From Morinoia aosen (taxonomy: Eukaryota; Arthropoda; Malacostraca; Amphipoda; Talitridae): a stretch of DNA of 64,000 nt. The stretch is taken from contig CM059574.1 in the NCBI GenBank assembly GCA_030386875.1, positions 5,525,934 through 5,589,933 of the forward strand, written 5' to 3'. Both the position numbers and the translations under genes were made by a program. Below, piece by piece: positions 1 through 64,000 of this stretch; position 1 is the first letter of the stretch, and every line of letters begins with the position of its first letter. The notes under the pieces are model-generated. The model was not told the origin of the DNA. It saw only the letters and a list, made by a program, of their open reading frames with translations, and did not search any database.

Positions 1-2082
1 GCTTCCTTGAAATGAGAATTTTTCATTCATATATTATTTCATATAAGCGATTCATATATTATTTCCTGGCGTCAAGAATTGCGAAGTTTTATGTCATGTA
101 TATGTAAATTGTCAAAAGTTCCTCACCCCATAATGAAAATGCATCGTCCATGAAATTGTGTTCTCTTACAATTATCATTACCTGTATCATCAAATGTAGA
201 TTAAGCAAGATTAGGAGTACCTTACTCTCAATCAGTTTTTTTTGACTAGTGACATGGGTATTACAATACTCGTGTGTGTGTGTATCACCTAAGTGTATTA
301 GCTTTAAGATATTTCAAAAACCAATGATGGTACTTCTGTACCATCTATATTGGAAATAAACTCTTTTTCTTATTATTTCTTTGTTCATTTTAAGAAATAA
401 GCCGGTTATAAACAACCAACTTAGTTCTTTTCCGTCGTCAATAGTTAACAGGTAGTTTGTGAAGTTAGTGTTTTTTAATTTATCATTTTTCTAATTCCTT
501 TAATGTTTTTTCAGGTAAATTTGTTTTGCTGAAGTTGAGCGAATGCTCGAAACGTTGAATTTTATTCTTTTACTGGCAATATTTAATTCGGGTAAATGTT
601 TTTTTACGGTATTTTTAGTTCTCTCCTTTTTACTTGAATTCTATTGAGGATCAAAATTTTTCGCATGAATTATAACTTTTTTGTGTGAAGTAGACTTCAC
701 CGTACAAAGGTCTCTGGAGGACAACAGGACTACTGGCGTACGTCAGCGTCTCACACGCCGACTTCACAGGAAAGGCGTGAAGAGAAGTAACAATTGCAGA
801 ACGCAATAGAATTAACGGACATCTTCGTATGGGCGGCAACAAACGCTTTGTTGCCCTTGTGGTGAGTTTGGTCTACTTTGTTAATGTAATGCAAATCACA
901 CCACCAAAACAATGTCACACATCGCCTCTACACGCGTAGGTTAAAATTCCATCCAAGCACTCTGGTGCACATATAATTGCTCATTGTTTACCATTCTCGA
1001 ATCAAGAAACTGACAAGCAGACATATCGCATGATGTGTAAACGCGCAAGAGAACTCAGTTGAATGATTTGATAAGCCAGTCGAGATCGCTAACATTGCTC
1101 AATTTTTCAAAGTTACGGCACCGCACGCTCGGCCACTCATCATAGCAGTACGGCATCAGTTCCAACTGTCGGTACTCGCTCTGAAATATTTTCAATTTCC
1201 TCTTAGGTATTGGCACGAAAATTATCGAGTTGAACGAATACAACAATTCTCTCGCAGAGCCAACGGTACACACCAGCACAGAAAAAATCTCACAATTCAG
1301 TGAGCGCGAATTGCCAATAGTGGAACACCACTAGACTGTCATCCCAGAGGACTGAGTTAAAAAGCGTCAGCGGATGAACAGAAAACGGAGCACCGCGCGA
1401 GAGAAGCGCAACCTGATCAGGGTGTCTCGCGTCGCAGCACGCAACTGAGCCCGCACACACGATGCTGCCGGAGTTACTCTACATCACAGATCCTAACTCA
1501 CGGTCTGCTTATTGCTCTATATGAGGCCGTCAGTGTTGGCCTCAATAAAGTCTTAGTTCGTGTTTTTCTCAAGATTAACCTTAAGAACCAAGCGTAAATC
1601 AATGAGTGTCCAAATGACAAAGAATGAGAAGTTTTCCCCTCGGAAAACGCATTAGTAGGCATAAGTTAGCCCGCTAACACGACAATATGAGTTTAAATGC
1701 AGTTATAGTAAGAGCAATTTACGGCAGCAGCTTTATTTAAAACTAAACTTATTGCTTACTAAGAATAGCATTATTAACAGCGTGATTTAGCGCTCATAAC
1801 GCTAAAATCCTGGCTGACACTACAGGAAATAAGGGAAGCAGTTTGTGTGATATATTTGGTTGAAATCTCTCTGACTTCTGATATACTGCGCTTGGAGAAG
1901 AAAATCTGCTCTAAGATTGCTCTGATGCTAAAAGAGGAATGATGCTAGGCCCCTGGCATGAATGCAAAACACTACGAACAAAATTTGATCGCAGTTACCA
2001 GTTGATTTGCTGGTTGTTGCCAGAGTTTTAGCGCAAGAGCAGCCAGACGAGGCTTGTCATTAAATAAAACATTAGATATTAG
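1..2082. other. Intergenic, no feature recognised
   Basis: No conserved ORF or known repeat seen. The segment 1330-1580 is locally GC-rich with an AATAAA at about 1541 and could be a decayed LTR, but nothing confirms it. Confidence 0.4.
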
Positions 2083-2203
2083 TGTCAGGCTTCCTAACCT
2101 CAAGAAAGGCGTTCCAAAGAGAAGGAGAAAAGAGGCGCCATCAAGTATGGAGTTTATCTATGCACGAGGTACATAGGAACAGTAAGTTGAGAAAGAGGTT
2201 TAT
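2083..2203 (-). mobile_element. Family D SINE, fragment (copy 0)
   Basis: Matches the 3' third of the family (CTTCCTAACCTC, AAGTATGGAGTT, GTACATAGGAACAGTAAG) with many changes. No target duplication. Confidence 0.65.
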
Positions 2204-3669
2204 TGTGGGAAAAGTCCCCACAAGCTGTACTCGCAGTTAACTTTTTCAATGAGACCCTCATTGCCCCTGTGCTCGTTTCCTCGGATAGGTGTTAGCCTGT
2301 TACGAGACTTGCTCGCTTGCCATCGACTGGAACGGACGCTTCCTTGCCTCTGGTCGTACTACCTTGCTTTGTCAGACCTTCACCCTGGACGGGCGGTCGT
2401 ATGTAGCGCTGATGGTTGGTCGGCGCCCCTCGTCATCTTACCGTATGGTCTTCGCAGAGGGCTTTGATTGTGGGGTCGCGGGAGTTTGTTGCCCTGTTTA
2501 TATTGTGTCGTTAGTCGTTATTCATTAACGAATCTATAGGCTTGGAAATTAGGGTATTGTGTAATTATTTAGGTTTGCACGTATTTGACGAGATCGTCTC
2601 AACTTTCGTTCTCCCAGCTGGCTTGTTTAAAAGAGTGTTGTTAGCACTGGTTTTGCTGGGGGACGACTTGACTGTCATCAACCTTGAGACTCTTGCTCAT
2701 GCTGAATAATGAATTACTTGACTCGACATTTTGACTAATCGGTATTATTGTCATTCACCACTGTTCTGCAAGTTTACAAACTGAGGACACCATTTCCTTA
2801 GGTGGGTATAGTGTAATTTATGTCAACTCAGTGAAAATTGAATAGAGTTGCGCTTCTTTAATTGGCCTTTAGACTGCTGGCTGGTCAGCTGTGAATATCT
2901 TCATCATTCCTTTCTCCTTCCACATTTGGGGCCTGTCTCTGCCAGCCGACTGAGTCGACGGATTCAACGGGCTCTTGCTAAAAGGTACTAATTTCTGATG
3001 TTTAAATTTTTCTTATTTGATCATTATTTGAGTTCGTCATCACTACCATCTTTTCTTACTCTAATATTTTCTTTAGCTTCTCTAGCGATCGACGAGTGGT
3101 TCTTGACCGGTGCCTCCCTTTGACCGGCTGAGTAGGCGAGTGTGCCAGCAATCTTCTAACCAGCTAGACGTCGACTGTCCGTGGCTGTCCCCGTTGCGGA
3201 CCTGGAGAGAAGCCACAAGTGCTACGGGGGCTGGCGGGCGTTCGAGCTGCAATTTTTTAACGAGGCCTTTGGTAAGCGACCTATTTCAAAAAATTTCCCT
3301 TATTAGGTTTTAACCAGACGGCGCAGTCGACCCCAGATGCTAGGAGGCTCACCGTGTACCTCCAGCATCCCGTCACAGTGTATTGACTTTAAATGAATCT
3401 TTATGACGTCTTAAAACTATTATAAAAAGAGAAAACCTGAATGTAATCGGTAATCTAGTTATTACTGAATTGAGTTGAAGTTTGTGTTCTCTGATTTAAA
3501 TACCAAGATCGCTGCATTTCGACTTCTTTATTTCAACATTGTCTTAAAAGCGCGGAACAAATGAGTATTTGGTTTCTTCAATAAAACTACTTGCTTAACC
3601 CTTCGATAATTATACCGGATTCATTCGTGGCGACTTAATTCTAGGGAGTAGCCCTGTTTTTCGACATAT
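2204..3669. other. Intergenic, possible LTR-element remnant
   Basis: GC-rich patches at 2250-2500 and 2930-3380. GGCGCAGTCGACC at 3320 resembles the primer-binding site used by some insect Gypsy elements (TGGCGCAGTCG). No gag or pol was found. Confidence 0.25.
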
Positions 3670-3893
3670 TATAAAACAAAATAAAAGTTGAAGTGGAAAG
3701 TAGTAGGTGCTGAAAAGTAGGACAGCAATGAACCAAAAAGAGATGGCATGTAACAAAACAAAAAACCTATTCTATTTCAACAAAAAAGAAAGCCAACCTA
3801 ACCTTTAGGTAGGGACTTCCTCCCTGTTAGGTAGGGACTTCCTCCTAGGAGCGCTAATTACCATAGATACAATAGTTGTGTCCTCCTGCGAGG
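3670..3893 (-). mobile_element. Family D SINE, partial (copy 1)
   Basis: The 5' and middle parts are present (GTAGTAGGTGCTGAAAAG to GATACAATAGTTGTGTCC); the 3' third is missing. It carries a small tandem duplication of AGGTAGGGACTTCCTCC. Confidence 0.8.
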
Positions 3894-4387
3894 TGTCAAT
3901 TAATAAAAATATTCTAAAGCATCAATTGGGAGTTCAGTAAATGGTTGTAAGATGGAATTCTAATCCAGAACGGTTGAACTTCAAAGAGTCAGAAATGTTC
4001 TGTTTCCGATTGTCAAACGATAAAATGCTGAAGTTTTGGTTTGAATTCCGAGGATCAATGTCGCTGGTAAAGCCTAAAACTAACGTTACTTAAATTTTAT
4101 TAAATTGGGTAGTAGAATTTTAATGACCTCAAAGTATTCCAATTGAGCACTGAAATCTTTATGAAATGGTATTACCTTTTGGTTCCCGTTAACGTTAGGT
4201 TAGGCAATAATTCACAATTGTGGCATAGCTGTTCCTATATAGAATCAACTAAGATGAGAGCAGTTTTTTTCAGAAGGTGATGATAAGTAACGTTTTGCTC
4301 GAAAGCTTTCAATTATTTGATGTATTTGACCTTAGGAATGATGTTCCTGCGTATCCAGTGTTTTTGTTTTGTTAAACAAAATAAATA

Positions 4388-4941
4388 CAGGGTGGGCCAA
4401 ATGAAGTCATCCGATGTTGTTTGGCTCTAATTTTTTTTAAATAAAAAACCTCGATTCTGTTTTTTTTATATGTTTATTTGAACCTTTACAATTATATTGT
4501 TCAAGTCGAGAAGATGACATCGGCCAAATGGGCGCCGCCACAATTGATTGCTATACAGGCTCGTTTTATGGCATTTTTCATCACTTCGGCGAGAACTTCG
4601 GGCGACAGATTCTCGCACTCGCGTCGAATGTTTTCCTTAAGTGCTTCCAGGGTCTTGGGCTTGTTCACATCAACACGGGACTTAAAAAAATCCCACAGAA
4701 AAAAGTCTGGAACGGTCAAATCGCGCTATCTTGCGGGCCAGTCCAAATCGCCAAAACGAGAAATCAGGTGACCCGGGAACGCCGCCTCCAGAATATCGGT
4801 TGTGGCCCGCGCACTGTGTGCGCGAGCCACAACCGATATTTACATCCGTCAACTTCACAAATGTCAAAATAGATTTCACATTGGCCGCAATCTACACAAA
4901 AAAGGCATATTACAATGGGGTGACTTCTTCTGGCCCACCTG
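4388..4941 (-). mobile_element. Internally deleted mariner-like element
   Basis: The terminal repeats CAGGGTGGGCCAAATGAAG and (complement) CAGGTGGGCCAGAAGAAG bound 554 bp, with TA flanking the left end. The minus strand keeps the last part of a transposase: FPGHLISRFGDLDWPAR, an in-frame TAG, then DLTVPDFFLWDFFKSRVDV and EALKENIRRECENLSPEVL to GGAHLADVIF, the usual end of this IS630/Tc1-mariner group. The N-terminal two thirds are missing, replaced by a hairpin at about 4792-4843. Non-autonomous. Confidence 0.85.
4792..4843. repeat. Perfect-stem hairpin within the mariner-like element
   Basis: AATATCGGTTGTGGC pairs with GCCACAACCGATATT, and CGCGCAC with GTGCGCG inside it: about 22 base pairs with one unpaired base and a 3-base loop. 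It sits exactly where the transposase body was deleted. Confidence 0.9.
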
Positions 4942-4974
4942 ATAGCTAGGCTTCAGTTTTCGGTCTCACAAAAG

Positions 4975-5058
4975 TGCTGCGCCACCACTGAGCAGGACAC
5001 CACTGCTGCGCCACCACTGAGCAGGACACCACTGCTGCGCCACCACTGAGCAGGACAC
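4975..5058. repeat. 29-bp tandem repeat, about 3 copies
   Basis: Unit TGCTGCGCCACCACTGAGCA plus GGACACCAC, almost exact across copies. It starts about 30 bases after the end of the mariner-like element. Confidence 0.9.
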
Positions 5059-5335
5059 GTTGCCTGAGGATGATGTGTGAAGCTGAAGATTTGTCATCCA
5101 TGTAAAACTTTTCACTCAAATAAGAACTTCACTCATCACTTTTGCGCTATGCATCTTCTTCCAGCAACACAACGGGGGTAATAAACGGATAGATTTTCAA
5201 TAAAGTTGATACATGTCACAGGTTTTTTAAAACAGGTTCAAGTCTCATAATTAATGCCACAACTCAATAGCTATGCCCCAAATAGAGCGGGTACCCAAGT
5301 TAAGAACCGTGGCTAAAACTCGCTTTTTCTTCACA

Positions 5336-5697
5336 GATTATTATTATTATATAAGAAAGTTTTAGCCTCCCTTAACCACGACAAAGATGTTCCAAGAGAG
5401 GAAAGAGGAAGGCACCATTTAGTATGGAGTTGAGGGAACGCGGAATCTATGCACAAGGTGCACAGAAATAGTAAGCTAGGAAAGAAGTTCATGAAACAAG
5501 AAAAAAGTTGAAGAAGAAAGTAGTAGGTGCTGAAAAACAGGACAGCAGTGAACCGAAAAAAGATGGTCCGTAACAAAACAAAAACCTATTTTATTACAAC
5601 AAAAAAGAAGCCTACCTAACCTTTAGCTCGGGCCCTCACATGGTTCCCTTGGGAGCGCTAATTCCCATAGATACAATAGTTGTATCCCCCTGAGGGG
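5336..5697 (-). mobile_element. Family D SINE, full length (copy 2)
   Basis: Complete from the CCCCTCAGGGGGATACAA head to a tail of ATA/TAA units. The 11-bp duplications TTTTCTTCACA flank it at 5325-5335 and 5698-5708, showing insertion by target-primed retrotransposition. Body text includes GTAGTAGGTGCTGAAAAACA and CGGAATCTATGCACAAGG in plus orientation. No ORF is conserved among copies. Confidence 0.9.
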
Positions 5698-5708
5698 TTT
5701 TCTTCACA

Positions 5709-8700
5709 AAAAGATTCGAGCTCACAACGAGGGGTTTCGAATTCACAACCTTCAAAAGGAAACGCGAAGCCACTATGCCACGGTGACGGCGTTTGAACGA
5801 AACGATACATTCACACAAAAAGAACGCGTCTCAGTTTCTGGTTCTTGTCGTCGTTGACCACAGAAGAAATTTGAATTGGAGGCAAGCTATCGTTAAAGCG
5901 AATCAACTCCGTCAGCAATACGCGTGTTCGCAACCATTTTGATCACTAATTTGACTTGCATAACCGTATATTTCAGCCAAATTACGCCGTAATCACTCTG
6001 CCAGTAAGAGACATTGAACGGCCAATAAGGAAAGCAACTACCTTTTTAATAAAAAATTTCATGCTTATTATGAGCATACAAGGTTAAATAATAAAATACT
6101 ACACTTGCAGTTCAAATAGCAGATAACGATCTTCTTTAACATGCATTTAAGTGTATTTACTTCGACTCAGGTCATACGAACTTTATCTGGAGCAGCCGTG
6201 TTGTTGAAAGTAGGCTGAAGCTTCAGATACAACTTTCCGTACAGTGCAGTTAAGGTTCAAGGCAGCATCACTCGAGTCAGTGAAGAAAAACAATAAAACT
6301 GTCACACTGTTTAGCAAGGAGACGGCCTTCGGAGAGTTGAAAATTGCAACCGTTCCACAAGTGAAATTTGGACTGAATAATAGAACCCCTGCAAATTATT
6401 CAGTAATTCAATTCTATTGAAGAAAGGTTTAACCTACGTTTTCGCTCAGTTAAGCGATGACCTCAGAGAAACTTTGTGCAATTTACGATAATCCAAAGGA
6501 GATTCAGTCAAGGCACACAAGGGCGTACAATTTTGTCATGGTTAGCGCAGACTGCCACACTGGCAAAAGAAGGCAGTCATCTCGATGAGATGAAATGGGA
6601 TAAAAAATAAAAATGAAGGCACTCGTGCTGGAAGCCAGTTGTACAGAAAGTCAGCCAGCCACACGAGAGAGAACTAAAGAGTTAGATTTGAGGCTTGCCG
6701 GTTTACATATCTAAACCAACCACAGACTCCTTAAATGAGCGTTGCTAATTTTGTAATGGGCAGCAAACTTAACCACTGAAGAGCGCTTTTTTCTTTCTAC
6801 TGACGAAGACAAACAACATTCGCATATTCCAAAAGTGTGACTTACAAACCATACATAATCCCAGGGATTGCGAAGTCTCAAAGATGCGCTGGAAGCAATC
6901 GCTTTCAGTGTACTCCTCTAGTAAGACGCTCAAATCAACATATCCTCTCCCAGCAAGTTTACACAAAACATAACAGAGCAAATTGCAAACATGCAAAAAA
7001 TTTGGGATGGAAAAATTAGTGATAACTGATCATTCTACTCTCCGAATGATAAAACTACCTGAAATAAGAAAAAATTATGAATGCCGTGCAGAAAATTTAA
7101 GTACACTCCCACGGTCCAGATGTTGCCGGCCAACATGACTTCATGAAAGGGGATGTTGAAGTCAATACTATTGAAAAGTTGATAACATAATAAAGCGAAG
7201 GCCAAAGTGTCACTTTTCCGCGGAAGCTATGTTACGTTTTGGGACGCTCACACAACAGATTTGAAGAAGAATCTCTGTACTCTTGCCGATACGAAGCCCC
7301 TAAAAATGTTATAACTAGTACCTATATCAAAATTAAGCGTATAGCTCTGCCTAGCTCTGTTAATGACCAACGTACTACACAGGGATCTAGAGTCCTATGA
7401 ACTAGAGTCCTTGGACTCCATGCATCGCAACATTTCGTGACATGATCGAATTGAAACACAAGTTGTATCGGCTGGAACACCTCTTATGTAAAATGCATTT
7501 TATGAATATTGACGAATCAAATGCTGCAGCTATAAATAATATTCCATTAGAGGGTAGCAAAACGAATATAAAGCCGAATTCAGTATATATTATGTTGCCA
7601 TACTGAAGTTTGGGGAGAGGTACTGAAAAAAATACATGAAGGCATGGATTCGAATGAAAATGCAAATGAAGAATAATAAAAAATTATAGCTTTGCACATC
7701 AGTAAGGCTAGAAACACAAGAAATACAGGGAACACGAAAATCATCAAAGATGTTCTACTCAGATTGTAATTTTTGGAGACAGCATTATTATTATTATTAT
7801 TATATATTATATAAGAAAGTTTTAGCCTCCCTTAACCACGACAAAGATGTTCTAAGAGAGGAAAGAGGAAGGCACCATTTAGTATGGAGTTGAGGGAACG
7901 CGGAATCTATGCACAAGGTGCACAGAAACAGTAAGCTAGGAAAGAAGTTCATGACACAAGAAAAAAGTTGAAGAAGAAAGTAGTAGGTGCTGAAAACAGG
8001 ACAGCAGTGAACCGAAAAAAGATGATCCGTAACAAATCAAAAACCCATTTTATTACAACAAAAAGGAAGCCTACATAACCTTTAGCTCGGGCCCTCACAT
8101 GGTTTGGAGACAGCATTACCTCAAAAAAAAATGTGGGCCTCATAGTCGCCTGATCTAAACCCAAGCGAAGATTAGGACTTTAGAAGATAGCGAAATCCGT
8201 GTTGTATTTTGATAGTCCACACACGCTAAATGCCTCAACAGCAGCTACGGCAGTGTTCATATCTGTCAAGCGAGCAACTGATCTCGGACTTGACTCATAA
8301 AAAATAAGAACATAAGCCAATATTAACATCAAAGATTGAGAGGTCACATTCAAAAATGTTCGTCTCTGCCATCAATTTTTTCTTCCGTACTCAATATTAC
8401 AATATTTCTGCTATTAACCTGCAGCTGGATAGTGACTTTACTAACACGTAACATTTTACAGACATTTAAAGTATTCAAGATTTCTTCCTAGTTTTAATTT
8501 TTAGCCGTGTATGTCAATTGTTCTAGAAAAGCCCGGAAAATCATTTCATAAAAAATTAAGGAAGGCTAAAGAATCAAGTAACTGGAAAAATAATTCTTAC
8601 GGAGACAGTTTGTGAGGGATTTATTTTAAAACAACAAACTCTTTAATATTGTTTATTTGGGCCACGGTTGCATAGGCAACATTCAAATGTTCTGAAATTC

Positions 8701-9089
8701 CAAGTCTCTAAGTAATAGTGGGAAAGGTTTCTGAAAAAATTGGAGCGCCAATATTTCGGAATGAGGTTTTTCAACGTGCCTTTTTTGGCATTTCTTCCAA
8801 GCTCCAATTCTCTCTTTAGGCATAAAAATACTTCCTCTAACTTCTTTCAATCAATGAACTATCACCATTAGCGTTCTGAAATAACCTTGACGCTGTGTTT
8901 GCATTAAAATATTCTTAAATCTCTGAGAGTGAAACATTTCCCATTTGATTAGATGGGGCAAATACGGAAGCAAATTTCGCTGAAAATTATGAACAAAACG
9001 TATCATAATCTGAATATAGAACGTACAAATTAAACAGAGTTTTCTCACACTTGTGTAGGTGGATGAACTTGATAAAGAGAATAGATTAA
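5709..9089. other. Intergenic, nothing recognised apart from SINE copy 3
   Basis: Unique-looking AT-rich DNA. The small ORFs show no family features. Confidence 0.5.
7788..8102 (-). mobile_element. Family D SINE, 5' truncated (copy 3)
   Basis: The exact 16-bp duplications TTTGGAGACAGCATTA (7772-7787 and 8103-8118) flank it. The 5' end stops at ATGTGAGGGCCC, so about 50 bases of head are missing. The 3' tail is (TAA)n. This is strong evidence that the family spreads by reverse transcription with 5' truncation. Confidence 0.92.
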
Positions 9090-9430
9090 AAGTTAATTTA
9101 ATTTTCCCAAACGAGAACAAAGGTGTTCCCAAGAGAGAACAGAAGAACTCACCATCCAGCATGAAATTAAGGACACGGGAATATAAGCACCAGGTGTATC
9201 TTCACACCAGCACGTAGAACAGCAAAACAGAGAGAAGTTCATGAAATGAGGTATAAGCTGAAGAAAAAGAAAGACAGTAAACCGCAAAAAACATGGTCGA
9301 TACATAAACAAAAAACTTAATATTTTTCAACAAAAAGAAAACCTGTCTAACCATTAGCTGGGGGCCACATCTCTTCTCTCTGTAGCGTTAATTCACACAG
9401 ATACAATGGTTGTATTCACGCGAGTGGTTT
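9090..9430 (-). mobile_element. Family D SINE, diverged (copy 4)
   Basis: Recognisable by TAGAACAGCAAAACAGAGAG, AACAAAAAGAAAACCTG and ACAGATACAATGGTTGTATT, but with many substitutions and deletions. An old copy. Confidence 0.7.
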
Positions 9431-10081
9431 ACCTGCAACGGTCTTCTTGAAAGCACGACGTGACTTCTGGGCTAACATGATATAATAGGACCTATCACAC
9501 AACGTAGAATGATATTCAATCACACTCTTCACTCTGCAATATTGATATTTAAGGAGTTATTTTAGAAACATGTAGGGCGGCATTGACAGCTACCAGACTT
9601 TTTGCATAGCAGCAGACGAGGTGTTAATGATCTAACAGCTTGCATTACGCGTCCATGTACTGAATTAAACTTCTTGAGGTAATTTTTTGGTGTGTCACCT
9701 AACAAAATGACGTGATGGCTTTAAAGCGGTGATGCTAAGAGCGGTATCATGTCTTGGTACACCTCAGAAACTTAAATTACAGTACCTTATGATTTCCACG
9801 TGCTTGCCTTCCCATGCAGTAAAAAAATATTTACAATTCCTTCACATAGAATGTGAGTAACCATAATTTTCAGTTTCCTTGTCGCTACGCAGAAATTTTA
9901 AACTTACAAATTTCCCGTACTTTCTCAACTTTGAACGAAAATAAACACATAAAAATCTTAATTGTCACACCGCACGAAGGTGTTTCCGGAGCAGTAACAT
10001 GAGCAACAAAAACAAGGTTCAGTTGACACTACAATGGTCGAGATCAGCGGTGAGAGCCCAACTACCGCGACAGCGTGCGCA

Positions 10082-10207
10082 TTACAGCGACTCCTCCTGT
10101 TGCGGCTCGCTGGCGTTCAAGTGGTGGTTGCTGATGGCGGTCTGAAGGCGCCGGAGGGACTTCTCTTTACCCAAAATCTCGAGCACTTCAGCCACGGGCT
10201 CACCTTG
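10082..10207 (-). CDS. EARS2: EARS2 exon 11: C-terminus and stop
   Basis: A good polypyrimidine tract and CTGTGCAG acceptor precede CAAGGTGAGCCC. The peptide [20 protein letters not shown] corresponds to the conserved QGPPVAE tail of EARS2, followed by a divergent 20-residue end and a TAA stop. The 3.8-kb intron before it carries several SINEs and tandem repeats. No convincing poly(A) signal was found in the few hundred bases downstream. Confidence 0.88.
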   Translation of the reverse strand, partial: QGEPVAEVLEILGKEKSLRRLQTAISNHHLNASEPQQEESL

Positions 10208-13200
10208 CTGCACAGGTGAAGGGAGAAATAGAGTGGTCATTTCATTTCCTATCAGTTCTATATTCAGCGTTGCATTCCCTCCACGCAGCATCGCCGCAGG
10301 AACTGGCAATATCTCCTAAAGGTGGGCAATGCGACGGAATTATTTTGTTATTATGCTTGTTAGTTTGAGACTCCCTTGCCACAACAAAGACGGTCTCAAA
10401 AGGACGATGAGGAGAGTCCATTTAACACGAACTGAAGAAAACGAGGAATCAGAATCAATGCACAGATGTAAATTCTCATACAGTAGAAAATTTCTGTAGT
10501 AACTGACTACTTTGTACAATGTACTATCAGTATGAAAAAGAAAATTAAGTGACTTCATGCAACTCTTACGCTGCAGTAATAAAATATAGACCCCAACCCT
10601 GAAGATAGTGCAAAAAAAAATGCCTGACGGATATTTCTTTTTAAAAATTGCCTAATCTGATGGTGCGGGTTAACAAGCAAGCTCAAATACGCTTATATTT
10701 CCTGTCCCATCAGAAATAATTAAAGGAAACTGAAATATTTAAAAGCCAAAGTTTGAAGGTAAAGAATCAAAGCACATCTGAGATATTTCTAAAGCCTGGA
10801 TAGCTCCATTTCCTTTGAATCAACAACAGATGGGAGCAAACAAAATTTTGTCCCTTCGACTCATCACATATGGTGCGAAGCCTCAGGTCGAGAATGACAT
10901 CTCTATTTCTGCAACCAGCCCCTCAGGGGGATACAGCTATTGCATCTATGGGAATTAGCGCTCCCGGGGGGGACAATGTGAGGGCCCAAGCTAAAGGTTA
11001 GGTAGGCTTTCTTTTTGTTAAAATAGAATAGGTTTTTGTTTTGTTACGGACCATCTCTTTCGGTTCAATGCTGTCCTGTTTTTTTTTTCAGTCCCTACTA
11101 CTTTCTTCTTCAACTTTGATCTTGTTTCATGAACTTCTTTCTCATCTTACTGTTACTATGCCCTTTCTGCATAGATTCCGTGTTATCTTTACTCCATACA
11201 AAATGGTGCCTTCTTCCTTCCTCTTTTTGGATCGCAATTGTTGCTGCGGGTAGGGAGGCTAAAACTAACGACTAATCTAATCTAATTTCTGCGACCAGGT
11301 ATGGAGATATAAGAATATCGATACAGGATAGGAGTGTGACGCTACAGTCAATGCCTCTTGTTTTAAAAGGCTGGATCTTGGACTTGACAATATAACAATG
11401 TCGTCATATTCACAGTAGTGACACTAGCAGCAGTTAAATAAAATTGAATGAAAGTAAATGAATAGCTCCATATACTATCCATCAGAACTTTAGGGTTATT
11501 AGATTTGAGTGACGTAAAATTACCAATGTGGTGTGTGGAATAGATTATATATTAGTTTAATCCTCCCTCATTGCTAAAAAAAATGCGTTCCAAATAGAGG
11601 AAAAAGAAAGGCACCATTTAGTATGGGATAAGGGAACGCGGAATCTATGCAGAAGGGGCATCGAAATAGTAAGTTGAGAAAGAAGTTTATGCAAGATAAA
11701 AGTTAGAAGAAAGTAGTAGGTGCTGAAAAACAGGACAGCAGTGAACCGAAAAAAGTGGCCCTCAACATAAAAAAAAATTATTTCAACAAAAAGGCCTACC
11801 TAACTCTCAGCTCGAGCCCTCAGACATTTTCTCGCTGGGAGGGCTAATTCACATAGATATAAGAGTTGTATCCCTCTGAGGGACAAATGTGGTGTATTTC
11901 AAAATTGCTTGTGCCCATTTACTGCACACTTTCTTATTAACATACGTATTAAAGAAAGAAATCGCACTTGAAGTGATACAGAGCTAGAATTGAGGCTGTT
12001 GCCTGGGCCGATATCAGTGATAGTATCAAATTTTGTGCGTTTTTTTTGTTTGTTCGCAAAAATGAGCTGAATTTTGTTGCAAGAGACGATTTTTGACGTC
12101 CTAATATTAAACCAACTTGAAAAGGAAAAATATGTGACGAAGCCTCACGTTACCGACATGCTCCAGTCATAGAGTGACAACCCTAACCTATTGATATTGA
12201 AAGAAAATGCGTGAGTACAATGTTTTCTTCGTTTAAATTACCCTTTCTAACAACGCAGGCAAATGCCAAACTCAAACTAACTCGACTATACTCCTATCTT
12301 TATCCAAATCAGAAATAATAATAGGAAACTTGATACTTTACACACTCATTTCAGAAAAAATATCAAAAATCTAAAAATTTTCAAAGCCGAATCAGCCCTG
12401 ATCTATAGGAAACGAACGATAGATTGGAGCTAACTTAACCTAGCCTTTTTGATTCATAACAAATGGCACGAAATCTCCGATGACCATGACGTTGCGATTT
12501 CCATGAGCAGACTTGGAGATGCAGGAGGTATTGTTGAAGAACAACAGTCTAGTTATGAAATACTATCAGGGAAGCGAGTAAATTTTAAATCATTAACAAA
12601 CACAGCATAATCAATCATATGGAGAAACCTACTCCCAAACTGTTGAACTTAAGTCAGAAATGTCGCTGAAGAGCTAAGTGTTACCGTGTAATACTTAAAT
12701 TTTATTTTGAAATACGTTAGAAAAAATTGCAATTGGGATCCAGGCAACAGGCAAAGATTTGAGCATCTTTATGATTTTTAATTTCAGGGCTGATGAGACT
12801 ATCAAGATGAACGAGCAACGGACTCTAATACCACACTCACCTACCCCTTGGCAGAGTTAAACTATTAGCACGCCACGTATGGTTTGCCTATTAGTACGCC
12901 TCGTATAGTTTGTTTATTAGTATGCCTCGTATGGTTTTTCTATTTGTACACCTCGGATAGTTTGTCTATTAGTACTCCTCGTATGGAACGTTTGTCTCAG
13001 GACGTCTTATCTTAAGAAAATTTTAAAAATTTTTAAGAAATGTTGGCATGTATCTTGTATCTGTCGTTGAAAATAAACGGGTATTCTTTCTTTTCTTCTT
13101 TCTCCCCACCACCACCACCACCACCACCACCACCACCACCACCACCACCACCACTTAAGTTCAACATTTAAATGAGCACCACTCAACACAAAAAAATCCT

Positions 13201-16200
13201 GTGTTCACTAATGAACGCACCACGAGGGGAACCTGACTACAGAAAGCGAACTGGAGAAATAAATTTTTGCGCGTTAATTGAAGGCGTGCACAATACGGTA
13301 CACCAAATTTGCGGTAGACTGAGTGACTGCGTGAGCGCTAGACAGAGCCCTCTTTTGTTCAACTAAAATGGCGAGCGAAAGGAGCAGTGAAGAGTGTACA
13401 GGTCTACGGTGTCTCGTTGTAACATTTCAAAAGTATTTGATCTGATTTGTGCAGAAAGTTTTATGAATGCGCTGGAATATACGGTAACTATGCCAGTGGG
13501 TGGTACTTGAAATACTGTGTTTGAAAAGTAAATAATTGGTCGGCCAATCGATTGAATATTCATTTGTACAGTCAACAAAATAGGCAAGGAAATGAAGAAA
13601 TAAATCATATTTCGTCAAGACAATGCGTACTACTGTAGAGCATGTTCGAGTATATGTTATCGTTATCAAGTGCGTGCTATGCTTTGGAAATATAACACGT
13701 GCCAATTAAAGAAGAAACTCATCAGTCAAAGCACGAGAAAAAATGGTGTCTGTTTGTAAGTTCTTGGTGTGCGGACTTCCTGGTGAGTACACTCAACGGC
13801 TTGTTTTGAAGGCTTTTGCTGCTGTAGTATGAGCACGAGCTAATTCAACACTTATACAACTCAATGTGTATATAATACTATGAAGGAATGTACCAATTTG
13901 TCCAAGATAAAACAGTTTGACCAGTGACACTATGACGGCACAGGATGGGGGGGGGGCAGCATGAGGGGACAGGAGAGCAGCAGCACGAGGATGTGCACAC
14001 ACCTTGGCACCACACAGGACGCGCCGGAGCAGCTGCATGAGCACGGCCGTGCCGACAGGTGGCTGCAGCTGCTGCTGAGCGCGCTTCAGGGCCGCCCTCA
14101 GCTCGCGCTGCGTGAAGGCTGCGTCAGGCACCCCCGCCACCGCCGCTCGCACCGCCTCCAGCGCTGCCCACACCGCCACACGTTAGCGGCGCAGCGCAAC
14201 AACACAACACACACCATCGCATACCTAGTGCTCATTTGTTACCAATTCTTTGATTATAAAATTATCAGTATATAACTGACTGAGTTATAGTTGCCATATA
14301 ATTTTAATACTATGAAAATAAATCATTAAATTATTATGAGCAGTTCATATTTAGAATAATGAGGGTACTTATACATGAATTATTATGATTAGAACATACT
14401 TATAATATAACTATTATTGAATTATAATTATATTCTTTGAAGAGCAATCAAAACTTTAGAAAACTGTGAAGAAAATTGCAAGTAAACTGTGAAGATCACT
14501 GCATCACTTCACAGAGCGGTCCGGTTCCAGAAGTTGATAGCGTGCAAAGGGGGAAATTACAGGGAAGAAAATTAGCAGTAATATAGACTTAAGAAACACA
14601 AAATATGGTTTCAGCAAATATACAAATGGAGACCAAATTTTATTTCGAAAAGTTCCACATCAATGTACTTTGAATTGCAGCGAGTTTCGATGGAGACTCA
14701 ATTCGCGAGGATGCTACAAAAGTTCAAGTAGCGGATAGAATTCGAAAAAATAAAAAAATATGGAGGAGCAAAACTCTTCTCAAAGAAAAAATGTTGCACC
14801 AAGATGATAGGACACCAGGCACTTGCTAACCTCCCAAGAATCTCGTGAAAACTCCTAGTACAACAATACAATATTCAGCTCTAAAACTTAAACACCACCT
14901 CCACCATCTTGATATCCAACCCTATACTTCACCAACATCATCTTCACCCACCACCATTACAACCCATCCCATAACCTCATCACCGCCACCACCATCGCAA
15001 CAACATCCGACCTATAACTTCAACGTGACCACCAAAACGCCAACTCCACAATCTCACATCACCACCACCAACACCACCGCCACAACATCCAACTTCACCA
15101 CCACAGCACCAACCCTAGAACCCCACCACCACCAACCACACAACCTCACCACCCACCACGGAGGTGCAGAGGCGTGAGGGGCGGACACGAGGGGTCAGAC
15201 CAGAGGTACGACCTGCTGGAGTCCACCAGCTGCTGCAGGTGGTCCACAGGACGCGACGTGAAGGCCTGCAGCACGCGCGACACATACATCGCGTCCGCCG
15301 CAGCGCTGTGACACACAATTGCGTAAACACAAACATGTTAAATGTTGTCATTTTTACTTCGCTTTACATAATAAGAAAAATGTTCAATTTAGGCAGTACA
15401 TGCATTGGGAAGGGATAATTTAATGAAGAGTGTTCGTATTTTGACATAATACAGCATGATGCCACGTATCACACAAGCACAAGAGCACTAAGACAAAGGC
15501 AAAGGTCCATCAGAGTTAATTGTTTGTGCACTTTTGCGATCATCTTCATTGAGTAGAGGGTGAGTGTGCACACACCATGAAAATCATTCATGACGTTTTC
15601 ATGTATTGTTCATTGAAGAAAATTGCTGATTCCCATTTTACTCGTGTGAAGATGCTGCATTCCACAACATCGGCTGTAGCCGCCAAGATGCGTAGCGATC
15701 ACCAGGTGAACTCTACAGAGCCCGGTTCAGTAGAAAGTATAGTCACGTCACTGGTGTCTCTAAATATCCTAACCAATAACAACATCAGAAAGAAAGACTA
15801 ACCTTATCCAAACCCATCCAAGTTTAGTCATCACAATTAGTGCACCCAAACTAGTAAATTTTAAATTTTTAGTCAGGTGTGCACTGTTGGATGGTAATAG
15901 AATGAGTTGACGCCAGCGACGTCACCACTGCATGTTTCAAGCGTTGAGTGTTTCCGCATATCTACACACGATAGCAGCTGTATATAGGTGTCGTAAGTAG
16001 ATGACAAGAACTGAAATAAATGTCAACATCTTACATGGTCAATGAATAAAAATTCTTTGTTTAATGCTGACAATGAATTTTGTACATAATTGACGGATAA
16101 CGAAAATACAACGTAAATGAATTAAAGAGTAGAACCCAAGTATGCGAGTGTAACTTCTAAAATAATTTTTGCGATAGTGGAGAACCATTGAATGTATTTT

Positions 16201-19200
16201 TTTAAATCCACAAAAAAATATTCGCAATGATTAACTAGCAATACTGAATTTTTGGTCAACTAAATTTAAATTATAATCAAGTTTTCGCCGAAACGTGAAA
16301 CGATGGCTAAATTGCACTGCAAACGTGAAACGATGGCTAAATTGCACTGTAAACGTGAAACGATGGCTAAATTGCACTGTAAACGTGAAACGATGGCTAA
16401 ATTGCACTGCAAACGTGAAACGATGGCTAAATTGCACTGCAAACGTGAAACGATGGCTAAATTGCACTGCAAACGTGAAACGATAGTTAAATTGCACTGC
16501 AAACTTAAAACGATGGCTAAATTGCACTGTAAACGTGAAACGATAGCTAAATTGCACTGCAAACGTGAAACGATGGCTAAATTGCACTGCAAACGTGAAA
16601 CGATAGTTAAATTGCACTGCAAACGTGAAACGATGGCTAAATTGCACTGCAAACGTGAAACGATAGCTAAATTGCACTGCAAACGTGAAACGATGGCTAA
16701 ATTGCACTGCAAACGTGAAACGATGGCTAAATTGCACTGCAAACGTGAAACGTTAGTTAAATTGCACTGCAAACGTGAAACGATGGCTAAATTGCACTGC
16801 AAACGTGAAACGATAGTTCAATTGCACTGCAAACTTAAAACGATGGCTAAATTGCACTGCAAACGTGAAACGATAGTTAAATTGCACTGCAAACGTAAAA
16901 CGATGGCTAAAATGCACTGCAAACGTAAAAAGATGGCTAAATTGCACTACAAACGTAAAACGATGGCTAAATTGCACTGCAAACGTGAAACGATGGCTAA
17001 ATTGCACTCTAACTCCGTCATTGTAAAGAGTGCTAAGGTCGAAACCTGAACAGTTCAGTGCACGCGGTATGAATAGCGAGGAGTCTCCTTCCAGAATCGA
17101 CCTAAAACTTGATGACCTTGACCATAACGAACAATATCTTTTGATAAACCCTTTCGAAAGCTGATCAAGAGAAATCGAAAAGGTCCTACGAACGATGGCA
17201 TAAAACAGCGGAACCAGTTCCTGAACAACGAGGAGAATTGTCCACTATGGTGTGGGAATGTCTTCCCTCACACTGCAGAAGGAGTTAACTCTTATCAAAA
17301 TTCGATAGTAGAAAAGAAAGGAAAGTGGAAAATATACACTATAGGTGAAATCGTCTTGTTTGATGAGATATTTTCAGTTGAAAGGGATCAAAACAGGCGA
17401 AATGATCGCTTCATAGGAAACAATGGATCTAAATTCAAAAGAGATAGTCAATACTTTAATTCATTTGTTCACACCTTTCTAGTTAATTTACGTTTCTTAA
17501 TAAGACCCCAACGAAGGCAATCTCAAGAGAGAAAAGAGAAGGAACCATTTAGTATTTACTTCAGGAAACGGGGAATCTATTCGCAAGATGCATTCCCATA
17601 CAGGATACTCTGAGCATAGAAGCAAGTTAGGAAGAAAAACAAAGAAAAAACACAGCAAAGATGGCAGGAAAGGAAAAATGTGGGCACTAACGATAGGCGT
17701 CTCGCAGGCTTTTACATAGCTGAGGGAACCTAACAATATATACCTCGAGACGCCAGCTTAATTCCACAGAAGAAACGAGGCTCTCTACCCTAACCCGATT
17801 CTCTACCTGATGTCCCCTGGAGGGAGTTTGTTTCACTACCAAGCCAGCTTCTGCAAAGGTTGAGTTGATAATTTCTTCATCTTGGAAATACCATCATATT
17901 TTCAAAATCAATGCAAAAGCATACATTAATGACATACTGCAGCATATGTTTGATTTTGCTTCCACACTTTCTGTTATTGGTAAACTGTGGATCTTTTAGC
18001 AAAATGGAGCGATTGATCACCACGCAAGCCCAAGCCTGATGCAAAGACACTTTGCTACAATTTCGGCCATAGAAATGTATTTGTCAAATTTCACTCCCAT
18101 TCACGCACTTCTCACTTCTCGCAAGTCTTTACTTCTTTCTGCAAGGGACGACCCTCGCCAAGAATTTATTCATGCCGCAAATAGTGGTGAGCCACGACGG
18201 TTTAAAGTTGTAGTTGCCAAGAAAGGCAATTATTTAAATGAGCATACTTTAACCCTTTAACGCCCCAGAGGACACCAGTGTCCTCTTTCAAAAATACCCT
18301 CAATATATTGTATTTCTTGTTCAATTAGTTCCCTAATGTGTTCTTTGAAGTTCTCTGCCGGGTGGCAGTTCCTATCCCATCCTGATATTGGTGACCTCCT
18401 GATGCCAGCGCCAGTTTAGTGACGGTGGTTGTGTTAACGGTAATATGAGTACAAAAATTCGGACGTTAAAGGGTTAAACTAGGTTAAATCATTATTTATA
18501 TATGTAACAATGCATATGTTTGAATAGAAATACAAGGTTTTACCTGATATTAAGTTGTTTCTTATTGCTTTGATCCTTATGTTTCTTATTGCTTTGATCC
18601 TACTCTGGTGAATGTTTTATATAACAAATGAATCACAGTGCTTCAACTAACAATGAGACTAAAATAACGTTAACCTAATAAATGACTAGCGTAAGACCGA
18701 GCCGCTCATTGACATTTAGCAATACAAAACATCAAAGTTGCTGAATTTATACCAACGCTTCACGTATGCAATATCTATTACTAGGGAAGAAGGAAATGAA
18801 CGAATTTCACAAGAATATTGCACCCCACAGAGTTAAGTTTTACGGGTAACCCTGTAAGAGTTTGTAAAATGTATTTTTTCTTTTGCTGCATCGTAAAACT
18901 CCGTCATTGCAAGATGATACATTGCAACGCAACATACGAGTATACTGTACTCTTAAGCGAAGCAAAACCATGATTTGAGTAAAAAAATTAGGTATTAGTT
19001 TAAGCCATCCTAATCGCAACATAGGCGTTCCAAACCTGGGAAGGAGGAAGGCACTAATTAGTATCGACTTTAGGAAACGCGAAATCTACGCACAAGGTGC
19101 ATAGAAACAGTAAGTTTCTATGCACCTTGTTTTCAACTTGTATCTTTAAGAGACAAGATAAAAGTTGAATAAGAAAGTAGCAGGTGCTGAAAAACAGGAC

Positions 19201-22200
19201 AGAAGTAAACCGAAAAAAAGATGGTTCTTAACAAAATGAAAAACGTTTTATTTTAACATAAAGATAGCTTTACACGTTCACTACGGTAGCTATTTTAGCA
19301 GTCTTTCCCCTTGCCGACGGTTGTAATTGTCCACCACTGCATCAATTTGGCTCGCGCCACAGTCACGAAAGTAGGTGACTAGCTCGGTGTAACTCTAAGC
19401 AACATGTAGATACAATAAAGATACGTGTTCCTAAGGTGTACCAACACTTGACGAAGTCATATCTCACAGCAGCACAGACGTATTGGGTTACATATGCTCC
19501 ACGAAGGCGTGGTACACATTTGGCTCAATACGTGTGTCAACAATAAATTTTTATGAGGGTGACAAATATGGTACAAATCGATGTCACCCACATAAAAATT
19601 TATTGTTGGGCCAAATGTGTACCACGCCTTCGTGGAGCATATGTACCCAATACGTGTGTGCTGCTGAGATGTGACTTCAAGTGTTGGTACACCTTAGGTA
19701 CACGTATCTTTGATACGTGCGCACTTATATTCCAGATGTATACTCAGTAATTTATTTTAGCATTGACATTACGATTCAAATTTACATTATACCTTGCTTG
19801 ATTGTATCATAAATTAATTATAAATACATTTATTTTCATTTTTCAGCAATGGACGCAGCAACCTTTTATGGAAATAAAAGCAATGCAGTAGTTGAAAATG
19901 ATTCTTATTTTAGTAAATACTTTCCTGATGAATACAACACATGTTCAGACGAATTATCGATAGGAGAAGCAGAGAACTTGTCGGTCAATGAAAGTTTTCA
20001 GAATGAAATGAACCATAAGACACATGAGTTACAAATCATAGGTAGTCTGAATCTGTATCACCGCAATTGTTTCTATTCACTGGAAAATAAATGCGCGTAG
20101 AGCCAATAATAGTCGGAAAATAGGAAAAATTGGCCAATTGATAAATAGAACTTATTCTTATCCAATGATGTGATTTTCGACTAATACTTAGTCTAAAGTT
20201 TACCTCTGACAGGATAGTTTTTTGGATACAAATGGCTGTTTTTATTGTGATTTTTTATTCTTACTTAGTATTAAGTTTCTCATGGAACAGAGCGTAATTT
20301 CTTTTATTACAAATAGATGTGTTTTCATTGTTATTTTCGTTATACACCAAAACCTTTTTTTCGACAAGGGATCTAATCATAACTATTTTTACATTATTTC
20401 AGCCTTATCCAAGTGCATACGTGAAGATATTTAGATGAGTTTAATAAAATACGAAGGTGTAACATTGATTTTTAGAAGTTATGAAGAATTGAGCAGTGGT
20501 ACACATATGTACCAACACATAGTGAACGTGTTGACTCTAGATCAGGACCTCACGTTTTCCCCCAGGAAGTGGTAATTCCTATAGATACAATAGTTTTATC
20601 CCCTTACAAGACTTTGTAAGAGGACGGGGGACTAGGGGTACTAGCAGTTTAGTTTATTAGTTAGTTTAAGCCTCCCTATCCTCAACAATGAGATGTAAAG
20701 AGAGGAAGGAAGAAGGCACCATTTAGTATGGAGTTAAGGGAACGTGGAATCTATGCAGAAAGGGCACAGAAACAGAAAGCTAAGAAAGAAGTTCATGAAA
20801 CAAGAAAAAGTTGAAGAAGAAAGTGGTAGGCGCTGAAAAACAGGACAGCAGTGAACCGAAAAAAAGATGGTCCGTAACACAACAAAACCTATTCTATTTT
20901 AACAAAAGAAAGCCTACCTAACCTTTAGCTCGGGCCCTCACATTGTCCCCCTGGGAGCGCTAGTTCCCATAGATACAATAATTGTATCCTCCTGAGGGGA
21001 GGGGTACTAGCATTTACCCATCCTTACACGTAGCTGGTTATGAACCACATAGTGAGGGAGTAACGAAACTGGTTTACACAAATGATGGTTTATTGTGAAA
21101 CAGGTGATTGTACATGCAATGACAAGTGACAGAGCGCAGAAACAGTGAAGATAAATCAGAAGCCAGTAATAAAAAAGCCCTGAAAACAGAGATAAAACAA
21201 AAATAAAAATGCAGGAAAAGCGAAAATATACCATACCAGTCCACTTGGATTCCTCAAACTTACACTTCAAAATAAAGTAAGAAGCAGAACAAAATAAACC
21301 ATGCCGAAAATGAATTCTTGCTGTATAAAGTAAATGCGTGGACTAAAAATGAAACAAAGCAACTGAAAAAAATGGACTATGAAATGAATATGAATGAAAT
21401 CAAACTCAAATCAAATCATTCAACAACGATTTCAAAGGAGTAACTCAGGAAAAATATTATTACAAAAAAGGTCTTGAAATCTGGCAAAACTGAAAAACTT
21501 AATCTTTCAACAAAAAAGAAATGAAAGAACCAATATACCAAAAAACATCATGCTCAACATAAAGTAAACCTTAGCCAAGAGCAACAAAAAATATATACAA
21601 GCAAAGTAAACTGTACAATGAAGCAACACTCACCAGATCAACACTTGGTTTTATAAGGTAAAGGAATAGCTTTGCCAAGAAATAATAATACACTTGTTTT
21701 ACTGTAAATCTGAGTGACTGAAAGTAAAGGAAAGACAGTGCATTAAGAAACTATTCAGACACAAAAAACACAACAAAATCAAGGACACGGAACAACCAAT
21801 GAACACTTAAAAACAAACATTTAAACTCTCATCTCTATACTTAACATTAATAATCATTTCAAAAGACAGGAGAGAACAGAATGAATTCAGGCTGATGCAA
21901 GCTGGATATAACACAAGAAACAACATGGGACCACGCCTACAACTTGAATAGAGAATCTTTGCAGAGGTACAAAAGCTACAAGAAAAACACCAGAAAGTTG
22001 TAAAATGAATTATAATGAAATCAAACAGGAGAATGAAATTTCTCAAGGATCAGGAAAGGAATGGTACAGTACATTGAAAGCAATTTAGTGAATGTAGACG
22101 TTCTTCCACGAATCAAAATTTTCTACGAGCACTGGCGTTGCAGAAGAGAAAATAGAGTAGCACACAATTGCTCTACGAGGAGCGAGGTGCAAGCATCAAG

Positions 22201-25200
22201 CATGCGGCCTGGCGAAAAAAGCAAAGTACAAACTTTGCACACAAATCAAAACAGTTCCGCTACCGGTAACCGATAGAACAGACCAGCGATTGTGATATTT
22301 GGACAAAGAAATATTTTAGCAAAAAAGCAGATCTGCAAGTCCAAAGATACCTGTTAACCAACATCAGTAATGAAGAACTGAGGATACACAGGCGTTTATA
22401 TAAACTAAAAAGGAAAAAAAACTGAATTACCTAACAAACAATACACATGAAATCAAATTTCAAAATTATTTGAAATGATGAAGTATATGCTTTGAGGTTC
22501 ACCATAACTCTGGTTGTGAGGTCCTGATCAGGTCGTGTGTTGAGGGTTCAGCATATGACGCAGCTCACGTTGTTACCGGGAGGCCTCCTAAGGTTTTCAT
22601 CACGCACCATCGGCTGTGGTTTTTGTGTGTTCTGTTATAGTATTGGTTTGCATGCTTCATTTGTGTGTTTCTTTTTGTTTGTTTCAGCCTAGATTCTTGC
22701 TGTGCTATGAAGTATCATTGTACATAAATTAATCTTAAACCTGGAAGACCTGGCTTGCTTAACCCACTCCCAGCGGCAGGGTATCTACCGGAGCGCACAA
22801 ATTTTGAAATGGTCTATATATAGTGGCTGCTGCTGTTCACGACAGTCACTTCTCCACGCTATAAATAGTAGTGCTGCTGAATGGAAGGAATAAGTTTGTG
22901 ACTATATATAGTTTCTACCACTTTATAGGTTCAAGTTGGACCTAATTTTTTTAAATAAATGAATGAAAACGGCATATTTACTAGTTTATTTATAATCTAA
23001 CATAAAAGATGCAGAGTAATAAATTCCAATACGAATAATTTCTAGAGTAAAGACTAGTTTTGGATTTTTAATTGTGATACGTACCTACGTTTTTATCCTT
23101 GAGTACTGACGTAAAAATAATAAGTATGTTGGTAGGCCAGAAATATCAGTTTTTAATATCACAGATGGAATGATACATCTGAATATGATAACTGATTTCT
23201 CCGATACAATGTCGAAAGCTTGAACAGAATGTATAAGACGTATTTTGCTTACAAAAGTATGTTATATTTTTTAAAATGAAATTATTACTTTTATTGTTAA
23301 AGAAGATTAATATTATTATTGTTGTTATTATTAGGAGACATTAAATATCAGCGAGCCAATGAATTTCAATGCAACTGGGAAAACGAGCAAAAAATGATAG
23401 CAAAGCAGGTTATTGACGTTCATTGTTCAACTTACTTAAAATTGTCTGAGGAACTGAAAAGGATGCCAGACAACACTTTTTTGCACGCAATCTTTACATT
23501 GTAGCCACCGCTTATGTGTAGCAGGCGGAATAAAACTGCAACTATATATAGATGCGTCGCTGAATGGGACAATTTTTGGGACCAACTCAATATAGTTTTG
23601 CTGCTTGGAATGGGTGAAGTTCCACCATCTTGGGAGGTACAGTTGAATGGTTCTTTTTGTTAATTAGCATGTGCATTGTCGGAATTTTCAGTTCATCAGT
23701 TAATTTCTGTTTTGGTTTACTTCTTTTATTATTTTTCCAGTGTATCTTAAGATATTCCTTTTGATTGATTTCCTTTATTTTGAGTTGAAGTAGTGCTGTT
23801 CTTTATGTTCATTTTACTTATAAAATTTGCATTTTTTATTTATTTGATATACTTTGCTTTATGAGATTCATTTGCTTCAGACTTCTGTTTCATTTATGTT
23901 TTTGTTTCCTCTTTTCGTAAAGCCTGATCATAAGAGTTGCTTGCGGTTCTTGTACTTATAAGTTACACATTCTTTTCAGCCGGCAAGTCCATGCGCCTTA
24001 CTGTTGGCCTCATCTTGTCATACCTGTTTGTACATTCTCTACTATTTGCTGTGCCTCGGCATCAGTTATTTCTCATATTCTGGTTCTGAGTAAATTATAA
24101 CAAACACTTAAGTTTCATTTTGCCAATAGTTAAAGACTCGCTATACAAGATCGATGATGTATTATAGTAAATTCTGACCCCACAACAACATCAGCGAACA
24201 CGCCAGACAGCGGCGCCACTGAGACTGAGGTTTTGATGAGAAGCTTGTGTCCCCACAGTGTCCTTCAGCTCACCTGTCTCCATAGGAGTCCCTGACCATG
24301 TCCTGCAGAGTCTGTACAGTGCACGGGGCCTCTGCAGCGTCCTGCACGCGCCGCAGGAAGTCCTGCTGGCCGAGGCTACTAAGGCGGTCCAGGTCCACCA
24401 TGGTCGACTTCTTCGTCACATGACTCAGCGAGAACTGCACCAACCGCAACACAAATCAACATTGAAATGTGCTACACTTTGAGCGCAAGCACTTTTTCTT
24501 TATCAGTTGAGATATTTTAGAAGTAAATGAACTGTTGCCGTAGACGACTGAACCATTTTTTCCGAAGGTTGAACTAATTTCCTAGTAGATTTCACTTTGT
24601 ATTTGTGGAAGAATTAAAAAATTACTGCTGAAGATTTCCGTAATTTCTCGAGCTCATGTGCTGCATTCAATTTTTGTGCAGATGAAATCTAAACTTTAAA
24701 AATAATAACTATAACATAAGATGCTCATGTTAAAAATAGCTAATAATTGACTTATTTAAACTGACTACAACTCAAAATATCGCCAAATAATAAGTCAAAT
24801 TGCCGACGAAAACAAAACTGAAATTACAGGGTGGTTGCTAAAAAAGTACACCTTTTAAAATTTCAATAAATTTTTAAATGTATGATATGGGAGATCATAA
24901 CATGAATATCCAAAAGGACAGAACAATATTCTAACATATCTGGTATACTCTCCTAATAAGCATAAACATCAAAGGTACATGATAGAAAGTTATCGTTATC
25001 AGCAAAAATGCCACAACTCTTCAACAACGCAAGTTTATGATTGAAGGACATCTAAAATTAGATCCATAATCGGGACTCAGAGGAAATTTTTCTTGGAATA
25101 GCGATTGAAACCTAGCAAAATAATGATTCAGAGGAACTTCCAGAAGTGGTCATCCATTTTATTGTGAGAAACATTAATAAAGGAAGATCTGGAAGAAAAT

Positions 25201-28200
25201 TTTCTGCACGCACAGCAAAAAATGCTGAAAGACTGAGCACTCTGATCCAATCGTGGGTCCAGCAAAGTGAAATAAAAATGAAGAATTACTCATCTTCTTT
25301 CCAATAACGCGAGTTTTATTTCCTTATTCTGTCGGTGAAAAAGGGTTTAGCAATTTTAAAGCTATATACTTTTGCAACCAACCTTTTTAGATGTATAAAG
25401 AACCAAGTAGGCAAAAAAGAGGAAAATACCACAAAAGAAAACAAGTAACACACAGAAGAACGAACTCCCATTTGCTAGAACGAATGCAACAGAAAAATAA
25501 GAACAGTGGAGCCACACCTTGTCGACAAGCTCGTCGAGGTTGTAGACGAGCTGCTGGTCCCTGTCGTGCACCGCGCCGCCCAGCACCAAGTTGATGATGG
25601 TGCGTGCCGAGTGTCCTGAGCTGCACACCACCTCATCGCAATAATGCAAGTCGTACTGTGAGCCCTAGTTGGTGCTCAGTTTATACTGTACTGGTATTAT
25701 GAGACATTAAAGGGGTGGGTGTGAACGTTCAAATGGGAGATTCCTTACGGCCTCATCATACCTTCTCTACACTGAGTTGACACACAGGAACGGCATACGA
25801 CGCGATGTCGGCATAAAAATACGTCAGTCTCACAGTCGTTACACAACATACTTGTATGAACGGCATAACTGGCTACCAAGATGAGGATATCGTAATGAGC
25901 AAAATATTGAAATATTGTGATTTATTAGGCCAAAACACTCACAAGCAACACTCACTGCCTGTCCGCCACCACAAGCAACACTCACCGCCTGTCCGCCACC
26001 ACAAGCAACACTCACTGCCTGTCCGCCACCACAAGCAACACTCACTGCCTGTCCGCCACCACAAGCAACACTCACCGCCTGTCCCCCACCACAAGCAACA
26101 CTAACTGCCTGTCCGCCACCACAAGCAACACTCGCCGCCTGTCCACCACCACAAGCAACACTAACTGCCTGTCCGCCACCACAAGCAACACTCACCGCCT
26201 GTCTGCCACCCCAAGCAAAACTCACCGCTTGTCCACCACCACAAGCAACACTCACCGCTTGTCTGTCACCACAAGCAACACTCACCGCCTGTCTGCCACC
26301 ACAAGCAACACTCACCGCCTGAGCTGCTCCACCCTTAGGTGGTCCTGCCGTTTTGACAGCTTGGAGCCGTCAGTGTTGAGCAGCAGCGGCAAGTGAGCGT
26401 AGGACGGCGGAGTCCAATTCAATGCTCTGAGGGACAAAAAAGCTGGTGTGATAGTGAAGCTACTGGTGGTGTGATGGTGACCCTACTGGTGATGTGATGG
26501 TGGAGTTACTGGTGGTATGATAGTGATGCCACTGGTAGTGAAATGATGACTGTGCTGTTGAGGTGGTCGTGGAGCTCCTGATAGCGTGATGGTGAAGTTA
26601 CTGGAGGTGCGGTTACATGATACATCTTCAATGGTGGTCATTGACATTGAGAGTGTATGTGACAGTTGAATTCAAGAGGCTATATGAACAACGTTATGTA
26701 CTATCACAAGGAAATCTGAGGAAAGTTAGAATTCAAGCACTTAGAATTCTGAACAAATGAAAGGAATTTCTAATTATCAGAAGGCGCTTGACAATGTTTG
26801 ACTGTGCTGCCATGAGGAAACAAATAATGCACTCACTGGTACATGAGAAGGTGCTTGGGAGTGGACGCCAGCCACTCATTCCCTCTGATCACATGGGTGA
26901 TGGCCATGAGGTGGTCATCAACCACATTAGCCAGGTGGTAGGTGGCCTGGCCATCCGTTTTCAGGACCACAGGATCAGCTTCATCGAGGTGGTAGGGGAC
27001 GGTCCCGTAGACTGTGTCTTCCCAAGGTCCGATTTCACTGAGCTGCCCAGGTGGCAGTTACCGTTAATAAGCATAACTCTACCACGGCAATGTTCCTATG
27101 CTGGGACAGCGTAGTCTGGACCCAATGAAACTGCTAGCAATGTGCTTCCTCGTGAGGCAGAGTAGTATTCCAATTCCATCACTGCTAAAATGATTACTTA
27201 TTTTGTCCCATAGCTGAGGGATAGCAAGTCTGACCAGTATTATACAGTTGTATAGTCACACAGAGCGCGGAAATACTGGGTAAGCTAAACCCTAGACTCA
27301 AGTGTATGGTTATCTGCAGAAAAGACAATGTGTTTCATGCTATTAAGGTTGCACATAGATTGTATTTGAGCTCATTTGAGGCAATTACAAGATAGAAATT
27401 GAAGTATTTTCCAATTAAACTGAAGGTATTATTCTAAGATCAGTGATAGTTCTTTAATGATGTCTGCATGTGACACGTAATTGGTCAATTAAAATACTTA
27501 TAATGCTATGAGATGAGAGCAGTGCCAAGGGGAAGAATTTTGACAAATGCCACATGGCCTCAACACCGCAAACCCACGTTCATGAAACGAAAACATTCGA
27601 GATACCGAGACACGTCCTCTTGCCACCATTCTACATCAGCCGCTTTGCTCTGGACAAACTATAGCTTAGAGCATTCATTGTAAGGAAAATAGCACAACAA
27701 GACGGACGATATTCCATCCAAAAATAAACAGTAACCAGGAACATGTTGAACGCTATTGTTTGAACAAAATGATGTTTAAATAGAACTCGCAACAACGATG
27801 GTATTTCAATCGATATATGTATAAATATTTATAGATGCAATAGAAAAAGAAACCATGATGTAGATCGATCAGAATTACAACAAGAGTAGGGTCATTTTCT
27901 TTTTCATTAGCACCTCATCTTAAAGTGTCGTTCACCAGGGATATACTCCCTCAAACACGCCCCTTGAAAGCCAGATGACAGCAGATAACATTCCTTCTAA
28001 GGCGAGGCTACTTCTTTACAGTCCTTCAGCTTGATTTTTATGATGCTAATATAAGGACTTGAAGCATTTTCAGACTCCGTCTGTAGCTTGAGTTTATAGT
28101 TCTCTGGCTAGGTAAATTGTTCCTGTGTCGCTGAAAATTGTTACATTCAGTACACTGTCGAATTATAAACTTATATATATTGAGACCCTACTGTATTCAT

Positions 28201-31200
28201 TGTCATTGCTGGACCTTATCTAGAAGCTGAATTTCTTTGTACCAGCATTTTCGTTCTGGGATTGAGTGCCTTTATTTACTTCATTTCATCAAAGTGTTTC
28301 AGTTAAACAATACACTTGGTAAACAATCGATCATCAACACACGAGTATTCCTTCCTTAAACTCGCTAAACCAATATGAAAACATGTATCCAAATATTGAT
28401 TGCATATAATATTTGTTCTGTAACGCCACATAAAATATGATCACTTGAAATTACTCACAAAATTTGTATGCAAACAAGAGTCCAATCAATTAATGAAGAA
28501 AAAGATGATGAAATTTATTTTGTACCAACTATTGGCCCTATTTTATCGGAAGATTATGCATTAGGAACTATTTGAAAAGTGGAGACCATTGGGAAAACGA
28601 AAATCTAAATTACTAAATTGCCGGAAATTGATAGAAGATTTGTGACATGGAAATAATGGCAGATCACAAGAGATGATCAACATTAAGAAGAAAGTCAGAA
28701 GAAAATCAGTTAAGGTTGCGACCCTAATGACAAACTGTACTTCAACTTCTTATTTATAGTCTAATTAGATAAACAGATGCCTCAAGTTTTACAACGGAAC
28801 ATGTTTAAGGAGAAGCCTGATCATCGAGAATCTATCAGTATCGTAAAAATAAGCATGGTCATCGTAAATAGTGAATACTGACATAGAAAGAAGCGCAACT
28901 TCAGCCTGACCAGCAGTTTTGAAAGTAGACGGACCTTCAGTCTGACGCAATGCGGCACACCCTGCGCCAGCATCTCCTCAGCTCTGGCATTGCTGAGACC
29001 GCGACACTTGTTGTCATAGGGGACAGGACTGCCCGACTTGCCGCCTCGCTTCCGGAGCAGCTCCAGTCGCAGGGGTGTACAGAAACATCTGGAGAATGAA
29101 AGAAATTCTTGAGAAGTACACTATACTTAGATATCTTGCACAGCTTTATTATTCCAAAATTAATAGTTATGTATTTGATACTGAGTGCTTACAAAAATAT
29201 GTTGAGATTCCATAGCAAGCCAAAATTATAATACAATACAGACTGAGGTTCAGAGCCAAACAAAAAATAAGAAATAATAATCCATCAGCAAGTCAGCATT
29301 GCTTCAAACTACACCACATGTATTAACACACAATGAAATGAAAGAGAAATAATTCCAATTCAGAAAGGACAATAAACAACAATATACAATTTATAACATG
29401 TCTTCCAAGAGGTATAATACTTGAAAAATGACCAGTATACAAAACATTTCAAACTGATTAATCTGAGAGGTGATTGTGGTTGCATTACACATGGTTTACT
29501 CAAGTAAACAAAGAAGGCAATAATCAATGAAAGCTCCAGAAAATAAAGATTAGATTAGATTTTAGTTTAAGCCTCCACAACTGCATCAAAAAAGTATTCC
29601 AAAAAAATGAAGGCACCATTAAGTATAGAGATAAGGGAATGCAGAATCAATGCAGAAGGGGCATAGAAACAGTAAGTTAAGAATGAAGTTTGTGAAGCAA
29701 GATAATAGATGAAGAAGAAAGTAATAGGTGCTGAAAACAGAACAGCAGTGAACCCAAAAAAGGTGGTCCTTAACATAAGAAAAAACATTTTACTTCAACA
29801 AAAAGAAGGCCTACCAAACTCTCAGCTTGTGCCTTCACACATTTCCCCCTGGGAGTGCTAATCCTCATAGATACAATATTTCTTTCCCCCTGAGGGGTCC
29901 TGAAAATAAAAATTTCAAGGAAGTATACAATAAATATGCTTAGTTATGCAATCATTAATTCCTGTAAAGTATAAAATAGCAAAAACACATTGAATAATTT
30001 GCAGACAACATAAGCAATTAATATAACAAACTCAAAGATTCTCTAAATTACCTGTAGGCAGCACCTCGCTTGACCAGCTCTACTGCATATTTTTGATAGA
30101 GCTGCTTCCTCTCACTCTGCTGGTACGGTCCTCTGGATCCACCAACACCATAGCCTGAAGTTTTAAGACATTCAAACTGACAACTTTATTTCATTAGAGT
30201 GTCCTAAAGTGAAAGTTTATTCAGCGCTTACCAATTTTGCAAGTATTTGTTACTGATAACTATCAGTAGTGAGACAGAAGATAAATTTGTCATCTTCTTC
30301 TCTTATTGTTTGCCTCTGAAAATTGTTTAGAAAATTATGAATGAGTCAATTAAATAACATCATAGTCTATGAGTTTTACAACTTTTACTTGTTTCAATCT
30401 TAGCGATAGATAATCTCAATGACTCTCAATCTCAATTATCTTAATCTTATTAATTACTCATATTTTATCTGGAACTTCATTTCTCATCACCTTAATTTGA
30501 CTATTCATTCACACAAAAACTAAGAAAAAATTAATTATAACTAAGTTAATTATACAAAGAACTATAATGCATAAATGTTTATAATTTGAAAAATTACATG
30601 ATGAAGTATACCATGTTTAATCTCAGATACTTTCAACTTTGAACGACCAAGCTTTCACGTAAAAAAATATTCTGATACATGAACAATTTGCACACAAAAA
30701 TTTTTTTTAAAACATAATACATAAATATTTCCAGGCTCTATGGGGTCATTTAGCATAACAAAGCATGCAAATCTTACAAACCTTCACTTGGCAAGAGTTG
30801 AGCCCATTTGAGCATGTCAAAGAGAGCTTCTGTAGCTCCAGGAACAAAGCGGTTGCTGTCAGTGTCTTCAATGCGTAGCACAAATGTTCCATTGTTGGCT
30901 GCAGCAGCTAGGTAGTTGTAAAGGGCTGTGCGCAGTCCTCCTAAGTGAAGGTAGCCTGCCAATACAAAGTAAATTGAGAAAAGTCTATGGGATGAAATAA
31001 TCATCAACTTGGATTAAGTGTAATGAAATAGGTGCATATATGGATTTCACCATCAAATTTCTGCATACTTTCTTATTTTGTGGTCACATACAGCATATTT
31101 CTATATCTAAATGGTCATACACAGTGAATTAATGTTTTGTAAAAAGTAGTATATTTAGCAGTCTTTCACATGTTTATTTGATTTTTGACAATAATAACAT

Positions 31201-34200
31201 TCTTTAAATTTGAAGTCACAATGACCTCACCATCATTTCAAATCACTTATGAAGATAGTAAGCCAAATGCCAGTATTCAATTATAATAGAAAAAACTCCA
31301 TTCTAAAAATGTATTGAATATTTTCCAAAGTACATATATTCTTCTCTGTGGATGACACAAACTTTACTTACACTTTCTTATTTACAGTAAGTCCTCTTAA
31401 GGCCATCAAACGGTTTTTTCCTCGAAATTTTCAAAAATTAAATAATAATACTTCTGGAGCGAAATAGGCTCTGAGGTTTTAACAGCATGTTTATAACAAT
31501 CTAATAAACATTCATAGCCCATAAAATTATTGAAATTTATATGTATCCCCCTTCCCCCTCCCTCAGAGAGAAATTTCTAAAAATCCTATTTCTCAGCCAA
31601 TATTGTACATAGAGATGATTTGTTTTTTTTGTTTGATTCACAATGACCTGGCCAACAAAGTTAAGATCCAGATTTTTGATATCGCTTCAAAAAAAATTTT
31701 GGGAAGTTTTTGAATTTTTTATCACTAAATATATTACATTTTAGTTATTACTTTGAATGGCAATGAAAAAAATCCTATATAACTTATCAAAAAACAACTA
31801 TGCAGGTTTATAGAACTTACCTTGATCTTTACAATGCAAAAAAGATCTCTTCCATAAGTAAAAAACTGTTGGAGATATACTTGAAAAAGTTGAGCACTTT
31901 TTCCTAAAAAATGCTTTTTTTTGTCGTGCGGGTTTATTTCTCCTACAGTTTTTCACTTATGAAGGAGATCTTTTCAGCATCGTAAAGATAAAGGTAAGTA
32001 CTATTAGGTTGAGATGTAGCTTTTTGGTAAGTTGATTAGAAAAGTTTTTGTAACCATTTGAAGAAAAAAAAAAATTGAAAGAAAAAACAATTTTTAATTC
32101 AAAGCTTTTTTAAATTTTTTTTGAAGCGATATAAAAAACTGGATCTCAACTTTGTCGACCAGTTCATTGTGAATCGAACAAAAAAAACTAATCATCTCTA
32201 GGTACAATATTGGCTGAGAAATAGGATTTTTTAGAAATATCTCTTTGAGGGGGGGGGGGGGGAGGGGGTATGGGTATACTTAAAAAATTTTATGGGCTAT
32301 GAGTGTTTATTAGATTGTTTTAAACATGCTTGTAAAACCTCAGAGCCTATTTCGCTCCAGAAGTATTTTTATTTATTTTTTGAAAATTTCGAGTAAAAAA
32401 CCGTTCAATGGCCTTAAGGGCACAGTCTGGGTCGAATTTGGATAATGGTAGGTTTTCGGTTTATAAACTCGTCTTATAGAGAATTTTCTTGAGCATCCAA
32501 CGGTATAATTCGCTCAAGTACGTACATTGGTTCATTTCCTAGACGGAGTAGAAGACGCGCAATAACGTAACCTTGGCGTGCCAGTGTATGAGTGATTTCC
32601 CCTCCCCCCCTAATTACGAATCAGTTTTGGGCGTTCCTCGACGTGAATAGCAAGAGAGTTCATTCATGGCCTTGCTTGAAATGATTTAGTACTCAAATGA
32701 AACATTCTAACTCTCAGTGTTAATTATGATGATGTAACTGAGTGTTTGTTTTGAGTCCGGTTGCTCTGAGTCATCAGCTAATTAGCTGTTGTGTAAACAT
32801 ATAATGGCGTCCCGCAGTTTTGAAGGTACAAGAATGGCAAATATATCATTCAAAAGGGCTCAAAAAGAGCTACTAAGCAAAAGAGTTGAAAAATAAAAAT
32901 TTATTTGTAATTAAGAAAAATACCTTTTTTAAAAAAGAGTGGTGATCTGAAATTTACATTCATTGCATTTTGATAAAGATCCTTTCCCACAGTTCTGAAG
33001 GTACAGGAATAGCTAATATACCAATCGATAGAGCTTAGAAAGATCTACATTAGGTGTAACATTTATTATAAAAAAATTCCTAGTTCAGAAATAATACGAA
33101 GAAAATAAGAACAATTTTATAAAAATGGCTCTATTGAAAACTTAACATTTTGATCTTTGAAGAGGCCCTTCTCTCACAGTTTTGAAGGTACAGGAATGGC
33201 AAATATATCAATCGATAGCGATTGAAATATCCTAGAAAGGTGGTGGTACAGTTTTATGAATTTCAAATCGTGTTGAAAATTATAAGCAGAACAATTTGAA
33301 AAAATGGAAAAGTGGTCTTTTTTGGGAAAAAATTTCTCATAATTCAAAAAATCTAATTATCGAAAAACCTTACCACCGGATCTCAAAACAAGACAATTAG
33401 CTACCTAGAAAACCTTTATTCAGTTCTGTAACTTTGAAATTGTGGGTGATGGACACTTCTCCGCAACACCCACTTTTTCAGGTTAAAAAAAAAATTTTTA
33501 TGAATTTATGAAAGAAATACATGAGTTCAAAAAGAAATGCCGCATCATTCAACACCTATTGCGAAAATCTTAGAAAAATCCGTCAAGAACCGACAGACTT
33601 TCGGTCGTCCCAGGACCGTCCCCTTAATACGGTACATATGCATTCCTGAAAACCTTATCGCGAATTGACATTGCTGTATTCCAAAGCCATTATTACATGT
33701 AATAATAAAGGATGTGTTCCAGTGCATCAAAAGTCACCCCTACAGACATGAAAATGAAAAATTCTTAGTAAAAATGTTGAGTGCTGTGCAAAATAAAACA
33801 TAAAATGTTTCTATTTACCTTTCACTTGCCAAGTCTTTTACCAAAATCAAGGATTTACTTGTGCCAGGGGAAAAGCAGGAAAAGACTACTGTGGTGGCTG
33901 CACGGCATGGTGGCGCTACGGTACGGAGTAAAAAAAATGAGCTGATACCGTATATGTGTTTTCATCCTGTAAATCGAATCCAGGGTAATAATTATCAAAC
34001 ACCGCAACTGTGAATTTACCGAGTAATGAAGTACTGTACAAGAAGGACTTACTGCACTTTCATGTTTCCCACACTGTTTCTAATAAAGCCAAATTTTAGA
34101 GAATAACGAAATATACTGTAACTGAAATACAGAACATTCATAGTCTAGTCAAAATTTTCTTACCTGTTGGACTAGGAGCAAATCTAACTCTGTAATTATC

Positions 34201-34338
34201 ATTAAATTTTGGTTTACTAGAGGAAAAATGTCTGCAATATTTCAGACAAGAGTTTACACAATTTGTATGTACACAAATGTCATATTTTGTGACAAATCTT
34301 AAAACACTTTTAGACTTTATACAACATCTATTTAACAT
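10082..34338 (-). CDS. EARS2: Mitochondrial glutamyl-tRNA synthetase, complete 11-exon gene
   Basis: This nuclear gene encodes the class I synthetase that charges mitochondrial tRNA(Glu) in the matrix; in many animals it also mischarges tRNA(Gln) for later transamidation. Exons, in coding order: 34338-34164, 30955-30782, 30154-30052, 29088-28935, 27042-26837, 26426-26316, 25620-25518, 24434-24274, 15305-15157, 14163-14003, 10207-10082. All introns are GT-AG and the exons sum to 1623 nt, giving 540 residues plus stop with phases consistent at every junction. Family members are about 520 residues. Residues 1-45 are rich in Ser, Lys, Arg and Cys with few acids, as in a mitochondrial presequence. 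VRFAPSPTG (51-59) leads into HLGG (62-65, the HIGH box), and KLSKR (293-297) is the KMSKS box. The first in-frame Met follows an in-frame TGA about 45 nt upstream. The C-terminus ([13 protein letters not shown]) matches the EARS2 tail. Exons 8-11 are much more GC-rich than exons 1-3. No frameshift or stop was seen. Confidence 0.95.
10357..10490 (-). mobile_element. Family D SINE, fragment (copy 5), in EARS2 intron 10
   Basis: Only the 3' third remains (TTTGAGACTCCCTTGCCACA, AATCAATGCACAGATG). Strongly diverged. Confidence 0.55.
10919..11284 (+). mobile_element. Family D SINE, full length (copy 6), in EARS2 intron 10
   Basis: The only uninterrupted full-length plus-strand copy: CCCCTCAGGGGGATACAGC to GGCTAAAACTAACGACTAAT and the TAATC repeats. 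The duplications ATTTCTGCAACCAG (10905-10918) and ATTTCTGCGACCAG (11285-11298) differ by one base. Confidence 0.92.
11535..11883 (-). mobile_element. Family D SINE, full length (copy 7), in EARS2 intron 10
   Basis: 349 bp with the duplications CCAATGTGGTGT (11523-11534) and CAAATGTGGTGT (11884-11895). Older than copy 6, with small deletions in the body. Confidence 0.85.
12860..12986. repeat. 26-bp tandem repeat, about 5 copies, EARS2 intron 10
   Basis: Unit close to CTATTAGTACGCCTCGTATG plus GTTTGT; copies differ by a few bases. Confidence 0.85.
13107..13154. repeat. (ACC)16 microsatellite, EARS2 intron 10
   Basis: Sixteen perfect ACC repeats; a likely length-variable site. Confidence 0.97.
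14003..14163 (-). CDS. EARS2: EARS2 exon 10: C-terminal anticodon-binding helices
   Basis: Acceptor TGGGCAG|CGCTGG, donor GCCAAG|GTGTGT in phase 0. Residues 446-499: Ala-rich helices followed by [16 protein letters not shown], the expected NVMKLLRMAL-type helix. Very GC-rich (third positions mostly G or C). Confidence 0.88.
14880..15160. repeat. ACC-rich low-complexity tract beside EARS2 exon 9
   Basis: Interrupted CCA/ACC/CAA-rich DNA in intron 9 running right up to the exon 9 donor. The plus-strand ORF over it (Thr/Pro/His-rich) is a composition artefact. Confidence 0.8.
15157..15305 (-). CDS. EARS2: EARS2 exon 9
   Basis: It lies after a ~9-kb intron. Acceptor GTCACAG|CGCTGC, donor CCGTG|GTGGGT in phase 1. 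Residues 396-445, with [15 protein letters not shown] matching the LQDLV-YLW block of EARS2. This donor was chosen over the overlapping GT sites just downstream because only phase 1 joins the next exon in frame. Confidence 0.88.
16288..17010. repeat. 30-bp minisatellite in EARS2 intron 8
   Basis: 24 tandem units of about AAACGTGAAACGATGGCTAA plus ATTGCACTGC. Most differences are at a few positions (GATGGCTAA, GATAGTTAA, GATAGCTAA, AAACTTAAAA). In the middle, GGC and AGT/AGC types alternate, giving a 60-bp higher-order period. The last unit decays into unique sequence at 17010. Several frames are open on both strands because the unit is a multiple of three and lacks stops. Confidence 0.97.
17490..17755 (-). 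mobile_element. Family D SINE, diverged (copy 8), in EARS2 intron 8
   Basis: AAGACCCCAACGAAGGCAAT, AACCATTTAGTATTTACTTC and GGGGAATCTATTCGCAAG follow the family order; the 5' half is heavily altered. Confidence 0.6.
18253..18473. mobile_element. TTAA-flanked MITE P1
   Basis: TTAA, CCCTTTAACGCCC, 221 bp, complement of CCCTTTAACGTCC, TTAA. A subterminal palindrome GAGGACACCAGTGTCCTC lies 15 bp from the left end. These are hallmarks of a piggyBac-type MITE. It lies in EARS2 intron 8. No ORF. Confidence 0.85.
18553..18602. repeat. Short direct duplication
   Basis: TGTTTCTTATTGCTTTGATC occurs twice in tandem about 25 bases apart, 80 bases after MITE P1. Confidence 0.8.
18990..19262 (-). mobile_element. 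Family D SINE, partial (copy 9), in EARS2 intron 8
   Basis: Runs from TTAGTTTAAGCC to AAACGTTTTATTTTAACA, lacking the head. It contains a local inverted duplication (CAAGGTGCATAGAAAC with its complement, 19090-19130) that could form a hairpin. It stops about 10 bases before element P2 begins. Confidence 0.75.
19273..20530. mobile_element. Probable TTAA-type element P2 with a large internal hairpin
   Basis: The ends are CACGTTCACTACGG and the complement of CACGTTCACTATG. The flanking tetramers are TTTA and TTGA, possibly mutated TTAA. Inside, 19430-19572 and 19578-19705 form a hairpin (shared CCACGAAGGCGTGGTACACA; the left arm has a 12-base insertion). A plus ORF of 83 codons (19849-20100) follows a CAG acceptor-like site, is acidic at its N-terminus and matches nothing I recognise. 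Confidence 0.55.
20547..20610 (-). mobile_element. Family D SINE head fragment (copy 10a)
   Basis: About 60 bases of the family head (GATACAATAGTTTTATCCCC in plus orientation), next to a full copy. The rest is missing. Confidence 0.6.
20647..20999 (-). mobile_element. Family D SINE, full length (copy 10), in EARS2 intron 8
   Basis: 353 bp with the exact 13-bp duplications AGGGGTACTAGCA (20634-20646 and 21000-21012). It fixes the family 5' end at CCCCTCAGG and shows a TAA/TAG-type tail. Confidence 0.92.
22763..23614. mobile_element. Probable TTAA-type element P3
   Basis: TTAA then CCCACTCCCAGCGGCAG; the other end is the complement of CCCATTCCAAGCAGC followed by TGAA (a one-base change from TTAA). 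The palindrome CTATATATAG recurs near both ends (22813, 22903, 23541). One short plus ORF (23319-23504), no recognised domain. Confidence 0.55.
24274..24434 (-). CDS. EARS2: EARS2 exon 8: start of the anticodon-binding region
   Basis: Acceptor GGTGCAG|TTCTCG, donor GACAG|GTGAGC. Residues 343-395 begin [18 protein letters not shown], equivalent to the conserved F-L-S-V-S-A-D-L-KL segment of GluRS. Ends in phase 2. GC-rich relative to the flanking introns. Confidence 0.92.
24829..25388 (+). mobile_element. Decayed Tc1/mariner element in EARS2 intron 7
   Basis: The left end CAGGGTGGTTGCTAAAAAAG and the complement of the right end AGGTTGGTTGCAAAAGTAT are related. The plus strand near 25010 reads MPQLF, and in the next frame QQRKFMIEG, a common start of such transposases, then RKIW/GRSGRK-like pieces with stops and shifts. 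About 560 bp, non-functional. Confidence 0.6.
25518..25620 (-). CDS. EARS2: EARS2 exon 7
   Basis: Acceptor GTGTGCAG|CTCAGG keeps phase 2 and yields [17 protein letters not shown] to NLDELVDK, residues 308-342. The alternative AG five bases downstream would break the frame, so it was not used. Donor GACAAG|GTGTGG, phase 0. Confidence 0.88.
25941..26320. repeat. 30-bp minisatellite at the EARS2 exon 6 / intron 6 boundary
   Basis: About 12.7 copies of a 30-bp unit; on the coding strand it is AGGCGGTGAGTGTTGCTTGT followed by 10 more bases. The first unit includes the real exon 6 donor (AGGCG|GTGAGT), so every unit carries a copy of the 5' splice site. Ten of 13 donor sites keep GTGAGT, two read GTTAGT and one GCGAGT. 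Open reading frames through the array are only a product of the unit being a multiple of three. Confidence 0.95.
26316..26426 (-). CDS. EARS2: EARS2 exon 6: KLSKR (KMSKS box)
   Basis: Acceptor CCCTCAG|AGCATTG completes Gln271. Encodes [17 protein letters not shown] and DGSKLSKRQ, with the KMSKS-type loop at 293-297. The donor is AGGCG|GTGAGT in phase 2. The last bases of this exon and the donor form the first unit of a 30-bp tandem array that continues into the intron. Confidence 0.93.
26440..26610. repeat. Imperfect short tandem repeat, EARS2 intron 5
   Basis: Degenerate repeats of about 27-30 bp around CTACTGGTGGTGTGATGGTG, six or so copies, ending about 230 bases from exon 5. Confidence 0.65.
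26837..27042 (-). CDS. EARS2: EARS2 exon 5: central catalytic domain ([22 protein letters not shown])
   Basis: Acceptor GGGCAG|CTCAGT in phase 0, donor TACCA|GTGAGT in phase 2. Residues 203-270 include [19 protein letters not shown] and [19 protein letters not shown], the best conserved GluRS segment after the HIGH box. The intron upstream of it is nearly 1.9 kb. Confidence 0.95.
27043..28934. other. EARS2 intron 4
   Basis: 1.9 kb of AT-rich DNA with no repeat or ORF I can name. Confidence 0.7.
28935..29088 (-). CDS. EARS2: EARS2 exon 4: [12 protein letters not shown] motif
   Basis: Acceptor CTCCAG|ATGTTT, donor CTGAAG|GTCCGT. Residues 151-202. [13 protein letters not shown] and YDNKCRGLS are the expected GluRS connective region. 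Ends in phase 0. Confidence 0.93.
29548..29897 (-). mobile_element. Family D SINE, full length (copy 11), in EARS2 intron 3
   Basis: 350 bp, tail of AATCT units. The duplications TCCAGAAAATAAA (29535-29547) and TCCTGAAAATAAA (29898-29910) differ by one base. Confidence 0.88.
30052..30154 (-). CDS. EARS2: EARS2 exon 3: PYQQSER motif
   Basis: Acceptor TTCAG|GCTATG, donor CTACAG|GTAATT. Encodes residues 117-150 plus two bases, containing [15 protein letters not shown] and LVKRGAAYR, both typical of bacterial and mitochondrial GluRS. Ends in phase 2. Confidence 0.94.
30782..30955 (-). CDS. EARS2: EARS2 exon 2: HLGG (HIGH box) and N-terminal catalytic fold
   Basis: The acceptor TTGGCAG|GCTAC completes Gly59 and gives [15 protein letters not shown], then [13 protein letters not shown], both hallmark GluRS segments. 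The exon ends in phase 1 inside Gly117 with donor GAAG|GTTTGT. Residues 60-116. Confidence 0.95.
31401..32413. mobile_element. TTAA-flanked foldback element P4 in EARS2 intron 1
   Basis: Two arms of about 450-480 bp in opposite orientation, more than 90 percent alike near the ends, around a centre near 31910. The ends are GGCCATCAAACGG and the complement of GGCCATTGAACGG, flanked by TTAA (31397-31400 and 32414-32417). Shared arm text includes TTCTGGAGCGAAATAGGCTC. No ORF. Since it sits in an intron, the pre-mRNA could fold into a long double-stranded hairpin. A run of about 13 G lies in the right arm near 32249. Confidence 0.85.
32418..33623. mobile_element. TTAA-flanked element P5 abutting P4
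   Basis: The left end GGGCACAGTCTGGGTCGA and the complement of the right end GGGGACGGTCCTGGGACGA form an imperfect terminal repeat. TTAA lies at 32414-32417 (shared with P4) and 33624-33627. 1206 bp. It contains three direct repeats spaced about 180 bp with the core GAAGGTACAGGAATGGC (about 32823, 32998 and 33184). No transposase. Confidence 0.7.
34164..34338 (-). CDS. EARS2: EARS2 exon 1: start codon, mitochondrial presequence, first half of HIGH box
   Basis: Encodes residues 1-58 and the first base of Gly59. The basic, Ser/Cys-rich N-terminus looks like a mitochondrial targeting peptide. It ends in VRFAPSPTG, the start of the class I ATP-binding signature. The donor is ACAG|GTAAGA. An in-frame stop lies shortly upstream of the ATG, so this is the first usable Met. 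A 5' UTR intron cannot be excluded. Confidence 0.92.
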
Positions 34339-37128
34339 ATTGGTAACTGGGAAATCCTCTCTATAACTTTTAGTTATTGCTTTTTTTCACTCCAATTTGC
34401 TGATATTTTCACAAATAAAAAATAACTCAATTAAATCTTGCATCTGAAATGACAAAAAATTTTAATTAGCACTACATCATCAATGGTGCCATAGCACCTG
34501 GGAATGCAGCAAATATATATTTCCTAGAAATGGAGTGCATTAGCATTTGTTGGTCTCTGCAATCTTTTAGAAAATATTTTCAGGCTTTACTTTTACATGA
34601 ATGGTATATTCTTAGAATCATTGTCAGCAAGACGCTTGTTTGTTATTGGCAATTTGATTTTTCAAAATTACTGAGCAAAGTAGCATAAGGAATAAATGAA
34701 CATGGAACAGTACAAATAGAGGTAATTTGGTGATTAATGGGGGCAAATATGGTGATATTTTGGCAAAGCAAAATGAATGATATGTATAATAAAAAAGAAA
34801 TGAGTCCCTCTCATTCTTACACAGTATACTTGCAGTCAATGCTACTTCTGCTTCACCACACAGATGCATCATGCAAATTAAGAGAAGAAGCTTCACTGGC
34901 AGTATTTTTCCTACATTTTCAGGAAACTCCAAGGGAATAAAATATTTTTACAGAATGATATGTTAATAAACTCATTGCTTATATTATTTGAAATAGATGA
35001 GGTATACATCTTCTAATGAGAAAAATTAATACTTACTATAAAAATAATTTGAATAATGCTAAAGTCATATTTTTTAAACTTGCAAGCAATAAAAGACTGA
35101 CAATAATTTTAAAAAATATACATGACTTAAACAATACTCAGACCACAATATACCAACTAAAAGGTTCTGTCTGTATTGGGAATAGGATGAAGTGTGAAAC
35201 CAACCAATACCATGCAAAATTCAACAGCTAGAACATCAATAGGCCTAGATATAAGAGTGTACAGTTATACCACCTCACACAGCACAGCATGATCCTATCA
35301 TGATGTTTTAGCCATAGAAGGTCATTGTCTGGATAACCTCATTCCTCAATGCAAAAATGAGTAAGGGAGAAATACTTTGAGATGATTCAGATATAAATAG
35401 AATATCCATAATAAGTTAAAATAGTACACAAATTAATTTACAATACGTTTTTTTAAATAGGAACTGAATTGCATTCAATACATAAAAATGATGTTACACC
35501 CTGTGGTCAAGTAGCACTCATATCATAAGTGGTGGATGACTTTGTTTATTGCAAATGATAGCCAGCTTCCATTCTCAAACATGGAATCAAAGATGAGGAA
35601 AGTAGCCCAACATCAAAATTATAACATATCTTGCATGTTGAAAAATAGAAATTAATATTTCACCTAAGGAGTTCAAGTAATTTAATGTGAGTAACTCAAA
35701 ATAATATCATTTAACAAGCAGTAAACTGATTTGAAAAGTTTTCTTTGCTTTCCTGAGTCGGTTTGTTGAGAAATGTGATTCTCACTGGTTCATGTGCCTC
35801 AGGTCTCTATTGGTATTAGGTCACAATATACCTGAGGACATAAGAGAGCTTAATAAATATAATGAACTTGTGTAGTAATTTGAGAGAATATTCACATGAG
35901 GAAAGGAAAATGACAAAATTTCCAATTTTTATTTTTTATGTTATTCGATTCCCGATAGTCTCAACTGTGTCCTGTGCAAGTTTGAAAACATCCAGTGTGA
36001 CAAGCTGGGACATTCTCAAGATATAGGGGTATTAGTGGGGGCTAGTACAAGCTAATGCATTAATTCCACTTTTTTCAATGTTTTTTCAATGATTGTAAGT
36101 TATTGACACACAAATTTTAATAACTTTACCTTAATTCAACGTACAAATGAGATTTTAGTTTCATTTGATGCAGGAATACACCACCAATTACACCATCAAC
36201 AGTCCCAGACACCAAAAACCCATGTACCATTGGTACCAGCATATAACCTTGGCCAGGGCTGTCAGTGTACCTGATAGCACTACAATACTGGTGAATCAGT
36301 GAATCAGCTAAAGATCAGCATTAGCAACAGAGTGCGCAGCACCAGCGTATCACGATGCACCAGCATTGAATCATAGCCATGTTTGGCAGCAATCTTACAC
36401 ATTCCACAGTACCGACGTATCAGAGTTGGTGTCAGCATGCATACCAGTATGACTCAGAGCCATAGCATACCTGGCGTCAGCCCAGCACAGAGCTGCAGCA
36501 GGGTGGCACTTCACTTCCAATGACTACTTACAAGATGCAAATAGGAACAGTTAGAAGCAAATAAAGAAGCACTTTGAAATGAACTCAAAGCACGGTTCTT
36601 TTTCTTGTTTAATTAGTGAGTGTTTTTTGTCATAATGAGCTTCTGCAGAAAAGAGGTGCAACGCAAGATCTTCAGGTATTGCTGAGACTTGCTGTTTTCA
36701 TTGTGGTTTATTTTTGCAAAAAAAACTATCTCCAATAGTGCAGCGCAAATGCTAAATTGAAATGCGGTGCATTTTGTTGGGATTATTATCTTGTACAAAA
36801 GTGTGGTCTCCAATGTGAAATTGTGTCCAGTGGCGCAATAATTTTTGTTGTTGATAACTCATGTGTTTTCTTTTAAATTTAAAGAAAATCAGTGAAATCT
36901 TCGGTTAGTCGTTATTTTCCCTGTGTTGATTATAATGCAGAGTAGGTTGAGGTAGAAACCTCTCTGTTTCTATTTTCATCTGTCTTTGGTTTCCCTCATG
37001 CTTGTGTACCTTCCACCTCTTATTTTTACTTTTTCTATCCTTACTATCTGAAGGTTCCAATCCTGTCTACGTAGATATGTAAAGTGTAAGTTTAGGCACA
37101 TCTTGTGACATTCACTAGAAAATTTTCA
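34339..37128. other. Upstream region of EARS2
   Basis: Should contain the EARS2 promoter and 5' UTR, but no TATA box or initiator could be assigned with confidence. The rest is AT-rich with no recognised element. Confidence 0.5.
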
Positions 37129-37400
37129 CTGTATTAAGAGCAATAATGCTGCAGTCGTCATCCAGCTCTACAAGAAAGCTCATACCAGAATCACATTCAG
37201 CACATCTGGCATACCACTGGTGCTTTCCACACTGCTCAAACACCATATTCATTAAGAACCCTATTTTTTGCTCATTATTGCTACATTCCAGAACCACATG
37301 GTTTTCTATTTCTTTTACTTCTCTCTCACACTGCATGGATACCCCACTCATTATTCCATTATCATGGGTCCCAAGAAGGCTAGAGCAAGAGGTAGTAGTG
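37129..37400 (-). mobile_element. LINE-B family 3' fragment (C-terminal region)
   Basis: The minus-strand peptide EIENHVVLECSNNEQ followed by EQCGKHQWYARCAECDSGM aligns with the C-terminal end of LINE-B at 55.93-56.13 kb (VEETIEHFVLECSKYEQ, EQYGENEWYARCAADDCGM). Only the 3' end is present, as expected for a 5'-truncated copy. It is too short and diverged to be functional. Confidence 0.75.
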
Positions 37401-38108
37401 GTGAAAAAACGGTCAAGGGTAATGCTTTCATTAGAATTAGAGCAATAAATAACAGAAAAACATGAATATGGTGTGAGTGTGTGAGCCATCTGGCTAAGCA
37501 ATATGGCCGCAACATGTCTTCGATCTCAACAATCATAAAGCAAAAAGAAGCCATCTAAGCTTTCAAACCCAATAAGAGTATCACCATTTTAAAACATTGA
37601 AACCCTTCTCTGGAAGAGATGGAAGGCCTTTTGCTTGTATGGATTGAAGACAAGGAGATTGCAGGCTATACGATCACCGGAACCATCATATGTGAGAAGG
37701 CCAGCACCATCTATCGCGACTTGAAGGCAAACAGAGGGAGTGAGGGAGGGAGAGTTCAACACATTATGCACCAGAGGAATTCAAGACGTCTCACTCTTGG
37801 TTTGAGAAATTTTGTAAACAAATCAGTATCCATTCAGTAGTACGGCATTGGGAATTATTTCCTATGCGTAATTAGCTATTTTCAAGAATTTATGTTAGAT
37901 TTTGGGGCCAAGGAACATACTAAATGGTGTTACGTGTATTCCTACGGGAATAATTGATCCAACATACTGTAATGGGGCGATTCACCGGTCTCCTAAACCG
38001 TGTTTGCTAATGAGATGGCGCAATCTGCCTATTCCCCCTAACCCCTACTTTTTCTGTTCCAGAACAGATGTATCAATGTTAAATAGTGAAGCAGAAAATT
38101 CCTAAGGG

Positions 38109-39047
38109 CAGTATTGTAGCGTACAGGCAATTTATTCAGAGCGGCACCATCCAGCAAGGGTAAGGGTAATAGGCAGCGATAGGATTGAAATAAAATAATA
38201 CATAGGTTCATTGCTTGAAATATTGATGTGTATATGATAATGATTATTCGTTAGGTGAAATTAATTGTGAAACGGTACTTTATTGCCTGTGTTATCATTA
38301 GAAGTTATTATTTATTATGCGTGGCAGATTGGCAGGAAGACCTCCAAACCTCCAGACCTCTGGTCCAAACCTCCGGATCAACCTCCGATCAACCTCCAAT
38401 TGGAGAGCAGAAGCAGGGGCCGACCGGGGTACGCGATCCAGAGCCATCACCCAGAGCTCTGTGGCACCAGCCTCCCCAGTGTGAGACCGAAGAACAGCCC
38501 ACAACGGCTGGTTCTTCCTTCGGCGTCTCTGGCCGCTGCTTTACTGCACCTGCTGCCGTTATGCTTCAGCACTAACCACTGCTGCTGTACTCCGGCATAC
38601 CCTGCTGTTGCCGCACCCCAGCCTACTCTGTCGCTGCGGCACCCCGGCCTACTCGGCTGCTGCCGTAATCCGGCATATCCTACCACTGCCGCACTCCGGC
38701 ATCTGCCGCTCTTGCGCTCCTACCGCTCTTGCGTTCCTACAGGTCGAGCCTTGGGTCAGCCATTATTACTGGGTAGAAAATCATTCTGGGGTTGCTGCTG
38801 TACTAAATTGTTCCTGGTATAGTTGCCCACTGTGTGGTAATTGAAGGTGTTCATTTGTAGGATTTATTGTAGGTATGTAAATTATTACTGTCCACTCCTG
38901 GTTACTTTTCTATGTATATGTGTGTAATTATTGTAAAAGAGTACTAATAAACTAAAAAGGAAAAGAGAATTCTAAACCCATTACTTGGGAGTGTCGGCTT
39001 ATTTATTCACCTTGAGACAAAATAGGAGTCATAGGTCGGTCACAACT
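38109..39047 (+). mobile_element. Possible solo LTR
   Basis: A ~940-bp stretch starting TGTAGCG and ending near GGTCACA, with a TATATGTGTGTAATTATTGT region, AATAAA at about 38947 and a GC-rich middle. This layout fits a Gypsy-type LTR on the plus strand, but no matching target duplication or second copy is present, so it is only a suggestion. The two overlapping ORFs inside have no recognisable domain. Confidence 0.3.
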
Positions 39048-40699
39048 AATGTATAGGAGCACGTACGATTTAGGCTACACATGTTGATGGTAGGAAGCCT
39101 ACCTGTCCCACAACAATACGGTTAATTTAACATGCAACTTAGGTCCTGGAACAAATCAATTTTGCATGTGGAGAGGTAACATTTTATTTTTGTTTCAGCA
39201 CTTATTATTTTATCTGTTTTTTCACTGAAATAGACAGCAAGGCAAAAAAATTTTGATGTATGTTAGTAGCCAGCACATGCCCTAACTCGTGTCCCACATT
39301 AGTACCCCAGCTTAATAGAAGGTCCAGTCAGGAAGTGTGCAGTTTGAAGCATTTTAGTACCAGTGGGGTCAGCACAAAAATATTAACTCTACTGATACTG
39401 AAAAACAAAAAAACTCCTATGGACAGGACTCCAAGGGAGAAAGAAAATAGAATTAATTTTTAGCTATCAATGATGTGGATGGAAGATAGAAGTCCTCTTT
39501 ACAGAATGCATTGTCACCAGTATGCTGAAAATACACGGCTACTATAAACAGAAATAACACTGTGCAGAGGACCTTCATCCTCTCTTATAAATGAGCTCAA
39601 ACATATTTGGGAACTTCCCAAATATGATATTAGTATCCATGAAATTAATGCCCATGAGAGGAAGTAACACATTAGTATAAGTACTTAATTAAAGCAATGA
39701 AAGGGTGGGAATAATAATGATGGTCATGATAATAAAATGAAAAAATAAAATGTACATAAATAATAATAGAAATGAAAAATAGAGGTAAAACAATAATAAA
39801 TAAGCAGAATAAATACAGTTAAAAAAGAAGAAAAAGAGATTACCAAATAGAGAACACAGCAACAAAAATGCCTGGCAATAAATGGTATGGGTAGCAGCAT
39901 ACCAAAAGACGGCAAGCGACAAAGCAAGCGAGAGAGAAAGATGTTTGGCGAGATCTATCACACACCAAAAGATAGCCAGTTTGCTCCTGAATGTCATAGA
40001 GAGAGGTCTATAACAAAAATAAGCGAAACAAGCATGTGTTTGTAACGTTGAGTATCATTCATACTTCGTCCCATTGCTTTGAAACATGTAATCTGTCACT
40101 GTGCTTTGGATCTTTTGACTTCCAAAGGCACATTACAGCATAAACTTTCGATATACGGAGTTCAGTCTATGCTGGAAGAATTGAGCAGCGCACCTTCCTC
40201 GTCAACATCTCACCACCCACTGCCAGACGTTTCCCACTGCAGCTTTCAAGCGTGAAACCATCTTCGAGTTGCTTTCTCGCTTCAGCCAATCTTCAATCTT
40301 TCTCACTCGCTCGCTAGCTTGCTCGCGGTGTGGGCACTCTCATAGGAATACATGTATTTCGATTCAAGCTTGCTCGCTTTCTCGCCTCAAATCTTTTGGT
40401 GTGCAGGCACCCTAAGTCTAACAGCAAAAGCACCAATCTTATGTGCACAATTATCAGACGGCACTCAAAGAGTTTGTCTTTCAGAAATTTGGCCACTGCA
40501 TTATTTGTTCCTGTTTTAAAAATCAGAAAGGGCATCCTAACATTATTCTTCAATGATAAGAGGTACTCTTAAGGCAGCAAGTGTGTTAGTGAGGTTAGCA
40601 CCTTCTCATCTTACAGAAGAAAAAAAAGCAAGAAATGTTCCATAGTCTCTATATTACACAATGGCCCCAAGGGACTATCTACCATTCTGAATCTAGCTA
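39048..40699. other. Intergenic, nothing recognised
   Basis: Low-complexity A/T-rich stretch at 39680-39840; a Gly/Ser-coding-like CT-rich segment at 40200-40330. No conserved ORF. Confidence 0.5.
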
Positions 40700-43287
40700 A
40701 GTGAGCCCTGAAGTCTGTATGACAAGATGAAGTCTGGCTATAGTGTGGTAGGCCTATGGCCAACATCTCATTAAGTCCCTAATTTGAAGAAGGAAGAGAC
40801 CTCTCCTTGTAACTATTACCTTGCTTTGCCACTTACTATTTCAGTATGTAAATAGAAGATCTTGGATTAGTCTTACTGTTTCTTCCTTAGAGGCAGCAGT
40901 GATTGTACAATACTGTAATGAGTGAGCCTCCTTAGCAGTATGGTCAGCTGCTTCATTTCATGCTAAGTTATTGTGTCAAAGTCCAAACTGCATCTCTGCA
41001 TCATGAGATCTGCTCACTGTGAGTGATTTGATTAGAATTGTGTGCACAAGCTGCAGGTAATTTTTTGGTTTACTATCCATGATTATAAATAATAATGTTT
41101 CTGAATCAGTATACATAGCAATTTTTCCCACGTTAAATAAGTTATTGTGAGCCCATTTTAGATTCCATTATGGTACAGATTTTTCAATATAGTAGGAGCA
41201 CTCCTCTACTCAGGACTCCCACAGCTGCTGATGTATACCAGGCCAGCTCGGTTCTCCATGATCCATCAGTATAGATAGTGATGAATCAAGATAATTTAGT
41301 TAGCACTAAGTCCTGAATAAATTGCCTCACAAAGTAGAGGTCATAGAACAAACAGAAGTGAAAGCAAAAGCTGTATGTGCTCTTCTGCATTATAATGAGG
41401 CAATAGAGATATTAGCGGAGAAGTTAAGAGTCTTTGAATATTGATACTAAATTTAGAAAATCTGATTCAGGTCTTGGAGATAAAAGAAGGCGCATGTGAT
41501 TAGTGGTTTGAAGGGGTTCTCAAATTTGGGTGGTGAGTTATAAAGAGGTTATTAATTATTGGGTAAATAGGTAGCTGAATTAAGTTACAATAATATTTGC
41601 ACATAAGCAGATCTCCAAGGAAGGAGCATGAGACTCAACATATAGAGAATTGATTTCAGAGGTCCTCCGGCGTCCTATTGCCATTTGAAAACAGTTAATT
41701 TTAATACATCAAGGTTAGATAAGCTAGAAGGGGCTCCAATTGCATACACAGGAGCAGCATAATCTAGTCAACTGAAAAGCATATTTTATGCAATTTGAGT
41801 GGTAGCATGTGGTCATGACCCCCACAATCTGTGAGAAATAGATTGCAAAAGGTTAATTGTAGGGAGAAATGCTGGAGTTAAGAAATGCAATTTGGGGTTT
41901 CCAACATAGTTGAAAGGCATCCAACACTACTACTACTCCAAAGTACCTGTAATGAAGAACATATGCTAAAGGTTGGCCATCAATATTGATGGGCTGAGGG
42001 ATTGTTTGTACTTCAGTTTTCCGTAGATATACGGATAAGCCCAAATGATTGGTCCAGCTGTAAAAAAAGTGATTTGAGACTGAAGTCTTGCAATGGCTAT
42101 TGCTTAACAGAGTAACTTAAAAAAACTAACATCATCAACATACTCAGAGGCCATAATCTCTGGTGCTGAGGGGATGTCATTTATGATCACATTGAATAGT
42201 AGAGGTGACAGAATTACTCCCAATGAGATTTCAGATTTTATGTTTTTGTAATTTGAGAATTCCTCCTCAAAAAAAGCCTGAAAATTTCTTTCTGCAAAGT
42301 ATTTCCTGAACCACCCAAGCATTGTTTCCTACATCCCGCACTGACTTAGCATACACAGCAAACCAGTATGCCACACAGTGTCTCCAGTTGGTCAACCTGA
42401 TCTATGGCAGACATCTGACTATGGAACCTCCCTTGAGTTGATCTCAAGAATATGTTTTGCTCTAGAGTGTGATAGATGCATTTGTAGATCATGGATTCTA
42501 TTAACTTGGCTGTGAACAGAGCTATGAGTTGATGTCATGCTGGTTGAAGGGAGTGGATTCCCCTTTATTAAGGATATCTGTTTTTGTAGGGTCTGCTTAA
42601 AAATAGACAGTAGCCAGAGCTTGTATTCTGTGGAAAGGTTTAAGAGGTGTTTTTTGTGCACTCTGTAGACCAGGATAGACAGGTTTGAGTGAACTAAGGC
42701 AGTGGCTCATTTCATTGATCAAGAAAGGCTCATTTATAAGACTAATGTTCTCTTTACTTAACACGTTAACTGCTATGGGTTAAACTGAAGTTCAATGTTC
42801 AATTCGAATTTTAATTTGATTGTAGTAATCTACTTTGAAAATAGCAAACATAAACTGGATCGGGCTTTTGTTTACCTTTCATCAAGTATTTATAATCAAT
42901 GAGTTAGTGACAGCAGGTGGGTCAGCAGCACTTTGAAAACCACCTAAGGGACCACCGGTGGGTCCCTTCGCAGGGAACGTGTCAAGTAAAAACCTAGGGG
43001 AAGGAGTATGTATGTAATTTGGGTGAGGGCAAGGGACAGGCAAAATAAGAGCTTCTTCAAAATAACAGGCAAGTGCATTTGGTTTAAGCACTAGAATCAG
43101 TACTCATGATGCCAGAAAATAAACTTAAGATTCTTTTTTGAAGGGATTTCTTAAACTTTTGACTTGCTCCACAGAGTATCGATGGGAGTTTCAAAATTAA
43201 TTCAGTTACAAAAAGTAACCTAAGAGTTTTGTTTGGCTCTTTTGACTTTCCATTTGACTCTTGAGCACAGCACATCAAAGCTATTAA

Positions 43288-44376
43288 GGGGGGCACTTCA
43301 GGATTCCAGTAATTTTACCCGATTCGTTTGAAATTTAGCCAGTATATGTTTTTGTTGAAAGTAAATTTTTTTGCTCGGGTAACTTTTTTGATTTAGGCCT
43401 TATTTTTTTGAAAATACAAAAAATTAGTTTTTGGTACATTTTTATTGATATTTCAAACAAATAGAAGTCATTGAGTTTCTTTGCTAGAACGAAACCAAAG
43501 ACAGTTTTAGAATCCTTGAAGCATTTCTAACAAAATTACGGTAGCAAATTATCCATTTGTAACTTTTCATTTTTTTATATACGATATTTGATCACTAACT
43601 AGCATATACACAAACTTTGGGTTTTGAGCTTGATAAAAAGTTTGTTTGTAAAATTTGGAAGTTTGCTTCCGTACTTTTGTTAGAAATATTCCAAGGATTC
43701 TAAAACTGTCTTTGGTTTTGTTCTAGCATGAAAACTCACTGACTTCTGTTCTTTTGAATGTTGAAAATAAGGGTTGTTAGTGAATAAGGAATAAATAAAT
43801 ATTTATCTGAACTGTAATATCATGGACAATTTATGTAATTGAATGCTGTTTTCATTTTTATTTTGATAATCTCCATGTATAAGTTCATATTAACACTGTG
43901 AACTGTAATTTACAAAAAAATTTTCTTCTATAAAAATTATGAATTTTTACATTTGTAGCCTGATTCTTATGAAATTTGGCTATAGAATGTAATTTCTAAA
44001 AAGAAACACCATTTCTTCCATTCATTTTTTCGATTCAGGCCTTAGTTTTTTCAAAAAAATTGGACATATTGGTTTTTAGTTCATTTTATTGATATTTCAA
44101 AGGAATAGAAGCCATTGAGTTTTATGCTTGAACAAAACCAAAGACAGTTTTAGAATCCTTGGAACATTTCTAACAAAAGAACAGTAGAAAATGTTCAATT
44201 TCCCTTTTTTTTAGATTTTTGGTCTCCTTACATCCCCCTGGGGGGGGGGGGGGGGGGGTTCTAGTGTCTGTAGCGCCATAAAATTTTAGGACTGAATAGT
44301 CCACCACCTAAGGGTCCTTTTTCAACACAAACAAAAAAAATGCTCATCAGACCAATAAATGCCTGAAGTGCCCTCC
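43288..44376. mobile_element. TTAA-flanked element P6 inserted in LINE-C
   Basis: TTAA (43284-43287) then GGGGGGCACTTCAGG; the other end is the complement of GGAGGGCACTTCAGG followed by TTAA (44377-44380). Duplicated TTAA is the target of piggyBac-type transposases. The 1089-bp body is non-coding and contains three copies of a ~200-bp module (about 43310-43560 direct, 43650-43790 inverted, 43955-44205 direct) with the shared core AAAGACAGTTTTAGAATCCT, and a homopolymer of about 21 G near 44239. Confidence 0.8.
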
Positions 44377-45063
44377 TTAAGTTTATGGGAAAGGGTTGGG
44401 TAATTAGGACTTGTTTTACTGCTTTCTTGGACTCACTAGTTTTAGCATTTCTTGGTGTCCACCAAAGTTTGCAGTATAGAGGACGCACAATTTACTTTGT
44501 TTTTGGGAAAAAATTTGAGCTAGCTTTCATAATACGTTTGTAAAAATTTTACAACTTACTTGAACGTGTGGTGAGCTATCAATTCCCACCTGCAGTAATA
44601 CAGACCTCCATTTAGCTCATGATCTTCTATCAAACTGCCCGGGTGGCCGCTTGTTGAATTGAATGATGGTAAGAGATGCTTATGTTTGTAGTCCCCAGGT
44701 AGTGGTCACTGCCCATGTCCTGCTCTGTGTTTGCATCAGCACTGGGCTGCAGATTTGCTGAAATTAGAGTCAAATTAATACTAGAAAGAGAGGTATGGTG
44801 AACATTATAGTAAGTAGGCATTGAGAGTGGGGTAAGCAAAGCAAGTGAGGGATCATGAGTTAATGAGTGCCCCAGATTCCTGCTGGTTGTGTTGGGTGCT
44901 TTGTTTCCCATAATGGGTTATGGGCATTAGAGTCCTCAACTATTAATTGTAAAGGCTCAAGCTGAGCCATGTAATAGAGAAATTTAATTGAGGTAATGGG
45001 ATGATTGGCATAAGCACTGAGTTTGGATAAGGAAGTCCCAGTTTTAGATAAATAGGTTTATAC

Positions 45064-46191
45064 CAGTGGTTCTTAACCTTTTTTCTCCAATTGCCCAGTT
45101 TTTAGTGAGCTAACTTTCTATTCCCTACCACAATATCAGTGAGAAATGGAACATTCCTCACCACATCTTTTTTGTTTTACATATCTGTGATATTTTTAAC
45201 TCAGCATTGTTGTCTCTTTCATCCAAACATGACATACATTGCCTTATTATGGTTTTTATTATTTAAACAGTCTGTAAATGATTGCAATTGGTAAAGCAAG
45301 TCAATATTTGAATGTAATGAGTTAGATTTTGAAATACTATCAATTTTTTGTGGGTGGAAACAAATACATGAAGTTCCTCACATGGTAACTCTGCCATTCC
45401 CCACAGGTCAAGGAAAGCGTCCCCCTTAATTAAGGAAAGATTTTTTGTTATTGAACCTAGAGCAATGAAATTTGGTATACAGATAGAAAATGCGAGGAAA
45501 TGTTTTGCATTCCTGGAAAAAAATGCAATTATCTTTATAGAAAACGAGATATTCACGGAAAACTGAATTTTGGGGGGATTTCAAAATGCATCCCCCTACA
45601 GTTTTCAAGCTACAGTTATAATTTTGGTGTCATTGGATATTAAAAGACTTGGGCATTACAAACCGTTTGAATGGCATTCTCCAAATTTCTACTTTGAAAT
45701 AAAAAATAGAAGAATTCCAGAGCATACTTCTTTTTCTAAAAATTTTATACCTGTGATGTCACAATTTTTGATCAAATTCAAAAATGCCATTCAACGATTT
45801 GTAATGCCCTAGTCTTTCCGAATCCAATGACACTAAAATCATCACTGTAGTTTGAAAACTGTAGGAGGAGATGCATTGCAAAACCTCACAAAATGAACTT
45901 TCCAAAAAATGCAAAACAAAGAAACAAACAATTTAATTTTTCTTTATTATTTGTGGGGTCAGCTAGGACCAGTAAAATCATTACACAATAATAAAGAGAC
46001 TTAGAAGATGACATGGCAACGTCGTGCCATGAAGAAACAGCAGAGGTGGTGTAACACGATGAAATACCAGCTCCCTCTCCACTCATTTTTCATGGGATGT
46101 ACCTGACCTCTTACACTTCCTTTAAAAGGTAAAATCAATATTTTTACAAATTTTGCAACTTCTGGGGGGAGGCTTGCTTTAAGAACGGCTG
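45064..46191. mobile_element. Non-autonomous hAT element inserted in LINE-C
   Basis: The left end is CAGTGGTTCTTAACC and the right end is the complement of CAGCCGTTCTTAAAGC. The flanking 8-bp duplications GTTTATAC (45056-45063) and GTTTACAC (46192-46199) differ by one base. The CAGTGGTTCTYAACC terminus is classic for hAT. The 1128-bp interior has no transposase but holds an inverted repeat (about 45585-45690 against 45790-45890). Removing it joins the two halves of the LINE-C endonuclease domain. Confidence 0.85.
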
Positions 46192-47276
46192 GTTTACACC
46201 AATCACCTCTGAGTTACCTTGTGGGTATGGATGAAAGTTAATTCTAGCTTGCGGAACATCACTTTTAATATGAATAGCAAGGCCACCCTAACTTATCCTA
46301 CATCTTTATGTTTATATATTGCTGCATAGTTGATAATGTTACGAATATATTGTGCATTCAACGAGGTTTCTATCAAACAAACTACAATGGGCTTGTATGC
46401 ATACAGAAAACTGCAGTTGCTAATTTTATTCATAAGCTTGTGTGAGTTTCACTGAATCACTTTTGTTTCCTCTGAGGCCATCTTGTTTGAAAAGGAGCTG
46501 AAATCAAACTTTTTATATTTTGCTGCCGGCTCACACTGAGATGCTGAGATTTTTCACAGTACGGCGCACAAGCTAAGCTGAGCTTTTTGGTTTGCTCTGC
46601 AAGAAATGCCCCTCTATCACAGAAGGCACCAGAGTATCAGAAGCACCGTTATCAAAAACAGAAATGGAGTCAAAGTTTTTTTTTTTGTCATGGCAATGTG
46701 CACCAGGTATTTGGCTAAGATTAAAGGCTGAGTCAAGTTGGATTGCATTTCAACCACACCCCCCAAATCAAGTGGTACAATATTATTCCCTTAAACTTTG
46801 AACTTTGAGAGCTTTTGTGCCTTTGAAGATTCATTCAGCAGAATTGATACCATAGCCAGCCATGCACAGTGCTTTGGTCAGATCTTTATAAATGGAATCT
46901 GGACCAAATGATCCTATGACTCCCACTAACTGAGTTTTGATTGAGAGGCATTAAAATTTCACCATCCAAATGCTTATGTCTACAACAGGATGAAGAATAA
47001 GTATATACTTCATAGCTTTTGCCTGGAAGAAGTCCAACACCTTCCAAGATCTCTCTGGATCCTTGATAAGAAAGACAAATTAAAGCTCTTGCACTTAGTG
47101 TTTCTACCAATTAATATTTTTGGATATTTTTTGAGATTTTACCAATTTTTGCTTTGTCATCATAAAAGCTAGCCAAGGCTTTGTTGAGGAAAATACATTT
47201 GGCAAAGAATTTAGCAACAGGGCAATGGTTTAACACAGGTTCAATTATTATGACAGATTGTTTCTCTGCCAAATGC

Positions 47277-47678
47277 AAACGGTAGGTTGCTAGTGGAGGG
47301 TGGTGATGTGAGGAGGAGATGAGCGGAGTATTTTGAGGAACTGCTGAATGTGAAGGATGATAGGGTTGCGAGAGTGGTAGCTGTTGGAAGTGATGTTAGA
47401 ATGCCTGTGTTTGGTGAAGTGAATAGTAGTCGAATAAGAAGTGTGGAAGTGAAAGGTGCGTTGGATGTGATGAAAAATGAGAAAGCTCCAGGTATGGATG
47501 GCTGCACAGTTGAATGTCTAAAGAAAGTAGGAAATGTGGTGGTAAAATGGTTGGTACGTTTATTTAATGTGTTTTGAGGCTAGTAAAGTGCCGGTGGATT
47601 GGAGTAGCGCGTGTGTAGTTCTGTTGTACAAGGAGAAAGGTGACAGGTATGAGTGCAGTAATTCTAGGGGTATAAGTC
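47277..47678 (+). mobile_element. LINE-A remnant, upstream part (before the inserted hAT element)
   Basis: Encodes the start of a reverse transcriptase on the plus strand: SVEVKGALDVMKNEKAPGM, DGCTVECLKKV, then, after a frame break near 47577, VPVDWSSACVVLLYKEKGD and RGISL. The 5' part of the element is absent. The RT sentence RGIS-LLSVVGK is broken after ISL by the hAT insertion at 47679 and resumes at 50696. Confidence 0.85.
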
Positions 47679-47774
47679 TAGTGATGCAAAAAAACGGTTT
47701 TATTTGATTGCGTTTTTTTTTGCAAAAAAAACGTGTTTTTATATGTTTTTTTTGTTTTTTTTGCACACCTAAAT

Positions 47775-48235
47775 TTTGTTAAGTATATGTCTGGGTTTTT
47801 TTTTTTGGGCACCTAAAATATATTATTATCCATGTTTTTTAGTCATTTTATTGTTACAAAAACATCAAAAAGAAACCATACAGTAAAAGTGGTGGCCGAT
47901 AACCCACAATTACCTAGAGGCGTCTAATAGGAACAGCAGGAGCCACAGAACTTATATTGATGGAGTCAAAATTCAGAGCTAAATATCTTTACTATGTCTG
48001 ATTTTGTTTTTATGTGACCAAAAAAATCAGACTTTGCAGAGATAATAAGCTCTGAATTTTGACTCCATCAATATAAGTTCTGTGGCTCCTGCTGTTCCTC
48101 TTAGACGCCTCTAGGTAATTGTGGGTTATCGGCCACCACTTTTACTGTATGGTTTCATTTTTATGTTTTCATTACAAAAAAATGACTAAAAACTATAGAT
48201 ATTAATATATTTTAGGTGACCAAAAAAATATGCTG
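47775..48235. repeat. Near-perfect long inverted repeat inside the hAT element
   Basis: The core arms 47872-47980 and 48045-48155 are inverted copies with a single mismatch over about 109 bases. Pairing continues inward (GTCTGATTTT against AAAATCAGAC) to a loop of about 15 bases and outward, less perfectly, to about 47775 and 48235. As RNA or single-stranded DNA it would form one very stable hairpin. Confidence 0.9.
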
Positions 48236-48778
48236 TTTTTTTAAAACATGTTTTTTTACAAAAAATTTTGACTAATAAAAATGAATATTAATATATTTTT
48301 TGGTACCAAATATAACCATGCTGTTTTTTTATAAAGAATCATGACTAAAAAATAATATATTTTATGTGACCTAAAAAGCCTCTTGCAGTTTAAAAAAAAA
48401 CATGTTTCTTACTAAAAAATCATGACTGAAAAACATGAATAATATATTTATGAGACCAAAAAAATGTTTTTGTACTAAAAAATCATGACTAAAAAACATG
48501 AATATATGAGACCTAAAAAACCCCATGCTTTTTTTTAAAAAATATATTTTTTTTACAAGCAATGGTGTATAAGAAAACTTGGATATGAATATATTTTATG
48601 CAACCAAAAAACCATGCTGTTTTATTTTATGTATTTTTCATCAAAAATCGTATTTTAAAATCATGGATATTAACATATTTTATGTTATCAAAAAAATCAT
48701 TGTTTTTTAAAACATGTTTTTTTTTATTAAAATGTTATTATTATTAATTTTTTGGTAACAACTTTGTAAAAAAAACAC

Positions 48779-49342
48779 CCCTTCAGGGGGATACAATTAT
48801 TGTATCTATGGGAACTAGCGCTTCCAGGGGGACAATGCGAGGACCCAAGCTGAGAGTTAGGTAGGCCTCCTTTTTGTTGAAATAAAATGTTTTTGTTATG
48901 TTGAGGACCACCTTTTTTCGGTTCACTGCTGTCTTGTTTTTCAGCACCTACTACTGTCTTCTTCAACTTTGATCATGTTTCATAATCTTCCTTCCTCTCT
49001 TTGGATCGCATTTGTTGCTGGGTAGGGAGGCTAAAAATAATGAAGGCATCTACGGATGCTTTATTTCCAATCAAGCCTGATACATATCACCCTTTACATT
49101 GGATTTTCAAATGCCTTATTACTAACGCCAGGACGCCATGACGCTTTGCCCCGGTCAAGACCGGTACCCATTTCAGACACCTGGTTGGAGTGGGGTATTG
49201 TGCTTGGAATTTTTCTCCTATACCCAACAGAGAAAATCGCCACCGCCAGCACCGAGAATCGATCCCGGGTCTCCCGCACGGCGGCAGAACCCCTAGCCAC
49301 TTGCGCTATGGCGAGCACTAAAACTAATGACTAATCTAATCT
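48779..49342 (+). mobile_element. Family D SINE (copy 12), interrupted by a tRNA-derived SINE
   Basis: Starts CCCCTTCAGGGGGATACAAT and follows the family D consensus to GGGAGGCTAAAA; the end (AAAACTAATGACTAATCTAATCT) lies after the nested SINE (49044-49318). The flanks TGTAAAAAAAACA (left) and TGTAAAAAAACA (right) look like its target duplication in the hAT element. Confidence 0.88.
49044..49318 (-). mobile_element. tRNA-derived SINE
   Basis: The minus strand begins GCTCGCCATAGCGCAAGTGG. TAGCGCAAGTGG (49308-49297) matches Pol III box A, and GGGATCGATTCTC (49266-49254) matches box B at normal spacing. The body runs about 275 bp to a 3' end carrying the small hairpin GCATC-CGTA-GATGC. It is flanked by TAAAAATAATGA and TAAACTAATGA-type duplications (49032-49043 and 49319-49330, one mismatch). 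It sits in the tail of a family D SINE, so it is the youngest layer of this nest. It would be transcribed by RNA polymerase III if intact. Confidence 0.85.
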
Positions 49343-49792
49343 GTAAAAAAACATGGATATTAATTTATTTTATGTGACCAAAAAACCATGCTTTTTGAAA
49401 AAAAGATTTTTTACAAAAAACATGAGTGTTATGAAATTTTATCTGACCAAAAAAACATGACCTTTTAAAAACCATGTTTTTTTCACAAAAAGTCATTAAT
49501 ATCCATGTTTTTTAGTCATGATTTTTTTGGGAAAGAAAACATGATTTAAAAAAAAAACAGCATGGTTTTTGTTCGCACATGAAATATATTAATATCCACA
49601 TTTTTTAATCATGATTTTGCTATAAAAAAAGATGTTTTTCTAAAAAACAGCATGGTTGTTTATGGTAAAATAACGTATATTAATATCCGTGTTGTTTAGT
49701 CATGAATTTTTTGTAACAAAAACATTCAAAAAACAGCATGGATTTTTTGGTCACACAAGATATATTAATATCCATTAGAACCTTACCAGGTC

Positions 49793-50014
49793 TTAGAATA
49801 AAATATCCACAAAGAATCTATTCACTCTATAAAACCTTTCGGAGACTAGCTCCATCCTCAGTAAGTCATTCAGTCAAATGTTTTTCAAAGGAACAGTGAA
49901 AATTCATTGTCCATTTCAACAAATTTTACTGAATGACTGAGGATGGAGCTGGTCTCCGAAAGGTTTTATGGAGTGAATAGATTCTTTGTAGATATTTTAT
50001 TCTAAGACCTAGTA
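49793..50014. repeat. Second hairpin inside the hAT element
   Basis: The arms at about 49793-49880 and 49926-50014 are inverted copies (for example TATTCACTCTATAAAACC against its complement) with roughly five mismatches and a loop of about 45 bases. It differs in sequence from the other hairpin and from the AT-rich units, so it may be a separate foldback insertion. Confidence 0.85.
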
Positions 50015-50695
50015 CCAGTTCTTTTAAACATGATTTCAATATTAACAGCATTCTTTGTTTATAAGTTTCTAAAGACAATTCGATAAAAGAAAAATAACTT
50101 TCCTGTTATTTATATCCGTGTTTTTTTAGTCATGATTTTTTTTAAATGTTTAAAAAAAACAATTTTTTTGGTCCCATAAAATATAATAGCCATGTTTTTT
50201 AGTCAAGATTTTTCTGTTAAAAAACAATGTTAAAAAAAAACAGCATTGGATTTTTAAGGTCACATAAATATATTAATATCCATGGTTTTTATTCATAATT
50301 TTGTATAAATAACGTGTTTTTTTAAAAACAGCATGGTTTTTTAGTCACATCTCTATCAATGACCATAAGCAAAGATATGTTATTATAACATACCATTTTC
50401 GGAGTTGAAGGTCATTCACATGTATTGTAAAATAGATGAAATATCAAAGCATGAAACCACAGAAAATGAAAAATTTCATAAAACCATAGAAAACAATCAA
50501 TTAAGAAGTATGCTGTTTTATTTTGTAATTTGACATGAAAACAAATAATGTAGTGTGGTTCTTTTTCTTCCTGAGTTATTTTCAGACAAAATAGTTAAAA
50601 AAACCAAAATATCCACATTTTTTTGACCACGTTTTTTTTGCGAAAACAAGTGTTTTTTTAAAAAAAAGGCATGTTTTTTTTTAGTCACATCTCTA

Positions 50696-52000
50696 TATAA
50701 GTCTACTTAGTGTTGTTGGGAAGCTGTATGTAAGAGTTTTAATTGGAAGAGTGAGAGTGATGAAGGATAGTGTGCTTGCTGAAGAACAATGTGGTTTTAG
50801 AAGAGGTAGAGGTTGTGTGGATCAAATGTTTGCTGTGAGGCAGGTAAATGAGAAATACTTAGCAAAAGGTAGAGATGTATATCGGGCATTTTTGGATCTA
50901 GAGAAGGCGTATGACAGAGTGGACCGTGAGGCTCTATGGCACGTTGATAGCAGAGCATGTGTGAGAGTAGGGAATGAGGTGAGTGAGTGAGTGGTTCCCA
51001 GTTGTTACAGGTGTGAGACAGGGTTGTGTGATGTTGACGTGGTTGTTTAATTTGTTTATGGATGGTGTGGTGAGAGAAGTGAATGCCAGAGTGTTGGGAA
51101 AAGGTGCGCAGTTGGTGGGACAAAATGGTATGTATTGGGAAGTGTGTCAGCTGTTGTTGGCAGATGATACAGTGCTTGTGGTTGATTCAGAGGAAAAACT
51201 GAGGAGACTGGTTGCAGAGTTTGGTAGAGTGTGCAAAAGGTGGAAATTGAGGGTAAATGTGAATAAAAGTAAGGTGATGAGATGTTCAAGAGGTGGAGTG
51301 TTTGGAACTTTGGATGTGAGGATGAATGGTGAAGTGTTAGAGGAGGTGGAGCATTTTAGGTACCTCGGATCGGATGTGGCTGTTAAGGATAGTATGGAAG
51401 TAGAAGTGAGGCATAGAGTGAGTGAAGGCTGTAAGACATTGAGTGCAATAAGAAAGTGTTTGAATGCAGGAGTTTGAGTATGATTGCTAAGAGAGGACTG
51501 TATGACAGCTTGATCGTGCCAGTTTTGTGGTATGGAGCAGAGTCCTGGGGGTTGAGAGCAGCTGAGAGGAGGAAGTTGGATGTGTTTGAGATGAAGTGTT
51601 TGAGGAGCATGAATGGAGTAACAAGAAGAGATAGGATCAGGAATGAGTTGGTTAGGGGGCAGACGGGTGTTATCAAAAAGTTGAGCTGGCGAGTGGATGA
51701 AAGAGTGCTTGGATGGTTTGGACATGTTGAAAGAATGAATGTTGAGAGGCTGGTGAAAAAGATTTATACGTCGGAAGTAAGTGGTTATAGAGCGCTAGGT
51801 ACACCACGGATGAGTTGGATGGATGGGGTGAAACGTGCTTTGTATGAGAGGAGTCTGACTGTGGACGTGGCAAGAGGGATGACTGCGGACAGAAGTGAGT
51901 GGGAGCAGTGCGTAAGAAGGTAATTTTATTTTTGACACGGTACTGGAAGTTGCCCGCGTGTGATGGGATTGACCTGTCTTATGCGGGGGGAGGGGTTGCA
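50696..52000 (+). mobile_element. LINE-A remnant, downstream part: reverse transcriptase core to C-terminus
   Basis: Resumes with ISLLSVVGKLYVRVLIGRV, then EEQCGFRRGRGCVDQMF, motif A FLDLEKAYDRVDR, motif B TGVRQGC, motif C LLADDTVLV, HFRYLGS, and a long C-terminal part including VPVLWYGAESWGLRAAERR and GTPRMSWMDGVKRALYER, ending at 51923. There are frame breaks near 50985 and 51465. Motif C reads LADD instead of YADD. There is no RNase H. The following GC-rich 250 bases are probably its 3' UTR. Inactive. Confidence 0.85.
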
Positions 52001-52268
52001 CTCAATGAAGCGGTCGGGGTAAACCAGCTATGGTGGTTGTGGTGATGGTTGTGCTGGGCTGCTGCTGATCCTGGCAGTCTGGTGCGGCCAGTACTGCCTC
52101 TCTCGCCTCCTAGTACTAAGAGTGATGATTGTGGCCTGTTATCGGCTACCCTCCTATAGGGAGGAAAAGCCTGGTATATGCATGTATCTCTGCCTGTACC
52201 TCAGATACTAGGGAAGCTGGGTCTTTATCATGACCTTAATATATAGATTTTTAAACCGGGGGAATGAC

Positions 52269-52726
52269 TTGTACAAAATTCTGGTGGAAACTGGTAGGGT
52301 TTATGTTTTATCCGATTTACTGGCTTGCTGACCAACCCAGCCGAAGAAGACTTTCGGGCTTCCCAAGACTGCTAGAGCAGTTAGAACACAGCCTCCATTC
52401 CGTATTAACCTTCTTACGCTGGTGATTCTTCAGCAATTCTTGAGCCTCAGCCCATCAGTTATCGCGGATTGAGCGACCATCGTCGAGCGTCTCCCTTCGC
52501 ATCACGGCCGCTGGGAGTCCGAGCCATCCGAAGGGGGAAGGAGTGGATCTACTAACTGGGGGCCATAGGAAGGTCTGCCGAGGATTTTTACATCATAATC
52601 CTGAGTTTCCATAAGGTGAGGCAATCTGCCAGTGAAACTCCTGATCTCGCCCCTTGCCATCTTATTTAAAGTGGATGATCCCATAGAACTGGACCGTTAT
52701 TTTGTTTCCACCAGGTTTTGTGCCAA
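52269..52726. mobile_element. MITE with 23-bp terminal inverted repeats
   Basis: The left end TTGTACAAAATTCTGGTGGA and the complement of the right end, TTGGCACAAAACCTGGTGGA, continue alike for three more bases. The 458-bp interior is non-coding. No clear target duplication, so the superfamily is unknown. It follows the 3' end of LINE-A. Confidence 0.5.
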
Positions 52727-53160
52727 TACTATAATTACTATAACTGCTCAAATATCATTCATATCTCGCATACTATATTGATGCTAAATTTTAAGTTCTG
52801 TTTCCGTTTCTCCACAGGTGTGAATGTTGTGAACCTGGCGTGGATGGGGAGAGCTGGAACTTGTATCTAATAATAAAGATAAAAATTAACCTGGAAGGAA
52901 GAAAACTTTCTTCCATAAGTAATAGAAGATTTGTTATTCCACCTTCCACCGTTAGTTGTTAGTAATTGAAAGGCACAGAAACGGCCTAGTGGTAATTAAT
53001 TGGTGCAGAGCTTCTTCAAGCTCAATTCATTTCACATTCATTTTTTGTTTATGACTGACATATAATTCTTTTCATTTTATTGCAGCAAAAATTCCTCAAA
53101 ATTTAGAGTCTCTAAATTTTAGAATAATTGGGAATCACTTTCTATATAATGTAGTCTGAT

Positions 53161-55375
53161 TGGGTTAATATTGAGTTTAATGTTGTCAACAATTTTAATA
53201 AATTTGTTGCCATAGATGAGTAATATGGTAGATTTAAAGAAGTTTTACATGAATGACATTGTGCTCGCAAATGCTTAGTTTTTGAGATATTTAACTTTGA
53301 AATTATAGGAACTGCGCTCATGAAATGGGTTTTCCACGCAAAAGCAGAGCGTGTTCCAACAATGTGTTATTAATATTTTTTGTGTTATTGACTAAAACAT
53401 CCTGGAAGTGGGTTCAGGCTCCGTGGGGTCGGCTAATAATAAATTAAAAAGTACTCTAACAGCTCCAGCTCAAGCGCGCAACTGACTGGAAATGCTATGG
53501 AACAGGAAATTTTAAAAGCTGAATAACTAAAAAATAACGCATCAGCGAGTAGAATGACATTCTTGTAAAACATTTTTAAACGTGTTTCTTTAGTGATTCT
53601 TGGCAACAAAATTATTAAAATTGTTGACAACATTAACCCCTTCCCCAGCAGAAACGTGTAGGGCCTATACATACACGTTTTCACAAAACGTTCTTTTTCC
53701 AGTCATCGACGAGTATACTTGTCTAAAACTTTACCCTCAAAAACCAGCTACATACGTAAATACTCATCGAATTTAAGCCTTTGTAAGCCATTCTACGTAT
53801 GAAACGAGTATTCTCGTCAAATCGCACGCCTGACAGAGGCGACAGGGTTGAGCTGTGGGATTTCAAGGACATTGTTACTAGACGTGCTCCAACAGCCATT
53901 GCCGTCGGATGGGTGTTGTTTGCATCCACATTTGCATTCATTTTTTTGTAGCATTTTCAAGTGTTACACCCCAAATGTCTGGTTCAACGGAAGATAGTGA
54001 ATATGAACCCTCCCACAGAACCTTGAATACTTCTGATAACTCTGCCAGTTCATCAGACAGTGACTATTTCTTGACATCAGACAATGACTATTTGACTCGT
54101 TTCTGCCGACGAAGGTATTTTCAAAATAAAAAGTTAACCACAAAAATGGGAAGAAAAAATAATTACAAACTGTTCATAATCAGCATCAAAAATACTATAT
54201 AGAACCAAAATAAAAAATTAGTCAGAAAAATAAACGTTTTTAAAAAAAAAAAATTGTTGGGGAAGGGGTTAAACTCCATATTGACCTCTGATTGTTTCAA
54301 ATATATATGTTATTTCTTAAGAGCAGAAAAGGGTCAATATTAATTTGGGTTATGTTAAGGATATGCAACTAATCAATTTTCAAAATTTTGTTTCCCGGAT
54401 CATAGTAATTACATCGAAATAAACAACTTTTCATCTATGCACTTTTTTGGGCAAATGAGTCTTCAACAAGTTATAGCGGTAAATGACTGACCGCAGCTCT
54501 AATGTTTGAAGTGGCAAGTAATTCATCGAGCGATCAGATGGCAACACTACAATGGACTCTACCTTTTGACGCACTAGAATGATCAAGCGCATTCCCGCCA
54601 TCTAAGAAAAAAATGAACATATTGCTATATTTTGTAATTTTCTATTTATAATTTCTATTGTGTTATTAACTAAAAGATCCTAGAAGTGGGTTCAGGCTCC
54701 GCAGGCTCCCCGGGGCCGGCAAATAATGAATTATAAAGTACCCAGAAGTACTCTACCCAACCTAAACCCACCGCTATAACTCAAATACTCATTTGCCCCA
54801 AAAACTGCATAGAAGAAAAGTTGTTTATTTCGATGTAATTACCATGATACAGGCAACAAAATTTCAAAAATTGATTAGTTGCATCTCCTTAACATTAACC
54901 ATTAATTTTACTGCTGTCAATGATTTTGAAAATTTGTTGCCACATTTAGGTACTTGAAGACATTTTAAGACATTTTACGTGAAGGATTCTGTGCTTGCAA
55001 AAACTTAGTTTTTGAGATAAAGTATCAATGATGTTCAGGTAAGAATAACATAAATGGCACTGAGATAAGTCAAGTTATTTTCGGTTTACTAAGGTTAGTT
55101 AGTACCAAAGTATTAACAAAGTAACCAAACTTTGCCTAACCTAACCTCACCTATCATTACATCAAAACCGTATTTCAGCTTATTTACGTGTTTGTATTCA
55201 ATTTTATATACAATGTTTCTATAACTTCAAAGTCATATATCTCAAAAATTAAGTATTTGTGAGCATAATGTCATTTGCAAAAAACATTTCAAATTTATCC
55301 TACTTCTTAAATGAGCCAATAAAATTTTAAAAATTGTTGACTACAGTAATATCAATATTGACCCAGAAAGGATCT
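53161..55375. repeat. Cluster of three inverted-repeat pairs
   Basis: Pair 1: 53161-53310 against 53500-53636 plus 54269-54295 (arm 2 interrupted by P7), with shared TTAATGTTGTCAACAATTTT. Pair 2: about 54350-54480 against 54770-54905, with shared ATGCAACTAATCAATTTT and ATTACATCGAAATAAACAAC. Pair 3: about 54920-55020 against 55240-55370, related to pair 1. The block 53400-53450 (GAAGTGGGTTCAGGCTCCG) recurs at 54675-54740. No coding capacity. It looks like decayed foldback transposons of one family. Confidence 0.7.
53637..54268. mobile_element. TTAA-flanked piggyBac-like element P7
   Basis: TTAA (53633-53636) then CCCCTTCCCCAGCA; the other end is the complement of CCCCTTCCCCAACA followed by TTAA (54269-54272). 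632 bp. A 97-codon plus ORF (53909-54202) contains an acidic Ser-rich stretch (SEYEPS, SSDSDYFLTSDNDY) resembling the N-terminus of piggyBac transposases, so it may be a deletion derivative. It interrupts one arm of an inverted repeat: the flanking sequence rejoins at TTAA. Confidence 0.8.
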
Positions 55376-55671
55376 CTCCTGAGAGCTGAAAATCAGATGA
55401 AGGAAGTAAGACAGATTAACCAGGACTTAGGGTTGAAAAGATAAGTTTTCCGTATCTCAATCAGAAGACCCAGAAGGGTCAATGTTTATTATTTGTGTCT
55501 CACCATATCTTTCTAGCAGTGTTTGCTCTAGCAATTTGGTCAACGCACACAAAAGACATGATTGTAAAAAATTCATTAAATGCTTAAATAAACTATTAGA
55601 CAGATACTTCACTATTGCTTCACCACCTCTTGACAATTTTTAATCGGATCCAACTTAACCTTGAGGGCTGA

Positions 55672-55912
55672 GTACTTGAACTTGAAATTGAGGGCTGACA
55701 GTGTCAGGGCCTTTGTAACGGCCTACAATTCCCTCCACAATTTTCACATAAAGAGTTCAGCGCCTGGTAGGCTGGTACCAGACTTGTCCACTAAACTACT
55801 CAGGATCTACCAATCCTTGTCACAAGCTGCCATTGGACGGCATAACTGGGATAACCAGTATGTCAAAGACCATCCCCAGGCATATTGGGTCATTACTGAC
55901 CACTCTACCTAA
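55672..55912 (-). mobile_element. Short repeat sharing the LINE 3' end, copy 2
   Basis: Aligns with copy 1 over about 170 bases and ends with the same tail; its hairpin is ACTGTCAG-type with two compensating changes relative to the LINE. It extends about 70 bases further than copy 1. The plus strand is open for about 80 codons here, but the other copy is frame-broken, so I do not call a gene. Confidence 0.55.
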
Positions 55913-55924
55913 CTGGCTCATTCC

Positions 55925-57510
55925 AGTCACTGTCTCTTACTCCAGGCACGCACAAGAAACATTTTCATAGCTTCATCGATACTCAAATTACACTCCTGAT
56001 CCAGTCCAGCAAGACATCTCATACCGCAATCATCTGCAGCACATCTGGCATACCACTCATTCTCTCCATACTGCTCAAGCATCACATTCATGAAACTTTC
56101 TCTCTCCTGCTCGTACTTACTGCATTCCAGCACAAAATGCTCAATTGTTTCCTCTACTCCACTAATACATTACCGACATAATCTGTTATTATTCTCATTC
56201 CACCTCCATATACGTTTGTTCACACTCAATGACTTACATCTCACAGCAAACAAGAGTTGACTTCCAAAACTACCATCATAGAACATCTCAAACTTAGGTG
56301 CTTCTTTTTTCATTTACCATTCAAGTGTAGGCTTCCGCATCATGCTAAGTTTCTACTTATTCAATCCATACTCTTTTCTTTGCCTCTCAATCTTTCCTCC
56401 ACCTCTTGCAGTCCCACTCACGCCCTGCACCTCCAGCATTTAATAAACTCCAGTCATCTACAGGTCTACCAATTCTAACATGAATAATCTTTTGCATACT
56501 AAGTTTCCTTGCATGCCCCAAACACACTTTCTCCCAATAGCTTACACTCAGATTTCATTCAAAAATTTGCTTTGCCCATCTGCTATTCTGCATTATTTCA
56601 ATTCTCACCTTACAATTCAGCACTGCTTTCATCATTCTTTCTGAAAATAGGCTCCACCCAAGGTCACCTCTAATGGCTTCTGTACCTGTCCATTTCGGAG
56701 CACCCAATGCTAACCGTCCTACCTTATTTTGTATTACATCAAGCTTTTCAAGATCACTTCCATTCCAGGCAAGAGCACTCATACCATACATGACACTAGG
56801 TACAGCAACATACTTCCACATTCCTCTCACACATTCATACTTGTTTGTTCTGTATCTGACCATACTACTTAACCGTCCACTCCACTGCATAGCTTTGCCA
56901 CTTTTTCACCCTTAGTTCTTCACTTATCATACAGCCTAGATATTTGTATTCTTTTGTTCTACCTATTCTGATTTCTCCAATATTCCACAGTCTGTCTCTA
57001 TTAGTCTCATCACTATTTATAACCATAACCTTACTTTTGTTGGCACCAAAGTTCATCTTGAAATCTGTACTATATCCATTCACAATGTCAAGCATCCTTT
57101 GCACTTCATGTCCACATTCACTAACCACAACCACATCATCAGCATACAACAAACAGCTCAGTCTCTCAATATCAACTTTCAGTCCTAAGCCACTCCTTCT
57201 CAATCAAACTGCTAATTCTTCTGTGTACAATCCAAACAACAGGGGAGACAGAGTACAGCCCTGTCTCACTCCTCCAACACTCCTCACTTGCCCTGTTTCC
57301 AAATTTCCTAACCTGTATATTGCGCTTGTGTTCTCATACAGACTTTGTACAATTTTTACTATTTTTCTGCTAAACCCAACTTTTCTCAAAACTTCAAAGA
57401 GCCTAACCCGATCCACTCTGTCATACGCCTTTTCAATATCCATGAATGCTAAATATACCTTCTTATCATCCTTCCTCATTCGCTCAATTATTTCACTAAC
57501 TACTTGAACT
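55925..57510 (-). mobile_element. LINE-B remnant: reverse transcriptase and C-terminal zinc knuckle
   Basis: Reading on the minus strand: motif A YLAFMDIEKAYDRVDR, motif B GGVRQGCTLSPLLF, motif C LLYADDVVVVSE and EYKYLGCMI between 57479 and 56865. After a frame change follows the thumb-like region (56890-56555), then a decayed stretch, then the C-terminal LECSKYEQERESF region ending at 55927. At least two frameshifts and several stops make it inactive. The reverse transcriptase is cut off just upstream of motif A where the I-clade LINE ends, so it is either 5' truncated or was split by that insertion. It has no RNase H. Confidence 0.85.
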
Positions 57511-57668
57511 TGAAATTGAGGGCCGACAGCGTCGGGACCTTACAAACAGATTATCCTCCCCGAAACAACGTCAATCCAGAAATACTTACTTCGGGTTACT
57601 TCGGGTTGGATGAGGCGCGTCGCCGACGAAGGCCTTGGCGCCCTTTCTCTGCATTGCTTGTTTCAGGA

Positions 57669-60600
57669 TCAAATTCTTGAGAGGAAGTCTGTTGTTCTCA
57701 GGAAGTCTATGATTGCTTCAGGACACAGAAGAGGGCTGATGATGGCATTTACTGTGAATGACACATTGTTGGCAGTGCAGAGCTGATGCAGCGGTAGGCG
57801 GAAATTATCATACTTTGGGCAAGTAATGAAGATGTGCTCGAGTGAGAGAGGACAGTGGCAGCAGCTGCACCTCAGGGGCAGAGATCTTGTCAGGTAGTGG
57901 CTGTGCATTAGGCGCGTTATGCCAAGTCGAATGCGGGTGAAGCCAATTTGGCTGGTACGGGGAAGTTGGCAAGGAACTGATTCTGTGTTTATTTGTCTCT
58001 TGAAGTTAGTTAGGTTTGCAGGGCGAGCAGCCCAGTCAGACTGCCATTTCCCTAAGTAGAAGGAATTAAGTTTGGAATGGAGCTCTCTGTAAGAGAGTGG
58101 AAGTGCCACAGTATTTGGTAGAACCAGTGCTTCTTTGGCTAATGTATCTGCACTTTTGTTGCCTTTAATGCCTTTGTGACTAGGAATCCAGTGCAATGTT
58201 ACTTTCCTAGGGGGCATGGCAAGGAGCAAGTTGTTAATCCACACAATAAGGAAATGGGTGGGACGGTTAGGTGAGCTGATTGCAAGAATTGAGGATAGAG
58301 AGTCTGATAGAATGATAAAGTTTCCACACAATTTTGATAGAAAAAGCAGAGCAGTGTATATGGCATAGAGCTCTGCAGAATATATTGTGCAACCTTGTGG
58401 GAGTTTGGCCTTTAGTTGAAAGTCATCACTGTAGACACCACAGCCCGCCACACCATCCTTCATTGAACCATCAGTATAGACTGCCGAGCGGGTCGGATGT
58501 GCTGCCAGTAGGTCTGATACCACGGCTTGCCAGTTAGCATCAGGAGTACAATCTCTTGGCATAATGGAGAGAGAGGAAGAGACAGGGAGATCGGGAGTAG
58601 TGTATCTACAAGACATTGGGATGGTTTGAATGTCTGTAAACTTCAGTCCTGCCTTCTGGAATTCTCTGTATGCACATCCCAGGAAAGATAGTGGGATATT
58701 TAAGTAATCAAAAAGGGCAAATGGGTGGTAGTTGAGCAAGAGCAGACGCACTGGGTGTTGTGGGATGGCCAATACTCTGCAGCAGTAGGACATTAGGAGG
58801 GACTGTCTGTGATACTTTAAAGGAAGTAAGTTTGCTTCTGCCTCCAGCATGTAGGTTGGGGTGCACTGGAGTGCTCCTAGCATGGTTCGGGCAGCTGCAT
58901 ATTGTATTCTGTCCAGCTTTGCAAGATGCGTCTCAGCAGCTGAGCCATAAAGCAAACTGCCGTAACTTAACTTTGATCGAACAAGCGACATGTATAGCTG
59001 CCTGAGGGTTGTAAAATCAGCTCCCCAGCCCCGGGCAGATACTACTGACAGCAAACGCAGGTCAGATTGGCAACGCGATGCTAGCGTCCCAATGTGGTGC
59101 TTCCAAGTGAGAGATCTGCCAAAGTGCAGCCCCAGAAACTTCACCACATTAACGAAGGTCAAGTTCCTATTGCAGAAGTGGAGATTTGGAATTGCATAAT
59201 TACATTTGCGAGTGAAAATGATGGCTTCTGTTTTGCTAGCGAAGAACTCCAGGCCCCATTTGTAAGACCACTGTTCTATTTGGTGCAGTGCTTGTTGGAG
59301 TTGGTTTGTTGCTGTGTCCAGACTGGCATGTGTGCACCAGATGGCACAATCATCAGCATATAGTGAATGCTGGACAGAGTTTGGAATATTGGAAAACAGG
59401 TCATTTATAAAGATTGTAAAAAGAGTTGGGCTGATGACTGAGCCCTGGGGAACACCACTTGTAGCTGGGAAGGAAGTAGAATATGTGCCGCAGGAGCGTA
59501 CTCTGAGAGAGCGAGAGGTGAGGAAGTTTTGTACAAATTTGGGTAGGTTGCTTCTCAGTCCAATTTGTTTTAACTTTTGCAGGAGTCCTAGGTGCCACAC
59601 AGAATCAAAAGCATGTGAGGTATCAAGTAGTACTGCTACACAATAGTTTTCCAATGCCAGAGCTTCCTGAATGGTGGTCTCCAGTCTGCACAGAGCATCA
59701 ATTGTGCTATGTGATGCTCGAAATCCACTCTGCGAGGTGTCAAAAAAGGAGCACTTTTCCAGGTGGCTTTGCAGTCGCCAGTTGACCATCTTCTCTAAGA
59801 CTTTGCATAAACAGTTTGTCAGTGAGATAGGTCTGTATGAAGAGGTAAGGAAAGATGGCTTACCTGGTTTAATAAAAGGGACAACTATGGCTTCATGCCA
59901 TTGATGTGGAAAACCATTGCTATATAGAAAGTTGTAGAAGGCCAAGAGGCTGTGTTGATGGTGGCTGGAAAGTTGCTGGAGAAACATGAAAGGTATCTGA
60001 TCTGCTCCAGGAGACGTTGATGTTGAGGTTCTGATGGCCTTTCTCAGTTCACTGAGTGAAAAAGGTTTATTATACCAAGGAGATGAAGAGTATTGAAAGT
60101 TAGGAGGATTTCTCTCTGTAAGTTGCTTGTGGGTTTGGAATACTGCATTGGCTGAGGTGACACAGTTTCTTTGAGAGAAGAAATGAGCAAATTCATTTGA
60201 TACGTTAGTAGGATTGGTGGTAGGATGGTTATTGATTCGTAGGGCAATGAGTTTTGTAACTGGTTTTCCTTTGAAGGCTCTCACCTTGTTCCACACTTGA
60301 CTGCTTGTTGATTTGCTGCTTATTGATGACACAAATGCTTGCCAGCTTTGCATTCTGGCTTCCTTGGTGGTTTTAATAAAAATCGCCCGGGCTCTCTTGT
60401 ATTCAATCCAAAGTGATGTATTGCCTCTGTTTTTCTTATATTTGTTAAGTGCTTTCTTTTTATTTCTCATTGTGACAGAGCAAGCTTTGTTCCACCAACA
60501 GACAGACATTTTTTTTGGCGTGATTTTTTGGAGGTGCTGCTCAGCCGCAGACATGAAAGCAGATGTTACAGTGCCACATGCTTGAGTAGGGGAAAGGAAA

Positions 60601-61349
60601 TAGGAGGGTAGGGTAAGTGAGTTCTGGAATGAAGTCCAGTCTGCTGTTTTGAGAAGCCATCTGGATATATGCATGTCTGGAGAAGTTAGGTTAGATGATA
60701 CTAGAATTGGAAAGTGGTCACTTGTGCAAGGGTCTGGGTGTACCATCCATGTGAACAATGGTGCTATATCTGGAGAGCAGAGAGTGAGGTCTATGTGGCT
60801 AAAGTTTCCCTGTGATGTAAGAAAGGTGGGTTCTGAGGTATTCATTAGAAATATGTTATTGTCTTCCAGGAATTGGGCAATAATAGAGCCTCTGTGGTCA
60901 TTTGATGGAGAGCCCCATGAGATGTGGTGTGCATTTGAGTCAAGAGATAGAATGAAAGGTCTGGGTAGTTCAGCTATCAGGAGTGGGAGTTTGGTTTGTA
61001 GTAATGAGTTAGGTAAGTTAGGTGGAAGGTATAGAGAACATAGAGTTATGCTTATTTGCGGTAGAAATATTTTTGTAGCACATGCTTCCAGACTCAGCTC
61101 CAGAGGAAGAAGAACCTGATTGATTGATTCACCAACATATATTGCAACACCCCCTCCCCTGCTAGCCACTCGATCATACCGGGCTATCACCTGTTGGAAG
61201 CCTTTAATATTTCTTGTTTGCCCTGCTGTTTGCTGTGTTTCCTGGAGGCATAAGACCTGAGGGGACAGATCGGCAATAAGTTTTTGTAGGTAGGGATATC
61301 GAGCATTGAGAGATCGAAGGTTCCATTGTAGTAGGCAGAAGTCCTTCAT
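57669..61349 (-). CDS. I-clade LINE ORF2: endonuclease, reverse transcriptase and RNase H, intact (1226 aa)
   Basis: Polyprotein that nicks the target and copies the element RNA by target-primed reverse transcription. Domains: APE-type endonuclease about 1-225 (LQWN at 7-10, LQET at 35-38, LDSNAH at 136-141, SHID at 184-187, SDHFPI at 210-215); reverse transcriptase about 470-760 (LLDTSHAFDSVWH with D576, SGVPQGSVISPTLF at 631-644, YADD at 664-667); RNase H about 955-1075 (YTDGS from 958, SAELYAI at 991-997, LSDSLSS from 1014, SADTLAKEA from 1066); and a C-terminal Cys/His knuckle (CCHCPLSLEHIFITC, about 1163-1177). The presence of RNase H places it in the I group of LINEs. There is no internal stop or frameshift. 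Its ATG is two bases after the ORF1 stop (TAACTATG), which suggests coupled translation. It may still supply a working enzyme even though ORF1 is damaged. Confidence 0.95.
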   Translation of the reverse strand: MKDFCLLQWNLRSLNARYPYLQKLIADLSPQVLCLQETQQTAGQTRNIKGFQQVIARYDRVASRGGGVAIYVGESINQVLLPLELSLEACATKIFLPQISITLCSLYLPPNLPNSLLQTKLPLLIAELPRPFILSLDSNAHHISWGSPSNDHRGSIIAQFLEDNNIFLMNTSEPTFLTSQGNFSHIDLTLCSPDIAPLFTWMVHPDPCTSDHFPILVSSNLTSPDMHISRWLLKTADWTSFQNSLTLPSYFLSPTQACGTVTSAFMSAAEQHLQKITPKKMSVCWWNKACSVTMRNKKKALNKYKKNRGNTSLWIEYKRARAIFIKTTKEARMQSWQAFVSSISSKSTSSQVWNKVRAFKGKPVTKLIALRINNHPTTNPTNVSNEFAHFFSQRNCVTSANAVFQTHKQLTERNPPNFQYSSSPWYNKPFSLSELRKAIRTSTSTSPGADQIPFMFLQQLSSHHQHSLLAFYNFLYSNGFPHQWHEAIVVPFIKPGKPSFLTSSYRPISLTNCLCKVLEKMVNWRLQSHLEKCSFFDTSQSGFRASHSTIDALCRLETTIQEALALENYCVAVLLDTSHAFDSVWHLGLLQKLKQIGLRSNLPKFVQNFLTSRSLRVRSCGTYSTSFPATSGVPQGSVISPTLFTIFINDLFSNIPNSVQHSLYADDCAIWCTHASLDTATNQLQQALHQIEQWSYKWGLEFFASKTEAIIFTRKCNYAIPNLHFCNRNLTFVNVVKFLGLHFGRSLTWKHHIGTLASRCQSDLRLLSVVSARGWGADFTTLRQLYMSLVRSKLSYGSLLYGSAAETHLAKLDRIQYAAARTMLGALQCTPTYMLEAEANLLPLKYHRQSLLMSYCCRVLAIPQHPVRLLLLNYHPFALFDYLNIPLSFLGCAYREFQKAGLKFTDIQTIPMSCRYTTPDLPVSSSLSIMPRDCTPDANWQAVVSDLLAAHPTRSAVYTDGSMKDGVAGCGVYSDDFQLKAKLPQGCTIYSAELYAIYTALLFLSKLCGNFIILSDSLSSILAISSPNRPTHFLIVWINNLLLAMPPRKVTLHWIPSHKGIKGNKSADTLAKEALVLPNTVALPLSYRELHSKLNSFYLGKWQSDWAARPANLTNFKRQINTESVPCQLPRTSQIGFTRIRLGITRLMHSHYLTRSLPLRCSCCHCPLSLEHIFITCPKYDNFRLPLHQLCTANNVSFTVNAIISPLLCPEAIIDFLRTTDFLSRI

Positions 61350-61351
61350 AG

Positions 61352-63186
61352 TTAAGTTCTTGAAGTGTGTCCCAGCTTAGTGAGAGAGTCTGTAACTATG
61401 TCACTTGCATTAAGAAGGCTGCCAAGCTCAATGAAGCATTCCACTTTGTCAGTTATTTGAGAACTGAGGAATAGCTTGATGAGGATAGGAATCAGTTTAA
61501 CAAGGATGTGAGCAAAATCAAGATTAGTTGGCAGAGGTAATGAAGGCTGTGTGAGTGGTTGAAAGGGGTGCTGAGAGTTAGTGAATGGCATGTGTTGTGT
61601 ATTAGACTGTGGAGTGTGTTGTGGAGCTTGTGGCATGAGTTGTGAGTGGTGTTGAGAGTTAATGGATGGCATGTGTTGTGATGCTTGTGGGTTAGGTTGT
61701 GGGACATAGGACTGATTGGTGTCTGAGGGTGTCAAATGTTGAGAGCTGTAGGGTAAGGGAGGTTGTGAGGCTGGTAATAAGTGGCCACTGCAAGATTGGC
61801 TAGCACTTTCTAAGGTGGGTACTCTGATTGAGAACATTGTTGAAGAGTAGGTAGAGAGTTGCATGTCTGTGCTGAAAGACTGGGAAATACATTTGAAGAA
61901 TTGATGTCAGGTACCGTATTGCGTTGTGTCTGAGGAAGACTTAGGTTAGTGCTGATAGTTGTGTGTGTAGGAGCTAATTGTGCACTGATATTGGAGTTGT
62001 GTGAGCTGTAGTTAGTGCTATTCTGTTGACGTACTCTTGCACGAGCCTCTGCAAATGTTATTCCTTCATCAGTTGTAAGGTGACAGGCATCTACTTCTCA
62101 GAGGTATGCTATACAAAGTCTTGAGGTAGCTGGATGCTCCCTAGAACAGTGGTAACATTTTGGTTGCTTATCAGAGTGAGGGCAGGTATCTGCGCTGTGA
62201 CCAGTTGTGGCACAGTGACTACAGATGGGCTGTGTGGTAGAGCATCTGATCCTTGAATGACCATATTGGAGGCATTTACTACATCGCATAGGACTAGGGT
62301 AATACTTGTCGACTTTATATTGGACATCTCCAAGGCGGATTTCACTTGGCGGTGATGGGCACAAGAATGTCAATACATAAAGAGGCACATGGCTTTTCTT
62401 TGGATCTAGGAGAAGTTTTCGCACAGCAACCACATTGTGATTCTCTAGCATGGTTAATATATAGTTTAGGGGCTCATCAGCTAATTCGGGTGCCAGTATT
62501 TTGCCATATGAAAGATGTGTGGTCCAAGCCACGGAAGTAGTAATTGAGATATTTTTTCCCTTCATGCACAGATCTTTTAGCTGTAATAATTTTTGACTTT
62601 GTTCTAAAGATTTAGTAGTAATCAAGAGCAAACCACTACGCAGATATTCCACATTACTTACAGGTCTAACAGCACCGTTGATTGCTTCGGCGATCCTGAG
62701 AGGGTTGGTGCGAGTTAGGTTGATGGATGCATCAGTGCTGGTTAGGTATATCTTTCTTGTGTCTGTAGGAAGGTTTGCTAATCGTTCTTCTGAGTTGAGA
62801 TCTATACAAGCAGAGATGGGATTTGGTATATTTTGCACTGTTTTCTTCAGTCCTAGTTGGTTATTTGGAATATCAGAGTTGGCTAAGCTCGTGCAAGAGT
62901 CTGATAGTATGCCACTCATGATGGAGGAACATTCATCAATGTCGTTCGAATTTTCACAGTTGGACCTTTTTTGTGGTGCTCCTGTAGTTACTTGGGCGTC
63001 AGGTGATTGGGGGCGTTTGTGACTAATGGCACTTTTGATTTTCACTGCACTTTGAAATTTTGACTTAAATTTAACTTTATTGCCGGGTTGACCAGCCTTA
63101 ATTGGCTGACTTTTGGCGCGCCACGTTGGGGCACCGGCTCTCCATACACTTTGCACAAACTCGCCTACCAATTTAATACACAACAC
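61352..63186 (-). pseudogene. I-clade LINE ORF1 (zinc-knuckle RNA-binding protein), damaged
   Basis: The first 362 codons (63186-62101) are open and end in three knuckles: CSKCLQYGHSRIRC, CSHCATTGHSADTC (both C-x2-C-x4-H-x4-C) and CYHCSREHPATSRLC (C-x2-C-x3-H-x6-C), the gag-like arrangement of I-type elements. An in-frame TGA (62098-62100) then interrupts. The same frame stays open and family-like for about 95 codons (GITFAEARARV) up to a TAG at 61810-61812. A second frame (61864-61352) carries the Gln/Ser/Pro-rich remainder and a C-terminus (DKVECFIELGSLL) typical of such proteins. So there is one stop and one frameshift. The protein would coat element RNA. Unless the stop is recoded, this copy lacks a full ORF1. 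Confidence 0.85.
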
Positions 63187-63260
63187 AAATTAAACAAAAA
63201 TATCACTTTTGAATGTTTTAACCAGAGTAGATGAGTATCACCGGTTAAGTTACAGCCAGC

Positions 63261-63437
63261 GAATCTTGAACTTGAAATTGAGGGCCGAGTGCCGACAGCG
63301 TCGGGGCCTTTGTAACGGCCTACAATTCCCTCCACAGTTATCACACAAAGAGTTCAGCGCCTGGTACCAGACTTGTCCACTAAACTACTCAGGAGCTACC
63401 AATCCTTGTCACAAGCTGCCATCGAACCGTAACTTCT
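63261..63437 (-). mobile_element. Short repeat sharing the LINE 3' end, copy 1
   Basis: On the minus strand this ends with the same CGACGCTGTCGG hairpin and CCCTCAATTTCAAGTTCAAG tail as the I-clade LINE, with a 6-base insertion (CACTCG or equivalent) between hairpin and tail. Its upstream ~130 bases differ from the LINE but match the copy at 55.67-55.85 kb. It lies immediately upstream of the LINE 5' end, head to tail. It is either a SINE using the LINE tail or a truncated sister LINE. Confidence 0.6.
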
Positions 63438-64000
63438 TCTTGTTTCGTGTTATTGGAGCTTCGAAAACGAGTCCATGTAGCCCCACGCCAGAAGGGGGAT
63501 TACGTTCTTGTATTATGTGTCTGTATGGGAGATTGAAACATTTAATTAGGTTTTTAGGGATTTTAGGTTACAGAAAGGATATTCTATACATTACAGGGCA
63601 ATAGGGGGAAGATATATGTTTATGATTTCATCAATTGCAATGACTAACAAGGTATTATAGTTAGTATTTTCATTATTTTTCAGTTTGTATATCTATTAAT
63701 TTCATACACTATACAGTATAAAGTATGCACATATAGAGCATGGCCCGAATTATATAACTAGTCTACAGCATGCCCTATATCTGGCCTCACATGAGCATCC
63801 AAAATTTAAGGGAAGGTCCAGCCTGGGTGGCTCAACCTGGAGCTTCGGCTACTGAAGTCAGCACTGTCAAAGTTTGAAGGCTCTAAAATATAGTTCAACT
63901 GCGTAGCACTCCTGTGGGCAGTTCTCTGAGGGAGCAAAGGCGGGTTTACACTTTGAGGGGGTAACTGGCAGCGTGCCATGCATCCCAAGTTAGTACAGAG
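63438..64000. other. Window end, nothing recognised
   Basis: AT-rich sequence after the short LINE-tail repeat; no ORF or repeat assigned. Confidence 0.5.

Follow-up and report, generated by a model that had tools for sequence, protein, structure and literature searches.

A 30-bp minisatellite repeats the exon 6 donor site along intron 6 of an EARS2 gene

Tandem repeats spanning exon–intron boundaries are known from amphioxus as 'mirages', with examples in Adh3 and in the globin genes BflGb6 and BflGb9; according to the part of the report available to us, the Adh3 mirage has units of 10–72 bp, many copies with splice signals and an unstable length, one amphioxus mirage was misassembled, and the Adh3 data together with RT-PCR of the globins indicate that regular splicing is left undisturbed (PMC3087553). 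TnC and lancelet PGBD5 have been added to the list, and the accessible portion of that account has the Adh and TnC mirages making no aberrant mRNAs (PMC3902484). In human IFI6 (6-16), two downstream repeat units are used as donors, as far as the available text of the source goes (PMC4526556). Human segmental duplications contain minisatellites averaging 30 bp, some of them at exon–intron boundaries, which alter gene structure; half modify coding sequence, in recent paralogs, and the boundary cases are linked to novel introns, again as given in the available part of the source (PMC2812944). A donor array was not found in the available portion of PMC3045353, and a limited search of open-access literature returned no further report of such arrays beyond amphioxus, IFI6 and the human duplications. 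The array described here, in a glutamyl-tRNA synthetase gene (EARS2), is a further case of this known type of junction-spanning minisatellite; the type itself is not new.

The array lies in the window, by which we mean the whole stretch of 64,000 nucleotides that was analysed. The features around it are as follows.

26837..27042, minus strand: EARS2 exon 5, 206 nt (TIGR00464 match and spliced model)
26444..26604, minus strand: degenerate 23-bp array in intron 5 (merged from two TRF rows that overlap)
26316..26426, minus strand: EARS2 exon 6, 111 nt, end phase 2 (profile, spliced model and alignment)
26310..26315, minus strand: true 5′ splice site of intron 6, GTGAGT (donor score, spliced model and alignments)
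25941..26320, minus strand: 30-bp minisatellite of 13 units, 12 of them complete and the final one 20 nt long
25937..25942, minus strand: out-of-register GTGAGT at the array end, offset 373, score 6.98
25518..25620, minus strand: EARS2 exon 7, 103 nt (spliced model and protein alignment)
24274..24434, minus strand: EARS2 exon 8, 161 nt (spliced model)

The NCBIfam profile TIGR00464 (gltX_bact) matches four of the ten open reading frames scanned, namely those with exons 2, 4, 5 and 6 (E = 8.1e-22, 4.6e-8, 3.7e-22 and 4.1e-9, respectively). With profile matches over several exons and the SKLSKR motif, the gene carries the marks of the mitochondrial or bacterial type of GluRS, and by its sequence it is EARS2, with a putative mitochondrial location. 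Exon 6 encodes the KLSKRQ loop and ends in ...VEQLRR. A candidate exon 1 near 34182 was placed from a motif alone. Spliced exons 5–8 give a product of 193 residues that matched 24 distinct solved sequences (best E 2.1e-39), and the exon 6/7 junction is gap-free in the five alignments to solved GluRS displayed among these matches, two of the five being near-identical chains. The lack of a gap at this junction supports the donor at 26315 and the acceptor at 25620, and bears out the splicing of exon 6 at 26316 assumed in a preliminary description of the locus. Intron 6, with its +1 position at 26315, is thus 695 nt long. No RNA family scored above threshold, and a tRNA scan was negative.

A protein search of the genome returned 13 GluRS matches, four on contig C19 (the gene of the window) and nine on contig C27, and the latter sit in longer open frames than the former. 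Between ~55.9 and 72.7 Mb, contig C27 of this genome (G000) holds many long, mostly uninterrupted GluRS or class I synthetase open reading frames of up to 1338 aa, unlike the synthetase matches on C8, C15 and C19, which are mainly short exon-like pieces. The C27 region of the assembly appears to represent symbiont sequence or pooled contamination from bacteria.

Tandem Repeats Finder (TRF) places the 30-bp array at 25940–26321, with 12.7 copies and 91% matches. Its first unit opens with the final five bases of exon 6 and continues into intron 6, and every unit has a donor-like site after A(G/A)GC(G/A), so that exon end and donor are copied together. TRF and our register count both agree with the 13-fold array in register with the exon 6 donor that had been proposed. 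Like amphioxus mirages, the array spans an exon–intron boundary, starting 5 nt inside exon 6, and its copies carry splice signals (GTGAGT in 10 of 13 units); unlike them, it is found in another lineage, in a TTAGG-bearing genome, and is known from the sequence of one assembly. As in IFI6, going by the available part of that work, repeat units adjoining an exon offer multiple splice donors, with the difference that IFI6 units are used and give isoforms whereas EARS2 decoys would give an immediate stop. The IFI6 (6-16) donor minisatellite, reportedly described by Turri, Cuin and Porter in 1995, is said to have a short 12-nt unit. The human duplication repeats share with EARS2 the position of a ~30-bp minisatellite at an exon–intron boundary, and in the available part of the source they are not described as a donor array in a conserved gene (PMC2812944).

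The unit was matched 41 times in the genome; the sole full-identity match is the EARS2 array and the other 40 lie at 64–71%, so a multicopy origin of the unit was set aside. Viral contigs gave no exact match to a 21-base stretch of the unit. Five of six frames are open through the array; with a shuffled 30-bp unit the average is 4.7 of 6, and these open frames therefore carry no meaning as coding sequence. A G-quadruplex model was likewise rejected: two-tier G motifs are present, and none was chosen by the folding program with G-quadruplexes enabled.

Exon 6 has minisatellites on both flanks, the 23-bp array on its 5′ side and the 30-bp array on its 3′ side. The 23-bp array stops 17 nt short of exon 6 and repeats weak acceptor-like CCAG sites, and by eye its units are without exon sequence. 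Elsewhere in the window there is a second large 30-bp minisatellite at 16291–17008 (23.9 copies, 93% matches), with a unit that is distinct by eye, and a minus-strand open reading frame at 57669–61376 (1235 aa, uninterrupted) that by eye is a candidate non-LTR retrotransposon endonuclease/reverse transcriptase.

After the true donor at 26315 follow 12 in-register sites: nine GTGAGT, two GTTAGT (26165 and 26105) and one GCGAGT (26135). This reproduces the earlier count of 12 donor-like sites at 30-bp steps, nine of them intact; that inventory had overlooked the additional out-of-register GTGAGT at 25942. The array stretch (~380 bases) contains 11 of the 20 GTGAGT on the minus strand of the window. 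Scored with a consensus matrix, six decoys (26285, 26255, 26225, 26195, 26075 and 25985) equal the true donor at 10.68, while the three of the nine GTGAGT decoys with an A at –1 score 6.64. The U1 duplex energy is –11.4 kcal/mol in the true donor and in five of the six equal-score decoys, in a set of pairing results that leaves out the misplaced positions 26832, 25515 and 24272. In the four decoys nearest the true donor, all six intronic donor bases are intact. A thermodynamic fold of 827 nt predicts more pairing at the true donor (mean unpaired 0.10) than at any of the other 12 sites, which would speak mildly against easy use of the proximal donor, folds of this length being unreliable. The 12 repeated donors are a single event rather than independent ones.

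Use of any of the 12 in-register decoys, or of 25942, would stop the frame directly after VEQLRR (CGG TGA); the spliced model thus reproduces the expectation that decoy use keeps phase and yields a premature stop. The TGA sits in the first unit, upstream of all decoys, and is one sequence fact, not 12. Coming at the very beginning of the intron, before every decoy, the stop gives no independent sign of design.

Among the 12 complete units, departures from the consensus affect 7 of 108 positions in the donor 9-mers, compared with 11 of 252 in the remaining columns (Fisher p = 0.43), and the two CpG sites of the unit take 10 of the 18 differences. Units 5, 9 and 12 equal the consensus and units 1, 7, 10 and 11 are one base off; the two-base variant common to units 6 and 8 is the kind of pattern that internal duplication produces. 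Decoy donors are neither kept nor removed preferentially and show no excess conservation.

We then considered whether the junction is a special place for a repeat. If an array of equal length were placed at random in this gene, its 5′ edge would fall no more than 6 nt from a donor in 1.2% of cases; for either edge and any of the 14 junctions, at the same distance, the figure is 4.8%, with the exon 3 and 4 junctions being approximate. Tandem arrays abound in the genome (1.99 Gb in 29 contigs). It has 15,492 matches to a six-fold repeat of TTAGG, which we take to be the arthropod-type telomere motif and to mark the genome as arthropod-like. A genome-wide excess of donor-like arrays was sought with a three-copy AGGTAAGT pattern and rejected: there are 9,654 matches versus 37,500 for a reversed control, and since the triplets are rarer than the control, arrays show no over-representation of donors. 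In the ~100 triplet places listed, overlapping matches from a few arrays predominate. One of these places (L009, from G000:C1:1211355 on) is a 27-bp array; the stretch read holds 26 perfect AGGTAAGT sites, and by eye no coding exon adjoins the array.

For a direct comparison, 48 exon ends were surveyed, 40 of 126 listed for kinesins and 8 of 79 for myosins, hand-chosen for distinct places, some of them being paralogous copies of each other. Recurrence was defined as a 24-base window found again at an identity of at least 19/24 within 320 bases downstream, a threshold that shuffled targets reached in 2 of 2000 trials; the count needed no donor call and dropped no locus. Recurring windows numbered 0–2 of 48 well within the exon, 2–3 of 48 around the exon end (with the low-complexity locus L103 counted) and 2–9 of 48 deeper in the intron, with a peak of 9 of 48 at 116 nt. 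In a separate run on 41 ends, recurrence was seen for the donor-spanning window in 3 of 41 and for intronic windows in 5–6 of 41. That set held the six EARS2 ends (the exon 4 donor about 2 bases off) and the kinesin and synthetase ends that remained after 8 of 40 kinesin ends and 3 of 6 synthetase exons were dropped for having no donor scoring at least 5. As recurrence at the exon end does not exceed that within the intron, the junction is not a preferred site of repeats in this sample, and the rate is about that expected at the edge of a repeat-rich intron.

Three of the 48 sampled exon ends (L084, L088 and L114, all kinesin) nonetheless have tandem copies of their own junction or donor. A fourth candidate, L103, passed the threshold near its exon end and was rejected as a short GTGTGTT repeat. 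At L114, a kinesin exon (Pfam E 3.4e-9) ends in ...DETLSTLR and its intron starts with GTGAGGTCAATTG; the 550 bases read contain 15 GTGAG, including its own donor, and most of the copied part is intron. At L084, the exon ends in ...DETMSTLR (Pfam E 6.8e-9) and has a copy 147 bases on (51/62 identical), with a third seen by eye; the exon ends at L084 and L114 come from two kinesin genes, are homologous to each other and perhaps do not count as separate cases. The L088 exon ends in ...LAGSERQAKTG (Pfam E 2.4e-6 at 27.2 bits, below the cut-off of 29.3), and its donor is copied 133 bases on (75/84 identical), with a third partial copy. In reverse-complement reading, the second copy at L088 has CATCTGCAG followed by TGG before the duplicated exon end, where the original has CATCCGCAG followed by CGG. 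If used as an acceptor, this copy would make a new exon, matching the amphioxus intron-gain model. Judged from these loci, whose expression is putative, EARS2 is not singular in its genome, and sibling junction duplications exist.

The reading that we consider probable is that a neutral expansion captured the donor and that the exon-proximal site is mainly used. A 30-bp segment spanning the boundary of exon 6 and intron 6 would have been duplicated in tandem, by slippage or unequal exchange, and the growing minisatellite would have copied the donor along with it by accident. We propose that the array persists because it is essentially neutral: the spliceosome would mainly use the exon-proximal donor, and occasional use of a decoy would lead through the stop codon to nonsense-mediated decay, at small cost. 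The gap-free GluRS junction, the unconserved decoys, the CpG-centred variation, the sibling duplications, the rise in recurring windows from exon into intron and the amphioxus mirages, reported to be silent, all support this reading. Against it stand the equal decoy scores and U1 energies, the use of IFI6 units and the paired true donor; with six decoys equal in score and five in U1 energy, donor sequence cannot explain exclusive use of the first site.

That equality is also what lends some weight to an alternative that we hold to be unlikely and still worth serious attention, in which decoys are used in a sizeable share of transcripts, as in IFI6, and the resulting nonsense mRNAs decay, an unregulated cost that would scale with the number of intact decoys. 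The human gene, where repeat units act as alternative donors in the available part of the report (PMC4526556), is the precedent by which partial decoy use may occur in EARS2. The amphioxus cases, on the other hand, are reported to splice normally, within the available parts of those accounts (PMC3087553, PMC3902484), and selection on an essential enzyme should oppose any strong leak, although the four closest decoys keep all six intronic donor bases.

The preliminary description had suggested that array length tunes productive splicing of EARS2. This regulated form of decoy use (AS-NMD), which would be suited by 12 decoys all in phase with an immediate stop, is a possible model, yet one based on anatomy alone, and we regard it as highly improbable. 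The stop precedes all decoys as one sequence fact, decoy donor positions are no more conserved than the rest of the unit, the junction is no preferred repeat site, duplicates of an exon's own junction or donor are seen in other genes too (3 of 48 ends), and amphioxus mirages are reported, in the parts of the sources available, not to disturb splicing (PMC3087553, PMC3902484); tuning by array length thus finds no support.

Tandem arrays are often misassembled, as one amphioxus mirage was according to the available part of its report (PMC3087553), and the copy number could be collapsed or expanded, or the array an artefact; with point variants among the units in a non-periodic pattern, and a single occurrence of the array in the assembly at 100%, there is little chance of this. 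Finally, a benefit from extra U1 sites, with clustered U1 strengthening exon 6 definition or blocking intronic premature polyadenylation without use in splicing, could draw on ten more GTGAGT within 373 nt and on the five decoys matching the true donor's U1 duplex energy of –11.4 kcal/mol, but decoy donors are not conserved, and we give it hardly any credence.

Arrays of near-identical donors within one intron probe how the spliceosome decides between equivalent 5′ splice sites, and the known cases diverge, mirages appearing silent and IFI6 units being used. Judging by EARS2 and three of the 48 exon ends, a single genome may offer many such cases, and this apparent frequency of junction repeats is a more interesting lead than EARS2 itself. 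Extrapolating from the same three ends, we tentatively raise the idea, more doubtful than not, that junction-spanning minisatellites are a common class in this genome, touching several percent of introns, with many genes carrying allelic series of duplicated donors. If true, this would constitute a natural experiment on spliceosome choice among identical 5′ splice sites, and would keep supplying new introns and exon ends.
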